In this document: piece after piece, positions 1-64,000 of the stretch
How positions within the stretch are numbered: position 1 is the first letter of the stretch
Layout: every line of letters begins with the position of its first letter
DNA from: Blautia faecicola
Lineage (GTDB): Bacteria; Bacillota; Clostridia; Lachnospirales; Lachnospiraceae
Reading direction: 5' to 3'
DNA: 64,000 nt
Assembly: GCF_004123145.1 (NCBI RefSeq)
Contig: NZ_SDKC01000001.1
Location: 2,575,501-2,639,500, forward strand
Made by a program: the position numbers and the translations under genes
The notes under the pieces: model-generated
Told to the model about the DNA's origin: nothing
Databases searched by the model: none
The model's input: the letters and a program-made list of their open reading frames with translations, nothing else

Positions 1-396
1 ATCCGTCAGAGTCACTTTCCGGGTGATGGTATAGCTGTCACTCTTATCTTTTGGAACGACCATATAAGTGGCAATATATGTTCCTGCTTTGTCAGAATGA
101 TACTCTCCACCATTCTCATCTTTGATACTTACAAGCGTAACATCTTCTTTTTCTGCATCATAATGGATTCCTTCCATACAGGTTTCCACCGCAAATGTTT
201 CATCCGAAACCGCTTTTGTGATATCATCTGCTGTAACCGATGTATCTTTCTGGCTTGTTACCGCCTGTACTTCCGTCTGCTGTTCCGAGCCTGTCTGTTC
301 GACCGCAAACGCATTTACACTGCTCAAGGTACTGATGCCCATCAGGACAGCCAGTCCAAAAGCAGCTATTCTGGTCTTTAATTTTCTAACCTTCAT
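1..396 (-). CDS. Secreted protein, N-terminal part (truncated by window edge)
   Basis: The 132 visible codons start at an ATG preceded by AGGAAGG. A typical signal peptide follows: basic KVRKLKTR, a hydrophobic stretch, then a cleavage-like VNAFA near residue 31. A Gln/Glu/Thr-rich linker comes next, then a beta-rich segment around residues 95-132 (KAGTYIATY...TITRKVTLTD) that looks like an Ig-like or Cna-type repeat. Large surface-anchored proteins starting this way are, to my knowledge, common on conjugative elements of gut Clostridia, which suits the neighbouring genes. The C-terminus and any sorting signal lie outside the window, so the function is open. Confidence 0.7.
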   Translation of the reverse strand, partial: MKVRKLKTRIAAFGLAVLMGISTLSSVNAFAVEQTGSEQQTEVQAVTSQKDTSVTADDITKAVSDETFAVETCMEGIHYDAEKEDVTLVSIKDENGGEYHSDKAGTYIATYMVVPKDKSDSYTITRKVTLTD

Positions 397-423
397 GTGC
401 TTTTCCTTCCTAATTATAAATAG

Positions 424-466
424 ATTTTTTTAATTAAATACCGCAGAAGATGTTTCCTCTGCGGTA
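424..466 (-). terminator. Rho-independent terminator after the cyclotransferase-like gene
   Basis: TACCGCAGA at 439-447 pairs with TCTGCGGTA at 458-466. On the minus strand an AT-rich, T-ending tract follows. It separates the gamma-glutamylcyclotransferase-like gene from the downstream secreted-protein gene. Confidence 0.6.
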
Positions 467-470
467 CGTT

Positions 471-953
471 TTATCTTGTATATCGATTTTTTTCTTTTTT
501 CACTTCCTGTCTGGTACGCTTCACCGCTTTCATGACAGAATCTGTTGGAATCTGGTTATCCTTATATCCTTCCAGAATTCCATCCAGATAAAACTTCGAT
601 GGTCTTGCCGGAACATCTTTGTGCGGAGCGTTCATCATATATACAAACACCTCTTTCTCCACTCCATCCTGATTTTTTACCTGAATCGATTCTTTCCCAT
701 AAAAACTTGGGAATCCTTCATAGAAATCCAGACTCTTCTCACACGCTTCTGTGATTTTCCATAAAACTCCTTCGACACAGCTTCCCTTTTCCGGCAGTAC
801 CGTTGCTACTCCGTTACCCGGAGCCTTTCCTCGAAATGCCAGCCGATAATCTTCAAGCCGGACATTTTCCACAACTTCCGCAGCCGGACACCTGTACTTC
901 ATCTGCTCCAGATTCATGTTGCTGCCATAAGCGAAGTAATATCTATCTTCCAT
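471..953 (-). CDS. Gamma-glutamylcyclotransferase-like (AIG2/GGCT fold) protein
   Basis: This 160-residue protein carries the family hallmark YGSNM at residues 9-13 and a likely catalytic glutamate at E79 in LDFYEGFPSFYG. VEGVLWKI near residues 60-67 is also typical. The family releases 5-oxoproline from gamma-glutamyl compounds, or trims gamma-glutamyl amides. The gene starts 12 bp after the amidoligase stop and its AGAGGTGAG site lies in that gap, so the two are probably co-transcribed. The pairing suggests one enzyme makes, and the other opens, a gamma-glutamyl or related amide bond; that role is inference. Confidence 0.8.
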   Translation of the reverse strand: MEDRYYFAYGSNMNLEQMKYRCPAAEVVENVRLEDYRLAFRGKAPGNGVATVLPEKGSCVEGVLWKITEACEKSLDFYEGFPSFYGKESIQVKNQDGVEKEVFVYMMNAPHKDVPARPSKFYLDGILEGYKDNQIPTDSVMKAVKRTRQEVKKEKNRYTR

Positions 954-965
954 TTTTTCTCACCT

Positions 966-1922
966 CTATCTGACTCCTTCTGTCCTTTGATTTTTCTTCA
1001 AACACTCATACGTGCTTTTATCATATCTCCACGCAAGATCACCATCCAGATTTGCCAGCAAATGTTTTCGGACATTTTTATATTCGTCTCCAATTAACCC
1101 AAGTCTCAATAAAAATGTACGAAATGTAAATGCTGGATTTTCTGATATCAGTGTCTTTTTCATCTGTGTCGATCTCTGATTGATCGCCTGTGCGGAAATG
1201 GCTAATGCCAGAGTAATATTTGCTCTTACCTTTCCTGCATGAAGTGTGCTTTCAAAACAGCGCCATTCCAAAGTTCCTTTTGAAAACACAGCATGAAGAT
1301 TCAGAGCATAATAACGGGTATGATCATAATGGGTATGACTTCCATCCCTGCCTCCATACCAGACATTTCTTACTCGGTCCATTGTGATTGATTTATTTGG
1401 TATTTTTCGGATTTTCTCCAATACCTCCGGTCGCACCCTCTGACAATAACTATTTGCTCTTCTCTCCTGCACTTTCAGTGCTTTGAACAGAATATCTTCC
1501 TTTGCATACATAATTGTCAGTGCATTTTTCAGACTCTGCGGTGTATGATTCGATGCATCTACATGAACATGCTGACCACAGGACTCATTTACAAAACCGC
1601 CATGCTGTCGCAGACATCGTACTACTTCCTGTAACTTACCCATTTCATCATAGGATAATTTCGGAGATACCATTTCTGTTGAATATTCTCCACCTGCGTC
1701 TACAATTCGACCGTATACTTTTCGTTGTGTATAAATGCTCCCATCAGACATAAATTTCCACTTTTTTCCTTCCAAATCTATCACTGACCAGACTCCATAA
1801 GTAGTGCCGTCATAATATGCTTCTGTTCCAAACATTTCAGCAACAACTTCTGCAGCACGTTGTCTGGTAATTCCTGTCATCTCGATTTCTGTGCCAAAGT
1901 ATTGGTCTTTTATACCGATCAT
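966..1922 (-). CDS. Amidoligase-family enzyme (Amidoligase_2 type)
   Basis: The 318-residue protein opens with FGTEIEMTG (residues 9-17), the G-x-E-x-E signature of amidoligases with a glutamine-synthetase-like fold. Further likely active-site blocks are SDGS near 59-62, STEMVSP at 81-87, CGQHVHVD at 115-122 and TLEWRCFEST near 218-227. Published family analyses predict ATP-dependent amide-bond formation, often beside cyclotransferase-like genes and on mobile elements, as here. The substrate is unknown. It starts two bases after the methyltransferase stop, implying tight translational coupling. Confidence 0.85.
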   Translation of the reverse strand: MIGIKDQYFGTEIEMTGITRQRAAEVVAEMFGTEAYYDGTTYGVWSVIDLEGKKWKFMSDGSIYTQRKVYGRIVDAGGEYSTEMVSPKLSYDEMGKLQEVVRCLRQHGGFVNESCGQHVHVDASNHTPQSLKNALTIMYAKEDILFKALKVQERRANSYCQRVRPEVLEKIRKIPNKSITMDRVRNVWYGGRDGSHTHYDHTRYYALNLHAVFSKGTLEWRCFESTLHAGKVRANITLALAISAQAINQRSTQMKKTLISENPAFTFRTFLLRLGLIGDEYKNVRKHLLANLDGDLAWRYDKSTYECLKKNQRTEGVR

Positions 1923-1924
1923 GC

Positions 1925-3220
1925 CTAATGGATTCCTTTCTCAGACACTTCCTGTGTGTTGAGTTCGGAGTCTGCCTTTTGTAACAATCTGCCAATTGCC
2001 TCGATAACATTGACAGTTACTCCGTTTCCAGCCTGTTTATAAAGCTGTGCATCAGAAGTGCTGTCTATGATTTTATTTATTTGCCAATCATAATACCCCT
2101 GCAGTCGCAGACATTCCCTTGGAACTAATCTTCTTATTCTTCCGTGATACAAGATGCCATGACGATCGGTTGCAGTAATTGTAAACATCGGTTCTTCTGG
2201 TTCTTTCATGCGTCTGCCGTTCTGACGGACATTTTCTTTGGCTGGTGTAAGGACTGCTCTTGCCCCTTCTTCACTTAATACGCCGGAACATTCTCCTTTG
2301 TATTTATGGATTCCACATTGTCGGGTATTAAGGCTTCTGCATTCTTCAGTTACCAGTGGTGGCGGAGACAAATCTACAAAATGAAGTGTTCCCTGTTGGA
2401 TACCTGTAGTCAGGGTGTGTGCTATCTGATGTCCGACTCTTCCTCTCCTGCTGTTGAGATTCGCATAGCTTAAATCGATGCTGTCACCCTCTCTTGCAAG
2501 TTTGTAGCCGAGCTTTGTATTTTCTTTAATTGGAACACCCACATCATATAATCCTGTCTTTCCACCCATTCCTCCGGCTTGTGATGTCAGGGTACAGCTT
2601 AATCCTTTTGGACTGTAGACTCTTTTTCCCTGACTTCCTGCCCGGATTTGAACAAGAGCTGCTCCATTTGTTTCTGGTTCAGGTAATACTTTTCCGGCAC
2701 ATCGGAAATCAAGATATCCGACAATATACACCCGCTTTCTTGCTTGGGGGACTCCGAAATCCTTGCTGTTAAGCACTTTCCATTCGACATGATACCCCAG
2801 TTCAGAAAGCGTACTGAGGATGGTGCAAAACGTCCGGCCTTTGTCATGCGATAACAAACCGGGAACATTTTCAAGGATAAAATACGATGGTCTTTTAGCT
2901 TCAAGAATCCGGGCAATTTCAAAAAAGAGAGTTCCTCTTGCGTCAGCAAATCCTTCTCGCTTTCCGGCGATAGAGAATGCCTGGCAAGGAAATCCTGCAC
3001 AGAGTAAATCAAAATCTGGCATTCGTTCTGGTTCAATTGTTCTTGCATCACTACAATACCACTCCCCTTCTGTGTCAAACAGCAATCGGTAGTTCTTATC
3101 CGCATAAGTATCCACCTCGCAATGTCCGACACAGACAAAGTTTCCTGCCCGTCTTAAGCCTTCACGGAATCCCCCGATTCCGCTAAAGAGATCAAAAAAT
3201 TGAATGGTTGCGGCTATCAA
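1925..3220 (-). CDS. DNA (cytosine-5-)-methyltransferase
   Basis: The C5 methyltransferase motifs appear in order: FDLFSGIGGFREG (motif I, SAM binding) right at the N-terminus, GFPCQAFS (motif IV with the catalytic Cys), ENVPG (VI), QARKRVYIVG (VIII) and GNGVTVNVIEAIG (X) near the C-terminus. The frame stays open far upstream, but that stretch is low-complexity sequence read through the neighbouring gene. The AAAGGAGG site at about 3221-3228 puts the start between 3205 and 3220 at a non-ATG codon (TTG, ATA or ATT); the exact codon is uncertain. No restriction endonuclease is visible beside it, so it is probably an orphan enzyme for self-protection or regulation of the element. Confidence 0.9.
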   Translation of the reverse strand: MIAATIQFFDLFSGIGGFREGLRRAGNFVCVGHCEVDTYADKNYRLLFDTEGEWYCSDARTIEPERMPDFDLLCAGFPCQAFSIAGKREGFADARGTLFFEIARILEAKRPSYFILENVPGLLSHDKGRTFCTILSTLSELGYHVEWKVLNSKDFGVPQARKRVYIVGYLDFRCAGKVLPEPETNGAALVQIRAGSQGKRVYSPKGLSCTLTSQAGGMGGKTGLYDVGVPIKENTKLGYKLAREGDSIDLSYANLNSRRGRVGHQIAHTLTTGIQQGTLHFVDLSPPPLVTEECRSLNTRQCGIHKYKGECSGVLSEEGARAVLTPAKENVRQNGRRMKEPEEPMFTITATDRHGILYHGRIRRLVPRECLRLQGYYDWQINKIIDSTSDAQLYKQAGNGVTVNVIEAIGRLLQKADSELNTQEVSEKGIH

Positions 3221-3234
3221 CCTCCTTTTTGCTG

Positions 3235-3267
3235 ATAAAAACAGGCGGCATGATTTCTCATACCGCC
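3235..3267 (-). terminator. Terminator between the RHH-like gene and the methyltransferase gene
   Basis: On the minus strand GGCGGTATGA pairs with TCATGCCGCC across a four-base loop, followed by TGTTTTTATC. It lies just before the methyltransferase ribosome binding site, so the methyltransferase cassette may depend on readthrough or on a promoter not recognised here. Confidence 0.65.
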
Positions 3268-3290
3268 CTTCGTTATTCTGTATCAATTGG

Positions 3291-3881
3291 TTACCATTCT
3301 GTTGGTTCTTCTGTTTTGGTTTCTTCTTCCAGATCAGTTTCTCTTTCTGGTTCAGTTTCCTCTTCCGGTTCGCTGTCCCCTTCTGGTTCGTTTTCCTCTT
3401 TCGGTTCACTCTCCCCTTCTGGTTCGTTTTCCTCTTTCGGTTCGCTCTCTCCATCTGGTTCGCTTTCCTCTTCTGGTTCGCTGTCCCTTTCCGGCTCAGT
3501 GCTTTCTTCCGGTTGTGTTTCTTCTGTTCCCAATTCTCCAATTGTCTGTTCGGATTCTTCAGGCTGATCTTTGCTTTGCCATTCGGCCTCTGCCTTTTCC
3601 AGTGCTTCTTCTATAATCTGAATTAAGAAGTCTTTCTGTTTCATGTGTTTCTTTCCGATGACTACTTTTAATCTCTGGAATAATTCCTCTGATACCTGTA
3701 CTGCTACTGTTCTTACTGCTCCCATGCTTATTTCTCCTTTTCCTTCCAGTCTGTTGAAATGTTCTTCAATGACCTGTTGTAAAAATTTTTGTGTGCTGCT
3801 TTCTGTGAGTTCAATCTCTTCTCTTACTTTCTCATGTAAGTCCATCGGGATCTTTCCGCAGATATTTTTCATTTCTGCCAT
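3291..3881 (-). CDS. Ribbon-helix-helix-like protein with acidic Glu/Pro/Ser repeat tail
   Basis: The protein has 196 residues from the ATG at 3881, which has an AAAGGAG site; an upstream in-frame ATG lacks one. Two similar helical segments, around residues 10-45 (IPMDLHEKVREEI..FLQQVIEEHF) and 58-95 (VQVSEELFQRLKVV..FLIQIIEEALE), look like a duplicated ribbon-helix-helix or coiled-coil unit. From about residue 120 to the end it is almost only E, S, P, T and D in short SEPEEE/NEPEGE repeats, matched by DNA tandem repeats at about 3330-3500. A DNA-binding accessory role in the mobile element is plausible, but the function is not known. Confidence 0.6.
   Translation of the reverse strand: MAEMKNICGKIPMDLHEKVREEIELTESSTQKFLQQVIEEHFNRLEGKGEISMGAVRTVAVQVSEELFQRLKVVIGKKHMKQKDFLIQIIEEALEKAEAEWQSKDQPEESEQTIGELGTEETQPEESTEPERDSEPEEESEPDGESEPKEENEPEGESEPKEENEPEGDSEPEEETEPERETDLEEETKTEEPTEW
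3330..3500. repeat. Short tandem repeats encoding the acidic tail
   Basis: Units built on GGTTCG..CTCTTTCGGTTC recur several times in this stretch. They encode the Glu/Pro/Ser repeats of the RHH-like protein on the minus strand. Length variation between strains by replication slippage would be expected. Confidence 0.7.
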
Positions 3882-4035
3882 AACCTTTCTCCTTTCTCTT
3901 TCGCTACACACAACATACTCCAAAGCCGCATGGAAAGCTATTCACAATACCCACCAAAGATAACGATGCATTTTATGCCTTACCCCTAGCAGATCCAACA
4001 ATGTATGTATCGTGCAATCATAGGCCTCACCCCCT

Positions 4036-4326
4036 TTACAAATTTTCCATTTGAGATAGAAAATCCATCATCTGATCTGGTATTTCTTCCGATGATGGGT
4101 TCGTTGTCGATTGTTCCGTAGTGCCACATATTCCTAATTCTCGAACACTTTCTTTTATCGTCTTTTGAATGACTTCTTCCAGCCATTTTCGATCCTCTTT
4201 TTCCAGAATTGCCTGAACCAGATACTGGCTTTTCTGCCCTTCTGGAACACTTTGAAATTTCTCCCATGCCCTTTGGTGTTCTGGTTTTTTCAGATTCGGG
4301 CGGAACGAATACACAGGGCGTGTCAT
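4036..4326 (-). CDS. ParR-like plasmid partition adaptor (predicted)
   Basis: This 96-residue protein (MTRPVYSFRPN...) starts at an ATG sharing an ATGA overlap with the stop of the ParM-like gene, so the two are translationally coupled. The N-terminal half is basic and helical (EHQRAWEKFQSVPEGQKSQYLVQAIL) and resembles the DNA-binding part of small ParR/StbB proteins. The tail is acidic and ends in DQMMDFLSQMENL, like the short helix by which ParR proteins cap actin-like filaments. Assignment rests mainly on size and position next to the ATPase; sequence similarity is weak. Confidence 0.6.
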   Translation of the reverse strand: MTRPVYSFRPNLKKPEHQRAWEKFQSVPEGQKSQYLVQAILEKEDRKWLEEVIQKTIKESVRELGICGTTEQSTTNPSSEEIPDQMMDFLSQMENL

Positions 4327-5240
4327 CTCGCCCACATCTGCTGTACAATCCGTTCATACCCTGTTGCGTTGGCATGGACGTCCTCTATAAAAACGGGGCG
4401 GCAAATCGCGTCCTGTGTGGTCACGTGGCGTTTTAAAATTGCAGAGCCTCCCCCCATAAATACGGTGGGTACTGCCCGGAGATCAAACCCGGATTCTGTC
4501 ACCGCAGACAGTATTCTTTCTATATATTTCCGTCCGTTTTCCTGTATGATCCGTCTGGCCTCTTCTGCCATACTGCAAGATTCTCCCCGAAGCACACGCT
4601 CAATTTGAGTTTCTGTCACAGACAGTCCGGTATTTCTACGCACTTGTTCTGCTGTCTCATCAATACATCGGATTACTCCAAGTTCCAGACTTCTGCACGT
4701 TGCTGCATTCGGAACAGCATTGTCCAGCCTCATAAGGTCAACGGTCCAGCCACCAATATCAACAAGCAGAACAGACGGTTCATTCTTCAGATACTCTGGA
4801 TGCAGAGCAAGCGCAGAGTATCCCTGTGGGAACAGTTTCACATCTTTTATTGTTATCTCATATAACTCACTTTCATATAAAAATCGCACTGGCTGCTCTT
4901 TCCGCAACAGATACTCCCTGAATCCCTGTTTCTCTCTTCCAAAACTTGAAAGCGGAAGTCCAACAGCCAGAATTACCTCTGTCTTTCGTTCCGCTTTCCG
5001 ATGCTTGATTTCTTCTGCAATGGCTGCCAACGTCAGCAGATAATAATTATCATTTGACGTTTTATTTTTTACCAGCGTCTGTCTTCCCGTACCGCAGACA
5101 TAATACTTTCCTTGATATTGCAGAACATTCTGCATGGTATACGGCTCGTAATCATACCCAATAATTCCACTTGGGAAAGACACTTGTCTTGTTTTAATGG
5201 CATAATAGCCATGATCAATTCCTATGATTATCGCAATCAC
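4323..5240 (-). CDS. ParM/StbA-family actin-like ATPase (plasmid segregation)
   Basis: The 305-residue protein has the actin-fold nucleotide motifs: IGIDHGYYAIKT at 6-17 (phosphate 1), DIGGWTVDL at 161-169 (phosphate 2) and VFMGGGSAIL at 260-269 (adenosine). These fit the bacterial ParM/Alp group, whose filaments separate plasmid copies. The start is a GTG or the following ATT next to GAAAGGA, so the first one or two residues are uncertain. With the overlapping ParR-like gene it forms a partition cassette, which suggests the element replicates autonomously at some stage. Confidence 0.85.
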   Translation of the reverse strand: MIAIIIGIDHGYYAIKTRQVSFPSGIIGYDYEPYTMQNVLQYQGKYYVCGTGRQTLVKNKTSNDNYYLLTLAAIAEEIKHRKAERKTEVILAVGLPLSSFGREKQGFREYLLRKEQPVRFLYESELYEITIKDVKLFPQGYSALALHPEYLKNEPSVLLVDIGGWTVDLMRLDNAVPNAATCRSLELGVIRCIDETAEQVRRNTGLSVTETQIERVLRGESCSMAEEARRIIQENGRKYIERILSAVTESGFDLRAVPTVFMGGGSAILKRHVTTQDAICRPVFIEDVHANATGYERIVQQMWAR

Positions 5241-5249
5241 ATCCTTTCA

Positions 5250-5418
5250 TTTTTTCTGTTTAACGTAAGGTCAAAAATGTTGTCACTGCTGCAACGGATC
5301 GTTGCAAAAGTGCCATTCGTGAACACTTTTCTATGTTCCAGCGTCCCAAAACCTGCGGAAAATCTGGCTTTTTTATACCACTATCGCCAGAGGAACACTA
5401 CTGTTCCTTCCCAGCCGG
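5250..5418. other. Intergenic region upstream of parM with several inverted repeats
   Basis: The stretch holds GCAACG-gat-CGTTGC at about 5292, GGAACA..TGTTCC at about 5392-5407 and further GAACA half-sites. Partition systems usually keep their centromere beside the ATPase promoter, so this is the natural place for a parC-like site. No clean iteron array is visible, so the assignment is only positional. Confidence 0.3.
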
Positions 5419-5751
5419 TTATAAAAGATCCCTCTCCCGGCGGCGGTCCAGCCTGTCCGGGGGAGGGATATATCGCAAGTTTCCTTTTTGAACAATTGCC
5501 TGTCTTTTTATTTTTATGAGATGTTTTTCCTGCTTTTGTAAAATGGGAAGATACTCCGGTTCTGTCAAAAACTTCCGTATATAATTGCCCTTTTTTCCCA
5601 GCTTGTTATCATTTTTCAGCAGTTCTATTTCTACCATGTAATGGGTATCTGGATGAAATCTCTTCTCACACAAAATGCTGTCCCCTTTTATATAATCAGA
5701 TTTAGCCGATTCTCTTGCTGCCGCCAAGAGTTCATAAATACTTACTTCCAC
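5419..5751 (-). CDS. Conserved hypothetical protein of the mobile region
   Basis: This 110-residue, strongly basic protein probably starts at GTG behind a good GGGAGGTG site. It has no signal peptide or membrane segment. The C-terminal third (KQEKHLIKIKRQAIVQKG..RLDRRRERDLL) is rich in Lys and Arg and may contact nucleic acid or a partner protein. I do not recognise the family. It lies just upstream of parM on the same strand and may share its transcript. Confidence 0.55.
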   Translation of the reverse strand: MEVSIYELLAAARESAKSDYIKGDSILCEKRFHPDTHYMVEIELLKNDNKLGKKGNYIRKFLTEPEYLPILQKQEKHLIKIKRQAIVQKGNLRYIPPPDRLDRRRERDLL

Positions 5752-5775
5752 CTCTTATCACCTCCCAAAAGACCA

Positions 5776-5807
5776 GAAAAAAGCAGACCTCTTAATCGAA
5801 GTCTGCT
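5776..5807 (-). terminator. Terminator whose loop contains the stop codon of the upstream gene
   Basis: AGCAGAC and GTCTGCT (5782-5788 and 5801-5807) form the stem. The minus-strand transcript continues into six T residues. The TAA of the gene ending at 5792 sits inside the loop. Confidence 0.75.
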
Positions 5808-6184
5808 CCTGTCGGATATGGTAATCCTCTTTCTTCATATTTTTTATCGATATAATTTCGAATCCATTCCCTGTATTCTTCCGTTAATGCCAGTTCCTGA
5901 AATTCTAACAACCACTTTTCCCCTTTTGCTTCGTCATCAAGCCATCGATCTTCTATGCACTCCGGCTCATCTAACATTTTCATCATCGCTTCAAATGGCT
6001 CTTTTACATCATCACCAAATTCTTTCCATAAGGCGATTCCATAGTTCTCCAGTTCAAAAAATTCTGTCAGATATGTCAATCGTTCCATATCCCCCAATGT
6101 CATTCTTTTTTCACCTGACAATAATGCTCGATCTCTTTTGCCACATAGATTTAAAAATTTTCTCTTTTCCATCTCCACATCCAT
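5792..6184 (-). CDS. Hypothetical acidic protein
   Basis: The 130-residue protein starts at the ATG at 6184, which has AGGAAGAGG upstream; the longer in-frame extension to 6259 lacks a site. It is helical and acidic (FFELENYGIALWKEFGDD, MLDEPECIEDRWLDDEAKG), without a signal peptide or recognisable catalytic motif. Its promoter region faces the divergent XRE regulator gene, so it may be under that regulator. Small acidic proteins beside an XRE gene on mobile elements can be antitoxin- or anti-defence-like, but nothing here shows that. Confidence 0.55.
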   Translation of the reverse strand: MDVEMEKRKFLNLCGKRDRALLSGEKRMTLGDMERLTYLTEFFELENYGIALWKEFGDDVKEPFEAMMKMLDEPECIEDRWLDDEAKGEKWLLEFQELALTEEYREWIRNYIDKKYEERGLPYPTGADFD

Positions 6185-6220
6185 TATACTTTTACCTCTT
6201 CCTGTTAAAAATAATTCCTT

Positions 6221-6284
6221 ATTACGAAACATTATAAAATTTAAATTCTTTAGAATCAATATATATGTTTCTGTATTACGAAAC
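6221..6284. promoter_or_regulatory. Candidate XRE operator: two ATTACGAAAC direct repeats
   Basis: The ten-base sequence ATTACGAAAC occurs at 6221-6230 and again at 6275-6284, in the divergent region between the XRE gene and the acidic hypothetical gene. Both copies are followed by AT-rich, promoter-like sequence. Paired identical sites in such a place are typical of autoregulator operators. Confidence 0.5.
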
Positions 6285-6313
6285 TTTTTATTTTATAAGG
6301 GGAGTTCATCATT

Positions 6314-6550
6314 ATGCAAAAGATTAGACCAGATATGGATATTGGTAAAAATATCCAAGCAATTCGATATAAAAACAATATGACTCAAGACCAAGTAGTT
6401 GCAAAATTAAATCTTATGGGTATCTCCATCACCAAAAGTACCTATGCCAAACTGGAAACAAATCGCATGAACATTAAGGCATCTGAATTAGTTGCACTTG
6501 CAAAACTCTTTCATACCGATATCAATGCTTTCTTTTCCGGCTTGCTATAG
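6314..6550 (+). CDS. XRE-family helix-turn-helix regulator
   Basis: This 78-residue protein is essentially one HTH domain: IGKNIQAIRYKNNMTQDQVVAKLNLMGISITKSTYAKLE spans the two recognition helices. It ends with DINAFFSGLL, as in short Cro/C1-type proteins. AGGGGAG lies at good distance before the ATG. It is the only plus-strand gene of the accessory block and is divergent from the acidic hypothetical gene, so it likely controls both. Confidence 0.85.
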   Translation: MQKIRPDMDIGKNIQAIRYKNNMTQDQVVAKLNLMGISITKSTYAKLETNRMNIKASELVALAKLFHTDINAFFSGLL

Positions 6551-6857
6551 TTCGACATTCCCCGACTCCCTGTGTATATAATAGCATATTAAAAATAAGA
6601 ACCAGTCTATATTCTTATCGGATATAAACCAGTTCTTTTTTCTTATCAAATAATATAAAAGTGACAGGGAATTCAGATTCTTATCTTCTGTCACTCATGT
6701 AATTATTATTCTATTTTAAATTTAATGAATTTACCCATTCTTGAATTTCTTTTTCAATGTTATTTTCTATATAAACGTCATACACATTTTTCCACATTAT
6801 CTGTGTATACTGTTATTTTCAACCCCATAATTATAACTTGGTACACGCTATACACTA
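6551..6857. other. Intergenic stretch with terminator-like hairpins and a possible gene scrap
   Basis: Just after the XRE gene an imperfect hairpin (AAGAAC...GTTCTT, about 6596-6640) ends in a T-run and could terminate it. GTGACAG and CTGTCAC (about 6660-6694) form a second stem. The rest is AT-rich and may mark the junction of the mobile region with older chromosome. A possible gene remnant at 6711-6797 is listed separately. Confidence 0.45.
6711..6797 (-). pseudogene. Possible flavodoxin C-terminal remnant
   Basis: Read on the minus strand, these 28 codons end in IEKEIQEWVNSLNLK before a stop. This is like the last helix of short-chain flavodoxins, which often end in E-x-W-x-x-S-L. The truncated flavodoxin N-terminus lies just upstream on the same strand. 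The similarity is short and could be chance. Confidence 0.3.
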
Positions 6858-7130
6858 CTATAAACTGTACTCCATTTTAGGGAAGCCTAACAGGATCACA
6901 TCGTAATCCTCAATATGCGCATCCTTATTTGCCAATGCCGGACGAAAAGCCTTATCATTCATCTCCACGGAACTGCGGGAATTCTTATTCATCCATTCCA
7001 AATCATCGCTTGCGTAAGGTACTTCCGGTCTGATTTCATAAAGATCACTTCCGACTGCCTTTGCAATTTCTTTTGCCTTCTGAGCGGTTGTTCCGCTGGC
7101 ACTAAAATAAGCAACTAATACTTTTTCCAT
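6858..7130 (-). pseudogene. Flavodoxin, C-terminally truncated
   Basis: The ATG at 7130 follows GGAGG and opens MEKVLVAYFSASGTTAQKAKEIA, the FMN-phosphate loop of flavodoxins (S-A-S-G-T-T). The protein reads well through EDYDVILLGFP and then breaks into KMEYSL and a stop, where the family continues with an aromatic FMN-stacking loop. About 90 residues remain of the usual 150-165, so FMN binding is very likely lost. A deletion or rearrangement at about 6880 is the likely cause. Confidence 0.8.
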
Positions 7131-7195
7131 TTTACTCATTACCTCCATTTACTTTTTCTATTTGATGCAGCATATAATCCAGTTCAAGCTGCTCC

Positions 7196-7318
7196 TTATT
7201 TCAAATATTCTTCAAAAAACGCTGCAATCTTCTCAAAAGGAATCACATTCGCATTATCGTATAAATCCGTGTGAACAGCATCCGGAATGATCATCAGTTC
7301 CTCTGTTTTCATCTTCAT
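7196..7318 (-). pseudogene. Alpha/beta hydrolase C-terminal fragment
   Basis: Forty in-frame codons (MKMKTEELMIIPDAVHTDLYDN..IPFEKIAAFFEEYLK, given here in pieces) match the end of a dienelactone-hydrolase-like enzyme, with the catalytic His in AVHTDLYD. The catalytic Ser and Asp parts are missing. The fragment directly abuts the acetyltransferase stop. Flavodoxin, hydrolase, acetyltransferase and LysR genes often cluster in Clostridia, so this is the remains of such a locus. Confidence 0.7.
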
Positions 7319-7894
7319 TTACACATTCTCCTGAATATTTTTGATAAATCTTGCAGGCACACCCCCATAGACGGTACATGCCGGTACATCCTTGGTTACG
7401 ACAGCACCCGCAGCAATCACTGCACCATCTCCGATCGTGACACCTTTACAAATGGTTGCATTGGCACCTATCCAGACATTTTTTCCTATATGGATTGGTG
7501 CAGGAATCAGATTGCCCCGATGCTTTGGATTAAGACTGTGGTCTAGCGTAGCAATCACCACATTATGTCCAATCAATGCTCCGTCATCGATTGTGACGCC
7601 GCCCTGATCCTGAATCTTGACACCCGCATTGAAGAACACTTTTTTCCCCATCTTCAAATTCTTTCCGCAATCTGTATAAAACGGCGGAAACAGGGAAAAT
7701 GTTTCATCCACCCTTCTTCCCGTGATTTCACACATAATTTCAACAATTTCTTCGTTTGTATGGTAGCTTCCATTTAACTCTGTGGTCAGCCGTATTGCCT
7801 CCTGCGATAACTTGTGCATACATAAATGTGCCTCTGAACCTGCCTCAATCTCAGCTCCACTCTCCATGTATTTCAAAAATTCGTTCAGTTCCAT
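7319..7894 (-). CDS. Maltose/galactoside O-acetyltransferase-like enzyme
   Basis: The 191-residue protein contains left-handed beta-helix hexapeptide repeats ([48 protein letters not shown], each in part). The catalytic His lies in [10 protein letters not shown], and the protein ends [13 protein letters not shown], all typical of the LacA/Maa/NodL group. It transfers an acetyl group from acetyl-CoA to a sugar or related hydroxyl. The ATG at 7894 with GAGGTG upstream is preferred over an earlier in-frame ATG. It looks intact although its neighbours are broken. Confidence 0.85.
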
Positions 7895-7942
7895 TTCATT
7901 TTCACCTCGCTGAATCAAGACTCGCTCACGAGTCTTGCACGC

Positions 7943-8106
7943 TAGAGCGTGTCTGAAAAAGGCTTTTCGTGAGCTGCGAGTCTCAGTTTGTGGGAGATTT
8001 TATCCGAATGAGGGCGGCGTAGCGGGCTACGGCAACCGAATGAGGGTAAAATCTCCCGCAAAGTGGGGCTTGCAGATTGCGGAAATGATTTTTCAGACAC
8101 GCTCTA
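7943..8106. mobile_element. MITE copy 1 (160 bp, palindromic, TA target)
   Basis: The element starts GAGCGTGTCTGAAAAA and ends with its exact reverse complement, flanked on both sides by TA (7943-7944, 8105-8106). The interior is a diverged long palindrome with CCGAATGAGGG twice and a CGTAGC/GCTACG centre. It contains no gene. Copies 2 (about 16.99 kb, inverted) and 3 (about 36.69 kb) are nearly identical. Structure and TA duplication suggest mobilisation by an IS630/mariner-type transposase encoded elsewhere. Confidence 0.9.
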
Positions 8107-8261
8107 GATTCGGGGAAGCCTATGCTGATATATTTCCTTGTCGAATCTGTGCGCATCCTCGCGGAGCAAATTAACTTAAGCTGGAGTCCAGCTCTGACTG
8201 AGTTAATTATAATTTTCATCAAGGTAAATATCAAATTGCTATAATTTATATCTGGTTATTC

Positions 8262-8290
8262 TTGAAAGGAATATCCGTTTGATGTACAAT
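8262..8290 (+). promoter_or_regulatory. Sigma-A promoter of the LysR gene
   Basis: TTGAAA at 8262-8267 and TACAAT at 8285-8290 are separated by 17 bp, about 30 bp before the TTG start and its AAGGGAG site. Confidence 0.7.
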
Positions 8291-8319
8291 CAGGATATCA
8301 AAGAAGGGAGACTTTCAAA

Positions 8320-9195
8320 TTGGAATTACGAGTATTACGCTATTTTGCCACATCAGCCAGAGAAGGAAGCATGACAAAAGCGGCTGAAAAACTTCATGTT
8401 ACACAGCCTACACTGTCAAAACAAATAAAAGAGTTGGAAGAGGAACTTGGTCAGAAACTGTTCATCCGGGGAAATTACAATATCCATCTGACTCCGGAAG
8501 GCGAAATTCTCTATAAACGAGCTTTAGATATTCTTGAGATGGCAGACCAGACAACTGCTGAATTTGCTTCTATGAACCAGTTTAACGGCGGAGACCTGTA
8601 TCTTGGCTGTGCAGAATCCGACGGCATCTCTCTGCTTGCCAAAACTGCCGGACAACTACTGAAAAAACATGCCAATCTTCATTTTCATTTATACAGTGGA
8701 AATGCTGAAACCGTATGCGAACGCTTGGATAAAGGTCTGCTTGACTTTGCGTTTGTTGTTCAAAATATTGATGTGTCCAAGTACTCGTATCTGGAGCTTC
8801 CTGTGAAAGATACTTGGGGCTTGCTTATGCGAAAAGACAACCCCCTTGTATCGAAACAATCCATAGCACTGGAAGATCTGCTGGGGCTTCCGCTTATTGT
8901 CTCCAGACAAGGTGCAACCAACGAAATGCCGCAGTGGCTTCAAAAAAATTATTCTCGCCTAAATATTGTTGCCACCTATGATCTGATTTTTAATGCATCT
9001 ATTCTCGTCCGTGAAGGTATCGGACTTGCGCTCGGATTTGACAAGCTGGTAAGCACCAGCGCAGACAGCATCCTTTGTTTCCGCCCAATCACACCTGCTA
9101 TTGTCTCTCCCATGCGTCTGATATGGAGAAAAGACCAGCAGTTCTCCCGTGTGGCGACGCTGTTTTTAGAAGAACTGAAACCGTTGTGTTTCTAA
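8320..9195 (+). CDS. LysR-family transcriptional regulator
   Basis: The 291-residue protein has the N-terminal winged HTH (LRYFATSAREGSMTKAAEKL, TQPTLSKQIKELEEELG) and a C-terminal effector domain of normal length. It starts at TTG behind AAGGGAG. It is divergent from the acetyltransferase and flavodoxin-remnant group across MITE copy 1. Regulators of this group usually control the neighbouring redox and hydrolase genes, which here are largely destroyed, so it may now be an orphan. No complete downstream partner gene lies on its strand. Confidence 0.9.
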   Translation: MELRVLRYFATSAREGSMTKAAEKLHVTQPTLSKQIKELEEELGQKLFIRGNYNIHLTPEGEILYKRALDILEMADQTTAEFASMNQFNGGDLYLGCAESDGISLLAKTAGQLLKKHANLHFHLYSGNAETVCERLDKGLLDFAFVVQNIDVSKYSYLELPVKDTWGLLMRKDNPLVSKQSIALEDLLGLPLIVSRQGATNEMPQWLQKNYSRLNIVATYDLIFNASILVREGIGLALGFDKLVSTSADSILCFRPITPAIVSPMRLIWRKDQQFSRVATLFLEELKPLCF

Positions 9196-9525
9196 ATCTT
9201 CGTTACTCGCAAGAAGGTCCCGCCATTGCACAATAAGATTTTATGACCTGATTTTCTTCCGTAGGCACACTTTGGTTGTCCTTGTAGGACCACCTGCTGC
9301 TCGCTCTAACCTTTTTAGCGTTCTATTCAGCCTGATAGAGGCAAAAAAATACCCCGTTGGTTTCCCAACGAGGCATCAAAGACGATTCTATTCTGTTTTC
9401 TGTAAACTGTTATCCATCTTTCCTGGTGACCGTTTGCTGCAACCTTTTTTAACACTATTTTTGCAAATAAACAGGATGCCGACATTTGAAATACCGACAC
9501 CCTGTTTGCAAAATTCGAAAATGCC
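9196..9525. other. Intergenic region between convergent LysR and CocE genes
   Basis: This region holds the CocE terminator at 9343-9373 and an imperfect hairpin AAACAGG...CCTGTTT at about 9468-9504, closer to the CocE stop. I see no open frame with a ribosome binding site and no RNA gene. Confidence 0.6.
9343..9373 (-). terminator. Terminator downstream of the CocE-type hydrolase gene
   Basis: On the minus strand CGTTGG and CCAACG form the stem core, extended by two G-C pairs across one mismatch. A run of seven T residues follows. Confidence 0.7.
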
Positions 9526-11619
9526 TTACTGCTCCATACGAACCGTAATCTTGGACGGATACTGTCCGCCATGGAAGATTGTATTATGTGCAACAACCGT
9601 TGTCTGGCTGTTGAAACCGTCTTTTGTATTGCTGTTCGGGAATACAAAGTTCTTCGCACTGGAGGTAATCGTCACGCGAATTCGATGTCCCTTCTTAAAG
9701 CAGTTGGAAATCTTCGTCGTGAGGATTGTCAGCGGAACTACCTCGCCCGGATTTAAGAAGTCTGCATGGTCAAATCCATTGCGATACTTCGCAGATAAGA
9801 TACCATCTGCCAGTTTGATAGAACGGCCATTTTCATCTACATCCGTTAATCGAACCATGAAATCCGTGTCCGGTGCATCGGAAGCGATGTAAAGAGACAC
9901 GGTTATATCGCCTGTGATTACCACGTCCTTCTCCAGCGGATCCGTGGAGTAACACAGCATATCCTGACGTTTCTCCTCCTCTGTATAGTCCTCCGGAACC
10001 TCGATTTCATTTTCCGACATATCGATGATATGAGTTGACGGATTCTGAGGATCATAATCATAGCTGTCCTGGCTCTCCTTCTCCGGCAGTTTAAAGGAAA
10101 GAACTCCATCACCGGAGGATGTGTTGGCATGACCACAGCTGTCCAGGTAAATCTCTATTTCCTGGGTCTTCGGAATTGGCCAGTTGGAAGCTGTCTTCCA
10201 TGTTTCCTGTCCGACGGTATAATACTCAACTGGAGCTGTTTTATCAATTCCGTTGTCTACGCCCTTCAGATGATGCTCAAACCACTGGAAATAGATAAAA
10301 TCTAAGTCAAAGCGCAGAGCCTCGTCACCAAATGACACTCCATGCATATCGTATTTGCTGTTTCCGCTATGCTGCCACGGACCTAGAATTACTTTTCTCA
10401 TGCCTTCCGGGAAATCATGCACAAGCTCCAGAGCCTCTGTCGTTCCCATTCCATTATCATCAAACCAGCCGGACTGTATGAGAGCCGGGATCTGCGCATG
10501 CACAGAGCGCTCCTTCCAGTTGGAACGGTGCCAGAATTCATCATAATCTGAATTTTCCAGCCATTTATCCAGGAACGGAACAGGATATCCCAGTGCTTTT
10601 TCTGCAAGCTGATCTAACGGGCGAATGTTCAATACTTCTTCCCAGTCATCCCGCTCCATCAGTTCCGGATGGAATTTTTTCTGAGAAACAGCAAATCCCC
10701 AGGCAAGCATTCCAGAGGTAAAACAGCCGCCTCTTCTCGGCAGATCCACAAATGCACTTCCTGCACATACGACGCTGATCAAGGCTTTCAGGTGAGGATT
10801 TCCGCTAGCTGCTGCTGCCCACTGTACATATCCCAGGTAGGAACCTCCTACCATGCCGACACTGCCTGAAGACCAGGACTGATCTGCAATCCAGTTCAGA
10901 GTATCATCGCCATCTTCCACCTCAGAGTGATTCGGAATCCATTCTCCTTCGCTGAGGTTGCGGCCCCGCACGTCCTGAACTACGACTGCATAACCGCGTT
11001 GTACGTATCGATAGTAAACCTCACAGCCATCTTCTTTTCCATATGGTGTACGAATCAATACCGCCGGCACCTTCTCGTCCAGCCCAGCCGGCACATAAAC
11101 ATCCGTTGACAGATGAATACCATCCCGCATAGGAACCGGAAAGCTTCCAAGATGACTGACTCCGTATATTTTCTCATCCGGCCAGGTATTCTTCCACATT
11201 TTAAGAACCGTTCTGTCCTCCTCGCCGTTCCGTACCAGTACTGTAACCATTTCTCTTGCCGGACAGCACACTGCAAGCAGCTCACCATTCTCTACCAGCT
11301 TATTATTCGGGAATTTGACATCACGCTGCAGATACCAGGAATCCTTACTGCTTGTATAGCGCTCTGCGCCTTCCGGCAGATCTACGATGACTTCCCCGTC
11401 TCCCACAAGTTTCTGTTCATAGCTATGGAGCTGATGTGACAGCTTCAATAAGTCAATTTTGGTAAATGATTTATAAAAGGCATTGTCCTCTTCCGACAAA
11501 GTCTCCCACGGAAGCAGCTTACCCGATGCAATATCCAGTTTTTGAATGGAGATCGGCTGCGTATCAAAATCAAGTTCCGCATAAAGAATTCCCGATACAT
11601 ACAAATGATATAGTTTCAT
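9526..11619 (-). CDS. CocE/NonD-type alpha/beta hydrolase (X-Pro dipeptidyl-peptidase S15 family)
   Basis: The 697-residue protein contains PVPMRDGIHLSTDVYVP at about 161-177, the usual start of the S15 catalytic domain. The nucleophile lies in VGGSYLG (S260), an aspartate in SGWFDDNG (387-388) and the histidine in GPWQHSG (H417). A C-terminal jelly-roll X-Pro-like domain follows (TDFMVRLTDVDENG). About 150 N-terminal residues precede the catalytic domain and are longer than in most family members. No signal peptide is seen, so it acts in the cytoplasm, probably on peptides or acyl esters. It shares strand and neighbourhood with the epimerase and permease genes. Confidence 0.85.
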   Translation of the reverse strand: MKLYHLYVSGILYAELDFDTQPISIQKLDIASGKLLPWETLSEEDNAFYKSFTKIDLLKLSHQLHSYEQKLVGDGEVIVDLPEGAERYTSSKDSWYLQRDVKFPNNKLVENGELLAVCCPAREMVTVLVRNGEEDRTVLKMWKNTWPDEKIYGVSHLGSFPVPMRDGIHLSTDVYVPAGLDEKVPAVLIRTPYGKEDGCEVYYRYVQRGYAVVVQDVRGRNLSEGEWIPNHSEVEDGDDTLNWIADQSWSSGSVGMVGGSYLGYVQWAAAASGNPHLKALISVVCAGSAFVDLPRRGGCFTSGMLAWGFAVSQKKFHPELMERDDWEEVLNIRPLDQLAEKALGYPVPFLDKWLENSDYDEFWHRSNWKERSVHAQIPALIQSGWFDDNGMGTTEALELVHDFPEGMRKVILGPWQHSGNSKYDMHGVSFGDEALRFDLDFIYFQWFEHHLKGVDNGIDKTAPVEYYTVGQETWKTASNWPIPKTQEIEIYLDSCGHANTSSGDGVLSFKLPEKESQDSYDYDPQNPSTHIIDMSENEIEVPEDYTEEEKRQDMLCYSTDPLEKDVVITGDITVSLYIASDAPDTDFMVRLTDVDENGRSIKLADGILSAKYRNGFDHADFLNPGEVVPLTILTTKISNCFKKGHRIRVTITSSAKNFVFPNSNTKDGFNSQTTVVAHNTIFHGGQYPSKITVRMEQ

Positions 11620-11679
11620 AACGATTCATCTCCCTATTCGCTGCTGTGCACACATGTGTACACAGTTACTATGTTCCTG

Positions 11680-12855
11680 TTATACTCCGATGATGCCGCG
11701 GATAGCATAAGCAACTGCAATACCAAGGTAGTTGCCCATCGCTCCGGCCAGAACGCCCATCAGAAGACCGGTTGTAATCATAGTTTTCCACTGTGCACTT
11801 GATGCAATCAGAGCAGCTGTCGGGCCGTCAGAAATACATGCCACAGCAGAAAGAAGAACATACTCAAATTTTACCTTCAACAGTCTCGTTACAAGCAGAT
11901 GCAGTACAATGCAGCTGACGATAACGCAGAAGCAGAATAAGGTAATATAGAATGTAGATCCGAAGAACTGTTTCAGATCAACGGCGAATCCAATGGTGGT
12001 CAGGAATAACAGTGCCACAAAAAGTCCCAGGTCAAAGTTGCCGCGCAGCTTACGTACTGCCGGAATCTGTGCAATGATAATCGAGAAGGTCGTAATCAGA
12101 ATAATACGTCCTGCACTGCGGAAGCCCGGTCCAAATACCATACCTGCAATGGTCGTAGCTGCCCATACGGTTCCGAAGCCAATTGCCAACAGCCATGCGA
12201 TCTCCTGAATGGACCATTCCTTGGATGCCATCAGTTCTTCATGATCTCCGTCGCCCTGCAGCTCTGCCTCTGTCATCTCATACGGCCACAGCTTTCTCAG
12301 CCGTTTTGAATTTTTGTAGATAGCCGGTGCCGCAAACATAAGAATCAGACTCGGAATACCGATTACATAGTCTGCTGCATTAGCAGCCGCAATGGTTCCT
12401 CTTGAAGCATCAAGTCCAACTGCAATTGCTGTCAGGTTGGAACTTCCTCCTGTATAGGTTCCGACAAACATTCCGGCAATCTTCCATCCCTCATCAATCT
12501 TGGATGCGAATAAAACACCAAACAGGAATGCCATCAGGCAGACACTTGCCGCTGCAGATACCAGTGCAATAATCGAGTTTCTGTTTAACAGTTTTTTCAT
12601 CTGTCTCAGATCCAGACTCAGCAGACAGATAGAAACAGACAGCGGAACACAATAGCCGCTGAGTGCATCATAGGTTGGACTTGACACCGGTACAATTTTC
12701 AGGTTTGAAAGAACAATACCGGTAACAATAACCGTTAAAGCCGGCCCAAGTACCTTGAACACTTTAAAGCGCTGAAGCCAAAAGCCGGCAGCTACCATAA
12801 GAAACATAACCAGAAGCAATGCGCCTTCTGATGAAAATAATGTTGTGCTTTCCAT
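11680..12855 (-). CDS. DUF819 (YjcL-like) multi-pass membrane protein, probable transporter
   Basis: The 391-residue protein from the ATG at 12855 has about ten hydrophobic segments and the DUF819 pattern (GTYTGGSSNLTAIAVGL; AVACISDGPTAALIASSAQW, in part). The longer open frame upstream runs through a GC-rich intergenic palindrome and is rejected. The family is uncharacterised but often sits beside dipeptide epimerase genes. Lying between a dipeptide epimerase and a peptide-hydrolase-like enzyme, it may move peptides or amino-acid derivatives; that is inference. Confidence 0.85.
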   Translation of the reverse strand: MESTTLFSSEGALLLVMFLMVAAGFWLQRFKVFKVLGPALTVIVTGIVLSNLKIVPVSSPTYDALSGYCVPLSVSICLLSLDLRQMKKLLNRNSIIALVSAAASVCLMAFLFGVLFASKIDEGWKIAGMFVGTYTGGSSNLTAIAVGLDASRGTIAAANAADYVIGIPSLILMFAAPAIYKNSKRLRKLWPYEMTEAELQGDGDHEELMASKEWSIQEIAWLLAIGFGTVWAATTIAGMVFGPGFRSAGRIILITTFSIIIAQIPAVRKLRGNFDLGLFVALLFLTTIGFAVDLKQFFGSTFYITLFCFCVIVSCIVLHLLVTRLLKVKFEYVLLSAVACISDGPTAALIASSAQWKTMITTGLLMGVLAGAMGNYLGIAVAYAIRGIIGV

Positions 12856-12944
12856 ATATAATAAGTAATCCTTTCTAGTGATGAAGATGCATAACTGTTC
12901 ACATGTGCCCAGCAAAATTCTCTTCGTTATTGTAATATTCAACT

Positions 12945-13000
12945 CAAGCCTCCGCGAGGCCCGGCGTATGACTTCGGTCAACGCATCCCCGCGGAGCATT
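12945..13000. repeat. GC-rich intergenic palindrome between epimerase and DUF819 genes
   Basis: On the minus strand GCTCCGCGGGGATGCG is answered by GGGCCTCGCGGAGGC about 20 bases later, forming a strong stem. The sequence GCTCCGCG-GGATGCG also occurs near 8150, so it belongs to a dispersed family. It may stabilise the upstream transcript or weaken readthrough. Confidence 0.5.
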
Positions 13001-13011
13001 TATTATCCGAA

Positions 13012-14085
13012 TTAGAAATCCAGATCCAGACCAAGACCCGGTTTCTGAGACAGTGTATATACGCCACCCTCGATGGTGAAGCCACCCGGCATTCCCATCT
13101 CCGGATCTACTGCATACATGAAGCTGTCGCAATCTGCCTCTGTGATATTGCTCTTAGCTGCAACCAGGCTGACACCTGCTGCAATCGCAACCTTCGTCTC
13201 CAGCATACAGCCAACCATACAATTTACATGATTTGCTTCTGCGATTGCATTGATCTTCTCTGCCGGATACAGACCACCGCACTTCATCAGCTTAATGTTC
13301 AGAATATCTGCTGCATCCATCTTGCAGGCTCTTGCTGCATCGATCGGAGAATGAATAGATTCATCCAGCATAATCTGCATATCAACCTTCTGGCGAAGGA
13401 TCTTGGAACCGTCCATATCCCACCATGGCAGGCACTGCTCTACTGCATCAACACCGATTTTTTCGAATTCTTTCAGAACTCTTACCGCATCATTTACAGT
13501 ATATCCCTGGTTTGCATCCACACGCAGACGGATATCCGGTCCAACTGCTTCACGAATCAGAGTAAGTGCACGAATATCATCCGCCGGGTTAATTCCAGCT
13601 TTCACCTTCAGAATACGGAATCCATCACGCTCAACACGCTCTTTTGCTTCCTGTGCCATCAGTTCCGGCTTATCAATACCGATTGTCATATCTGTCACGA
13701 TCTGGTCACGGTATCCGCCCAGTACCTTGTACAGCGGCTGGTTCATAACCTTGCCCTTCAGATCATACAGTGCAATATCGATTGCAGCCTTTGCTGAGGT
13801 ATTGCCGGAAATCAGACGATCCATCATCAGATGAATTCCCTCAATATTCATCGGATCCATACCGATCAGACCCTGTTTAAACAATTTAAGAACTTCCAGA
13901 ACGGTTGCACTGTTCTCTCCGGTAACCGGTTCAAACGGAGCTGCCTCTCCGATTCCATAGATTCCCTCATCTGTCATAACTTTTACCAGAACATTCACAG
14001 AATGATCCTGTACGGCAAATGCAATACGGAACGGCTTCTTCATCGGAATGTGAATCACTTCTACTTTTACATCAGTAATTTTCAT
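13012..14085 (-). CDS. Dipeptide epimerase (L-Ala-D/L-Glu epimerase-like, enolase superfamily)
   Basis: The 357-residue protein has the epimerase residues at the expected places: K160-x-K162 in ILKVKAGI, metal ligands D190 (RVDANQ), E216 (VEQ) and D241 (LDES), and K265 in NIKLMKCGG. These match the muconate-lactonizing subgroup that epimerises dipeptides such as L-Ala-D-Glu from murein. The exact dipeptide cannot be read from sequence. It is the first gene of the set, driven by a TTGACT-N17-TAAAAT promoter overlapped by an inverted repeat. Confidence 0.88.
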   Translation of the reverse strand: MKITDVKVEVIHIPMKKPFRIAFAVQDHSVNVLVKVMTDEGIYGIGEAAPFEPVTGENSATVLEVLKLFKQGLIGMDPMNIEGIHLMMDRLISGNTSAKAAIDIALYDLKGKVMNQPLYKVLGGYRDQIVTDMTIGIDKPELMAQEAKERVERDGFRILKVKAGINPADDIRALTLIREAVGPDIRLRVDANQGYTVNDAVRVLKEFEKIGVDAVEQCLPWWDMDGSKILRQKVDMQIMLDESIHSPIDAARACKMDAADILNIKLMKCGGLYPAEKINAIAEANHVNCMVGCMLETKVAIAAGVSLVAAKSNITEADCDSFMYAVDPEMGMPGGFTIEGGVYTLSQKPGLGLDLDF

Positions 14086-14101
14086 ATTAGACCTCCATAC
14101 T

Positions 14102-14133
14102 GTAAAATTATTTTAAAATTAGTATAATTTTAC
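14102..14133. promoter_or_regulatory. Inverted-repeat operator over the epimerase promoter
   Basis: GTAAAATTAT at 14102-14111 is the exact reverse complement of ATAATTTTAC at 14124-14133, with a 12-bp spacer. The right arm overlaps the -10 box of the epimerase promoter. The likely binder is the divergent XRE/cupin protein. Confidence 0.5.
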
Positions 14134-14155
14134 TCTCACTAAAATATATAGTCAA
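14127..14155 (-). promoter_or_regulatory. Sigma-A promoter of the epimerase-DUF819-CocE gene set
   Basis: On the minus strand TTGACT (14150-14155) and TAAAAT (14127-14132) are spaced by 17 bp, about 45 bp before the epimerase ATG. Confidence 0.65.
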
Positions 14156-14325
14156 CCTTTTCCCGTTCAAAATACAAAATTAAGGATTTTGCATAAAAAA
14201 TATTCCATAAATCTGTGAAAATAAGCCAAAGTCGAAACAGATAATAAGGCAAATAGGAGAATAGTAAACTTTAATATTTTTATATATATAAAACAAATCA
14301 AACTCTGGTTTATTTACAAAAACAA

Positions 14326-14334
14326 TGGTATACT
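14326..14334 (+). promoter_or_regulatory. Extended -10 promoter of the XRE/cupin gene
   Basis: TGGTATACT fits the TGn-TATAAT extended -10 pattern about 65 bp before the start codon. No good -35 box is seen, as is common for such promoters. Confidence 0.45.
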
Positions 14335-14398
14335 AATACAGACAGCGGATTCCGCTGAAGATCATAGAATAAAGTACATCGAACAGGGGGATTACAAT

Positions 14399-14983
14399 AT
14401 GCTCGGTGAGCAGATACGCAACATAAGAAAATCAAGAGACTTTACACTAAAAGCCCTGGCTGAACAGACAGGACTTTCCATTGGCTATATATCCCAGATA
14501 GAGCGCAATCTGACGGACCCATCCCTGTCAACGCTTCGCAAAATCAGCGCTGCTCTGGATGTTCCCACCTATCTTTTTATGGGAGAAGCCGAAGCTGACA
14601 ACACACTGACTATCAGAAAAAATCAGGTCATCACTTTATCACAGCCCCATTCCAATATCCGTTACCATCTGCTGACGCCGATGCCATCGGCAGAATTTGT
14701 TCCCCAGTCTCTGATTATCGGTTTTGAGCTGGAAGCACATGCTAAGGATGGCGAACGCCCTGTGATTCACCCCAGTGAGGAGATCATCATGGTCCAGTCC
14801 GGAGAACTGGATGTTATCATCGGAACCGAGAGAATTCACCTGATGGAAGGGGATTCGACGCTGATTCGATCCAACCTTCCCCATATTGTGGAAAACACGA
14901 CAGACAAGCAAATGACCGGTATTTCCGTATTCACACCGGCCATCTGGTTTCCATCCATACGAAGAACTGAACAGAACGGATAA
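14399..14983 (+). CDS. XRE-family regulator with C-terminal cupin domain
   Basis: The 194-residue protein has an N-terminal HTH (IRNIRKSRDFTLKALAEQTG, SIGYISQIERNLTDPSL) and a cupin barrel from about residue 85 (HPSEEIIMVQSGELDVIIG, MEGDSTLIRSNLPHIVEN). Such regulators sense a small ligand in the barrel and control nearby catabolic genes. It is divergent from the epimerase-DUF819-CocE set and probably represses it through the inverted repeat at 14102-14133. The start follows an AGGGGG site. Confidence 0.88.
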   Translation: MLGEQIRNIRKSRDFTLKALAEQTGLSIGYISQIERNLTDPSLSTLRKISAALDVPTYLFMGEAEADNTLTIRKNQVITLSQPHSNIRYHLLTPMPSAEFVPQSLIIGFELEAHAKDGERPVIHPSEEIIMVQSGELDVIIGTERIHLMEGDSTLIRSNLPHIVENTTDKQMTGISVFTPAIWFPSIRRTEQNG

Positions 14984-14986
14984 AAC

Positions 14987-15713
<727 letters not shown>

Positions 15714-16158
15714 GGCAGCAAATGAACTATAGGAAATCATCATTCCAACCGAGAAGCCTGCCAGTATTTTGGATTGGAATAACCACCCCAGTGAGAGCGG
15801 AGAATACAGCAATGTTTCTAAGGTGTGTTTTTCTTTTTCGCCCACGAAGGAGCTTGCAGCCATGACAGACGACGCCATGATCGGGGATGATCAGAAAGAA
15901 GGATGGCATGATTTGATTCAATATCAGGCTAAAAATTTGCTGTTGCTGGCTGTACTCCCCATTGGGAGCAGGCAGCATATCCAGTAGTTTCTGAAAATCT
16001 GAGGCAGCATCGGGAGCAAATGATATTACAAACACAAAAATGGACGGCAAAGCAATGGTAAGCACAATCGGTACGATAAGAAGAACCGCGAAAACCTGCT
16101 TATTTGATGTAACGCTTCGCATATCCTTTTTAATTAAGGCGAATTGTCCAATATTCAT
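15714..16158 (-). pseudogene. ABC-2 type permease remnant, frameshifted and 3'-deleted
   Basis: The 5' part reads MNIGQFALIKKDMRSVTSN with a first membrane segment (VFAVLLIVPIVLTIALPSIF) and runs to IMPSFFLIIP. The frame then shifts and continues as MAASSFVGEKEKHTLETLLYSP..GWLFQSKILAGF, a typical ABC-2 permease coupling region. It ends abruptly by joining the PstB-like ATPase start near 15710; the remaining membrane segments are gone. It overlaps the end of the upstream ATPase remnant by 4 bp, as in the original operon. Confidence 0.8.
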
Positions 16159-16760
16159 GTATTTTCACGCTCCGTTTCCGCATGTTCCCGGTCGATCAGA
16201 GAAAAGTAGATTTCTTCCAATGACATCTGTTGTTCCGATACATGGTACAAATCACCACCGGCCTCTACAATTCTTTTTACGATGAGCGGGATGTCATGCT
16301 CTGAGGCCACATCCATCTCATAGATGTGATCTCCGATTTTCTGATATCTCATGTCCTTTGGCATACGGCTTGCTTTTATCCGTACCTTAGTATTCTGGCA
16401 GGCCATAGACCGCAGTTCTGTAATATCTCCTGTGGCAAATAAGCGTCCCTTGTTCATAAGTCCGTATGTCGTACAGATTTCCTGCGCATACCGAAGCTGA
16501 TGCGTACAAAGAAATACTGTGATTCCTTCGGCAGCCTGCTCCTGAATCAGAGCATTCACATTCTGTGCGCTTTCGGGGTCAAGGCCGGAGGTCGGCTCAT
16601 CCAGAAACAAAATCTGCGGACGGTGAAGTAATGCTCTGGCCAAAGAGAGCCGCTGGCGCATGCCGGTAGAATAAGTGGCCAGCTTGCGATCCATCACATC
16701 TGCCAGTTCCAGTCGCTGTAAGAGCAGTTTTGCTCTATCTGTACATTCCGAACGGCTCAT
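16155..16760 (-). pseudogene. ABC transporter ATP-binding protein, 5'-truncated (CcmA-like)
   Basis: The remaining 200 residues contain the signature YSTGMRQRLSLARAL, Walker B ILFLDEPTSGLDP, the H-loop LCTHQLRYAQEI and a normal C-terminal domain. Walker A and the first 90 or so residues are absent. Upstream the frame meets a stop within about 30 codons, close to the KTR terminator. A deletion probably removed the 5' end, so ATP binding is lost. Confidence 0.85.
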
Positions 16761-16806
16761 GCCAAAAAATTTGCAGTTCCTCTTTTCTCAATTGATGTGA
16801 TAAAAA

Positions 16807-16848
16807 AGACGCAGTACAAACCTATTCATCGGTCTGCACTGCGTCTAA
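16807..16848 (-). terminator. Terminator of the tetR-KTR operon
   Basis: AGACGCAGT and ACTGCGTCT pair across a 22-base loop and the minus-strand transcript ends in six T residues. The stem overlaps the KTR stop codon. Confidence 0.7.
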
Positions 16849-17201
16849 GCGTCTGGCATTTTGATTTCTTCAATTTTTCCGTCTTTGAAACGAATCACAC
16901 AGGTGTATTTGCACTTTGGACAAAATAGAGGAAAGTCCTCTAATACCGTATGTGGGCGTATCTGTGTTCTTGTTTTGCCGTCACATCTAGAGCGTGTTTG
17001 AAAAATCATTTTCGCAATCTGCAAGCCCCACTTTGCGGTATATTTTACCCTTATTCGGTTGCCGTAGCCCGCTACGCCGCCCTCATTCGGATAAAATCTC
17101 CCACAAACTGGGACTCACAGCTCACGAAAAGCCTTTTTCAGACACGCTCTAGGGCAGCGAAGCCATTCTAACAGCTCGCCTTTCCTATCTGACTGTTTCA
17201 T
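16845..17201 (-). pseudogene. Cysteine-rich KTR-type zinc-ribbon protein gene split by MITE copy 2
   Basis: The first exon-like part (17201 to about 17152) reads MKQSDRKGELLEWLRC. After the MITE the frame resumes with RCDGKTRTQIRPHTVLEDF and continues PLFCPKCKYTCVIRFKDGK to a stop at 16845. Deleting the 160-bp element with one TA joins TGCC+CTA+GATGTG into C-P-R-C, giving an unbroken 64-residue protein with CPRC and CPKC pairs and the K-T-R motif. The start overlaps the TetR stop as ATGA. The family is small, probably zinc-binding, of unknown function and common near mobile resistance genes. Confidence 0.85.
16988..17151. mobile_element. MITE copy 2 (inverted orientation, inside the KTR gene)
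   Basis: The same 160-bp palindromic element as at 7.95 kb lies in opposite orientation, flanked by TA at 16988-16989 and 17150-17151. One terminal repeat has a single change (GTTTGA instead of GTCTGA). The interrupted reading frame proves the empty-site sequence and the TA duplication. Confidence 0.92.
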
Positions 17202-17770
17202 GTACATTCCTCCTGTGCCGCTAATATTGCACCCTGATACGCCCGTTCCAAATGTGATTGTATGACATTTTCATCGTACTTCATTGAATTGTTGGCAATG
17301 ATACTTGCGTACCCATGGACAAACAGAAAAATCGTCAGGAAAATCTTTTTGGTTTGCTCCATACTCATATTCAAGGCTTTCTGCATCGCAGAAAGGACTG
17401 GTGTCAGCTCGTCTGCGTCAATCAGCTCAAGCATGGTTGCTCCACTAAAATAATCCGACTGAAACAGGAACCGAAACAAATGCGGCTCCTCAATGGCAAA
17501 GCGGATATAGTTCATCCCAATTCCAAGCATGACGCCTTTCTGAGGACTCTTTAGATTCATCAGATATTCTGAGTGATAGCTATCTGCCTTCGCATAGACC
17601 GTCCGTTTCAGTTCTTCAATGGTCGAAAAATGATACATAACGGGCTGTGTGGAGCAGTGAAGTCTTTCTGATACGGTCCTTGCATTGATGTTTTCCACGC
17701 CGGCTTCACGGGCAATCGCAAAGGCCGCGTCAATAATCATCTCTTTTGTGACTTTTGCTTTTGCTGGCAT
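17198..17770 (-). CDS. TetR-family transcriptional regulator
   Basis: The 190-residue protein has an N-terminal TetR HTH (IIDAAFAIAREAGVENINARTVSERL, CSTQPVMYHFSTIEELK, in part) followed by an all-helical ligand domain. It starts at an ATG behind GGAGGTG. Its stop overlaps the KTR gene start, making a two-gene operon. The decayed ABC transporter downstream was probably its target. A short ATAAC-TTGC-GTTAT repeat at 17789-17802 in its upstream region may be its operator. Confidence 0.9.
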   Translation of the reverse strand: MPAKAKVTKEMIIDAAFAIAREAGVENINARTVSERLHCSTQPVMYHFSTIEELKRTVYAKADSYHSEYLMNLKSPQKGVMLGIGMNYIRFAIEEPHLFRFLFQSDYFSGATMLELIDADELTPVLSAMQKALNMSMEQTKKIFLTIFLFVHGYASIIANNSMKYDENVIQSHLERAYQGAILAAQEECT

Positions 17771-18169
17771 ATTCGCACCTCCGTATTTATAACTTGCGTT
17801 ATGTATAATACGAATTATATATCAATAAGCAGAGTTTTTCAATCCGTCCGAAGCAAAATTTGCGGACAATCTACCCTTTCAGACACTTTCATTTCTTTTG
17901 CATAGCATTTTTTGTCTGGTTGAGAATAGCGGGTAGTTTATTGTTTCACACATCTCCATTTCTTCGTTGGGAGAAACTCCGATGTGCTCAACAGGCTAAA
18001 GCCATAACAACAGAAGCTGTGAAAAAGGCTCTGTTGCTTCTGATAATAGAAAAAGCGTAAGCGTCAAATAGGTTCAAACTATATCAGCCCATTTGGGCAT
18101 AAGAAAACCCCGGAAAACCTTGATTTTCCGGGGTTTTGTAAACCATTTTGATATAGTCTGAGCAGTCGA
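17771..18169. other. Intergenic region between rpsI and tetR
   Basis: The region holds the AT-rich tetR upstream sequence with a possible ATAAC/GTTAT operator, and the rpsI terminator at 18104-18137. A 66-codon plus-strand open frame in the middle has no ribosome binding site or family resemblance. I see no other feature. Confidence 0.55.
18104..18137. terminator. Bidirectional terminator after rpsI
   Basis: AAAACCCCGGAAAA and TTTTCCGGGGTTTT form a perfect 14-bp stem with a six-base loop. Outer arms ACTATATCA and TGATATAGT extend the symmetry. Confidence 0.9.
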
Positions 18170-18562
18170 TTATCTCTTGCTGAACTGCGGAGCTCTACGA
18201 GCTGCTTTCAGACCGTATTTCTTACGTTCTTTCATTCTCGGGTCACGAGTCAGGTATCCGGCTTTTTTCAGAACCGGTCTGTACTCAGCGTCTGCCTGCA
18301 GCAGGGCACGAGCGATACCATGACGGATAGCTCCAGCCTGTCCGGTAAATCCACCACCGTGAACGTTTACCAGAACGTCAAATTTTTCTGTATTGTCTGT
18401 TGCTGCCAGTGGCTGGCGAACAACAACTTTCAGAGTCTCCAGTCCGAAATACTCGTCGATGTCTCTTTTATTGATTGTGATCTTACCAGTTCCTGGTACC
18501 AGGTATACTCTGGCGATAGATTTTTTTCTTCTTCCTGTTCCGTAGAATTTTGTAGTAGCCAA
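18170..18562 (-). CDS. rpsI: 30S ribosomal protein S9
   Basis: The 130-residue protein has the family start [16 protein letters not shown], the central [20 protein letters not shown] and the basic tail RAPQFSKR that reaches the P-site tRNA. It starts with TTG, nine bases after a perfect AGGAGG. It follows rplM by 16 bp in the conserved rplM-rpsI operon and is closed by the bidirectional terminator. Confidence 0.97.
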
Positions 18563-18578
18563 TGTTACTTACCTCCTA

Positions 18579-19007
18579 TTAAAATGTTAAAACTTCCGGT
18601 TTCTGAGCTTCATGTCCGTGCTCTGCACCAGCGTATACATGAAGTTTTTTGATCATCTGTCTTCCCAGAGGTCCTTTTGGAAGCATACCTTTTACAGCAA
18701 GTTCGATGACTTTTTCCGGTTTCTTGTTCATCATTTCTCTCAGAGTGGTTTCTTTCATACCACCAACATAATCAGAGTGGCTGTAGTAGATCTTCTGATC
18801 TAATTTTTTACCGGTCACTTTGATTTTCTCAGCATTGATTACGATTACATAATCACCTGTATCTACGTGAGGAGTGAAAACTGGTTTGTTTTTTCCTCTT
18901 AATACGCTTGCCACTTCGGAAGCTAAACGTCCTAATGTGCAGCCTTCAGCATCTACTACATACCATTTTCTTTCAATCTTATCTGGATTAGCCATAAAAC
19001 TGTTCAT
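18579..19007 (-). CDS. rplM: 50S ribosomal protein L13
   Basis: The 142-residue protein contains [36 protein letters not shown] and [21 protein letters not shown], typical of L13. The ATG at 19007 follows AGGAGGGAAATCC. It is the first gene of the rplM-rpsI operon with a consensus promoter about 110 bp upstream. Confidence 0.97.
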
Positions 19008-19019
19008 GGATTTCCCTCC

Positions 19020-19107
19020 TGTAATTCATTCTTTAAACTATAATTATCTCTATAATGAAAAATATCTTTCCGGGGCTTTGGTAAGATACTTTCGCACTAC
19101 GTCATAC
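19020..19107 (-). promoter_or_regulatory. Possible L13 ribosomal-protein leader
   Basis: The transcribed leader is about 100 bases and includes GACGTAGTGCG and TTACCAAAGCCCCGG. This recalls the structured L13 autoregulatory leader known in Bacillota. The match is from memory of the family; a covariance-model scan was not possible. Confidence 0.4.
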
Positions 19108-19113
19108 TCGATT

Positions 19114-19142
19114 ATTATAGTATACTGTTCCGTGTGTGTCAA
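19114..19142 (-). promoter_or_regulatory. Consensus sigma-A promoter of rplM-rpsI
   Basis: On the minus strand TTGACA (19137-19142) and TATAAT (19114-19119) both match consensus perfectly, with a 17-bp spacer. This is the strongest promoter seen in the window. Confidence 0.9.
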
Positions 19143-19296
19143 TCATTTTTTCGTGATTTTTCCAGGTTTTTTCAGCTTTCTTTGACTTCCACTCACCCAA
19201 AACACCTTGCGGGCCATTACCGGTGAATTCTGACGGTTTCCTGACACTTTTCAGGATCTCCTGACCTCAACCGTACCCTCCGGCATTTCAGCACTC

Positions 19297-19824
19297 TCAG
19301 ATCCGGCACTCTTTCAGTCTCCTGCGGCGTTCCCGGTAATCCGGAAGTTCTGCCTCCACGATTTTCCAGAAATTCTTCGAATGGTTCATCTCCCTGCGGT
19401 GTGCCAGTTCGTGTACCACCACATAATCCAGCAGCTCCGGTGCAAGCAGTACCAGTTTCCAGTTAAAGTTCAGATTGCCCTTGCTGCTACAGCTCCCCCA
19501 GCGTGTTTTCTGTTCCCGGATCGTGATCCTGCCATAATCCACACCCATCCGCTTTGCAAAATACGCCGTCCGCTCCGGAAAAATCCGTTTTGCCCGCTCG
19601 ATGCCTTCCCGGCGCACCTCTTCGCTGATCGAGATCTGTTCTGTTTTCCGTTTTTCCACCCGCTGCCTCGTCTGCAGGATCCAGTCTTTTTTCTCATCCA
19701 GGAATTCTTCTACCTGCCGCTTCGTGATTCCATACGGTGTCCGCACGATCACCTGTCCTTCCCTGTCGATCTGGATCGCGATCGTCTTTCTACGGGAGCG
19801 GATCCACTGATACGTGATGTCCAT
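19297..19824 (-). CDS. YgjP-type (DUF45) zinc metallopeptidase-like protein
   Basis: The 175-residue protein carries TRWGSCSSKGNLNFNWKL at 107-124 and HELAH at 138-142 with a further His at 148 (MNHSKNFW), the gluzincin zinc site of the YgjP/SprT-like group. The start overlaps the end of truA by 35 bp and is preceded by GGAGGCG. In Clostridia this gene is often found between truA and rplM. The substrate is unknown. Confidence 0.88.
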   Translation of the reverse strand: MDITYQWIRSRRKTIAIQIDREGQVIVRTPYGITKRQVEEFLDEKKDWILQTRQRVEKRKTEQISISEEVRREGIERAKRIFPERTAYFAKRMGVDYGRITIREQKTRWGSCSSKGNLNFNWKLVLLAPELLDYVVVHELAHRREMNHSKNFWKIVEAELPDYRERRRRLKECRI

Positions 19825-20581
19825 CTTTTTTCGCCTCCCACTCCGGATACCGGATTTCCACCAGTGTCAGCCCTTCCGGCCGCGCGGTCTCCCCGGCAAG
19901 CTCTCTGTTTTTTGCTTCCAGAATTTCTTTGACATGTTTCGGCGGATAATAACCTCCGCCCACCCGGATCAGGGTTCCTGCTATGATCCGCACCATATTA
20001 TATAAGAACCCGTTCCCTCTGATCCGTATTGTGATCACATCATCTTCCGACCGTTGAATCCCCAGTTCATAGATCGTCCGAACCGTATTTTCCACCTCCG
20101 GTTTATACGTCGAAAAGCTTTTAAAATCATGTTCTCCGATCAGATACGCCGCTCCCTGCCGCATCTTTTCCACATCCAGCGGATAATAATAAAAATACGT
20201 GTACAGCCGTTTTGTCGGATCCGGGAACTTCCGGTTGTAGATCTTATATTCATACGTCTTTACGGTTTCCTGAAACCGCGGATGAAAATCATCCGGTACC
20301 TGGCAGGAATTCTGGATGCGGATATCCTGTGGCAGCCGTGTATTTAACGCATAGGAAAACTTCTCCGCCGGCATCCGTGCCTCTGTGTCAAATACCGCAA
20401 CATTGCCCAGTGCATGCACCCCGGCATCGGTACGGCTCGCTCCGATCACTTCGATCTTCGTTTTAAGAAGTTCCGAGAGACACCGGTTCAGGACTTCCTG
20501 CACCGCCAGACCGTTCGGCTGTACCTGCCAGCCGCAGTAGTTTGTTCCATCGTAGGCGACCGTCAATTTTACTCGCTTCAT
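19790..20581 (-). CDS. truA: tRNA pseudouridine synthase A
   Basis: The protein has 263 residues from the ATG at 20581, which has an AAAGGA site; an upstream in-frame start has none. It contains the catalytic aspartate D52 in GASRTDAGVHA, the N-terminal YDGTNYCGWQVQPN and FLYNMVRIIAGTLI near the end. It modifies U38-40 in the tRNA anticodon stem. A terminator separates it from ecfT. Confidence 0.95.
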   Translation of the reverse strand: MKRVKLTVAYDGTNYCGWQVQPNGLAVQEVLNRCLSELLKTKIEVIGASRTDAGVHALGNVAVFDTEARMPAEKFSYALNTRLPQDIRIQNSCQVPDDFHPRFQETVKTYEYKIYNRKFPDPTKRLYTYFYYYPLDVEKMRQGAAYLIGEHDFKSFSTYKPEVENTVRTIYELGIQRSEDDVITIRIRGNGFLYNMVRIIAGTLIRVGGGYYPPKHVKEILEAKNRELAGETARPEGLTLVEIRYPEWEAKKDGHHVSVDPLP

Positions 20582-20652
20582 GTTTCGTCCTTTCTGTCTA
20601 AGTTTCCACTCCCTCACTAATACATGTACTCTTTCCTGCCTTCACAGCTGCG

Positions 20653-20697
20653 AATAAAAGAGCTGTTTTCCAGTCCATCAGGAACCGGAAAACAGCT
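20653..20697 (-). terminator. Terminator after ecfT
   Basis: AGCTGTTTTCC (20661-20671) and GGAAAACAGCT (20687-20697) form a perfect 11-bp stem followed on the minus strand by CTCTTTTATT. Confidence 0.85.
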
Positions 20698-20773
20698 TAC
20701 TTCACCAATTAACTCTTTTCATAGCTGTTCAGCATCTCGTGGAATACTGTCAACGGAATCTTTATTTCTTAAT

Positions 20774-21577
20774 TTAGATTCCGACTACCCGGAACACAAT
20801 ACTGAGTGCCAGATACCCTGCCACGACCAGATACGCCAGATAATCTCTCTTCTCATATGCCAGCGGTTTCATCTGTGTCCGTCCGTCGCCGCCGTGGTAA
20901 CATCTCGCTTCCATCGCCATCGCAAGGTCATTGGCTCTGCGGAAGGCCGAGATAAATAACGGAACCAGCAGCGGAACCATATTTTTTACTTTCTGGATCA
21001 GATTGCCGTTCTCAAAATCAGCGCCGCGCGCCATCTGTGCTTTCATGATCTTGTCTGTCTCTTCCATCAGGATCGGAATAAACCGAAGTGCGATGGACAT
21101 CATCATGGCGATCTCATGTACCGGCACATGGATCTTGTTCAGTGGTCGAAGCAGCCGCTCCAGACCGTCGGTTAGCTGGTTTGGTGTGGTGGTCAGTGTC
21201 ATGATCGACGCACCGATGATCAGAAATACCAGACGGATTCCCATCTTGATGGCAAGCCGGATACCTTCTTTTGTAATTTTCAGGATCCAGAACGACCATA
21301 ATACCTCTCCCGGCGTAAATACCAGGTTAAAGAACATCGTGATCAGTAACAGCACCATGATCGGCTTTAATCCCTTTACCATAAATCCAAACGGGACTTT
21401 TGACAGAACGATCATCGCCACCAGAAACAGTGCCGCCACTCCATATCCTACCCAGGAAGAAAATACGAACAGTGAGATAATATAGACCAGCGTACTCACA
21501 AATTTCACTCTGGGATCCAGTCGGTGCAGAATGGAATCTGCCGGATAATACTGTCCGATTGTGATATCTCGCATCAT
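20774..21577 (-). CDS. ecfT: ECF transporter transmembrane subunit EcfT
   Basis: The 267-residue protein has the usual N-terminal [13 protein letters not shown], several membrane segments and the coupling-helix motif [11 protein letters not shown] near residue 230 that docks on the ATPases. It overlaps the end of the fused ATPase gene by 4 bp. With a separate S-component it imports vitamins or trace metals; no S-component gene is in this window, so it is probably the shared group II module. Confidence 0.95.
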
Positions 21578-23364
21578 TTGTGATCTTCCTCCTTTTTCCT
21601 GAGTGCCTGCAGGATCGATGCGGTTGCCTCATCTACGTTGATAGCGCTGGTATCCACATCCATTCCTTCTTCTTCCAGTGCATGCATGATATAGGTGATC
21701 TGCGGTGCTGCAAGTCCGATGGCTTCCAGTTCTTTATAATGCGCAAACACTTTCTTCGGTGTATCATCAAAGGTTTTAACGCCATGATTCATAACGATGA
21801 TCCGCTCCACGTATTTTGCGATATCTTCCATGCTGTGAGATACCAGAATGATCGTGATTCCTCTCGTCGCGTGGAGGCTTGCAATCTGGTCAAGGATCTC
21901 GTCTCTTCCCATCGGATCCAGTCCTGCGGTCGGCTCATCGAGAATCAGTACCTTCGGATTCATCGCCAGGACACCTGCGATCGCTACTCTTCGTTTCTGT
22001 CCTCCGGACAGTTCAAACGGAGACTTCGCATAGTAACTTTCATCGAGTCCTACATGCTCCAGAGCTTCTTTTGCCCGTTTTTCACACTCTTCCGGTGGAA
22101 GGTTCTGATTCTTCGGTCCGAAGCAGACATCCGTCAGTACATCCGTCTCAAACAGCTGATGTTCCGGATACTGGAAGACCAGTCCTACCTGGCTTCTCAG
22201 TCCACGAAGAGGAAATTTGTCTGCCCAGATATCCTGCCCTTCAAAATAAATATGTCCCTCTGTCGGTCGGATCAATCCGTTAAAATGCTGGATCAGTGTG
22301 GATTTTCCACTTCCGGTATGTCCGATGATTCCCACGAACTGTCCCTGCGGAATCTCCAGATTGACATCTTTTAACGCATGCATCTCATAGGCACTGCCCG
22401 GATTATATGTGTATCCTACATGTTCCAGTTTCAGGGATTCTTTGCCCTGTGACAGCTCTTTTTCTTCTTTCTGCGCGGTTGCCTCCGGCAGCTTCCAGCC
22501 TTCCGGTACATGGATCTGCGGTTTGCTCAGTGCTTCCACCAGTTCCGGGATCGTCAGGATACCATCCGGGATTGCAAGACCTGCCTCTTTCAGTTCATAC
22601 GCCAGTAACGTAACTTGCGGAACATCCAGACGGTATTTTTTCAGCTGATCCACTCTGGAAAAAATTTCTCTCGGAACGCCGTGCATCACGATCTGTCCGC
22701 GATCCATGACATACACATCGTCAGCAAATACAACTTCTTCCATATAATGGGTAATCAGGATAACCGTTACCCCTTCTTTTTTGTTCAGTTCCCGTACTGC
22801 CTTCAGTACTTCTTTTCGTCCGTTCGGATCGAGCATTGCAGTAGGTTCATCCAGAACGATGCATTTTGGATGCATCGCCATAACACCTGCGATGGCTACA
22901 CGCTGTTTTTGTCCGCCGGACAGTTTGTTTGGGGAGTGATGACGGTAAGCGGTCATTCCCACCGCTTGCAGACTCTCATCCACCCGTTTCCAGATATCTT
23001 CTGTGGGAACACCCAGATTTTCCGGACCAAATCCCACATCTTCTTCTACAACTGTGCCGATGATCTGGTTGTCCGGGTTCTGAAAGACCATGCCGGCTTT
23101 CTGACGGATGTTCCAGATATCTGCATCCGAAGCGGTATCCATATGATCCACCCACAAAGTTCCCTCCGTAGGTACCAGCAAACCGTTGATGTGTTTTGCC
23201 AGTGTGGACTTTCCGCTTCCGTTATGTCCTAAGATAGCGATAAACTGTCCCTCTTCAATATCCAGATCCACGTGGTCAATGGCTCTGTTTACTTCCGGTT
23301 CTTCTCCCTCTTCTCCGTACCGGAGGTAGTCGAAGGCCAGTTTTGCTGCTTTTATGATTCCCAT
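21574..23364 (-). CDS. ecfA: Fused ECF transporter ATPases EcfA1-EcfA2
   Basis: One continuous 596-residue frame holds two complete ABC ATPases. Domain 1 has Walker [10 protein letters not shown] at 46-54, LSGGQ at 148-152 and Walker [14 protein letters not shown] linker of about 30 residues ([19 protein letters not shown]) follows. Domain 2 has Walker [10 protein letters not shown] at 348-356, LSGGQ near 448 and [12 protein letters not shown]. In most Bacillota these are two overlapping genes, ecfA1 and ecfA2. The start follows GGAGAGGCA. The fusion would enforce the heterodimer. Confidence 0.93.
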
Positions 23365-23471
23365 TGCCTCTCCATTTCTTTCTTACGAAATTGTTATTCT
23401 TTGTTTTTTCTACGACAGATACTGACCGGATCCTTCTTTTTTCTAATATCCGTCAGCGGCTCTCCGCGCAC

Positions 23472-23512
23472 AAAAATAGGCCTGATTGCGTGTTTTTCCG
23501 CATATCAAGCCT
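23472..23512 (-). terminator. Terminator after engB
   Basis: On the minus strand AGGCTTGATATGCG pairs imperfectly with CGCAATCAGGCCT and is followed by ATTTTTG. It separates the engB group from the ecf operon. Confidence 0.75.
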
Positions 23513-23587
23513 AATTGTATCTGATTTTCTTTTATATTACAAGTTTTTCCTGTTGGAATTTATAAATTTCCGCACAGTACTCCTGCC

Positions 23588-24202
23588 TTATTCCTCTGGC
23601 GCTTCCTCCGGTTCTGCCATTCCGGTCAGTTCATCGATCAGATCCCAGATTTCTTCCCGACCCTGTTTGGTCTGGGCTGAAAACGGAATGATCTTCGTTC
23701 CCGGCACCACCTGCAGTCCCTGACGGAGCACTTTCAGCTGTTTCTGTACCTGGCTTCTCTTGATCTTATCCAGTTTTGTCGCGATAATGACCGGTTCATA
23801 GCCATGATCCAGAATCCATTTGTACATGATCTTATCGTTGCTTCCCGGTTCGTGGCGGATATCCACCAGCAGAAATACACAGCGGATCTCTTTGGACTTG
23901 TGGAGATAATCTTCGATCATCTTACCCCATTTCGCCTTGATCTCCTCGGAGGCTTTCGCATAACCGTATCCCGGAAGATCGACCAGATAAATCGCTTCAT
24001 TGACATTATAGAAGTTGATCGTCTGGGTCTTTCCAGGTGCCGCACTGGTACGTGCAAGGGATTTCCGGTTCATCAGTCCGTTGATCAGGGAAGATTTTCC
24101 CACGTTTGATTTTCCTGCAAATGCCACTTCCGGTCTTCCGGTTTCCGGCATCTTACTGGTGATACCGCACACGATATCCAGAGATACATTCTTTATAATC
24201 AT
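23588..24202 (-). CDS. engB: Ribosome biogenesis GTPase EngB/YsxC
   Basis: The 204-residue protein has G1 GKSNVGKSS at 30-38, the G3 DLPGYGYA near 75, G4 TKLDK and a C-terminal SAQTKQG. These define the EngB/YihA family needed for large-subunit assembly. It follows lon by 12 bp, an arrangement seen in many Bacillota. Confidence 0.95.
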   Translation of the reverse strand: MIIKNVSLDIVCGITSKMPETGRPEVAFAGKSNVGKSSLINGLMNRKSLARTSAAPGKTQTINFYNVNEAIYLVDLPGYGYAKASEEIKAKWGKMIEDYLHKSKEIRCVFLLVDIRHEPGSNDKIMYKWILDHGYEPVIIATKLDKIKRSQVQKQLKVLRQGLQVVPGTKIIPFSAQTKQGREEIWDLIDELTGMAEPEEAPEE

Positions 24203-24214
24203 AACTTTCTCCTT

Positions 24215-26527
24215 CTACACCAGCGCTTCTTTCAGCACCTGCTCCATCTTTTCTACAAATACAATGGTAAGACCTTCTTTGATCTCCGCATCGATCTCTT
24301 CCACATCCGGACGGTTCTGATCCGGCACTAAAATCTTTGTGATACCGGCATTTTTCGCTGCCAGCATTTTCTCTTTCAGACCACCGATCGGGAGTACCCG
24401 TCCGCGCAGCGTGATCTCGCCGGTCATCGCAAGATTCGCTCTCACTGCTCTTCCGGTAATGGCGGAGAGCATCGCCGTGGCCATCGTGATACCTGCAGAC
24501 GGTCCATCCTTCGGAACAGCCCCTTCCGGGATATGGATGTGCAGATCATGCTCTTTGAAAAATTCCGGTTTGATAGCATACTGGTCTGCCACAGAGCGGA
24601 TGTAGCTGATACCTGCCTGGGCAGACTCTTTCATCACATCTCCCAGCTGACCGGTCAGAAGAAATTCTCCTTTTCCCGGCATCAGGTTGACTTCGATCTG
24701 TAAGGTATCTCCGCCAACGCTTGTCCATGCCAGTCCGCGAACGATACCGATTTCATCCTTCTCGTTGACTTTCTGGTAAGTATAACGGGATCTGCCAAGG
24801 AATTCTTCCAGATTGTCTTTTGTGACTACCACCTGTTTTTCCTTGTCCTGCAGGATCTTTCTTGCAGACTTTCTGCAGATCTCACCGAATTTTCTCTCCA
24901 GATTACGCACACCTGCCTCTTTGGTGTAACCCTCGATAATGTCTTTTAACACATCATCCCCGATCACCAGCTGATTTTCCTTCAGACCGTTGGCTTTGAT
25001 CTGTTTCGGAATCAGGTGTTCTCTGGCAATATGTTCTTTTTCATTTTCCGTATAACTGGAAATTTCGATCACTTCCATACGGTCCATCAGCGGACGCGGA
25101 ATCGACTGTGGATCATTTGCCGTCGCGATAAATAATACTTCGGAAAGATCCAGTGGAAGATCTACATAATGATCGGCAAATTTGCTGTTCTGTTCGGAAT
25201 CAAGAACCTCCAACAGCGCAGATGCTGTATCTCCCTTATAGTCACTGCTCACTTTATCGATCTCGTCCAGAAGCATCAGCGGATTTTTCACGCCTGCCTG
25301 GATCAGCCCGTTGGCGATCCGTCCCGGCATAGCTCCCACGTATGTTCTTCTGTGTCCACGGATCTCCGCTTCATCCCGGACACCGCCAAGACTGATACGG
25401 ACATATTTTTTATTCAGTGCTCTTGCTACGGAGCGCGCGATCGATGTTTTTCCGGTTCCCGGCGGTCCGACCAGACAGAGGATCGGGCTGCTGCCCTTCT
25501 TTGTCAGTGTCCGCACGGCAAGAAATTCCAGAACTCGCTCTTTCACTTTTTCCAGACCGTAGTGATCCGCTTCCAGAATCTGGCTCGCTTTGTCGAGGTT
25601 CTTATTGTCTCTGGACGCTTTCTCCCACGGCAGCTTTAACAGTGTCTCAATATAACCTCTTGACACACTGCTCTCGGAATTGTTGTATCCAAGACTCTTG
25701 AAGCGGCGGATTTCTTTCATCAGACGTTCTTTGATCTCTTTTGGTGCCTGCAGTTTTTCCGCTTCCTGCATAAAATGATCCCCGTCGGATACGGTATCGT
25801 CTTCTCCCAGTTCTTCCCGGATCAGTTTCAGCTGTTCCCGGAGGATATAATCTCTCTGGTTTTTATCGATCCGCTGTTTTACCTTTTCCTGGATCTCTGT
25901 GCGAAGACGCATCACCTCGATCTCACTGGACAGGATCACGCCCAGTGTCTCGTAACGGTCACTCAACGATACGGATTCTAGGATCTGCTGTCTTTGCTGG
26001 AAGGTCAGTGGAATATTCATCGCGATATGATCTACCAGTTCCGCAATATCTTCGATCTCCAGTGTCTGACGCACCTGTTCCTTATTCATTTTCTGGTTTT
26101 CTTTGCAGTATGCCCCGAACAGTTCTCTCATGCTGCGAAGCATCGCTTCTTTTACCGTATCCGGAAGATTTTCCTCCTCCTGCTCGATCATGTCCACTTC
26201 CGCTTCCAGATAAGACAGACCGTCTTCTAACTGGATCAGTTCTGCCCGTTCCATTCCCTCTACCAGCACGCGGAGCATATCCTTCGGCACTTTTGCCACC
26301 TGCTTGATCATGGCAACCGTACCGATCTTGTACAGATCATCTTCGGAAGGATCTTCCACTTTCGAATCCTTCTGTGTGATCAGAAAGATCCTCTGGTCCT
26401 TGGTCATTGCCTCCTCGATTGCCCGGATGGATTTTTTCCGGCTCACGTCAAAATGGACGATCATATCCGGTAAAATCGTGATTCCACGCAAGGCAACCGC
26501 CGGCATTACCTGTGTTTCATTTGTCAT
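24215..26527 (-). CDS. lon: ATP-dependent protease Lon
   Basis: The 770-residue protein has the N-terminal substrate domain (MPAVALRGITILPDMIVHFD), Walker A GPPGTGKT at 354-361, Walker B LMLLDEIDK and the protease dyad S677 (PKDGPSAG) with K720 (GLKEK). Length and order match full-length LonA. It lies 13 bp after clpX and is probably co-transcribed with clpX and engB. Confidence 0.97.
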   Translation of the reverse strand: MTNETQVMPAVALRGITILPDMIVHFDVSRKKSIRAIEEAMTKDQRIFLITQKDSKVEDPSEDDLYKIGTVAMIKQVAKVPKDMLRVLVEGMERAELIQLEDGLSYLEAEVDMIEQEEENLPDTVKEAMLRSMRELFGAYCKENQKMNKEQVRQTLEIEDIAELVDHIAMNIPLTFQQRQQILESVSLSDRYETLGVILSSEIEVMRLRTEIQEKVKQRIDKNQRDYILREQLKLIREELGEDDTVSDGDHFMQEAEKLQAPKEIKERLMKEIRRFKSLGYNNSESSVSRGYIETLLKLPWEKASRDNKNLDKASQILEADHYGLEKVKERVLEFLAVRTLTKKGSSPILCLVGPPGTGKTSIARSVARALNKKYVRISLGGVRDEAEIRGHRRTYVGAMPGRIANGLIQAGVKNPLMLLDEIDKVSSDYKGDTASALLEVLDSEQNSKFADHYVDLPLDLSEVLFIATANDPQSIPRPLMDRMEVIEISSYTENEKEHIAREHLIPKQIKANGLKENQLVIGDDVLKDIIEGYTKEAGVRNLERKFGEICRKSARKILQDKEKQVVVTKDNLEEFLGRSRYTYQKVNEKDEIGIVRGLAWTSVGGDTLQIEVNLMPGKGEFLLTGQLGDVMKESAQAGISYIRSVADQYAIKPEFFKEHDLHIHIPEGAVPKDGPSAGITMATAMLSAITGRAVRANLAMTGEITLRGRVLPIGGLKEKMLAAKNAGITKILVPDQNRPDVEEIDAEIKEGLTIVFVEKMEQVLKEALV

Positions 26528-26540
26528 CTGTTACCTCCCG

Positions 26541-27845
26541 TCAGGCGGTCTCCGGTCTTCCTGGTCGCTTTGCGCCTCTTCTTTTAGAGGAACGCGCCGG
26601 CTTTTTCTCCGGATTTTCTTCGATGGTCACAACCGGTTTTCCCTTACCTGTTACCGCATCTTTGGTAATTACGCATTTTTTCATATTTTCATTGGACGGG
26701 GCTTCATACATCACATCCATCATAGTCTTTTCAATGACAGAACGCAGACCTCTGGCTCCGGTCTTTCTCTCCATGGCTGTCTTTGCCACTTCGCGAAGTG
26801 CATCCGGCTCAAATTCCAGATCCACGCCGTCCATATCCATCAGTGCCTTGTACTGTTTTACCAGAGAGTTTTTCGGCTCCTGCAGAATCCGTACCAGTGC
26901 GTCCTCATCCAGCGCATCCAGGGATACGACTACCGGCACACGACCGATAAATTCCGGGATCAGACCGAACTTGATAAAGTCCTGAGGCATCACTTCTTTC
27001 AGGATCTCCCCTACATTTTTCTCGTGTTTCATGCCAAGAGAACCGTTAAATCCGATCGTCTTGGTATCCATACGACCCTCAATAATTTTTTCCAGACCTT
27101 CGAAAGCACCGCCGCAGATAAACAAAATGTTGGTGGTATCGATCTGGATAAATTCCTGCTGCGGATGTTTTCTTCCACCCTGTGGCGGCACGGAAGCAAT
27201 CGTTCCTTCCACGATCTTTAACAGTGCCTGCTGTACACCTTCACCGGATACGTCTCTGGTGATGGATGTATTTTCGGATTTTCTTGTGATCTTGTCGATT
27301 TCATCGATGTAGATGATTCCCTGCTGCGCACGCTCGATATCATAATCGGCAGCCTGAATGATCTTCAGCAGAATATTTTCCACATCTTCGCCGACATAAC
27401 CGGCCTCTGTCAGAGTGGTCGCATCTGCAATCGCAAATGGAACATTCAACATTCTCGCCAGGTTCTGCGCCAGGAAAGTTTTACCGGAACCGGTAGGTCC
27501 AAGCATCAGAATATTACTTTTCTGCAGTTCCACATCATTTTTTCTGCCTGAGAGGATTCTCTTATAATGGTTGTATACAGAGACTGCCAGCACCTTTTTT
27601 GCCTCATCCTGACCGACTACATATTCATCCAGGACCTCTTTCATCTCCATCGGTGTCATCAGATTGATATCACTTCCGGACATACGGTCTCTGGAAACTT
27701 CTTCCTCAATGATCTCTGAGCAGATTTCCACACACTCATCACAGATATAAGATCCGTCCGGACCTGCGATCAGCTTGCGTACCTGGTCTTCTGTCTTTCC
27801 GCAAAAAGAGCAACGAATTTTATAATCCCCGTTTTTTATTGCCAT
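26541..27845 (-). CDS. clpX: ATP-dependent Clp protease ATP-binding subunit ClpX
   Basis: The protein has 434 residues from the ATG at 27845. The N-terminal zinc finger uses C12, C15, C35 and C38. Walker A is GPTGSGKT, Walker B is IIYIDEIDK, and IGF (TIGFNG) is the ClpP-docking loop. It ends in a Lys/Arg-rich tail. It unfolds substrates for ClpP, whose gene lies upstream behind a strong hairpin. Confidence 0.97.
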
Positions 27846-27872
27846 AGGTTTCCTATTTCCTTTCTGATACTT

Positions 27873-27910
27873 ATAAGAGGGCGCCACCTGTACAGGCAGC
27901 CCCCTCTTAT
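27873..27910 (-). other. Strong hairpin between clpP and clpX
   Basis: ATAAGAGGG...CCCTCTTAT with inner pairs forms a long stem between the clpP stop and the clpX ribosome site. No T-run follows, so it is more likely an RNA-processing or stability element, or a partial attenuator, than a full terminator. Confidence 0.6.
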
Positions 27911-27921
27911 CTTTACTTTTT

Positions 27922-28503
27922 TTATCTTTTTGTGATCACATCATCGATCAGACCATATGCTTTTGCTTCTTCAGCGGTCATATAGTTATCACGTTCGGTA
28001 TCCAATGCGATCTTTTCCAGCGGCTGACCTGTGTTAGCTGCCAGAATCGTATTCAGTCTGTGTCTTGTCTTCAGAATCTGATCTGCTACGATCTGAATCT
28101 CTGTAGCCTGTCCTCTGGCTCCACCTGAGGGCTGATGGATCATAATCTCGGCGTTTGGCAGGGCCAGACGTTTTCCTTTTGTTCCACCGGACAGCAGGAA
28201 CGCTCCCATGCTGGCAGCAAGTCCCATACAGATAGTAGATACATCACACTTGATGTACTGCATCGTATCGTAAATCATCATACCGGCAGTTACGGATCCA
28301 CCCGGGCTGTTAATATACAGCTGGATATCTTTTCCCGGATCTTCGGATTCCAGAAATAACATCTGTGCGGCGATCAAATTGGCGCTCACATCCGTTACCT
28401 CTTCTCCGAGGAAAATAATACGGTCTTTCAGCAGACGGGAGTAGATGTCATAACTTCTCTCTCCACGGCTTGTCTGTTCAACAACGTAAGGTACTAAACT
28501 CAT
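27922..28503 (-). CDS. clpP: ATP-dependent Clp protease proteolytic subunit ClpP
   Basis: The 193-residue protein has the serine-protease triad at the canonical positions: S98 in [10 protein letters not shown]123 in MIHQP and D172 in TERDNYM. It is part of the clustered tig-clpP-clpX-lon protein quality-control genes. The short N-terminus shows a processed propeptide-type start. Confidence 0.98.
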
Positions 28504-28550
28504 ATTCAGGCCTTCCTTCTATTCTTAGAATGGACGCGGGTTTTTACTTC

Positions 28551-29852
28551 TTACTCTTCTGTTTTTTCTACTTCTTTTGCAGCTTCTGCCAGAATAGTAA
28601 CTGCTTCCTGAACAGCCATATCTTTCTTCATCTGTTCTTTCTCAGCGTCACCCAGCATCTCTTTCAGTTTGTCAGCTTCCATTTTGTACATTTCAGCCAT
28701 CTTAGCGATCTCTTCGTCGATCTTTTCATCAGCGATCTCGATTGCTTCAGCTTCTGCGATCTTCTCCAGAACCAGTCTTGTCTGAATTCTCTTCAGAGCC
28801 TGTGGTTTCATCTGTTCCTGCAGAGAAGCCAGAGTGGTTCCTGTGAACTGCAGATACTGATCCATGGTCAGTCCCTGAGACTGCATTCTTCTTGCGAAAT
28901 CATCGATCATCTGATTTACCTGGGTATCCAGCATAGCGTCCGGAATCTCCATGGTAGCGTTTGCTACTGCTGCGTCTACAGCTGCGTCTTCTTTTGCACG
29001 TTTTGCTGCATCAGCTTTTTTCTCTTCCAGGTTTTTCTTGATGTCTGCTTTGTACTCTTCCAGTGTATCGAACTCGGAAACATCTTTTGCGAACTCATCG
29101 TCCAGTTCCGGCAGTTCTTTTACTTCGATTTTCTTAACGGTGCATTTGAATACTGCAGGTTTTCCAGCCAGTTCAGCTGCCTGATAATCTTCCGGGAAAG
29201 TAACGTTTACTTCTTTTTCTTCACCGATGTTTGCACCTACCAGCTGTTCTTCAAATCCTGGAATGAAAGATCCGGATCCGATGGTCAGCGGATAATCTGT
29301 TCCTTTACCACCGTCAAATGCTTCGCCATCAACGAAACCTTCGAAATCCAGTGTTACTTTATCTCCGTCTGCAACGGCTCTGTCATCAACATCCAGGACT
29401 CTGGAGTTTTCTTCCTGTTCTTTTCTCAGTTCGCCTGCGATCTCTTCTTCTGTTACTTCCAGATCTGCTTTCGGAACTTCCAGTCCTTTGTACTCACCCA
29501 GAGTTACTTCCGGTTTCAGAGCAACTTCTGCTGTGAAGATGAACGGTTTTCCGCTTTCCAGCTGTGTAACAGCGATAGACGGCTGAGATACGATTGTTTC
29601 TTCACACTCATCCAGTGCTTTGGAGTATGCTTCCGGAATCAGAGCATTGGCTGCATCTTCATAAAATACGCCTGCGCCGTACATTTTTTCAATCATCTTA
29701 CGAGGAGCTTTTCCTTTACGGAATCCCGGGATGTTGATTCTGTTTTTCTGTTTCTGGTATGCACCCTGAATTGCTTTTTCCAGTTCTTCAGCGGAAACTT
29801 CGATTGTCAGTTTCGCCATGTTCTTTTCCAGTTTTTCTACTGCTACGCTCAT
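28551..29852 (-). CDS. tig: Trigger factor
   Basis: The 433-residue protein has an N-terminal ribosome-binding domain with GFRKGKAPRKMIEKMYG. A central FKBP-type PPIase domain follows (GDKVTLDFEGFVDGEAFDGG, FIPGFEEQLVG, in part), then a helical C-terminal chaperone domain. It meets nascent chains at the exit tunnel. It heads the tig-clpP-clpX-lon-engB cluster. Confidence 0.97.
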   Translation of the reverse strand: MSVAVEKLEKNMAKLTIEVSAEELEKAIQGAYQKQKNRINIPGFRKGKAPRKMIEKMYGAGVFYEDAANALIPEAYSKALDECEETIVSQPSIAVTQLESGKPFIFTAEVALKPEVTLGEYKGLEVPKADLEVTEEEIAGELRKEQEENSRVLDVDDRAVADGDKVTLDFEGFVDGEAFDGGKGTDYPLTIGSGSFIPGFEEQLVGANIGEEKEVNVTFPEDYQAAELAGKPAVFKCTVKKIEVKELPELDDEFAKDVSEFDTLEEYKADIKKNLEEKKADAAKRAKEDAAVDAAVANATMEIPDAMLDTQVNQMIDDFARRMQSQGLTMDQYLQFTGTTLASLQEQMKPQALKRIQTRLVLEKIAEAEAIEIADEKIDEEIAKMAEMYKMEADKLKEMLGDAEKEQMKKDMAVQEAVTILAEAAKEVEKTEE

Positions 29853-30095
29853 GTTCTATAGTTCCTCCTTCAATTTCTTATGGAAATCATTTTCTAACTG
29901 TATTATTGCTAACTGCAGGCTCCCTTTTTTGTTTCCTGCACATTTGCATAGATTTTTCCATACTCATACATTTGAGTAGTATATCATAAGCCCTTTAAAA
30001 ACGCCAGCTTTTTTTGCGGTTTTGAGGGCTTTTTCCTGATTTTCGCCACTCTTTGCACAATTTCTCTCAGAAACGCTCATGCTTCCACCACGGCA

Positions 30096-30647
30096 TTACT
30101 GTCTGTAGATAATAGAAGTCTTGATTTCTTCTGCTTTTTTCTCGTCCTGCAGCCGTGCGATCAGCGCTGCTGCAAAGTCGATCGCGGTTCCCATGCCGCG
30201 GCTTGTGATCACATGATCGGTAACTGCCACGGTTCCTTCCCCGATGGTTGCTCCGGTCAGACGCTCTTCAAATCCCGGATAGCATACGGCTTCTTTTCCC
30301 TTTAAGATACCCAGATCCCCGAAGACGCTCGGTGCAGCACAGATCGCTGCCAGCTGTTTTCCTCTTGCATCCCAGTCACACAGCATATCGGTCAGCGGTT
30401 TGTATGCGCCCAGATGTTTGGTTCCCGGCATTCCACCCGGCAGAACCAGCATTTTGCCCTCGGTAAAATCCGTTTTTTCAAAAAGTGCATCGGCTTCCAC
30501 TTTAATCTTATGGGAGCCTTCGATCTGTTTTCTTCCCATGATCGATACGGTTTCCACTTCTTCTCCGGCACGCCGTAACAGATCCACTACGGTCAGTCCC
30601 TCAATCTCTTCAAATCCATCTGCAAGAAATACATATACTTTACTCAT
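30096..30647 (-). CDS. DJ-1/PfpI family protein
   Basis: The 183-residue protein has the nucleophile-elbow cysteine C103 in AAICAAPSVFG and the conserved acidic residue in ADGFEEIE near 15, as in the DJ-1/YajL/ThiJ group. Members act as glyoxalase-like or stress-protective enzymes; the exact activity is not decidable. It lies 16 bp after proC on the same strand and is probably co-transcribed. Confidence 0.9.
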   Translation of the reverse strand: MSKVYVFLADGFEEIEGLTVVDLLRRAGEEVETVSIMGRKQIEGSHKIKVEADALFEKTDFTEGKMLVLPGGMPGTKHLGAYKPLTDMLCDWDARGKQLAAICAAPSVFGDLGILKGKEAVCYPGFEERLTGATIGEGTVAVTDHVITSRGMGTAIDFAAALIARLQDEKKAEEIKTSIIYRQ

Positions 30648-30663
30648 CGTTCTTCTCCGTTTC

Positions 30664-31458
30664 TTATACTTCTCTTCCTTTTTTCACACATGCTTTCATC
30701 GCTTCAAATACCGCGCTTCGCAGTCCTTTCTCCTCCAGCACCCGGACGGCTTCGATCGTCGTTCCTTTCTGAGAGCAGACCATGTCTTTGAGTTCTCCCG
30801 GATGTTTGCCGGTCTCAAGAACCATCTTCGCACTTCCAAGTACCGCCTGCGCTGCAAAACGGTACGCCTGTGCTCTCGGCATTCCGTCTGCCACGGCTGC
30901 ATCTGCCATCGCTTCAATAAACATAAATACATACGCCGGTGAACTTCCGCTTACGCCAACCACCACATCGATCATGTCTTCCTCCACGATCTCTGTCTTT
31001 CCAAATCCCGCAAAGATCCGGCAGACCGTGTCCACATCTTCGCTGCTGCATTTTTCATTGCCGCAAACACAGCTCATACCCTCACCCACCAGTGCCGGTG
31101 TATTCGGCATGGTACGGACGATCTTTAAAGGTTTCTCAAACAGTCCTTCCATCCATGCCAGCTTCTTTCCCGGTGCGATAGAGACAACGATGGTATCTTC
31201 GGATACGACATCCCGGATCTCTTTGATCACCTCTTCATAATAAAATGGTTTTACCGCCAGGATCAGCACATCGGCAAAGGCTGCCACTTCCCGGTTGTCT
31301 GCGGTCAGGGCAATCCCGAGTTCTTCTTTTTTCTTTTCCCGACTGGCAGCTGTTTTTGTGGAAGCAAGGATATCCGCCGGTGCTGTCACCTGATTTTTAA
31401 TGATTCCGCCGATCATCGCGGAAGCCATATTTCCACATCCGATAAATCCAATTTTCAT
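30664..31458 (-). CDS. proC: Pyrroline-5-carboxylate reductase
   Basis: The 264-residue protein starts with the Rossmann loop IGFIGCGNMASAMIGG and has AVKPFYYEEV and the C-terminal domain motif GVSGSSPAYVFMFIEAMADA (in part). It makes proline from pyrroline-5-carboxylate with NAD(P)H. Its neighbour encodes a DJ-1 protein. Confidence 0.95.
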   Translation of the reverse strand: MKIGFIGCGNMASAMIGGIIKNQVTAPADILASTKTAASREKKKEELGIALTADNREVAAFADVLILAVKPFYYEEVIKEIRDVVSEDTIVVSIAPGKKLAWMEGLFEKPLKIVRTMPNTPALVGEGMSCVCGNEKCSSEDVDTVCRIFAGFGKTEIVEEDMIDVVVGVSGSSPAYVFMFIEAMADAAVADGMPRAQAYRFAAQAVLGSAKMVLETGKHPGELKDMVCSQKGTTIEAVRVLEEKGLRSAVFEAMKACVKKGREV

Positions 31459-31577
31459 TTTTTCTCCTCCTGCTGTATCTTATATATTTTATTTTTGCTT
31501 ATATCAAATATATTTTTGAAAATCCCCGGCATTTCTCATCCGTTCTTCTTTTTCCAATCCTCTGACCTTTCGTACTC

Positions 31578-32684
31578 TCAGGTCTTATAACGGTCCATCC
31601 GGACGAATTTTGCGTTCACAAGATCGTTTTCATTTAACGGGCGTTTCCAGGTACGGCAGTTACATTTTGTGGCCTTTACATGCTGCTCGCAGTTCAATCC
31701 CAGAGAGCATACGGTCGGTCCGCCGCACTCGGAGGCAACCACCATATCATTTCCAATATATAATAAAATATGCTGATATCTTTCCCCGTTATAACAGGTA
31801 CAGATCGCATCTCCCGGCTGCAGTTCTTCGCGGCTGATCTCCTGCCCGTACCGGGCAAAGTTGTTGGCGTTCAGATCGGCACCGAAATCATAGCCATTCT
31901 GTGTATAGGCATACATCAGAAGTCCCGAACAGTCCACGCCGCCATCCTGCGGACCGTTGCCGCCCCAGATGTACTGAGCATCCTGCAGTGTCAGGGCTGT
32001 CTTGCATACCGCACTGTCCGTTACTGTCACCGTGCAGGTCGCTTCTTTCGTTCCCATGCTGGCTGTGATGGTTGCGGTTCCTTCTCCCACAGCCGTTATT
32101 TTTCCTCTGGAAACCTCAGCCACACCGGGATCGGAACTCGTCCACTGCATGTATTTCCATCGCGTGGTGTCCTGCGGCTGCCACTGTGTCAGAAGATTTG
32201 CCGTCTCGCCCTGCAGCAGGGTAATGGATTCTTTATTTAATGTCAGACTCTCTAACGGCAGTTCCTTTTCTTTTTTTATCGAAGTGTCCTTCTTGCCCTC
32301 GCTGTCTACCCAGTATCTGCCAGCCCAGGTGTCCGCAAGCATCCTGCCATCGGTTCCCACATAATACTCATCGACCCAGCGTCCGGTCTGCAATACACCG
32401 CCCTCGCCAAAATCATACCAGTTATCGTCGATTTTCCGCCAGCCGGTAACCCGGTAGCCGTTTTCATCGAAATAATACCATTTGTTATCGATTTCTTTCC
32501 ACTGCCACGCCGGCCAGATCCCGTCATCTTCCTGATACCACCAGCTGCTCCCTTCCTGCTGCCAGCTGCCTGCCCAGACGGTGTCCGGCGCCTGTATGTT
32601 CACTGCTGCAAGACACAACAGTGCCCCTGCCAGATATTTATATTTTCTTTTTTTCAATTCTCTCACCCCTGTTTTTATACTCAT
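31578..32684 (-). CDS. Secreted NlpC/P60 cell-wall hydrolase with choline-binding-type repeats and Ig-like domain
   Basis: The 368-residue protein has a signal peptide (residues 1 to about 38, ending near VWAG). Four to five choline/cell-wall-binding repeats follow (WWYQEDDGIW, KWYYFDENGYRVTGW, NWYDFGEGG). A Big_2-type Ig domain covers about 148-225 (SLTLNKESITLLQGE, GTATITASMG). The catalytic domain from about 228 has the nucleophile in GGVDCSGLLMYAY and the His in RYQHILLYIG. It likely cuts peptidoglycan stem peptides outside the cell. Confidence 0.9.
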   Translation of the reverse strand: MSIKTGVRELKKRKYKYLAGALLCLAAVNIQAPDTVWAGSWQQEGSSWWYQEDDGIWPAWQWKEIDNKWYYFDENGYRVTGWRKIDDNWYDFGEGGVLQTGRWVDEYYVGTDGRMLADTWAGRYWVDSEGKKDTSIKKEKELPLESLTLNKESITLLQGETANLLTQWQPQDTTRWKYMQWTSSDPGVAEVSRGKITAVGEGTATITASMGTKEATCTVTVTDSAVCKTALTLQDAQYIWGGNGPQDGGVDCSGLLMYAYTQNGYDFGADLNANNFARYGQEISREELQPGDAICTCYNGERYQHILLYIGNDMVVASECGGPTVCSLGLNCEQHVKATKCNCRTWKRPLNENDLVNAKFVRMDRYKT

Positions 32685-32819
32685 TTCCCGTTACTGTTCT
32701 CTCCGTGCCCGGTAATTTTTTTCCCTCTGTTATCGCCAATTATAGCACCGGACGGATGCATTTTCGAGAAAAATTTGTTATACTGAGAAAAATATTATGA
32801 GAAACGAGGTGATGGTCCG

Positions 32820-32993
32820 ATGCTGATCTGTGATTATAAAGTTCTTTCGATCGACGGTGACTACGCACACCTGGAACGGCTGGACGCTCCGGAGGCTGAA
32901 CCAAAACTGGTGGCACGTGCACTGCTTCCGGCGGAAATCTATGAAGGATGTGTCCTTCATTATGAAATGATGCAGTATGAGATGAAAGACTGA
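32820..32993 (+). CDS. Small hypothetical protein (57 aa, DUF3006-like in layout)
   Basis: A short gene starts at ATG 32820 behind GAGGTGATG and ends at TGA 32993 with a terminator immediately after. The product MLICDYKVLSIDGDYAHLERL has a beta-strand-rich layout, D-G-D-Y-A-x-L then LLPAEIYEGCVLHYE. This recalls DUF3006 proteins, with E-G-D-x-A-V-V-E then LP-x-G-x-K-E-G-D-V. The similarity is by eye only. A dedicated terminator and good start context support a real gene. Confidence 0.65.
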   Translation: MLICDYKVLSIDGDYAHLERLDAPEAEPKLVARALLPAEIYEGCVLHYEMMQYEMKD

Positions 32994-32994
32994 T

Positions 32995-33044
32995 GAAAAA
33001 AGATCATATCCCTCGTATTTTTTCTGTGAGGATATGATCTTTTT
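32995..33044. terminator. Bidirectional terminator
   Basis: AGATCATATCC (33001-33011) and GGATATGATCT (33030-33040) form the stem, flanked by A6 and T5. It serves the small plus-strand gene and the convergent lipoprotein gene. Confidence 0.85.
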
Positions 33045-33103
33045 CACATTTTTATTTTTGATATTATGTCAACTTCATATCTAATACATACGTTTTTTCA
33101 CCA

Positions 33104-34102
33104 TTATTTTTTCATCGCTTCTTTCGCATATACTGTAGTCACCAGATCATCATAATCTGCACGCTCTTCCAGTTCTCCGGCGCTCTCGAGAATGTCCTGT
33201 AACAGTTCAAAGGATTCTTTCTCAAACACCAGATTTTCTTTCCAGGTATCCTGACTCTGATAACGTTCCACGATCGTCGTGATCGTATCCAGATCATTTT
33301 CCTTAAACTGCGGCTGGATCACTTTCGCAATCTCCTCCGCGGTGTGGGAATTTACATAGTCCACGCCTTTTTGCAGACCGTCGGTAAATGCCTGGATGAT
33401 CTCCGGGTGTTTTTCGATGTAGCTGGTTTTTGCGCTGTAGGAAGTGTAAGGGACATAGCCGGAATCGACACCGAGAGAAGCAACCACATAACCATCCCCG
33501 TTCTTTTCAAGCGTCGTGGCTGCCGGTTCGAATTCCACCGTGAACTCCCCTTTTCCGCCGGAGAAAGCCGCCGCAGTAGAGCCAAAATCAATGCTCTGGT
33601 CAATCGAAAGATCCTTCATCGGATCCAGACCGTTCTGTTTCAGGATATACTCAAAAACCATCTCCGGCATGCCGCCTTTTCGACCGCCCAGTACCTCTTT
33701 CTCTTTCAGGTCACTCCACTGAAAATCTGCCATCTCTTCTCTTGCTACCAGAAAATTTCCCGCGCGCTGCGTTCCCTGTGCGAAGTTTACCACCGGGTCA
33801 TTGGCGCCTTCGAGATAAGCATACACGGATGCTTCCGCTCCCATAAATCCGATCTGTGCATCCCCGGAAATGACCGCTGCCATCGTCTTATCCGCCCCAT
33901 ACCCGGTCACCAGTTCCAGGTCGATGCCCTCCTGCGTAAAATACCCGTTTTCCAGTGCGACATACTGCGGGGCATAAAAGATTGAATGTGCCACCTCGTT
34001 CAGGGTAACTTTTGTCATCTCATCCTCTTTTTCTCCACACCCCGCAAACAGACTGATCACCCCGAAAGCCATCAGCCCCACCATGAATTTTCCCTGTTTC
34101 AT
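33104..34102 (-). CDS. ABC transporter substrate-binding lipoprotein (NMT1/THI5-like)
   Basis: The protein has 332 residues from the ATG at 34102 behind AAGGAGG. The lipobox LFAGCGE puts the lipidated cysteine at C22. The mature part has NEVAHSIFYAPQYVALENGYF and GADKTMAAVISGDAQIGFMG, typical of the nitrate/sulfonate/taurine/pyrimidine-precursor group. No permease or ATPase gene is adjacent, so it either partners a distant transporter or is a stranded component. The ligand is unknown. Confidence 0.88.
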   Translation of the reverse strand: MKQGKFMVGLMAFGVISLFAGCGEKEDEMTKVTLNEVAHSIFYAPQYVALENGYFTQEGIDLELVTGYGADKTMAAVISGDAQIGFMGAEASVYAYLEGANDPVVNFAQGTQRAGNFLVAREEMADFQWSDLKEKEVLGGRKGGMPEMVFEYILKQNGLDPMKDLSIDQSIDFGSTAAAFSGGKGEFTVEFEPAATTLEKNGDGYVVASLGVDSGYVPYTSYSAKTSYIEKHPEIIQAFTDGLQKGVDYVNSHTAEEIAKVIQPQFKENDLDTITTIVERYQSQDTWKENLVFEKESFELLQDILESAGELEERADYDDLVTTVYAKEAMKK

Positions 34103-34130
34103 CCTAACCTCCTTGGTCTGTTTCATAGTA

Positions 34131-34319
34131 TTACCATATGACAGATCCACAAAGAGGTGATTTATCAAAGATCAGATAACCGACCTTCACTTTTCTCAGT
34201 GAATCGTTTACGCCATCCGTCTGCGTTGCCTGAACATGCATAGCCGGAACCGCAAGCATCAGCGCCGCCAGAAACAACAGTACACTTTCTTTTATCACTC
34301 CTTTGAAATCTGTTCTCAT
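34131..34319 (-). pseudogene. Truncated secreted sensor-like protein (N-terminal remnant)
   Basis: The 62 codons encode a clear signal peptide (VLLFLAALMLAVPAMHVQA) followed by SLRKVKVGYLIFD. That is how periplasmic substrate-binding sensor domains of GGDEF or histidine-kinase proteins usually begin (V-x-V-G-Y). After that it runs into KSPLCGSVIW and a stop. It lies 28 bp before the lipoprotein start. It is most simply the 5' stump of a deleted gene, though a short secreted peptide cannot be excluded. Confidence 0.5.
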
Positions 34320-34482
34320 CCTCTTTCCCTCGTCTTTTTGTCTTCCCATCATCCGTACAACAACTGATATTTTATGTTTCTAAAGACTATCTTACACTGC
34401 CTGTTCTTTCGCCATCAGAAGAAAGACAGATTTCTATGGATTTGTAATGCTTTTTGTAATGTTTTTCTGGACAGCTGTCCGG

Positions 34483-35070
34483 TTATTCCGGTAAATTTCC
34501 CTTTGCAATATTCTCTTTCAGGATCCGGTCGGTCACTTCAAAGAGTTTTTCGGAACCGAGTTTCGTCTTTCGCTGTCTGCCGTATACGTTTTCGGCTGTC
34601 ACCTCATGTTCTTTCCAGTCACCGCCGTCGTTGCTGTTGTTTAATAACAGTGGCTGCAGATTGTCCATGGCACGGGCAAATTTTGCCTCCGGCGTCTGAA
34701 ATGCTTCGAATTCGTCGAAGATCTGAAGCAATTCCTGCTTCTGGTCTTCCGGGAGCAGGGAGAAAATTCGCTCTTTTGCCGCATCTTCTCTGGCTTTCTG
34801 TGTTTTCAATCCCTCTGTATCATAGGCATAGGTATCTCCTGCATCAATCTCCACGATATCGTGGATCAGGCACATCAGCATCACCCTTCCGATATCGACC
34901 GGCTCGTTGGAGTATTCCCGCAGCAGATACGCCATGATCGCCATATGCCACGCATGTTCCGCATCGTTTTCGTTTCTGCCCTGACCGGACAGGTGCGTCT
35001 GGCGGAAAATATTCTTTTCTTTATCAATCTCCAGAACGAATTCCAGTTGTTTTTTCAATCTCTCGTCCAT
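34483..35070 (-). CDS. HD-domain phosphohydrolase (YfbR/5'-nucleotidase-like)
   Basis: The 195-residue protein has the HD metal residues in AEHAWHMAIM (H39) and MCLIHDIVEIDAGDT (H70, D71), with a further Asp in FARAMDNLQPLLLNN. This is the HD_3 arrangement of the YfbR/HDDC2 family, which dephosphorylates deoxynucleoside monophosphates. It starts at ATG 35070 behind AAAGGAG. It stands alone between a terminator and the AT-rich 34.4 kb gap. Confidence 0.88.
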   Translation of the reverse strand: MDERLKKQLEFVLEIDKEKNIFRQTHLSGQGRNENDAEHAWHMAIMAYLLREYSNEPVDIGRVMLMCLIHDIVEIDAGDTYAYDTEGLKTQKAREDAAKERIFSLLPEDQKQELLQIFDEFEAFQTPEAKFARAMDNLQPLLLNNSNDGGDWKEHEVTAENVYGRQRKTKLGSEKLFEVTDRILKENIAKGNLPE

Positions 35071-35097
35071 ATCTTTTCTCCTTTTTACTGTATAAAA

Positions 35098-35143
35098 GAA
35101 AAACTACTGCCAACCTTTACATGATATGTTGACAGTAGTTTTT
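35098..35143 (-). terminator. Terminator after the PepV-like dipeptidase gene
   Basis: AAACTACTG (35101-35109) and CAGTAGTTT (35133-35141) form the stem. On the minus strand TTTTTCTTTT follows. Confidence 0.85.
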
Positions 35144-35155
35144 CGCTGACTTTTA

Positions 35156-36514
35156 TCAGATTGCCAGCAGATTTTTGATTGCTTCCATATAGATTAACAC
35201 AGATTCTTCCATGCCGGACACCAGAATATACTCATCCGCGCTGTGGATCCGATAATCGATGCCTGGCATCTCCGGACCGAAGGCGATGATATTTTTCAGA
35301 GATTTTGCATAGGTTCCGCCGCCGATTACCATCGGTTTGTTCTCGGTATCTCCAGTTACATCTACATACGCCTTGTACAACGCGGTAACCAGTGGTGAAT
35401 CTGCCGGGAAGAACAGGGATTCCCCTACGCTCTGGATCTCGATACGACCGTTTTCGTCTTCCAGTTTTCCTTCACACATGCTGCGAAGTTCCTCTTCTTT
35501 CAGAGTGACCGGAACACGGATATCGATCGTACAGGAGATCACGCCGTCCTCGGTTTTTACGATACCGTTACAGAAAGTCAGATCTCCGTAAGCATCAGCA
35601 AACTTCAGTCCGATGCCTGCACCGTCACAGGAAGTTCCCAGATGGGTATTATAGAAAGTAACAAAATCATCTTCAAATCCTGCTTTTTCCAGGCATTCGA
35701 AGGTAACACCTGCTGCATTGACACCCAGCGTCGGTGTGCTTGCATGTGCCGGAACACCTTTGGCATAGATGGTCAGGGTTCCATTTTCTTCGGTTACTTT
35801 ATATTCCTGCAGTTTTGTCTCGGAAAGTGCTGCTTCCAGTCTTTCCTTCAGACCGTCTTCTGCCGGGATCACCGTGTTGCAGGAGTCGCAGACCGCATTT
35901 ACCACAAATCCTCCGTTCATGGAGATGATCTTTGTGTTTTTGGAATACGCCATCATGTGCACGCCGCCTTTTTCCCCGTGGATACACGGATAGCTTGCAT
36001 CCGGTGTAAAACCACAGGAGAGTTCCTCAGCGACTTCATTATAGTGTTCCATACATTTGGATCCGGTTTCCTCGTTGCATCCCATGATCAGGCGGACACG
36101 TTTGTTTAATTTCACACCGGAATCCCGCAGTAGTTTCATCGCATACAGTGCTTCCAGAACCGGTCCTTTGTCATCGGTTGTTCCGCGGCCGTACACATAG
36201 TCGCCGTCGCGCGTCAGGGTAAATGGATCGTGTGTCCAGTCACCGCCTGCCGGCACGATATCCAGATGACCTGCGATACCAACGATCTCGTCGCCCTCAC
36301 CCATCTCTGCATATCCGCAGTAGTTATCCAGATTCACCGTCTTAAATCCCAGTTCCTCTGCAATTTTCAGTCCCACTTCCAGTGCTTTTGCAGGACCTTC
36401 CCCAAACGGCATTCCCTCTGCCGGTGTGCCAAGCTGAGAATCAATGGCAACCAGTCTTCCGAGGTTCTCAAGCATCTCGTCTGTCAATGCATGAATTTCT
36501 TCTTTTATACTCAT
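35156..36514 (-). CDS. Sapep/PepV-type dipeptidase (M20 family)
   Basis: The protein has 452 residues from the ATG at 36514, which has TTTGGAGG; a longer frame upstream has no site. M20 metal motifs are GHLDIVPAGG, GRGTTDDKGP and GCNEETGSK, and the second metal-binding block ends in RIHSADEYILV. It hydrolyses dipeptides in the cytoplasm. It is monocistronic, with its own terminator. Confidence 0.93.
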   Translation of the reverse strand: MSIKEEIHALTDEMLENLGRLVAIDSQLGTPAEGMPFGEGPAKALEVGLKIAEELGFKTVNLDNYCGYAEMGEGDEIVGIAGHLDIVPAGGDWTHDPFTLTRDGDYVYGRGTTDDKGPVLEALYAMKLLRDSGVKLNKRVRLIMGCNEETGSKCMEHYNEVAEELSCGFTPDASYPCIHGEKGGVHMMAYSKNTKIISMNGGFVVNAVCDSCNTVIPAEDGLKERLEAALSETKLQEYKVTEENGTLTIYAKGVPAHASTPTLGVNAAGVTFECLEKAGFEDDFVTFYNTHLGTSCDGAGIGLKFADAYGDLTFCNGIVKTEDGVISCTIDIRVPVTLKEEELRSMCEGKLEDENGRIEIQSVGESLFFPADSPLVTALYKAYVDVTGDTENKPMVIGGGTYAKSLKNIIAFGPEMPGIDYRIHSADEYILVSGMEESVLIYMEAIKNLLAI

Positions 36515-37018
36515 TAATCTTTCCTCCAAATTTTCATTTAATATGCTCAGTATACCAGATAATGGAATTGTTGACAATTTCCATTTTGTAGTTGCAGGAT
36601 TCATCATATTCAGGATTACGGTTCATTCCGTATCAGCAACACACCTCGCGGAATATTACCAGTGAACCGTAACTCTTCAGGTTCATCCGGGCTAGAGCGT
36701 GTCTGAAAAAGGCTTTTCGTGAGCTGCGAGTTCCAGTTTGTGGGAGAGTTTATCCGAATGAGGGCGGCGTAGCGGGCTACGGCAACCGAATGAGGGTAAA
36801 ATATACCGCAAAGTGGGGCTTGCAGATTGCGGAAATGATTTTTCAGACACGCTCTAACAGGACAGGGCATTCCCTGACAGCTGTTTTTCTGTACAAAATC
36901 ATGAAAACGGTTGGATTTTTTTGTGCTATTTTTCTGACTTCTTTTAATGACTTCCATTTCAAAAACTGTTACACTGGGAGCATAATGCTATATTATATGT
37001 TATTGGAGGTTTTTACAA
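36515..37018. other. Intergenic region containing a diverged repeat and MITE copy 3
   Basis: From the dipeptidase start there is an AT-rich upstream region. A small inverted repeat follows (TTACGGTTCA and TGAACCGTAA at about 36614 and 36662, enclosing CACCTCGCGG). MITE copy 3 comes next, then the MATE upstream region with TTGGAGG at the end. Open frames seen here lie inside the MITE and are not genes. Confidence 0.7.
36693..36856. mobile_element. MITE copy 3
   Basis: The element lies in the same orientation as copy 1, with perfect 16-bp terminal repeats and TA on both sides (36693-36694, 36855-36856). The base after the right TA is A, not G as in the other copies, so the true end is ...CGCTC and TA is the duplicated target. 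It sits in intergenic DNA upstream of the MATE gene. Confidence 0.92.
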
Positions 37019-38449
37019 ATGAATCACAACAAATTTGACTGGGGCTACTTTCTGAAGCACATTGCAATCATTGCGGTGCCGGTGGCGCTCCAGAATCTGC
37101 TTACCACGACGGGCAGTATGGTGGATACGATCATGCTGGCTTCCATCGGGGAGAAAGCTGTGGGTGCGGTGGGGTTGTGCGCGCAGTTTTCCAGCCTGAT
37201 GTTCGCCGGGTACTGGGGATTTGTCGGCGGTGGTATGCTGTTTTTCTCCCAGTATTGGGGTGCCAAAGATCATGACGGTATCACCCGTTCCTACGGAATG
37301 ACGCTGCTTTTCATGATGACGGTTGGTGTTCTTTTCGCCTGTCTCGCCATCTTCGCACCGGAATTTGTCATGGGTGTGTATACGGACAAGCCGGAAATCC
37401 AGAAAATCGGTATTTCTTATCTGCGTATCGTCGGATTTGCCTATCCGCTGCAGGTCATCGCGATGGCTGCCAGCGCCCTGCTTCGTTCGATTGAACAGGT
37501 GAAGATTCCGCTCTACGGCGGTATCGCTTCCGTTGTCGCTAACTGCTTTTTCAACTACCTGTTTATCTTCGGAAAGTTCGGTCTTCCGAAAATGGGAGCC
37601 GCAGGCGCAGCTGTGGGAACCGTTATGGCGGGCATTGTAAACGTCCTGATCCTGGTTGCCTGTATTCTTTATAAGAGAATCCCGTATGTTCTGGAATTTT
37701 CCAGACATTTTCGCTGGAGTAAGATCTATGTAAAACAGTATCTGGAAAAATGTTTCCCGATCATCTGTAACGAGGTATTTATCGGTGTCGGAAATATGCT
37801 GGTCAATGTAGTACTCGGCCGTCAGAGTGAGCAGGCAATCGCCGCGGTCGCCGTCTTCCGTACCCTGGAGGGACTGGTCATCGCCTTTTTCAGCGGATTT
37901 TCCAATGCTGCCTCCGTTCTCGTCGGAAAAGAGGTCGGGGCGGGCAATCACGAAGTCGCCTATCAGAGAGCAAAGCGTCTGGTCTATCTGTGCAGCGGCA
38001 TCATCGCAATTGCCTGTCTTACCCTGTTGCTGATCCACAACCCACTGTTACATACCCTGGGGCTTTCCGGTGAATCCTATCAGATCGGTACCGGTATGTT
38101 GATCATCTACAGTGTGGCGGCGATCATCCGTATGGGAAACTGGGCGCAGAACGATACCTACCGTTCCGCAGGCGATGCGGCATTTGGATCGATCCTTGAA
38201 ATTACGTTTATGTACCTGATGGTTCTGCCTTTCGTATATCTCTCGAACTTTTACTTCCATGCACCGTTCCTTCTCGTCTTCGCATTCTGCTATATCGACG
38301 AACCGATCCGGTATATTCTGATGCAGCGCCATCTTTACTCCAGCAAATGGATCCGCCCGGTATCCGGTCCGGGACTTGCCACGATTGATGCGTTCCGGCA
38401 GAAACATGGGATTAAAGTAAAACAGAAAGCTGCCACTTCTGCAAAATAA
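37019..38449 (+). CDS. MATE-family multidrug/sodium antiporter
   Basis: The 476-residue protein has 12 predicted membrane segments in two related halves. MATE hallmarks are IIAVPVALQNLLTTTGSMVD, GMLFFSQYWGAKD and FVGGG in the first half and SNAASVLVGKEVGAGN in the second. It starts at ATG behind TTGGAGG. It exports cationic compounds against a sodium or proton gradient; the substrate is unknown. A bidirectional terminator follows. Confidence 0.93.
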   Translation: MNHNKFDWGYFLKHIAIIAVPVALQNLLTTTGSMVDTIMLASIGEKAVGAVGLCAQFSSLMFAGYWGFVGGGMLFFSQYWGAKDHDGITRSYGMTLLFMMTVGVLFACLAIFAPEFVMGVYTDKPEIQKIGISYLRIVGFAYPLQVIAMAASALLRSIEQVKIPLYGGIASVVANCFFNYLFIFGKFGLPKMGAAGAAVGTVMAGIVNVLILVACILYKRIPYVLEFSRHFRWSKIYVKQYLEKCFPIICNEVFIGVGNMLVNVVLGRQSEQAIAAVAVFRTLEGLVIAFFSGFSNAASVLVGKEVGAGNHEVAYQRAKRLVYLCSGIIAIACLTLLLIHNPLLHTLGLSGESYQIGTGMLIIYSVAAIIRMGNWAQNDTYRSAGDAAFGSILEITFMYLMVLPFVYLSNFYFHAPFLLVFAFCYIDEPIRYILMQRHLYSSKWIRPVSGPGLATIDAFRQKHGIKVKQKAATSAK

Positions 38450-38452
38450 GAT

Positions 38453-38508
38453 GAAAAAAGAGAAGAATATTTCGAGAATGGTTCTCTGAAATGTTCTTCT
38501 CTTTTTAT
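38453..38508. terminator. Terminator after the MATE gene
   Basis: AGAGAAGAA..TTTC (38460-38473) and GAAA..TTCTTCTCT (38488-38502) form the stem, flanked by A6 and T5. Confidence 0.85.
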
Positions 38509-38583
38509 ATTCTTCCCTGCTGTATAAAAAATATTTTTTCGCATATTTTAATCCTATAATTACCTTTGCGGAGGGCACTACCT

Positions 38584-38772
38584 ATGAAAGAGAAAGAAAA
38601 CCAGAAACTGATCGATTCCTATGATTATCTGTCCAATGCGGCATCCACGCATGACTGCACCGGGCTGATTCCGTCCGCGCCGGTCAGTGAAGAGGAACTT
38701 GAATCTTATGAGGATGTCTATCATTACCGTCCTCCCAGGATGAAATCTTCTCCTGATACAGAAGAAAAATAG
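38584..38772 (+). CDS. Small hypothetical protein (62 aa)
   Basis: The ATG at 38584 follows GCGGAGGG. The product is charged and lacks membrane segments: MKEKENQKLIDSYDYLSNAA, then DCTGLIPSAPVSEEELESYE and DVYHYRPP. D-C-T-G-L-I-P and Y-x-x-x-Y-x-Y-x-P suggest a conserved short peptide, as seen in other Lachnospiraceae, but I cannot name a family. It stands alone after the MATE terminator. Confidence 0.6.
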   Translation: MKEKENQKLIDSYDYLSNAASTHDCTGLIPSAPVSEEELESYEDVYHYRPPRMKSSPDTEEK

Positions 38773-38947
38773 TCTGAAACTGTGTACCTGCCTGTCCTTT
38801 TCTTGCATATTTCAAATTTTTTCCTTATTTTGCAGTATTTTACTTTATATTTGCAAATTTTTATATTGTTTCTTTTCGATATATTCTGCTGTACGCTAAG
38901 AGAAACGCAGGCGATGCGTCTGTTTTTATGGAGAAAGGAGCAGGGAT

Positions 38948-39184
38948 ATGGACTACAAACGCATGAATGAGTTTCGACTTCTCGGTCTGACCATTGCTTA
39001 TTATCGCAAACTTCGTGGACTTACACAGGCAGAACTGGCAGAGGCAACCAACCTCAGCCGTACACATATCAGCAATATTGAGGCACCAAATGGAAAAACA
39101 TCGATTTCTCTGAACAAGCTTTTTGATATTGCAGAGGTTCTGGAAGTTCCGGTGAAAGATCTGTTTGATTTTCGTGATACCTGA
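38948..39184 (+). CDS. XRE-family helix-turn-helix regulator
   Basis: The 78-residue protein is one HTH: LGLTIAYYRKLRGLTQAELA, then TNLSRTHISNIEAPNGKTSI and LFDIAEVLEVPVKDLFDF. It starts at an ATG with AGGAG nearby (GGAGAAAGGAGCAGGGAT). It is monocistronic, closed by the terminator at 39244-39310. The target is unknown. Confidence 0.9.
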   Translation: MDYKRMNEFRLLGLTIAYYRKLRGLTQAELAEATNLSRTHISNIEAPNGKTSISLNKLFDIAEVLEVPVKDLFDFRDT

Positions 39185-39243
39185 TGAATCGCGGCAGCCG
39201 CCATTTTCTTGTGGAAGCACAGATTTTGACTCGTTGCTCGTGT

Positions 39244-39310
39244 AAAAAAGAGACTGTTTTGTGACAAAGTGGGGGATTCCCAGCAAAATCATCACAAAAC
39301 AGCCTCTTTT
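39244..39310. terminator. Bidirectional terminator between convergent genes
   Basis: AAAAAGAGACTGTTTTGTGA and TCACAAAACAGCCTCTTTT form a long stem with one mismatch. It serves the XRE gene and the CYTH gene. Confidence 0.85.
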
Positions 39311-39321
39311 CGTTCAATTCC

Positions 39322-39768
39322 TTATTTTTTCTGGCTCAGAGTGCTGTTATGGTACGCACTGGACATCGTAACATCCTCTCCGAACCAATCCGGCGGACAG
39401 TAACTGTTTGCCTCCTCCTCGGTTGCAAATTCCACTTCTGCAAGCAGCAGTCCCTCATATCTTCCGTGGAAAACATCCAGTTCAATCGTCAGTCCGTTTT
39501 TCTCCGGGATGCGGTAACGGGTTTTTGTAATCACCGTTCCGTCCGCTTTTCCCAGCAGATGTTCATAAGACTCTTTCGTCAGCTGCAGGTTATATTCTTC
39601 CCGCACCATCAGACCTTTGGACTTGTAGGTCAGCACATAATCCGCCCCTTCTTTTCTCACCCGAACCACCGGCTCCGTGCAAAGATACGCCTGTTCCATC
39701 TCCATGTGCGGATATTGCGCCAGATCTTCCGGCAGTTTTTTGATCAGATATTTTCTTTCGATCTCCAT
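39322..39768 (-). CDS. CYTH-domain protein (inorganic/organic triphosphatase-like)
   Basis: The 148-residue protein begins MEIERKYL, the E-x-E-x-K signature of the CYTH tunnel fold. Basic and acidic strand residues follow in order (VVRVRKEG, YVLTYKSKG, KTRYRIP, TIELDVFHG, LAEVEF). Such short proteins hydrolyse triphosphates, e.g. tripolyphosphate or NTPs. It converges with the XRE gene. Confidence 0.9.
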   Translation of the reverse strand: MEIERKYLIKKLPEDLAQYPHMEMEQAYLCTEPVVRVRKEGADYVLTYKSKGLMVREEYNLQLTKESYEHLLGKADGTVITKTRYRIPEKNGLTIELDVFHGRYEGLLLAEVEFATEEEANSYCPPDWFGEDVTMSSAYHNSTLSQKK

Positions 39769-39948
39769 TTTTTTCTCCTTTTACTCGTTTTTTGAGTTCT
39801 TTTAGTTCTCTGTTATAACCATTATAACCGCAAAATCCTGCAAACAAAAGTCCCTCTTCCCGCTTGTCTGTATTTTACAATGTTGCTATACTGTTTTATG
39901 GAATATATGAAATATTAATTGAACATTTCCAGAAAGGATGAACCATAT

Positions 39949-41655
39949 ATGATAAATACTTCTCAGGATCTGAAAGATCTTCTTTTCCGTATCAACCGTA
40001 AAAGTTATCCGGCGTATAAAGACACGAAAGGCAGCTATCGTTTTCCTGGATATGTGCTCTCCATCGACCATGTGCAGGGTGATCCCTTCGCTGCCCCTTC
40101 AAAAATCAGCCTTCATATCAAAGGCGCACAGGCAGGTTTTCCGGAATCTCTGTATGCGACACGCGAGATGCGGATCGCTCTTCAGAATCAGCTGATCCGT
40201 GGATTTGCAGCGCATATTGAAAAATACAATTTCCGCGCCAAAGGTTCCGGAAAAAGCGGTCTGATCGCCATCTCAAAGCCGGGACAGGAAATCCTCGAAC
40301 GCTCCGCCTGCACGATGGACGCAAAAAACGGGGATCTGACCATTCGTCTGGAGGTCGGTTTTCCTGCCAACGGACGTACGATCAACTCCGGAGAACTGAT
40401 CAAAATTCTGTTTGATTTTCTTCCGGTCTGCGTGAAAGACGCTCTTTTTTACCGGAATCTGGATGCTCGGAAACTGGAACAGGTACGGGCGCTTGCCGAG
40501 GATCAGACCTTTATCCGAAAAGAACTCGCAGCACGAAATCTCACCGCCTTTGTCGCAAACGACTCCGTTCTTCCGCGGGAATCCGGCGTGTCTTCCCGTC
40601 CGATGAAAAACGGAATTCCATTCGTCTCACCGGATTCCATGGCAGTCACTCTGGATCTTCCAAACCACGGTCCGCTGACCGGTATGGGGATCCCATGCGG
40701 TATCACGCTGATCGTAGGCGGCGGCTATCACGGCAAATCCACACTGCTTGAGGCTCTCGAACTGGGTGTGTATAACCATATTGCTGGAGATGGCAGAGAA
40801 TATGTGATCACCCGGGACGATGCGGTAAAAATCCGTGCGGAGGACGGTCGAAGCATCAAGCACACGGATATTTCTTTCTTCATCAACGACCTGCCAAACC
40901 ACAAAGACACCCATTCCTTTTATTCCGAGGATGCCAGCGGAAGTACTTCGCAGGCTGCCAATGTCATCGAAGCGCTCGAGACGGGAAGTCATCTGCTCTT
41001 AATTGATGAAGATACCAGTGCTACAAACTTTATGATCCGCGATGAGCTGATGCAGCGGGTAGTCAACCGCAATCAGGAACCTATCACGCCATTTATCGAA
41101 CGTGTACAGTGGTTGAGCGATGCACAGGGAATCTCCTCGATTCTGGTTGCCGGAAGTTCCGGATCTTATTTTCATGTGGCAGATACGATTTTACAGATGG
41201 ATCATTACAAACCGGTGGATATCACTGCATTTGCAAAAAAAGAAGCGGAAGCTTTCCCTTCGATTCAGCCTTCCGCCCCTTCCGGTGCTGTTGCAGACTA
41301 TCGCCGTGTGATCCAGCCGGATCCTGCTTTCCGTCCGGATCGCCGTCTGAAGATGAAAGTACTGGGTATGGACAGTATCTCCGTCAACCATGACGCCATT
41401 GACCTTCGCTGTCTGGAACAACTGGCTGATCCTGAACAGATCCAGGCACTTTCTGCTCTCCTCTGCTATGTGGAGCGGCGTCTTTTTAACGGAAAAGACA
41501 CCTTGCACCAGATCATGGATCAGCTTGATAAAGAATTATCCACCAGGGGACTCGAGATTCTCTCCGAGGGCGGCAGACTGGCCCCGAATCTTGCCATGCC
41601 GCGTATCCAGGAGGTCTATGCCTGCATCAACCGGTTCCGTGGTCTGAAAATCTAA
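39949..41655 (+). CDS. ABC-class ATPase domain protein (PF09818-type)
   Basis: The protein has 568 residues from the ATG at 39949 with AGAAAGGATG upstream. A P-loop-like VGGGYHGKSTLLEALELG lies near 268-285, EALETGSHLLLIDEDTSATN (in part) near 345-362 serves as signature/Walker B, and a conserved N-terminal domain starts at DLLFRINRKSYPAYKDTKG. The family has ABC-type motifs without a transporter and its role is unknown; links to DNA or RNA metabolism are speculation. It is monocistronic. Confidence 0.85.
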   Translation: MINTSQDLKDLLFRINRKSYPAYKDTKGSYRFPGYVLSIDHVQGDPFAAPSKISLHIKGAQAGFPESLYATREMRIALQNQLIRGFAAHIEKYNFRAKGSGKSGLIAISKPGQEILERSACTMDAKNGDLTIRLEVGFPANGRTINSGELIKILFDFLPVCVKDALFYRNLDARKLEQVRALAEDQTFIRKELAARNLTAFVANDSVLPRESGVSSRPMKNGIPFVSPDSMAVTLDLPNHGPLTGMGIPCGITLIVGGGYHGKSTLLEALELGVYNHIAGDGREYVITRDDAVKIRAEDGRSIKHTDISFFINDLPNHKDTHSFYSEDASGSTSQAANVIEALETGSHLLLIDEDTSATNFMIRDELMQRVVNRNQEPITPFIERVQWLSDAQGISSILVAGSSGSYFHVADTILQMDHYKPVDITAFAKKEAEAFPSIQPSAPSGAVADYRRVIQPDPAFRPDRRLKMKVLGMDSISVNHDAIDLRCLEQLADPEQIQALSALLCYVERRLFNGKDTLHQIMDQLDKELSTRGLEILSEGGRLAPNLAMPRIQEVYACINRFRGLKI

Positions 41656-42019
41656 AGAATTTCTTTCTGATTTTTTTTGAAATTTTATAAAGTCTTCATG
41701 ACGTAGACACACTTTTATCACATTTTCCATGTAATATAATACTCAACAAAGCGAACCACACTTTGTTAAAGGATGTCACAACATCGCCTGTTGTGACATT
41801 CTCCCCCTCATTAAGTGGTAACAGTTATTTTTAGATTTCCTTTTTCATATTGGCCGGTATCCGAGAGGGTACCGGCCCTTCCTCATTTTATCCGAAATTT
41901 ATTTCCGGGATCAATCACGGATTTTCCTTGAAACCTCCCTGGAATGTTATATATCAATTGTATTTTCGCCCAAAATAGGATATGATTAATAATATCTATT
42001 ACTTCTCGGGAGACAACTT
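41656..42019. other. Intergenic region with several strong hairpins
   Basis: This 364-bp gap has no convincing open frame but carries a TATAAT box and three clear stems, described as a candidate ncRNA below. The last 100 bp form the AT-rich upstream region of the membrane-anchored protein gene. Confidence 0.6.
41745..41885 (+). ncRNA. Candidate structured small RNA with C-rich single-stranded segment
   Basis: A TATAAT box at 41735-41740 (weak -35 TTTTAT) precedes three hairpins. They are AACAAAG/CTTTGTT (41745-41751, 41761-41767), GTCACAACA/TGTTGTGAC (41775-41783, 41789-41797) and GGCCGGTA/TACCGGCC (41852-41877). Between hairpins 2 and 3 lies CTCCCCCTC, complementary to Shine-Dalgarno sequences, as in several Bacillota regulatory RNAs. 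The third stem is followed by T-rich sequence and may be the terminator. No ribosome site or reading frame fits. It could also be a leader of the downstream gene. Confidence 0.45.
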
Positions 42020-43192
42020 ATGAAAGACAGGCATAAAAAAGAAAAAAAATCCACAAGAAAGCATCACCGGATTCTCTGGGTGTTCGCTTTCTTTCTTGTA
42101 GTCGGAATCGGAGTGACCGCATATATCCTCCTTTTTTCCGCATATACCCGGTGGGTGGAACGGGAGACAACCGCCACCGGCACCGTGCAGGAAGAAATCT
42201 ACAGTTTCAAGAGCCGGCGGGATCTGCTTTCCCTGACACCGGAGGTCAAACGGGCAGCTTTATACGGACGTGCTACCGAAATTGATTATGGAACCTATAT
42301 TATCCCTGGACTTAACGCTACAGAAACACAGGTTTTCGGAGAGAAAAACACTTCCTCCATCTGTACTTCCATGACTCCCCAGGGACTCGCCGTTACCGAA
42401 GATTATCTTCTGGTCACTGCTTACTGTCATACCAACACGCATAACTCTGTCATCTACGTCATCGATAAAAAGACCCATGAATTTGTAAAAGAAATTGTTC
42501 TTCGAAATAAATCTCATGTCGGCGGAATCGCATACGATACGATTCATAACAACATCTGGATCTCCTGTATGTCCCGTGGTATTCCGCAGGTCACTGCGAT
42601 CACACTGGATCAGTTGAAAAATTACCGTTTTCAGGATGATTACCAGCCGATTTCCTATTCTCAGTCTTACGATCTGTACGCCATTACTCGGAATTCATTT
42701 CTGACCTATTATAATAATGCATTATACATCGGTTATTATACTTCCAATTCCGCGAGTGTGCTGGAAGAATACGATATTACCGAGGACGGAACCTTACAGA
42801 CCAGTACCGTTGACGATGCCACAATTACAACCGGTCAGCTGGGTGTGGATTCGCTGACACCGCTTGCCCTGCCATCCGGGATGCGCGTGATCACAGAGCG
42901 GGCACAAGGTGTGGCATTTTATAAAAACAGGATCCTCACCTCTCACTCTTACGGGGTACTTCCGGGATCCCTGAAAGTATTTCCGAACTCTCTGCAGATG
43001 CTGCTTGAGGAAGGCACCATGCTGCAGAAGATCCGTTTTCCATCCAAACTTGAGCAGATCTATGTAGATGGTGACGATCTCTATGTACTGTTTGAATCTG
43101 CGGCATACGGCTATCGCTACACTTCGCTGACACAGTTTGACCGGATCTTAAAATTAAATCTGAATACTCTGCTGGCAGACAGCACAAACTAA
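42020..43192 (+). CDS. Membrane-anchored extracellular protein, propeller-like, unknown function
   Basis: The 390-residue protein has a basic N-terminus and one membrane segment (ILWVFAFFLVVGIGVTAYIL), so it is a type II signal-anchored protein facing outside. The rest has repeated strand patterns with short blade-like units (GLAVTEDYLLVTAYC, SVIYVIDKKTHEFVKEI, GGIAYDTIHNNIWIS, LYIGYYTSNSASVLEEYD, AQGVAFYKNRILTSHS), as in beta-propellers. It lies 24 bp before the SGNH hydrolase gene and is probably co-transcribed. No catalytic residues are evident. Confidence 0.65.
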   Translation: MKDRHKKEKKSTRKHHRILWVFAFFLVVGIGVTAYILLFSAYTRWVERETTATGTVQEEIYSFKSRRDLLSLTPEVKRAALYGRATEIDYGTYIIPGLNATETQVFGEKNTSSICTSMTPQGLAVTEDYLLVTAYCHTNTHNSVIYVIDKKTHEFVKEIVLRNKSHVGGIAYDTIHNNIWISCMSRGIPQVTAITLDQLKNYRFQDDYQPISYSQSYDLYAITRNSFLTYYNNALYIGYYTSNSASVLEEYDITEDGTLQTSTVDDATITTGQLGVDSLTPLALPSGMRVITERAQGVAFYKNRILTSHSYGVLPGSLKVFPNSLQMLLEEGTMLQKIRFPSKLEQIYVDGDDLYVLFESAAYGYRYTSLTQFDRILKLNLNTLLADSTN

Positions 43193-43216
43193 TATTATAA
43201 TCAAAGGAGGGATCGT

Positions 43217-43819
43217 ATGAAGCAGTATCTTTTTCTCGGCGACAGCATCACCGATGCGGATCATCTCTTTGATCCTGCCAATCTGGGATACGGCTATGTC
43301 TCTCTCCTTGCCCGCAGACCGGAATATACAGACACTACGTTTGTAAACCGGGGACACGAAGGCTTTACCATTGAGCGGGTGTTACAGATGCTCCGTCGTG
43401 ACGGACTCGGCGGTCACTGGGATGCGATCACCCTCCTTGTCGGAGTCAATGATATTCCCGTGGAACTTTTTACTTCTCACTCCAGGATCCCCCTGGAGTT
43501 TTCTGCCCTTTACCTGGAAGTACTGGATCTTTTATGCCGGCATACTTCCACCATCCTGTTACTGGAACCGTTTCTTTTTGATGAACCGGCAGAATACTCC
43601 GCCTGGCATTCTTATATCGAAAAAGAAAGCCAGATCATCCACGATCTGGCACTCTCTTATTCTGCTCATTTTGTCCCGACGGACGCGATACTCCGACAGG
43701 CAGCCCGCTGTGAAGGCGTCGATGCGATCACAACCGACGGGATTCATCTGACCACCCGGGGTAATACCCTCCTTGCTGATCTCTGGCATCAGGCATTTAC
43801 TGCTCTTTCTCCTGACTGA
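43217..43819 (+). CDS. SGNH/GDSL-family hydrolase
   Basis: The 200-residue protein shows SGNH blocks in order: FLGDSITD (block I, catalytic Ser), NRGHEG (block II), GVND (block III, Asn) and DGIHLTTRG (block V, Asp and His). A strong AAAGGAGGG site precedes the ATG. There is no signal peptide, so it acts inside the cell, likely as an esterase or deacetylase on a sugar or lipid. It is the second gene after the membrane-anchored propeller-like protein. Confidence 0.9.
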   Translation: MKQYLFLGDSITDADHLFDPANLGYGYVSLLARRPEYTDTTFVNRGHEGFTIERVLQMLRRDGLGGHWDAITLLVGVNDIPVELFTSHSRIPLEFSALYLEVLDLLCRHTSTILLLEPFLFDEPAEYSAWHSYIEKESQIIHDLALSYSAHFVPTDAILRQAARCEGVDAITTDGIHLTTRGNTLLADLWHQAFTALSPD

Positions 43820-44021
43820 TCCCGCCTTCTTTTTCTTTCTGCTTTCGTCTGCGGTTCATGATCCCGCCGATTCTTCCTGTCTCTTTTGCAGACAGAGTCT
43901 TCCACCCTTCTTCAAGCACCTGATCGAGAAGTCCGAGTTCCTGCGCGATCTCATATTTCATCCGCTCTTCCCGGCTCATCTTTGCGATATCCTCCCGGCT
44001 TATCTTTTTCTCTTTTCCCAT
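43797..44021 (-). CDS. Alpha/beta-type small acid-soluble spore protein
   Basis: The 74-residue protein has the SASP pattern MKYEIAQELGL, then GWKTLSAKETGRIGGIMNRR, including the E-I-A germination-protease cleavage context. Such proteins coat and protect spore DNA. The ATG at 44021 is used; an upstream GTG sits too close to the AAAGGAG. The 3' end overlaps the convergent SGNH gene by 23 bp. It indicates a spore-forming host. Confidence 0.85.
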   Translation of the reverse strand: MGKEKKISREDIAKMSREERMKYEIAQELGLLDQVLEEGWKTLSAKETGRIGGIMNRRRKQKEKEGGISQEKEQ

Positions 44022-44087
44022 AAAAAAAGTCACACTCCTTTTCTCTTGAAGTATGACCTTTTTTTCTCTTTCTATTCACATTGTTCT

Positions 44088-44270
44088 TTATTTCGGAATG
44101 ATGATCGATGCGATGATATACGCAAGGATTCCGGATCCTCCCATAAAGGAAAAGATCACCCATGCCAGTCTCACCAGCGTCGGATCGATGTTAAAATATT
44201 CTCCGATTCCGCCGCAGACTCCACAGATCATATAATTGGTTGAGGAACGATATAATCTCTTATTTTCCAT
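44088..44270 (-). CDS. PspC-domain protein
   Basis: The 60-residue protein is one PspC domain: LYRSSTNYMICGVCGGIGEY, FNIDPTLVRLAWVIFSF, then GILAYIIASIIIP. It has two membrane-associated helices. In Bacillota such short proteins belong to envelope-stress modules. It is the last gene of the PadR-DUF1700 group. Confidence 0.9.
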   Translation of the reverse strand: MENKRLYRSSTNYMICGVCGGIGEYFNIDPTLVRLAWVIFSFMGGSGILAYIIASIIIPK

Positions 44271-44330
44271 ATTCTGATTCTCCTTTTATCATATAAATTT
44301 TTACTCTCTGTTATTTTTTCGGACCCACGC

Positions 44331-44573
44331 TTAAAATATATCCGTTACCCATTCCACAAACCAGTTAACCGGATCAAAATTGGTATGGTCACTGATTTCA
44401 CTCATAACCTCATCTTTCATCTCCTGAAAATCCCCGCTGTTGATGGAAAGTGCATCCACCAGATCATTTCCTCCCCGGATTCCTCCGAGAAGCATCCCGC
44501 AGATCAGAAGGGCAAGCCCGAGTCCCCCGCAGATTCCGCTGGTTACAAGTAACCCTTTGTTCAAACGCTTCAT
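44331..44573 (-). CDS. Small membrane protein of the PadR-DUF1700 operon
   Basis: The 80-residue protein has one hydrophobic segment (LLVTSGICGGLGLALLICGM) and an acidic C-terminal half outside it (EMKDEVMSEISDHTNFDPVN). Its start overlaps the DUF1700 stop by 4 bp, so it is translationally coupled. Clostridial PadR-DUF1700 operons often carry a protein of this type before the PspC gene. No family name is certain. Confidence 0.65.
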   Translation of the reverse strand: MKRLNKGLLVTSGICGGLGLALLICGMLLGGIRGGNDLVDALSINSGDFQEMKDEVMSEISDHTNFDPVNWFVEWVTDIF

Positions 44574-45331
44574 TCTGCCCTTGCCTCCTTTCCTTTATGT
44601 ACGATTCTTGAGATAAAATTCAGCGTGGTACGTAATACACGCGGACACAGCTGAAAGGTAAACCACAGGAAAAATACTGCGCATAAGATTCCCAGTGCGA
44701 TACAGATCAGACCTCCGCCCATGCTTACCAGTCCGGCTGCCGGTGAACTGATCGCATGAAGGATCCCTTTGATCAGAACGGCGATCCCGCCTCCGATCAT
44801 TCCAATCGCTACGGCGAAAAAGCTGATCCACAGGGCGAATACGGTTGTCAGGATTCCGATAAAAATGCCAAGTGCTCCACCGCCAACGCCGAGAAGCACC
44901 GGAGATGCAAAGACCAATATAATGATGAGCAGTGCCCATCCGCCAACACCGCGTTTCGGTTTTCTCGCCTGCATCGCATACGGGCTTTGCGTACTGCTAT
45001 TCTGCCAGCCTTGCTGTGTACTCTGATTCCATCTGTTCATTGTCTGCCCATTCTGCTGCCAGCCATCGGCGTCCTTCGTCTGACTTTCTGTCCCTGTATT
45101 TTCCATATCGGTATCATTCGCTCCGAATGTCGATCCGCCATACTGCAGGTTTGCCTTGATGCTTGCTGCTACTTTTCCCGGACTTCCCAGTTCCTGGATC
45201 ACGGCATCCTCGTTTTCCTCCCCGGCATCGTCAAAATATTCCTGATAATAGCGAATGGCTTCCTGCCGTTCTGCCGGCGGCAGATCCTGCAGAAGTCTCG
45301 CTAATTGTGCAATAAACTGCTCACGATTCAT
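44570..45331 (-). CDS. DUF1700-domain membrane protein
   Basis: The 253-residue protein from the ATG at 45331 begins MNREQFIAQLARLLQDLPPA and continues EAIRYYQEYFDDAGEEN, the DUF1700 (HAAS-type) helical domain. A Gln/Asn/Ser-rich linker with KRGVGG follows, then three to four membrane helices. Its start overlaps the PadR stop by 11 bp. The N-terminal domain probably binds a PadR or sigma-factor partner; envelope-stress sensing is inferred from the family. Confidence 0.88.
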   Translation of the reverse strand: MNREQFIAQLARLLQDLPPAERQEAIRYYQEYFDDAGEENEDAVIQELGSPGKVAASIKANLQYGGSTFGANDTDMENTGTESQTKDADGWQQNGQTMNRWNQSTQQGWQNSSTQSPYAMQARKPKRGVGGWALLIIILVFASPVLLGVGGGALGIFIGILTTVFALWISFFAVAIGMIGGGIAVLIKGILHAISSPAAGLVSMGGGLICIALGILCAVFFLWFTFQLCPRVLRTTLNFISRIVHKGKEARAE

Positions 45332-45650
45332 TGTTGATTCCTCCCTCAAAAACCATGGAAATATTAGATGAATATCTCTTCCACTCCTCTTTGTATAAAC
45401 CCAATTGGGCCAGTCCCTGCTCGGTTACTTTATAATATCTCCGGTTGCGCCCCGCACATTCCAGATCATAGACCATCAGGCACTGATCTTTCTGCAGCCT
45501 GCGAAGCACCGGATACAGAGTGGAATCGGAAATGTCGATAACCTTCCGCACATCCTGTGTGATCTTATATCCGTAAGTGCCTTCCTTCTCTCTCGAGACA
45601 ACGGCAAGAACAATGGCATCCAAAAGAGCCGCTCCTGTATTAAATACCAT
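45321..45650 (-). CDS. PadR-family transcriptional regulator
   Basis: The 109-residue protein from the ATG at 45650, behind AAAGGGG, has the winged HTH pattern LLDAIVLAVVSREKEGTYGY then VIDISDSTLYPVLRRLQKDQ. A dimerising C-terminal helix follows. It heads the operon with DUF1700, a small membrane protein and PspC, and likely autoregulates it. Confidence 0.92.
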   Translation of the reverse strand: MVFNTGAALLDAIVLAVVSREKEGTYGYKITQDVRKVIDISDSTLYPVLRRLQKDQCLMVYDLECAGRNRRYYKVTEQGLAQLGLYKEEWKRYSSNISMVFEGGINNES

Positions 45651-45848
45651 ATCGCACCCCTTTTTCTTTTTTCTGTATGTTCGAACCCTTTCCCGATCTG
45701 TTTTCACGAAAAGACTCCGCTCATACCTTTCCCCCGGTTTCCCGGACCGTATGCTGTTTTACATTTGTTACTATACGCCGTATAATATTAGATGTCAACA
45801 ATTCCTGGGAATCTTTAAAATATCTTAAGACTTCTTCTAAATATCTAC

Positions 45849-45894
45849 AAAAAGCGGCTGCCGCGGAGGTTACACCTCCACAGCAACCGCTTTT
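45849..45894 (-). terminator. Terminator that overlaps the end of addA
   Basis: On the minus strand AAAGCGGTTGCTGTGGAGG pairs with CCTCCGCGGCAGCCGCTTT and is followed by TTTTT. The addA stop codon TAA (45870-45872) lies in the loop, so the last codons form the 5' arm. Confidence 0.85.
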
Positions 45895-48800
45895 CCAAGC
45901 GCAAATGAATATAAATAACACTCTTTTACCTTTTTTCCATACGCGCGCTCCAACGCCTGACTGTAATAATGCATCTGTCTCTGATACCGGTCGATCAGTT
46001 CCTGTCCCTCTTTTACATGGTCAGTTTTATAATCCACCAGCACCAGGCCGTCCGCCTCTTCCCAGAAAGCATCGATGATTCCCTGCACCAGGATCTGCTC
46101 GCCCTGATTCCACGCGGGATTTCTCTCACTGGCATCAATACTCATCACAAACTGCTGTTCCCGGTGCAGTGTGCCAAGGGCAGAAGCTTCTTTCATCCGT
46201 TTTCCCACAGCTGAACGCACAAACCAGCTAATCTGACTGGAACGCACCACTTTGGCCGTCTCTTTGCTGATCTTTTCCTCCTGCAACATTTCTTCGATCT
46301 GCTGCTCGATCGCCTGCTGCGAATCTGCTTTTGCATAGTCCAGGCACTCTAGGATCCGGTGATATGCGGTTCCCCTTGCTGTGCCCTGCAACAGCTGCTC
46401 CCTGCTCTCCTTCATAAAATCGGGAATGATTGGTTCCTGTTCTTTCTCCTCATACAGATAGACAGTCTCTTCCTCCAGCTCCTCTCTGCCCTGTTTTTTC
46501 AGTTCTGATACGCTGACCTTCGCCGGAATCTCCTGTAAATATCCGTACGGATACACATAGGAAAATTTCTCTTCCAGATCTTTGCGGATCTTCGCATCAA
46601 ACACCTCCTGTGGATCCCAGGTTTCATATACGACTCTCTGCCGTACCCGGTCTTCCCTGTCCGTCACCTGATCCGTGATCAGATGTTCCATCTCAAGCAC
46701 CTCTGTCGGAAACTCTCCGTTCTCTCCTGCAAGTGCAGGAAAGATCCAGTCCCAGTAGCAGCGCGCGCCTTCCCGCATGCCGTAAGGAAGTTTTTCTTCC
46801 TGCCAGTCCCGCGCCTCCGCCTGTACTGCCTGATAATCCTCTATTTTTTTCACGGTTCCGGTAAGGATCAGTTTTTCTTTTGCTCTTGTGAGTGCCACAT
46901 ATAATACACGCAGTTCCTCACCCAGACTCTCCAGCCGAATCTGTTTCTGGATCACCTGCCGCACCAGTGACGATGCCTGTGTCCGCTCCTTGGGGTCTAC
47001 CGCCTGCATCCCGATTCCCAGATCCTGATGGATCACCAGACCGGTGCTGGCATCGGACATGTTAAACCGTTTTCCCATGCCTGCCGCAAAGACAATCGGA
47101 AACTCCAGTCCCTTACTTTTGTGGATACTCATGATCCGCACCGTATCTTCCTGTTCTCCACGGATATTGACCTCACCAAAATCCACCTGATATTTCTGCA
47201 ATTGTTCCACATACCGGATAAAATTAAACAGCCCGCGATAACTGGTGCTCTCATATTCCATCGCTTTTTCCACCAGCATCTGCAGATTTGCCCGCCGTTG
47301 TGCACCGCCGGGCATCGCACCTGCGTATAACCCGTACCCGGTCTTTGTCAGGATCTCTCCGATCAGTTCGTGGATCGGTGTGTAAGTGACCTTCTCGCGG
47401 AGTTTTTCATAGACAGACCAGAAATTGCCAAGTTTTTCACGCAATTCCGCTTCCTGTCCCTCCTGCAGATAGTTCCAGACGCATCCATAGATCTTTTCTT
47501 CCGGGTATCGTGCTTTTAGCAGAGCCAGTTCTCTCGCGCTACAGCCGCCCAACGGCGATAACAGGACACCGGTAAATGGAATCTCCTGCATCGGATTATC
47601 CAGGATCCGCAGATAGTTCAGGATCGTCTGCACTTCCGTCGTGGAAAAATATCCAGTTTTGGAAGTGGCGTAAGCGGGGATTCCCATATCCATCAACACA
47701 TTGACAAAGTTCTCCGCCCAGCCGGTGATCGTCCGAAGCAGGATCACACAGTCCTGATAACGTGCAGGACGATACTGCTTTTCTTTCTTATCCCATACCA
47801 GTTCCGTTCCCACCATGCTGCGGATCTTTTCTCCGATCATCCGCGCTTCCAGCTCCTGATCACTCTGTTCCTGTATCTTCTCATCCATACCGTCTGTGCC
47901 GGTCTGCGCCACAAGTACCTGGCACGCCGGTTCTTCCGGTGTTCCCTCCGGCTTTTCTTCAAAAACAGCACCCGGATACAAGGCCGCATCTGCATCGTAT
48001 TCCACCGCTCCCAGATCTTTTCCCATGATCCGGTAAAAGATCTGATTGACGCCTTTGAGCACTCCGGCTCTGCTTCGGAAGTTTTTGTGAAGATCGATTC
48101 TCTGACATACACTGTCTTCCAGACTGTAGGTTTCGTATTTTTCCATGAAAAGTTCCGGTCTGGCAAGACGGAAGCGGTAGATACTCTGCTTGACATCGCC
48201 CACCATAAACAGATTGTGCTGTCCGAAACGAAGCCGCGATACGCTCTGCAATAAGGTCTCCTGCACCAGATTACTGTCCTGGTATTCATCGATCAGGATT
48301 TCCTCAAAGCGGTCGGAAAATTCATCTGCCGCCTGTGTATAACGGATCTTTCCGTCTTCTTTTTTCACCAGAATCTCCAGTGCAAAGTGTTCCATATCCG
48401 TAAAATCCACGATATTTTTCTGCCGCTTCTTCTCAGAAAATACTTCGATAAACTGCCGGGTCAGCCGGATCAGCTCCTGCATCGGTTCCCTGCAAAGTTC
48501 CAGTTCCTCCAGAACTTCCTCTGTCGTCTCATAAAAATAATTCTCCCGCAGTTTCTTCACTGCCTCTTTTGCCTGATCCCGTAGATTTTTCGCCAGCTCC
48601 CGCTTATCCTCCTGCACACTGTCGTCTTTCTTTCGTGACAGTGCTTTCGGTTTCCAGCCATCCAGCAGGACTCTGCACCCGTCAAAATCCTGTGCCGCGA
48701 AAGCCTCTTCCAGGTCTCTTCGAAACAAAAGATCCTGTTCCAGTGATTCCCCGTACATATGCGGTCCACCGGGACTGCAGATCACTTCTTTACACCGCTC

Positions 48801-49493
48801 CTGAAGATACGTGATCTGATTCATCAGATGTCCGGCATCCTCCCACAGTTTCCGCATCCAGACACAGGATGCCAGTTCTTCCCGGGTTCGGATCTCATAT
48901 GCCTTCGTACAGCTGTCCAGCCATTCCAGCGGCCAGGGATTACTCATGGCAAATTCATACATGCGAAGGATCAGTTCCGCCAGCACTTCATCACTTTTTC
49001 CGGTGGCAAAACTCTCCACAAAGCGGTCAAAACTTCCCGTCCGTTCCTGATAATTGCTCTCAAGCACCTCTTTTGCCACATCCTGTTTCAGCAGTTTGAT
49101 CTCGCCCTCATTTGCCGTGCGGAATCCGGGATCCAGATCGATGGTATGAAAATAGTTTCGGATCACATACGAGCAGAATCCGTCGATCGTCGTGATCTGC
49201 GCGTTGTGGATCAACGTCTGCTGTCTTTGCAGGTGTTCATTTTCCGGATCCTGTTCCAGATAATTTTCCACCGCTTCCGTCAGTCTCTCCCGCATCTCTC
49301 CGGCTGCTGCCCGGGTAAATGTCACGATCAGCAGCTGGTCGATATCGATGGGACAATCTTTTCTGGTCATTTTCCCCAGGATTCGTTCTACCAAAACAGC
49401 AGTCTTACCGGATCCTGCCGCAGCACTGACCAGGATATTTCTATCCCGCAGTTCAATGACCTTCTGCTGTTCCGGCGTCCACTTCATCTCCAT
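45870..49493 (-). CDS. addA: ATP-dependent helicase/nuclease subunit AddA
   Basis: The 1207-residue protein has a UvrD-type helicase core with Walker A SAAAGSGKTAVL near 23-34, FTRAAAGEMRERL, DEYQDSN and VALTRAKEKL. A C-terminal RecB-type nuclease has D1154-Y-K in VLVDYKTDH. It processes double-strand breaks for RecA and degrades foreign linear DNA. The start overlaps the end of addB by 41 bp, so the two are coupled. Confidence 0.97.
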   Translation of the reverse strand: MEMKWTPEQQKVIELRDRNILVSAAAGSGKTAVLVERILGKMTRKDCPIDIDQLLIVTFTRAAAGEMRERLTEAVENYLEQDPENEHLQRQQTLIHNAQITTIDGFCSYVIRNYFHTIDLDPGFRTANEGEIKLLKQDVAKEVLESNYQERTGSFDRFVESFATGKSDEVLAELILRMYEFAMSNPWPLEWLDSCTKAYEIRTREELASCVWMRKLWEDAGHLMNQITYLQERCKEVICSPGGPHMYGESLEQDLLFRRDLEEAFAAQDFDGCRVLLDGWKPKALSRKKDDSVQEDKRELAKNLRDQAKEAVKKLRENYFYETTEEVLEELELCREPMQELIRLTRQFIEVFSEKKRQKNIVDFTDMEHFALEILVKKEDGKIRYTQAADEFSDRFEEILIDEYQDSNLVQETLLQSVSRLRFGQHNLFMVGDVKQSIYRFRLARPELFMEKYETYSLEDSVCQRIDLHKNFRSRAGVLKGVNQIFYRIMGKDLGAVEYDADAALYPGAVFEEKPEGTPEEPACQVLVAQTGTDGMDEKIQEQSDQELEARMIGEKIRSMVGTELVWDKKEKQYRPARYQDCVILLRTITGWAENFVNVLMDMGIPAYATSKTGYFSTTEVQTILNYLRILDNPMQEIPFTGVLLSPLGGCSARELALLKARYPEEKIYGCVWNYLQEGQEAELREKLGNFWSVYEKLREKVTYTPIHELIGEILTKTGYGLYAGAMPGGAQRRANLQMLVEKAMEYESTSYRGLFNFIRYVEQLQKYQVDFGEVNIRGEQEDTVRIMSIHKSKGLEFPIVFAAGMGKRFNMSDASTGLVIHQDLGIGMQAVDPKERTQASSLVRQVIQKQIRLESLGEELRVLYVALTRAKEKLILTGTVKKIEDYQAVQAEARDWQEEKLPYGMREGARCYWDWIFPALAGENGEFPTEVLEMEHLITDQVTDREDRVRQRVVYETWDPQEVFDAKIRKDLEEKFSYVYPYGYLQEIPAKVSVSELKKQGREELEEETVYLYEEKEQEPIIPDFMKESREQLLQGTARGTAYHRILECLDYAKADSQQAIEQQIEEMLQEEKISKETAKVVRSSQISWFVRSAVGKRMKEASALGTLHREQQFVMSIDASERNPAWNQGEQILVQGIIDAFWEEADGLVLVDYKTDHVKEGQELIDRYQRQMHYYSQALERAYGKKVKECYLYSFALGKAVAVEV

Positions 49494-52400
49494 CTTCCTT
49501 CTCCCCTTTCTCTCTCATTTTCTTCCACAGTTCCTCATCGGAAAATACTGGAAGTCTCCGGAAACTGTTTCCCTCCTGCTTTTCATCAAATCCGCAGATT
49601 TCCTTAAAGCTGCAATAGTCGCAGGCGGTCCGTTGTTTCAATTTATATGGATTTTTCTCCATCTCCCCGCCAAGGATCCGTGTTCCATTTTCACGGATCT
49701 TATCGTTGACATAGGCACAGAGTTCTTCGAACTGTTCTTTGCTTGCCGTTTTGGAACGACTTGAAAGACTGCCGTTTTTATTGTAGGCTGCCGGGATCAC
49801 CAGCGATTTTTTCCCTGCTTTCAGTTCCCGATCCAGATCCTTTAAGATCTTTTCTTCTGCCCGGACCAGTCCGTCCACCTTTAATTTTTCCAGCAGTTTC
49901 CGTTCAATCTCCTCTTCCTCATCCCCAGGTTTTCCATCCACCAGTGGATCTTTGACATGATAATAAAACATCCCCGCCGGTTCTGCATGTTTTCCCGGAT
50001 GATTCTTTTCTTCCAGTTCCAGTGCTGCATTCAGATATACGATAAGCTGCAATTGCAGTCCGTGATACACCGAAGTAAGATCCAGAGCCGTATTGCCGGA
50101 CTTATAATCAATGACTTTCACATAGATCGTATCGTCCTCCTCATAGCGGTCCACCCGGTCAATCCGTCCCCGCAGGCGCAGGCGCTCATCCTCCGATAAC
50201 TGAAAATTCGATGCTTTCAGATCTTCCTCCATAGAAAAAGAGATTTCAAACCGGCTTGGTTCATATTTTCCTGCTTTCAGCTGTTGCTGCAGTGCCCAGA
50301 CCGTCCGCCGCAGGATCCGTTTTACACGCAGGATCATATACTGGTTTCTTGCACTGCTCTCCAGGATCGTATTGCCATAGTCGTGAATGGTTTCCTCCAC
50401 ACTCGTATCAATCAGCTGATCCCGTTCCTGATCCGTCAGACTGCGCCATGTCAGCCGGTTTTTTTTGAGATTTCGTGAAAACTGTTCCAGTGCCTGATGG
50501 ATCACATTGCCCAGATCCACCTGACGAAATTCGTATTCCTGTCGTTCCTCGATTTTCAGACCATACTGCAGAAAATGTGCAAAGGCACAGGCTGCAAACC
50601 GTTCCAGTTCCGTCGCACTGTTGTCCAGTTCTTTCCCGTAGAGTGCCACTGCCGCCGCTTTTCCGATGCTGCTCTCCGGTGCTCCCTCGTATGCCGCCCG
50701 AATCCAGCGAAGACACTGCTCCCGCCATTCTTCCGACCGCAGATACCAGGAAAACAGTTCTTTCCAGCCATCATTCTGCTCCTGTTCCCCATCCTTTCGA
50801 AGTCCTCCCAGAAGAATCTCCGTCGCCTGCTGCGCCATCTGCATCTGGCTGATCTCGTCTTTCGGACTATCCTGGATCACCAGTTTCGGGTACATCCGAA
50901 GGATCATCGCGATCAGATACGCCGGACTCTGTGCCTGTCCCTGCGCGTTGGACTGGGCGTAGGAAAGATACAGACACCGGGAAGGTTTCGTCAGATTCAG
51001 ATACAGATAAAAGCGCTGGATATACATGGATTCCCTCGCCGTTGGCGCCAGTGCTACCTGACGGCTGTCGAGAAATTCCCGGTCAGACTCGGACAGCAGA
51101 CCGGCTCTTCCCCCGTGTTTCGGGATAATTCCATCGTTGACCCCCGCAAAAAACAGTACCTTAATGTCTTTCAGTCGGGTACGCTCCATCTCACCAAGCA
51201 ACACCTGATCTGCCGTCGGCGGGATGATGCCCACCCGCATCTCCTGAAATCCCACATCGAGAAGCTGTCCGTACTCCTTCGCCGTGATCGTCTCGCTGCC
51301 AAGCATCTGCACCATTTTATCGAGCAGTTCCATGATCATTCCGTAAATCTGGCTGTATTCCTTGACCATCGCCTGATCGCCCTGCGCAGCAAAATCCTGT
51401 TCTTTTTCCGCTAACCGCTCCTGAATCCTGTCCTTTACGATCATGTGATAGAGCATCCGCGTCCGTTCTTCTACTGTGTGCTCTTTTTCTTTCATATATT
51501 CCGCGAAAGGACCGATCTTTTCCCAGACCTGTTCCCGGATCTGGTTGATTCCTTCGATACTGCCTTCTTCCATCCCCCGGTACCGTCTTACCCAGTGATC
51601 CTTCCACTGTTTTTCCCCGCGGATTCCCACAGCAATACAGTAATTTTCCAGTTGATCCACCTGATAAACCGGAATCCCGGACATCCCACAGCGAAGATAA
51701 CGAAACATACTCTCATAGGAAAAATGCTCCACCACAAGATTTACCGCCGCCCGGATGTACTCCACAAACGGATTCATCAGGATCGAATGTTTTTCATCGA
51801 TAAAGCAGGGAATCCTGCACTGCTCCATCACCTGTCTGGCATAGCTTCCGTACGTTGTCATATCTCCGGTGATCACCGCAAAATCTCCATATCGGTAGCC
51901 TTTTGTCCGCACCAGCAGACGGATCTTTCTGGCGATCTCCTCCATCTCTTCTTTCGGATTGCCTGCCTGAAAGATCTGTACCTCTTCCTGTTCCTTCCGG
52001 TACTGCCGTTTATCATACCGAAACAAATGCTGCTCCAGAAATTCGAGTGCCGGTGCCTCATGGAAACGGCTGTGTTCTCCCGGATGCACCCACCAGGGAT
52101 CCAGAACTTCCACCCGTTCTTCCGCTGCCATCCGGGTCAGAGACTCCATCATCTCCCCACTCATCCGAAACAGATGCTGCGGACGTTTTAACTGTGCCAC
52201 AGACACCTTCTCATCCAGTGTCACCGTCACCCAGATCTGCCGCGCCATCTTCAGCAGTTCCCGCAGCAGCTTATTCTGTATCGGGGTAAATCCGGTAAAT
52301 CCGTCCAGAACGATCCAGCTGTCTCTCACCAGCCGGGAGCTTCCGATCTTCTCACACAGAAGATCCAGCACTTCCTCCGCCGTGATATATCGTTTTCTCA

Positions 52401-52908
52401 AAAACTCGGAAAATCCCTGATAAATGGTCTGCACATCCTTTAATTTGTGATACAGCAGCGGTTTGTCTTTTGCCAGATTGCCGATCTCGTCCAGTTCCTC
52501 CGGGTGAATATCGTACTGCATCAGCTCGGATAACAGTGATTTCATCTCACTGACGGTTCCCAGTTTTTCCAGACTGCTGCCAAGAACTCCCAGTTTTTTC
52601 TTCTGTTCCTGTACCACACGCTCCAGCACCAGAATCTTTCCCACATCTTCCAGCACCGGTGTCTGATCTCCGCCCACTTCCGCAAACACCCGGTGTGCCA
52701 GGCGGTCAAAACTCAGGATATCCACATTCATGATCCCGTGCCGTGGACTCAACGATACCAGTTCTTTCTGTGTTTGCATCGTAAACTGTTCCGGTACGAT
52801 CACCAGATAATTTCTCTCCGGATGCTCCCCGGCTTCCTGTAAGATTTTCTGATATAGCTGAAAGGATTTTCCAGCCCCCGAATTGCCGGGTACAAATTGC
52901 AGCGCCAT
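49453..52908 (-). CDS. addB: ATP-dependent helicase/nuclease subunit AddB
   Basis: The protein has 1151 residues from the ATG at 52908 behind AAGGAGG. The N-terminal P-loop is GNSGAGKS (8-15). A C-terminal nuclease domain has VKVIDYKSGN. An Fe-S cluster is expected from one cysteine in FAACAFAHFL and three in CDYCSFKEIC. It is the AddA partner that recognises Chi and forms the second nuclease. Confidence 0.96.
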   Translation of the reverse strand: MALQFVPGNSGAGKSFQLYQKILQEAGEHPERNYLVIVPEQFTMQTQKELVSLSPRHGIMNVDILSFDRLAHRVFAEVGGDQTPVLEDVGKILVLERVVQEQKKKLGVLGSSLEKLGTVSEMKSLLSELMQYDIHPEELDEIGNLAKDKPLLYHKLKDVQTIYQGFSEFLRKRYITAEEVLDLLCEKIGSSRLVRDSWIVLDGFTGFTPIQNKLLRELLKMARQIWVTVTLDEKVSVAQLKRPQHLFRMSGEMMESLTRMAAEERVEVLDPWWVHPGEHSRFHEAPALEFLEQHLFRYDKRQYRKEQEEVQIFQAGNPKEEMEEIARKIRLLVRTKGYRYGDFAVITGDMTTYGSYARQVMEQCRIPCFIDEKHSILMNPFVEYIRAAVNLVVEHFSYESMFRYLRCGMSGIPVYQVDQLENYCIAVGIRGEKQWKDHWVRRYRGMEEGSIEGINQIREQVWEKIGPFAEYMKEKEHTVEERTRMLYHMIVKDRIQERLAEKEQDFAAQGDQAMVKEYSQIYGMIMELLDKMVQMLGSETITAKEYGQLLDVGFQEMRVGIIPPTADQVLLGEMERTRLKDIKVLFFAGVNDGIIPKHGGRAGLLSESDREFLDSRQVALAPTARESMYIQRFYLYLNLTKPSRCLYLSYAQSNAQGQAQSPAYLIAMILRMYPKLVIQDSPKDEISQMQMAQQATEILLGGLRKDGEQEQNDGWKELFSWYLRSEEWREQCLRWIRAAYEGAPESSIGKAAAVALYGKELDNSATELERFAACAFAHFLQYGLKIEERQEYEFRQVDLGNVIHQALEQFSRNLKKNRLTWRSLTDQERDQLIDTSVEETIHDYGNTILESSARNQYMILRVKRILRRTVWALQQQLKAGKYEPSRFEISFSMEEDLKASNFQLSEDERLRLRGRIDRVDRYEEDDTIYVKVIDYKSGNTALDLTSVYHGLQLQLIVYLNAALELEEKNHPGKHAEPAGMFYYHVKDPLVDGKPGDEEEEIERKLLEKLKVDGLVRAEEKILKDLDRELKAGKKSLVIPAAYNKNGSLSSRSKTASKEQFEELCAYVNDKIRENGTRILGGEMEKNPYKLKQRTACDYCSFKEICGFDEKQEGNSFRRLPVFSDEELWKKMREKGEKEDGDEVDAGTAEGH

Positions 52909-52981
52909 GGATCTTTTCCTCCTTTTTTTGTTCCTGCTTCTGTCTGCGCTCAGCATCTTTTCGTCTGTCTTCTTCTCTCTG

Positions 52982-53025
52982 ACAGTTACGACCCCTGTCT
53001 TTTTACCGGCAGGGGTCGTAACTGT
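52982..53025. repeat. Perfect 16-bp inverted repeat upstream of addB
   Basis: ACAGTTACGACCCCTG (52982-52997) and CAGGGGTCGTAACTGT (53010-53025) are exact complements with a 12-base loop. It lies between the radical SAM stop and the addB start. Neither strand has a clean T-run directly after it, although the plus strand is T-rich, so it may be a terminator variant or an intergenic repeat. Confidence 0.7.
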
Positions 53026-53086
53026 GTTTTACATTTTTCTGATTGGTTCACACGGAATATGCTGTTTCCCGTTCTGTTTGATTGCA

Positions 53087-53980
53087 TTATAACCCTTCAT
53101 AGTCAAAAAGTGGAATAAAACTTTCTTTTGCCGTCCCGCCTTCCTGAAAAAATCCCTGGGTGATACCCAGATCCAGCGCATGATCCAGCACTTTCTCGTA
53201 CTCCCGTTTCGTCACCCGCCGGTTCAGATCCGGAATGTTCCGTACCTGCGGAAGCGGTGTGTACTGGTTCATCAGGCTGATGGTCAGATCGTCTCCATAC
53301 GTTCCATACAACTCATCGAGTACCGCAATTGAATTCTTCGTATGTCCCGGCAGGATCAGATGCCGGACGATCACACCTTTTTGGATATAACCGTCCTCAT
53401 CGTATGCACAGGTTCCGGCAGCCTTCATCATCTCCCGGATTGCTGCCCGGGCAACTTCCGGGTAATCCTTTGCCCTGGAATATGCAAAAGCAAGCTTCGA
53501 ATCCATATATTTAAAATCGGGAAGCCAGACATCCACAACCTCTTCGAGCATCTGCACCGTTTCCACCCGTTCGTATCCGCTGGAATTGTAGATCACCGGC
53601 AGATCCATTCCCTGCGCCTTCGCTTTTTTGAGTGATTCGATCACAGCCGGGACGTAATGTGCCGCCGTTACCAGGTTGATATTCGCCGCTCCCTGTTCCT
53701 GCAATTCCAGAAAAATCTCGCTGAGGCGTTCCCCTGAGATCTCTTTCGCACAGTTTCCCTCCGCGATCTCAAAGTTCTGACAGAAGATACATCGGAGACT
53801 GCACCCGGAAAAAAATACCGCACCGGATCCCCGCGTCCCGGAGATACAGGGCTCCTCCCACATATGGAGTGCCGCCCTCGCCGCCCGTATTGTTGCATCC
53901 ATTCCGCAGTAACCCTTTTCTCCGGCTGCCCGGTTTACACCGCACATCCTCGGACACAGCGTACATGTATCCATTCCCAT
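53087..53980 (-). CDS. PflX-like radical SAM protein
   Basis: The protein has 297 residues from the ATG at 53980 behind GGGGAAAGG. The radical SAM cluster motif C60-x3-C64-x2-C67 lies in FSGCSLRCIFCQNFE. An N-terminal cysteine block (C6, C9, C13, C25 in CTLCPRMCGVNR..KGYCG) is typical of the COG1313 PflX group, related to pyruvate-formate-lyase activases. The substrate is unknown. No glycyl radical enzyme is adjacent. Confidence 0.88.
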   Translation of the reverse strand: MGMDTCTLCPRMCGVNRAAGEKGYCGMDATIRAARAALHMWEEPCISGTRGSGAVFFSGCSLRCIFCQNFEIAEGNCAKEISGERLSEIFLELQEQGAANINLVTAAHYVPAVIESLKKAKAQGMDLPVIYNSSGYERVETVQMLEEVVDVWLPDFKYMDSKLAFAYSRAKDYPEVARAAIREMMKAAGTCAYDEDGYIQKGVIVRHLILPGHTKNSIAVLDELYGTYGDDLTISLMNQYTPLPQVRNIPDLNRRVTKREYEKVLDHALDLGITQGFFQEGGTAKESFIPLFDYEGL

Positions 53981-54106
53981 GTTTCCTTTCCCCCTGTTTC
54001 TTTTTATTTCTCCGTTTCGGAAAGCCGTCACTTTCTCCTGGGATTTCATAAAACCCGGCTGTTTCTCATACACTAATAAAAAGCATCGGAAAAGGAGTGT
54101 GTATCT

Positions 54107-54568
54107 ATGAGTTCCAAAACCAGGATTGTTGTACTACATATGAAAGAAGTGATCTATACCGCTATCTTTCTCGTACTCGGTCTCCTGATGATTGTTCTTC
54201 TTCTGATCATGTTCGGACCATCGAAAGACAAAGAAACCGCATCCTCTGTCCAGACAACTTCTGCCCTCACCGGACAGTATTTGCCGGGTGTCTACACCAC
54301 CGCCATTGAGCTGAACGACAACACCTTTGACGTGCAGGTAACCGTGGACAGCAGCCATATCAATTCCATCGAGCTGATAAACTTAAGTGAATCCACCGCC
54401 GCCATGTACCCGCTGATGGAACCTGCCCTCGAGGAACTTGCCTCCCAGATCTATGAAAAGCAGTCCCTCGAAGACATCACCTACGAAGATGACAACAAGT
54501 ACACTTCCATGCTGCTCTTAGAAGCCATCAAAAGCGCACTCGCGAAAGCTTCTGTTTTGCAGCAATAA
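54107..54568 (+). CDS. Membrane-anchored protein with FMN-binding-like domain (no flavin site seen)
   Basis: The 153-residue protein has one N-terminal membrane segment (EVIYTAIFLVLGLLMIVLLL) and an extracellular part. GQYLPGVYTTAIELNDNTFD and VQVTVDSSHINSIELIN resemble the strand pattern of FMN_bind domains, but the usual flavin-linking S-G-A-T motif is missing. It starts behind AAGGAGTGTG. It stands alone between divergent and convergent genes. The function is unknown. Confidence 0.65.
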   Translation: MSSKTRIVVLHMKEVIYTAIFLVLGLLMIVLLLIMFGPSKDKETASSVQTTSALTGQYLPGVYTTAIELNDNTFDVQVTVDSSHINSIELINLSESTAAMYPLMEPALEELASQIYEKQSLEDITYEDDNKYTSMLLLEAIKSALAKASVLQQ

Positions 54569-54578
54569 TTTCAAATGT

Positions 54579-55481
54579 TTATTTTTTCCGGACAAATATG
54601 CCATAACCACTTCCCAGTTTGCCGCCCTGCTGCAGATAGTCTGCAATCGCTCTCTGCAGCCCGGTCTTCCGGGGAAGTTCTTCCGGTTTCTTCTTCCACT
54701 CTGCGCCGAATACCCTCCAGCCATCCGGGAAAATCGTCTCGCTTTTTTCCGCTGCAACCAGATGGAACCGATCCGCATACGCTTTCATATTTCCTTCCGG
54801 AAGGATCCGTACCAGATCCGGATCGATCAGCCAGGATTCCACACCAAACACGGTGTAATCCTTCGGAAAATGTTCTTTGAAAAATACTTCTGCCCGTGCA
54901 AATGCATCATCGAGAAGTTCCTGTTTCATCGGCCCTGCGGATGGAATATGCATATTGATCACGGTATCTCCCGGATGAATCTGTACACCATCCACCTCAC
55001 AGTCTTCTTTTCCCTCAAACGGACGCAGTTCAAACTGCAATCTTCCCAGTCCAAACCGGGTCAGATTAAAGAATCCGTCATACCAGTGACCGACAAAATT
55101 GCCGTACACGCCATGAATCTCATAGCACTCCAGCATTTTCCATTTCATATCTTCCAGACTCTTATCGAAAACATCCATCGGAAGTCCCTGTTTTTCATAC
55201 CGCACTTTCACTTCTTCCCAGCAGCAAAACAGCATCAGTGCGTCGAGAAGATAACGGTTGACACCAAATGTTTCTTCTCTTCCCTCTGTCTCTGCCAGTG
55301 TTTTTGTGAGAACGGAAAGTTCCCCGTCTGCTGTCATCACCTGTTCTGCGGTCTGTACGATCACATCCCAGTGACCTTCTTTTTCCAGCTGCTCTCTTGC
55401 ATCGAGAAGCTGCCGGATACCTTCTTCCGGCAACTGTATCGTCGCCATCAGATCTGTCATCTGCTCTTTTGTCTCTGTCAT
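54579..55481 (-). CDS. Acyltransferase-domain-like hypothetical protein
   Basis: The protein has 300 residues from the ATG at 55481 behind AAAGGAG. The N-terminal half is helical (EEGIRQLLDAREQLEKEGHWD). The second half has HGVYGNFVGHWYDGFFNLTRFGLGRLQFELRP (in part) and VINMHIPSAGPM, DPDLVRILPEGN. These fit the paired DUF5596/acyltransferase-like domains found as one protein in Clostridia. The substrate is not known. It lies 24 bp after nadE's end region on the same strand and may be read with nadE. Confidence 0.65.
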   Translation of the reverse strand: MTETKEQMTDLMATIQLPEEGIRQLLDAREQLEKEGHWDVIVQTAEQVMTADGELSVLTKTLAETEGREETFGVNRYLLDALMLFCCWEEVKVRYEKQGLPMDVFDKSLEDMKWKMLECYEIHGVYGNFVGHWYDGFFNLTRFGLGRLQFELRPFEGKEDCEVDGVQIHPGDTVINMHIPSAGPMKQELLDDAFARAEVFFKEHFPKDYTVFGVESWLIDPDLVRILPEGNMKAYADRFHLVAAEKSETIFPDGWRVFGAEWKKKPEELPRKTGLQRAIADYLQQGGKLGSGYGIFVRKK

Positions 55482-55546
55482 TTGCTGCCTTCTCCTTTTC
55501 TCTTCCAACCAAACGCGAACCATGCGAGTTTTCGAAAGTTATCCAT

Positions 55547-57460
55547 TTATGATAATTTTTCCACCTGATCCATCCAGATACGCACACAGGAATCGCTCGA
55601 CATCCGCAGATCGCCTCTCGGAGATACAGCTACCGTACCGACTTTCGGTCCGTCCGGCAGACAGGAGCGCTTGAACTGCTGCATAAAGAATCTCCGGTAG
55701 AAGTTCTTTAACCACTTCAGGATCACTTCCCGGTCATACACGCCCTCAAAGGTCTGTACAGCGATCCGGAAGATCTTATCCGGTTCGTATCCCGCACGGA
55801 GCATATAATACAGGAAGAAATCATGCAGTTCATACGGTCCCACCAGATCTTCTGTTTTCTGTGCGATCTTGCCGTCTTTTGGCGGGAGCAGTTCCGGGCT
55901 TACCGGTGTATCCAGGATATCCAGCAGGATCTCGGAGAGCCGGTCATCCTCACAGGTATCCGCATAGTAGCGTACCAGATGGCGCACCAGTGTCTTCGGG
56001 ATCGATGTGTTGACCGCATACATGGACATATGATCGCCATTGTAGGTTGCCCATCCAAGCGCCAGTTCCGACAGATCACCCGTTCCGATAACCATACCGC
56101 CGGTCTGGTTTGCGATATCCATAATGACCTGGGTACGCTCTCTCGCCTGACAATTTTCGTATGTCACATCATGGTTTTCCATATCATGTCCGATATCCCG
56201 GAAATGGATTGTTACCGCTTCGCGGATATCTACTTCCCGCAGTGTTGCCCCCAGTTTTTCCGTAAGGTCGCAGGCATTCCGATACGTTCTGTCTGTGGTT
56301 CCGAAACACGGCATCGTAACTGCGGTGATCTTTTCTCTCGGCATGCCGAGGAAATCAAATGCTCTGGCTGTTACCAGCAGTGCCAGTGTGGAATCGAGTC
56401 CTCCGGAGATACCGATGACCGCACTCTGGCTGTGAGTGTGTTCCAGACGTTTCTTCAGTCCCATCGCCTGGATCGTCAGGATCTCATCACATCGTTTTTC
56501 ACGCTCTTCTTTTCCTGACGGCACGAACGGTTTCCGTGGGAACGTTCTGGTCAGCTTTGTCTCTTCTTTTTCCAGTGCGAACGCGATCTCCTGATATCCG
56601 GTCGTATCTGCTGCCGGATAGGTGGTCATTTTTCTTCGTTCCGTTACCAGACGGCGAATATCCAGATCGCCGTAAATTGTCTCATTGATAAAACGTTTCG
56701 CCTCTTTTAAGATCGAACCGTTCTCGCAGATCAGATTGTGTCCGCCAAATACCAGGTCTGTGGAGGATTCGCCCTCTCCGGCTGTTGCGTAAATATAACC
56801 GCAGATCAGCCGCGCGGACTGTCCTTTTACCAGTTCTCTGCGGTAGGTGTCTTTTCCGGTGATCTCATCCCCGGCAGACAGATTGACGATCACATTGGCT
56901 CCTGCCAGTGCGTGTCCCACACTCGGCGGATTTGGCACCCAGAGATCCTCACAGATCTCCACAGCCACCTTCATCCCCGGCATCTGCGGGCAGGAAAACA
57001 GTAATTTTGTTCCGAACGGTACGTTTTCTTCCCCGATCGTCACCATATGCGTCTCCGGGTCTGCCGGTGTGAAATGTCTTGCCTCATAATACTCGGCATA
57101 GTTTGGCAGATTCGTCTTCGGCACCAGACCAAGGATTTTTCCCCGGTTTAAGACTGCTGCCACATTGTACAGCTTTCCGTTATATTCCCATGGAAGTCCT
57201 ACGATGATCAGCGCATCCACCTGGCTGGTTTCCCCTGCCAGCCATACCAGCTGTTCCTTCGCACTGTCCAGAAGCAGTGTCTGCCAGAACAGGTCCTGGC
57301 AGGTATATCCGGTGATACAAAGTTCCGGAAATGCCATGATCTTTGCGCCCTCTGTCTCCATCTGACGGATCAGTTTCAGAATCTCCCCTGCATTGTATAC
57401 ACAGTCTGCCACCTGAATCTTCGGTGTGCCGGCTGCTGTTTTGATAAATCCGTGTCTCAT
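55547..57460 (-). CDS. nadE: NAD+ synthase, glutamine-dependent
   Basis: The 637-residue protein joins two domains. The N-terminal nitrilase-type glutaminase has the triad E46 (FPELC), K115 (PKTNLPNY) and C170 (VEICEDLW). The C-terminal synthetase has the pyrophosphate loop SGGLDST at 352-358 and GTGDLSELALGWATYNGDH (in part). It amidates nicotinic acid adenine dinucleotide to NAD+. It follows hslO by 15 bp. Confidence 0.97.
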   Translation of the reverse strand: MRHGFIKTAAGTPKIQVADCVYNAGEILKLIRQMETEGAKIMAFPELCITGYTCQDLFWQTLLLDSAKEQLVWLAGETSQVDALIIVGLPWEYNGKLYNVAAVLNRGKILGLVPKTNLPNYAEYYEARHFTPADPETHMVTIGEENVPFGTKLLFSCPQMPGMKVAVEICEDLWVPNPPSVGHALAGANVIVNLSAGDEITGKDTYRRELVKGQSARLICGYIYATAGEGESSTDLVFGGHNLICENGSILKEAKRFINETIYGDLDIRRLVTERRKMTTYPAADTTGYQEIAFALEKEETKLTRTFPRKPFVPSGKEEREKRCDEILTIQAMGLKKRLEHTHSQSAVIGISGGLDSTLALLVTARAFDFLGMPREKITAVTMPCFGTTDRTYRNACDLTEKLGATLREVDIREAVTIHFRDIGHDMENHDVTYENCQARERTQVIMDIANQTGGMVIGTGDLSELALGWATYNGDHMSMYAVNTSIPKTLVRHLVRYYADTCEDDRLSEILLDILDTPVSPELLPPKDGKIAQKTEDLVGPYELHDFFLYYMLRAGYEPDKIFRIAVQTFEGVYDREVILKWLKNFYRRFFMQQFKRSCLPDGPKVGTVAVSPRGDLRMSSDSCVRIWMDQVEKLS

Positions 57461-57475
57461 AGCTTTCCTTTCCGC

Positions 57476-58357
57476 CTATTTTCTGGCAAGTTCGAGCAGT
57501 TCTTTCAGTTCATCTACGCTGAAGTTGTAGTTGGAGTTACAGAAATGGCAGCTCAGTTCGATCGGCTCACCGTCATCGATCATGCCCTGCAGTTCTTTTT
57601 CTCCCAGACTGATCAATACTTTTCCAACCCTTACTTTGTCGCAGTTACAGTAGAAACTGGTCGGCACTTTCTCATTGATTTCCAGATCCATATCACCAAG
57701 CAGTTTTTCCAGCAGCATTTCCGGTGTATAACCCTGATCCAGAAGTTCGGTAACAGAAGTGATCTGTGCCAGATTTTTCTCCAGTTCCTCAATCACTTCT
57801 TCCTCTGCGTTCGGCATCAGCTGCACGATAAATCCACCGGCCTGGCGGACAGTATTATCCTTCTCCATCAGTACGCCAAGTCCTACTGCGGAAGGCACCT
57901 GCTCACTGCTTGCAAAATAATAGGTCAGATCATCTCCGATCTCACCGGTCTTTAATTCCGTCTGTCCCACATACGGCTCTTTCAGACCCAGATCCTTAAT
58001 TACACTTAAGACACCAAGACCAAGCGCACCGCCCACATCCAGTTTTCCCTGTGCATTCGCCGGGAGCATGACTTCCGGATGGTTTACATAACCTTTTACT
58101 CTTCCTTTGGAATCGGAAGTCACCGTCAGACCTCCGATCGGTCCGCTACACTTGATCTGCAATGTCAAGACATCTTTGTCCCCTTTCATCATGATTCCCA
58201 TCATCGCACCGCCGGTCAGCAGACGTCCCAGAGCCGCGGTTGCCACAGGACTGGTATTATGATCCTTTCTTGCGGTCTCCACTACATCTTTTGTGTTAGC
58301 CGCAAAGGCACGGATCTGTCCGTCGGCTGCGGTTGCTCTTACAATATAATCACTCAT
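57476..58357 (-). CDS. hslO: Redox-regulated chaperone Hsp33
   Basis: The 293-residue protein has an N-terminal substrate-binding domain and the C-terminal zinc switch with C237-x-C239 (FYCNCDK) and C270-x2-C273 (LSCHFC). Oxidation releases zinc and activates holdase function. It lies upstream of nadE on the same strand. Confidence 0.96.
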   Translation of the reverse strand: MSDYIVRATAADGQIRAFAANTKDVVETARKDHNTSPVATAALGRLLTGGAMMGIMMKGDKDVLTLQIKCSGPIGGLTVTSDSKGRVKGYVNHPEVMLPANAQGKLDVGGALGLGVLSVIKDLGLKEPYVGQTELKTGEIGDDLTYYFASSEQVPSAVGLGVLMEKDNTVRQAGGFIVQLMPNAEEEVIEELEKNLAQITSVTELLDQGYTPEMLLEKLLGDMDLEINEKVPTSFYCNCDKVRVGKVLISLGEKELQGMIDDGEPIELSCHFCNSNYNFSVDELKELLELARK

Positions 58358-58468
58358 ATCTGTTTCCTTTCTTTTTCTTTCATATAATTATTATGATACC
58401 AGGGTCAAAAGTTCAGAAATCTGACGCAAGCTTGCTTCCAGGAAGTTTTCATACTTTCTGCAATTTCT

Positions 58469-59224
58469 TTATTTTGTACACTCTCTCGCAATAAAATAGA
58501 TTCTCTCGCTGTCTTCCCGTACGGGTTCTCTGGTAAATGCATCGTAGATTGCTTCCACTTTCAGTCCTGCTTCCTCCAGTAATTCTTTCACTCTCTCCGG
58601 CTCATATGCTTTCTGGTAATGAAATTCTTCGTGCTTCCGGTAAAGATCGTCCTCTTCTTTAATAAATAATGTCAATGCATATTCATTGACCTGTGATTCC
58701 TCATCAAAACAGTTTTCCCAGATAAAACTTCCCTCTTCCCGGTTTTCTGCAATCGTCGTGTTGCCGATGACCTCCCGGTATTTGTACGGAGTATTCATAT
58801 CAAAGACAAAGATTCCGCCCGGATCCAGATAATTGTTGACCAGCCGGAAGACCTCCAGAAGATCTTCTTCCTCCAGAATATAATTCATACAGTCACAGAT
58901 GCTTACAACAGCCCTGACCGTTCCATACAGTTCAAATTCCCGCATATCCTGCATCAGATATAAAATATCCAGACCGGATTCCACCCGTTTTTCCTGGGCG
59001 ACCTCCAGCATATCCGGGGAATTGTCGATGCCGATCATATCGTACCCCTCAGCTGCCAGAAGTTCTGTCATACTTCCGGTACCGCAGCCAAGCTCCGCGA
59101 TCAGTCCGTCTTCTATTCCATATTCTTTTAAAATACCGGTCAGATACGTACACCATGCCGGATAATCAATGTTATCCATGAACAGATCGTATACACCGGC
59201 AAAACTTTCATAAGATTCTTCCAT
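58469..59224 (-). CDS. Class I SAM-dependent methyltransferase
   Basis: The 251-residue protein has motif I in LIAELGCGTGSMTELLAAEG, GIDNSPDMLEVAQ as the acidic loop after strand 2, and RAVVSICDCMNYILE as motif III. It belongs to the broad methyltransferase type 11/25 group. The substrate is not recognisable. It is monocistronic, with a repeat-rich gap upstream. Confidence 0.88.
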   Translation of the reverse strand: MEESYESFAGVYDLFMDNIDYPAWCTYLTGILKEYGIEDGLIAELGCGTGSMTELLAAEGYDMIGIDNSPDMLEVAQEKRVESGLDILYLMQDMREFELYGTVRAVVSICDCMNYILEEEDLLEVFRLVNNYLDPGGIFVFDMNTPYKYREVIGNTTIAENREEGSFIWENCFDEESQVNEYALTLFIKEEDDLYRKHEEFHYQKAYEPERVKELLEEAGLKVEAIYDAFTREPVREDSERIYFIARECTK

Positions 59225-59496
59225 ACTGTCTCCTTTCTGACCTGTCGTTCTCTTTCTTCCGGTTTCCTGTTTTACAAAACGTTTTTCAGAAGTAATACCT
59301 TCCGCAAATCCAATCCCAGCGATTTGCGGAAGGTATCCGATTCCTCTTGTGTAACCTTGTAACTGTTCAGTATCTTCACAGGTACAGGAAAAATTGCATT
59401 AAAAATCACCTTCGGTGATGTCATTTTTGCTTGTATGTCTCAGGATTTTGGCATATTCATGCCAAGACACCTCGTGGGGTAGTGGCTGCTGAATAG
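59225..59496. other. Intergenic gap with palindromes and a repeat element
   Basis: The gap holds a perfect 16-bp inverted repeat with a 10-base loop (ATACCTTCCGCAAATC at 59295-59310, GATTTGCGGAAGGTAT at 59321-59336) and the lgt terminator. An outer near-complementary pair GTAACTGTTCAG (59359-59370) and CTGAATAGTTAC (59489-59500) brackets a 142-bp element containing GACACCTCGTGGGG. The right arm covers the lgt stop codon. Confidence 0.55.
59401..59419 (-). terminator. Terminator of lgt
   Basis: On the minus strand ATCACC-GAA-GGTGAT is followed by TTTTT. Confidence 0.6.
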
Positions 59497-60288
59497 TTAC
59501 ACAACCTTTTCTTCCTGTATATTCTTTTCCGGTCCCTGTGCCTTTTTCTTTCCAAACCAGAAAAACAGTACCACGCCGGCAATCGCAGTGAAAATAGCGA
59601 TAAACTGGGATGTGGACAGACTTCCCACATTTCCCCTTTCCAGATCCCCACGGAAGAATTCCAGGACAAATCTTCCCACACTGTAACAAACCAGATACAG
59701 TCCTGCCACCTGTCCGTCGCCCTTTTTCTTTCCTGCAAACCACATCAGGAAGATGCAGTTCAGAAAATCCAGACCGCTGGAGATCAGCTGCGTCGGAATC
59801 AACGGCACGTTGTTCGGCGCATAAGCAGAATCGTGGAAAAGAATATGAAATGCACTGTTCGTCTCTTTTCCATAGCAACATCCTGCCAGAAAACACCCGA
59901 TTCTTCCAAATCCCTGTGCCAGTGCCACCGACGGCATAACCAGATCGAAATATTTTATAAATTTTAGTTTTGCCACCTTACAGTAGAGCCATGCGGCAAG
60001 GATTCCTCCGATGATTCCTCCATAAACCACAAAACCGTTCCGTGCATCTTTCAAAAGGGAAGGATCTTTAAGAATCGCCGGAAGCTGCGTGATCAGATAT
60101 AGAAGCTTTGCTCCTCCAAATCCACCGATCACCGCCCAGACCGTCACATAGAAGACTTTGTCCGGATCCAGCGCATATTTTTTCGACCGGTACGTGGCAC
60201 TGAAGTATGCCGCCAGCACACCAATGGCAATCATCAGTCCATATCCGTAGATTGTGATCGGACCAATGGAAAACAATTCATTTTTCAT
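59497..60288 (-). CDS. lgt: Prolipoprotein diacylglyceryl transferase
   Basis: The 263-residue membrane protein has the family signature in GFGRIGCFLAGCCYG near 129-143, an early conserved SIGPITIYGYGLMIAIG, and QFIAIFTAIAG near the end. It attaches the diacylglyceryl group to lipobox cysteines, including that of the lipoprotein encoded at 33.1 kb. It starts at ATG behind AAAGGAGATATCC. Confidence 0.95.
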   Translation of the reverse strand: MKNELFSIGPITIYGYGLMIAIGVLAAYFSATYRSKKYALDPDKVFYVTVWAVIGGFGGAKLLYLITQLPAILKDPSLLKDARNGFVVYGGIIGGILAAWLYCKVAKLKFIKYFDLVMPSVALAQGFGRIGCFLAGCCYGKETNSAFHILFHDSAYAPNNVPLIPTQLISSGLDFLNCIFLMWFAGKKKGDGQVAGLYLVCYSVGRFVLEFFRGDLERGNVGSLSTSQFIAIFTAIAGVVLFFWFGKKKAQGPEKNIQEEKVV

Positions 60289-60334
60289 GGATATCTCCTT
60301 TTATGTTTTATCTTTTCGCGTCCCCCTTATTATA

Positions 60335-60943
60335 TCAGCATGACCCGTCCGGTACAATCATATTTTTGACTCGTTGTTCACGTAAATTATAATCCACATC
60401 TTCCAGTTCCCTGGCATCTGCCACCGGATACCAGAAGATCCTCTCCGAATATTTTTTCAGGACTCTCCGTCCTCCCTGATCCCCGGAGAGTGCCAGAAGT
60501 TCCGGAAGATATTCCCGTGAAAACCAGACCGGATTGCCGGGTGTCTCTCCCAGACAGACACTTCCCAGATCCGCATGGTTTTGCTCCATTTTGCTTACAA
60601 ATTCTTCAATGGTTGCCTCAGAAAGCCACGGCTGATCTGCGGTAAAAAATACAAACGCGTCTGCGTCACCTGCAGCCTTCAGCCCGTTTTTGATCGTCCA
60701 GGACGCACCGTCCCTGCTCTCGGGAGAATATACGGTTCGATGTGCCAGCTGCTTTCCCTGTTCGAGAAGTTCTTCATACTGGCTGACCAGCACGATCTCC
60801 CAATTCCTGTGCCTCTTACATACCGCAGACAATCGTTCAAGCACATGCAGATACATCGGTTTTCCATCAATCAGGTAAAAAAGTTTATTACTGCCAAAAC
60901 GGCGGCTGTTTCCAGCCGCCATATAAATCATTCGAATTCTCAT
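60335..60943 (-). CDS. MocA-like molybdenum-cofactor nucleotidyltransferase
   Basis: The protein has 202 residues from an ATG sharing ATGA with the XdhA stop. It has MIYMAAGNSRRFGSNKLFY (nucleotide-binding loop), then FFTADQPWLSE (metal-binding D) and LGETPGNPVWFSREYL. This is the MocA/MobA-like CTP transferase fold, which matures molybdopterin for hydroxylases of the xanthine dehydrogenase family. The gene order supports that role. Confidence 0.85.
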   Translation of the reverse strand: MRIRMIYMAAGNSRRFGSNKLFYLIDGKPMYLHVLERLSAVCKRHRNWEIVLVSQYEELLEQGKQLAHRTVYSPESRDGASWTIKNGLKAAGDADAFVFFTADQPWLSEATIEEFVSKMEQNHADLGSVCLGETPGNPVWFSREYLPELLALSGDQGGRRVLKKYSERIFWYPVADARELEDVDYNLREQRVKNMIVPDGSC

Positions 60944-63219
60944 TTTTTCAAGAGTCCCATCGCAATTTTTTCGCTTGTGATCGGCAGTTCCCGGAACCAC
61001 AGACCGGTTGCATTATAGATTGCATGCGCCAGTGCCGGTGATGGCGTATTAATAACGATCTCACCGATGGATTTGGCCCCGAACGGTCCTGTCGGTTCGT
61101 AACTGCTCTCAAACTCCACACGCAGTTTTCCCATATCCAGACGGGTCGGAACTTTATACTGCATGAAGGAATTATTTCTCAGCTGTCCTTTCGGGCTGTA
61201 CTGAATATTCTCATACAGTGCCATACCGATTCCCTGTACAATGCCTCCTTCCACCTGAACCCGTGCCAGATTCGGATTGATGACCGTACCACAGTCCACA
61301 ACTGCCACATAATCAAGAACCTCTACATGACCAGTCTCTTTATCCAGTTCAATCTCTACCATACCAGCCATAAACGGAGGCGGGGACACCGGTGAGCTGC
61401 TGTCTTCCACAGCTTCTAGAGCATTGATACTTCCGCACATGGAACTGGTACCGATCTGGGTAAGAGAAACTTCCTCACCAGTAGCCAGACGTTTTACACT
61501 GTCTCCGGCGAATTCCAGTTCCTCACTTTCACAGTTCAGGATCTTTGCAGCTTCCTGCACGATCCGTTCCTGTAATTTTCTGCAGGCCTTTTCTACCGCA
61601 CGTCCGGTAATATACGTGGTACTGGATGCATAAGATCCGGAATCATACGGAGATGTATCCGTATCCGCACCGCTGACGATCACATTTTCAATCGGGCACA
61701 TCATACATTCTGCTACCATCTGTGCCAGAATCGTATCACAGCCGGTTCCCATATCTGCCGCACCTATCGCAAGGGTGTAGATACCGTCTTCGTTCAGTTT
61801 GATATCCGCAGACCCCACATCCACACCGGAGATACCGGAACCCTGCATGGACATGGCCATTCCCACGCTTCGCACTTTACCGTTTCCCATATCTCTTGCC
61901 GGATATTTGTCTTCCCAGCCGATCATCTTTGCCGCACGTTCCAGACAACGATCCAGGGCACAGCTATTACTTACCTCATCGTAATAAGAATGCATCTGCA
62001 CCCCTTCACGTACCATGTTCATCTCACGAACCTTCAGAGGATCTATGCCGATCTTTGCCGCCAGCTGATTGACAGCGGATTCTACCGCAAACTGCCCCTG
62101 AGTTGCTCCGTATCCACGGTATGCACCTGCAGACATCACATTACTGTAAACTACGTCATAGGAAAAACGATGAGCCTCCAGCGATCCCTCATATAACGGA
62201 ATCGATTTATGTCCGGACAGACCAACCGTTGTCGGACCGTGCTCGCCATATGCACCGGAATTGGACAGGGTATAGACATCGATCGCGCGGATCTTTCCGT
62301 TTTTCATTGCTCCCAGCCGTACCGTCACTTCCATCTCATGACGCGGGGAGGATGCCGTCTGGGATTCCTGTCTGCTGTAAATGATCATCGACGGTTTTCC
62401 GGTCTTCCAGGTGACAAAAGCCGGGAAAACTTCCGCTACCACCGACTGTTTTGCCCCGAATCCACCACCGATTCTCGGTTTGCTGACACGGATCTTTGAT
62501 TTTGGTATTCCCAGGGCATTGGACAGGATCCTTCGTACATGAAAGACGATCTGTGTGGAACTCACCACATTCAGTCTGCCATAAGCATCCATAAAGCAGC
62601 AGGTACGGAAAGTCTCCATCATCGCCTGCTGATCTGCTTTTACATGATAGGTCTCTTCCACCATCACTTCACAGTCTTTGAAAACGGCTTCCACATCCCC
62701 GTAACCGCTGGTTCCTGTTGCCACCAGATTGCGCTTATTATCTGCTCCCACCGGACATAATGCTTTCCAGTTTTCTTCCGGGTGAACCAGAATCTCATTA
62801 TCTTTTGCTTTGTGAAAATCCAGAATGGCCGGTAGAACTTCGTACTGCACTTTAATGATTTTCAGTGCTTTGTCTACGCACTCCTCATTCTCTCCCGCTA
62901 CGATGGCCACCGGATCCCCCACATAGCGTACATGCTGATCCAGGATCTGACGGTCATAGGGACTTGGCTCCGGATAGGTCTGTCCGGCCATGGTAAAACG
63001 CTGGGTTGGTACATCTTCCCAAGTATACACAGCTTCGATTCCCGGAACCTTCTTTGCTGCATCTGTTTTTATTGACAGAATATTTGCGTTGGCATGCGGG
63101 CTTCGAAGTACTTTTACCACCAGACAGTCAGCCGGAGCCACATCCTGTGTAAAGACCGGTTTTCCTGTTACCAGCGCCATTGCATCTTTTTTCATCACCG
63201 GTTGTCCTACTACCTGCAT
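60940..63219 (-). CDS. xdhA: Xanthine dehydrogenase-type molybdopterin-binding subunit
   Basis: The 759-residue protein has GGGFGAKQ at 251-258, AGAYRGYG at 364-371 and a likely catalytic glutamate E720 in GAKSIGEIVIN, all as in molybdenum hydroxylases. These act on purines or related heterocycles. It overlaps the 2Fe-2S subunit gene by 10 bp and is followed by the MocA-like gene. The exact substrate (xanthine, nicotinate or another purine) cannot be read from sequence. Confidence 0.92.
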   Translation of the reverse strand: MQVVGQPVMKKDAMALVTGKPVFTQDVAPADCLVVKVLRSPHANANILSIKTDAAKKVPGIEAVYTWEDVPTQRFTMAGQTYPEPSPYDRQILDQHVRYVGDPVAIVAGENEECVDKALKIIKVQYEVLPAILDFHKAKDNEILVHPEENWKALCPVGADNKRNLVATGTSGYGDVEAVFKDCEVMVEETYHVKADQQAMMETFRTCCFMDAYGRLNVVSSTQIVFHVRRILSNALGIPKSKIRVSKPRIGGGFGAKQSVVAEVFPAFVTWKTGKPSMIIYSRQESQTASSPRHEMEVTVRLGAMKNGKIRAIDVYTLSNSGAYGEHGPTTVGLSGHKSIPLYEGSLEAHRFSYDVVYSNVMSAGAYRGYGATQGQFAVESAVNQLAAKIGIDPLKVREMNMVREGVQMHSYYDEVSNSCALDRCLERAAKMIGWEDKYPARDMGNGKVRSVGMAMSMQGSGISGVDVGSADIKLNEDGIYTLAIGAADMGTGCDTILAQMVAECMMCPIENVIVSGADTDTSPYDSGSYASSTTYITGRAVEKACRKLQERIVQEAAKILNCESEELEFAGDSVKRLATGEEVSLTQIGTSSMCGSINALEAVEDSSSPVSPPPFMAGMVEIELDKETGHVEVLDYVAVVDCGTVINPNLARVQVEGGIVQGIGMALYENIQYSPKGQLRNNSFMQYKVPTRLDMGKLRVEFESSYEPTGPFGAKSIGEIVINTPSPALAHAIYNATGLWFRELPITSEKIAMGLLKK

Positions 63220-63686
63220 ACTGCACCTTCTTTCTCTTTTTTATAAGCAAGAAACTGCTGGATTCCCCGGAGCTGTCCTTCGTATCCGGAACAACGGCAT
63301 AGATTTCCTGCCAGATATTCTTTGATTTCTTCCTCGGATGGATCCGTATTCTCACGAAACAGTGCCAGTGCGTTCATGATCATGCCCGGATTACAGAAAC
63401 CGCACTGTTCTGCTCCCTGATTGGCGATAAATGCACCGAACTCCGCCGCTTCCTCCTGCAGTCCTTCCAGAGTATCTACTTTATGGCCAGATACTCTCGC
63501 CACCAGAGTGGAACAGGAAAGTACCGGTTTATCATCTACAAATACGGTACACAACCCGCAGTTTGCCGTCTCACATCCTCTTTTCACACTTTTACACCCA
63601 TGGGCACGCACAAAATCCAGCAGGAGCATCCCCGGCTGAATCTCTTCTGTGATTTTTTTACCATTTAACGTCATCTGGATCTTCAT
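63210..63686 (-). CDS. xdhC: Xanthine dehydrogenase-type 2Fe-2S subunit
   Basis: The 158-residue protein binds two clusters. C38, C43, C46 and C58 form the plant-ferredoxin-like site, and C95, C98, C130 and C132 (CGFC, LCRCSGY) the second. Length and spacing are normal. It lies between the FAD and molybdopterin subunit genes and passes electrons between them. Confidence 0.94.
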   Translation of the reverse strand: MKIQMTLNGKKITEEIQPGMLLLDFVRAHGCKSVKRGCETANCGLCTVFVDDKPVLSCSTLVARVSGHKVDTLEGLQEEAAEFGAFIANQGAEQCGFCNPGMIMNALALFRENTDPSEEEIKEYLAGNLCRCSGYEGQLRGIQQFLAYKKEKEGAVCR

Positions 63687-63690
63687 ACCG

Positions 63691-64000
63691 TTATACCTCC
63701 TGCATCTTTTCGATCTGTTTGAGCCCTCTGCCGATCAGAACTTCTGCCAGATGGCTTCGGAATTCTTTTCCCGCACGCATATTTCCTTCTGTCGGGAACT
63801 GCGCAGCCAGTTCTCCGGCCAGTGCTTCACTGCCCTTTTTCTTCCAGTCAGCCTCGGACACACACAGACAGACTGCTCTCGACGGACGGGCACCGACTGC
63901 CGTATAGATCTGTCCCTCCCGTAACGAAATACCACAGGTCAGTACCGGAAAATCTGTTTTTGAATTTCTGTGAGACAGATAGACACTTTTATCCTCATGT
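63691..64000 (-). CDS. Xanthine dehydrogenase-type FAD-binding subunit, C-terminal part
   Basis: The visible 102 codons read PVLTCGISLREGQIYTAVGA, RPSRAVCLCVSEADW, then LAAQFPTEGNMRAGKEFRSH and LAEVLIGRGL before the stop at 63691. This matches the C-terminal domain of CoxM/XdhB-type FAD subunits. The stop lies 4 bp before the 2Fe-2S subunit ATG. The N-terminal FAD domain lies beyond the window. Confidence 0.85.
   Translation of the reverse strand, partial: HEDKSVYLSHRNSKTDFPVLTCGISLREGQIYTAVGARPSRAVCLCVSEADWKKKGSEALAGELAAQFPTEGNMRAGKEFRSHLAEVLIGRGLKQIEKMQEV

Follow-up and report, generated by a model that had tools for sequence, protein, structure and literature searches.

A MITE bordered by TA splits a Cys_rich_KTR gene in Blautia faecicola, with a resident IS5-family insertion sequence as its likely transposase source

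We examined a 64,000-nucleotide stretch of the Blautia faecicola genome (hereafter the window), in which a gene for a small Cys_rich_KTR zinc-ribbon protein (KTR) lies on the minus strand in two parts. The 5′ part (17151..17201) comprises 17 codons reading MKQSDRKGELLEWLRCP, the last residues being the first cysteine of the first knuckle and a proline, and shares 15/17 residues with the closest relative, locus L078. The 3′ part (16845..16988), 47 codons and a stop, reads RCDGKTRTQIRPHTVLEDFPLFCPKCKYTCVIRFKDGKIEEIKMPDA-stop and by itself matched PF14205 (Cys_rich_KTR) in a profile search (E 5e-22; 77.8 bits, the cut-off being 25.5). Like proteins of this family, the locus gene has CPRC/CPKC and KTR motifs, but it differs from them in its break within the first knuckle, after Pro17 and before Arg18. 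An intact gene for a 190-residue TetR-type regulator (tetR; 17198..17770, minus strand; TetR family matches below cut-off) overlaps the KTR start with its stop codon as ATGA. The first-pass annotation had called the two genes translationally coupled; the overlap recurs in L078, L079 and L081 (3/5 closest relatives) and, since an AGGAGG is also present by eye upstream of KTR's own ATG, we infer, from the overlap only, that such coupling is plausible. At the other end, a hairpin followed by a T run, likely a terminator (16802..16846, minus strand), overlaps the KTR stop codon and appears similar by eye in L079-L081. Further downstream lies an ABC ATP-binding protein gene without its N-terminal part (16155..16760, minus strand; family match), which begins a decayed ABC region: the transporter genes at window 14987-16158 are fragments, and an ORF at 15558-15878 joins a permease fragment with the beginning of an ABC ATPase. 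An Rfam search of 15000-18600 found nothing at gathering score, and 1101 bp of the locus had no match in a plasmid collection.

Between the two KTR parts lies a 160-bp body with ends GAGCGTGTYTGAAAAA (16990..17149), delimited by its sequence, its arms and comparison with its family. It is bordered on each side by TA (16988..16989 and 17150..17151), which from the sequence and the family comparison we take as the two copies of a duplicated target. The arms (16987-17068 and 17071-17152) are 73% complementary, and the fold of the element beat 200/200 shuffles in DNA folding (z -4.86). The body is short, lacks a transposase and has terminal inverted repeats, as expected of a MITE, and at the Pro17-Arg18 junction it falls within the first CxxC zinc knuckle. 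Judged by sequence, the interruption is a MITE insertion, and the earlier description of a MITE at TA that splits a zinc-ribbon gene agrees with what we find, a TA-bordered element of 160 bp within a PF14205 gene of 195 bp. Both flanks of this copy read CTAG, so a 2-bp and a 4-bp duplication are indistinguishable at the KTR site.

We then compared the locus with its relatives, keeping 80 TetR loci out of 401 relatives in named genomes. In L078, where TetR is 94% identical in amino acids, KTR lies without the element at 3570-3764, starting at an ATGA overlap with tetR. This uninterrupted gene of 195 bp and 64 residues is the one that had been predicted to overlap the tetR stop, and it upholds the proposal that a complete 64-residue KTR protein once existed here. 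Arrangements vary among the other close relatives: in L079 and L081 KTR has a longer N-terminus and still overlaps tetR by ATGA, the KTR start in L082 lies 36 nt past the tetR stop, and L080 has a further TetR-like gene between tetR and KTR. Neither the MITE nor its exact ends occurred in the fetched stretches of these 80 TetR loci of other genomes. TA was present at the exact insertion site in 0/5 closest relatives, L078 having CA. Because none of the five has TA, the base-exact empty KTR allele is a reconstruction that assumes a prior synonymous change to CTAG; the claim that the empty site could be rebuilt exactly thus stands for the two parts, which join in phase, and not for the bases of the site itself. 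Within window 13001-19000, L078 resembles the locus in DNA sequence only between about 17824 and 16809, which covers tetR, KTR and the hairpin. This tetR-KTR-hairpin block (window 16803-17864; L078-L082) is found in distant genomes with different neighbours, as if cassette-like. Comparison of window 9437-18168 with the corresponding region of a sister species (G002) gave no same-orientation match longer than 250 bp at E 1e-20, and G002 has other ORFs there. Among 98 genomes, DNA of the KTR 3′ part was found in the source genome, with weak matches in 8.

TA and the 160-bp body together add 162 bp, exactly 54 codons, so the reading frame is unshifted, as had been claimed; the cut comes from one TGA carried by the inserted copy. 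Starting from the KTR ATG, translation runs for 28 residues before it meets this TGA inside the element, so a full zinc ribbon is impossible from that ATG. The nearest sister copy (L002) differs from the KTR copy at 1/160 bases and has the same TGA; the frame that bears it is closed in these two and open in 43/45 copies, which indicates that the TGA arrived with the element. There is no other stop and no frameshift in the KTR 3′ part. Synonymous/nonsynonymous codon differences of this part were 14/1, 12/2 and 12/3 against L080, L079 and L081, respectively, and 11/7 and 7/9 against L078 and L082, two loci that are similarly far from the others. We read KTR as a gene lost recently, following a period of selection. 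The recent inactivation proposed earlier is likewise supported by the sister copy, with its 1/160 difference, and by a 3′ part free of further lesions.

The MITE belongs to a large family in this genome. With up to 3 mismatches, its end motif occurs 7 times in the window against 0.23 expected: six occurrences are exact and lie in three MITE copies, and one has 3 mismatches. With up to 2 mismatches, there were 128 occurrences in the genome and 0 in the control. Besides the KTR copy, the window holds a copy that is empty in G002 (7943..8106, TAs included) and one that is filled at the corresponding place in G002 too (36693..36856), both recognised by the end motif. An initial search, with 40 of 87 candidates scored, gave 41 places of full length. 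From the fetched loci we then collected 48 end pairs 40-180 bp apart, of which 45 were exactly 160 bp and three short pairs (48, 67 and 70 bp) were excluded from the counts; the search motif contained TA, with 4 substitutions tolerated. There are therefore at least 45 distinct 160-bp copies with TA on both sides, a count of intact copies only and a lower bound, since lone ends and wider end pairs are also present. With all copies read on the strand of the window copy, the left TA is preceded by C in 34, T in 9 and G in 2, and the right TA is followed by G in 42 and A in 3; a Y thus stands before the left TA in 43/45 copies and an R after the right one in 45/45 (Y-TA-R sites in 43/45). CTAG stands at both ends of 32/45 copies, and since the 13/45 copies without CTAG on both sides share only TA, the duplication is TA (2 bp). 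A natural empty site gives the same answer: at the copy at 7943-8106, the G002 flanks adjoin with 99% identity and a single TA. The statement that TA duplication was proved from one genome hence fails at the KTR site, where CTAG is ambiguous; the duplication rests on the family and on the empty site of the other copy.

In one G002 copy (L046), CA replaces TA on the left side. DNA related to the MITE was found in 7/98 genomes, the source genome counted, and in 3 unannotated faecal records of a phage collection. An in-phase open frame of at least 120 codons crossed the site in 9/45 copies, a rough measure of in-gene insertion, made without a control and blind to short genes such as KTR. The 48-bp element at L166:491-542, bordered by TA on either side, consists of hardly more than its two ends and may be a minimal mobile unit. 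Elements or ends also lie head to tail with one TA in common (L161:1062-2106, L163:1019-1901, L164:1013-1895 and L177:605-930), as a MITE plus an insertion sequence (IS), an IS followed by an end motif, or two MITEs; such arrays may occur because each element end creates a new C-TA-G, the preferred target. Gene inactivation by prokaryotic MITEs is well documented, and the MITEs described in the excerpted text of PMC10969869 are likewise short, multicopy elements with terminal inverted repeats, a duplicated target and gene inactivation. A literature search by title found no such MITE for Lachnospiraceae.

The same genome carries an IS of 879-882 bp, recognised by end motifs spaced 883-886 bp from each other. 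It has its 16-bp ends in common with the MITE, with nothing shared beyond them, and carries TA at both ends (4/4 copies inspected); three 879-bp copies (L161, L163 and L164) are identical over 883/883 bases with TAs. Two overlapping frames, meeting at an A/G run, make up its coding sequence and contain DUF4096 and DDE_Tnp_1 parts, and NF033580 (IS5 family) scored above cut-off for both frames (the first frame and DUF4096 tested with the L165 copy, the second frame and DDE_Tnp_1 with L161). The L165 copy itself (L165:983-3363) is broken by another insertion sequence, which we take to be IS256-like. Six unannotated faecal records of the phage collection matched the IS, and the plasmid collection gave 3 weak matches. 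By these profile matches the resident IS is a member of the IS5 family, and by its duplication and overlapping ORFs it is IS427-like. In the table entries excerpted from PMC3281130, 2-bp duplications are given for most IS5/IS427 entries, and the IS427 group resembles the resident IS in its short inverted ends, its mostly 2-bp duplication and, in some members, two overlapping ORFs with a frameshift motif; group members measure 832-865 bp in the rows compared, against 879-882 bp here. The likeness reaches the MITE only through its 16-bp ends. The 879-bp IS is likely the source of the MITE's transposase, so far as shared ends can tell, and would thus be what moves the MITE.

Read in one phase, the window MITE is also a match to a listed protein family. 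An ORF through it (16950..17171, plus strand), probably not a gene, matches Pfam DUF6783 (PF20574) with E 4e-25, as do MITE-spanning ORFs at L003:1285-1788 (E 3e-28), L176:399-851 and L178:230-814. The source genome has 86 matches to PF20574, in many places on both strands, the KTR copy included. The family was present in 4/60 family genomes (source counted) and 0/14 control genomes, and a literature search for the name DUF6783 found no occurrence. In a single phase, 43/45 copies are open on one strand, 30/45 on the other and 29/45 on both, and any other frame is open in 0/45. We rejected the element as a coding sequence on the two subfamily consensuses, which differ by 4 synonymous and 12 nonsynonymous changes (of 16 codons) in each open frame. 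The longest read-through ORFs followed had 71 and 41 native codons per side in L003, 60 and 35 in L176, and 27 and 112 in L178; four native-codon stretches from them had no Pfam match and the whole ORFs no NCBIfam match. A further candidate, L027, with 499 downstream in-frame codons, seems by eye to be a shadow ORF. Although PF20574 is listed as a protein family, it matches both MITE strands, which makes DUF6783 probably a misread transposon, and on these matches we think it very likely that DUF6783 is a translated palindromic MITE and not a protein family.

KTR genes also occur outside this locus. PF14205 was found in 34/120 family genomes with the source counted (33 over cut-off), and an alignment of 15 relatives shows no variation at Trp13, Cys16, Cys19, Cys40 and Cys43. 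The source genome has three instances: the gene at this locus, an intact one at 2507427-2507585 and a remnant at 2095243-2095356 (L188; G000:C1), a second broken KTR gene of the same genome. The genes adjoining this remnant are presumably a relE/higA-like pair. A model of the L078 homologue was all beta (pLDDT 79.5, pTM 0.55); the best four PDB matches in a structural search with it were LysW entries, at a non-significant E of at least 0.7, and a PDB search by sequence gave a best E of 0.49. KTR lay within 1200 nt of tetR in 18/80 TetR loci (71 of which had 1200 nt downstream), and 705-783 nt after tetR in 13/80. The idea that KTR is a special partner of regulators was unsupported, as 60 KTR matches in selected loci have varied upstream ORFs by eye, and some have none. 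At L084:3570-4515 an Rce1-like protease gene overlaps tetR and stands between it and KTR, and a similar order was seen elsewhere by eye. In L203, L204 and L213-L216, KTR genes sit after a GTPase ORF, which we presume to resemble tetracycline ribosomal-protection proteins. A literature phrase search returned the KTR name in an excerpted table row matched to transposon Tn6822.

Two alternative accounts concern the split gene itself. To L078, TetR is 94% identical in amino acids and 93% in nucleotides, while the KTR 3′ part reaches 85% and 87% and is closest to L079 and L080 (90% nt); the 3′ parts of L078 and L082 are 84-88% identical in nucleotides to all others. On these comparisons the locus may be mosaic, possibly from an older time. 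The differing nearest relatives of TetR (L078) and the KTR 3′ part (L079/L080) would also suit two KTR parts that derive from different genes and were joined by recombination between element copies, but the reading phase, the spacing and the TA at both ends fit one insertion, and the remoteness of L078 and L082 in the 3′ part means that the odd one may be L078; we hold such a junction to be highly improbable. The gene might alternatively not be dead: an in-frame ATG inside the MITE (17009) opens a possible restart ORF of 54 residues (16845..17009, minus strand), seen at the sequence level only, which keeps 47 native KTR residues and loses the first cysteine. The absence of a stop or frameshift from the 3′ part would accord with a shortened KTR protein, yet recency also accounts for that integrity, no clear ribosome-binding sequence is seen by eye ahead of this ATG, and the product, with 3/4 cysteines left, would lack Trp13 and Cys16, both invariant in the 15 aligned relatives. 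We therefore give a living, shortened KTR little credence.

Other alternatives concern the element. Its bare TA duplication would suit an IS630/Tc1-type transposase, but an IS of the same genome with the same 16-bp ends encodes an IS5-family transposase, and 2-bp duplications are common among the IS5/IS427 entries excerpted from PMC3281130, which leaves an IS630/Tc1 origin extremely unlikely. A different view is that the element is built for read-through, DUF6783 being a real inserted peptide and KTR being cut solely by the TGA of the KTR copy and its sister. Rickettsia palindromic elements, as excerpted in PMC10969869, are palindromic and about 150 bp long, and the MITE is similar, with 54 codons including the target, mostly open in one phase; it differs in that none of the ORFs followed was fused in frame to a recognisable protein. 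We consider a peptide-inserting element very unlikely here.

Taken as a whole, the locus is, very probably in our judgement, best explained by an IS-driven MITE insertion with TA duplication that cut KTR. A 160-bp non-autonomous element, driven by the transposase of the resident 879-bp IS5-family (IS427-like) IS, would have entered C-TA-G at KTR codons 17-18 and duplicated TA; ribosomes starting at the KTR ATG would stop after 28 residues at the element's TGA, and the upstream TetR gene would be untouched. KTR would formerly have been expressed and useful, and presumably nothing functional is made from it now. The insertion into KTR is in itself an ordinary event of a known type, well anchored, with a plausible, recently active parent IS and natural empty sites between sister species. 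For the databases the finding would be a correction, since proteins with DUF6783 are probably misannotated or fused ORFs.
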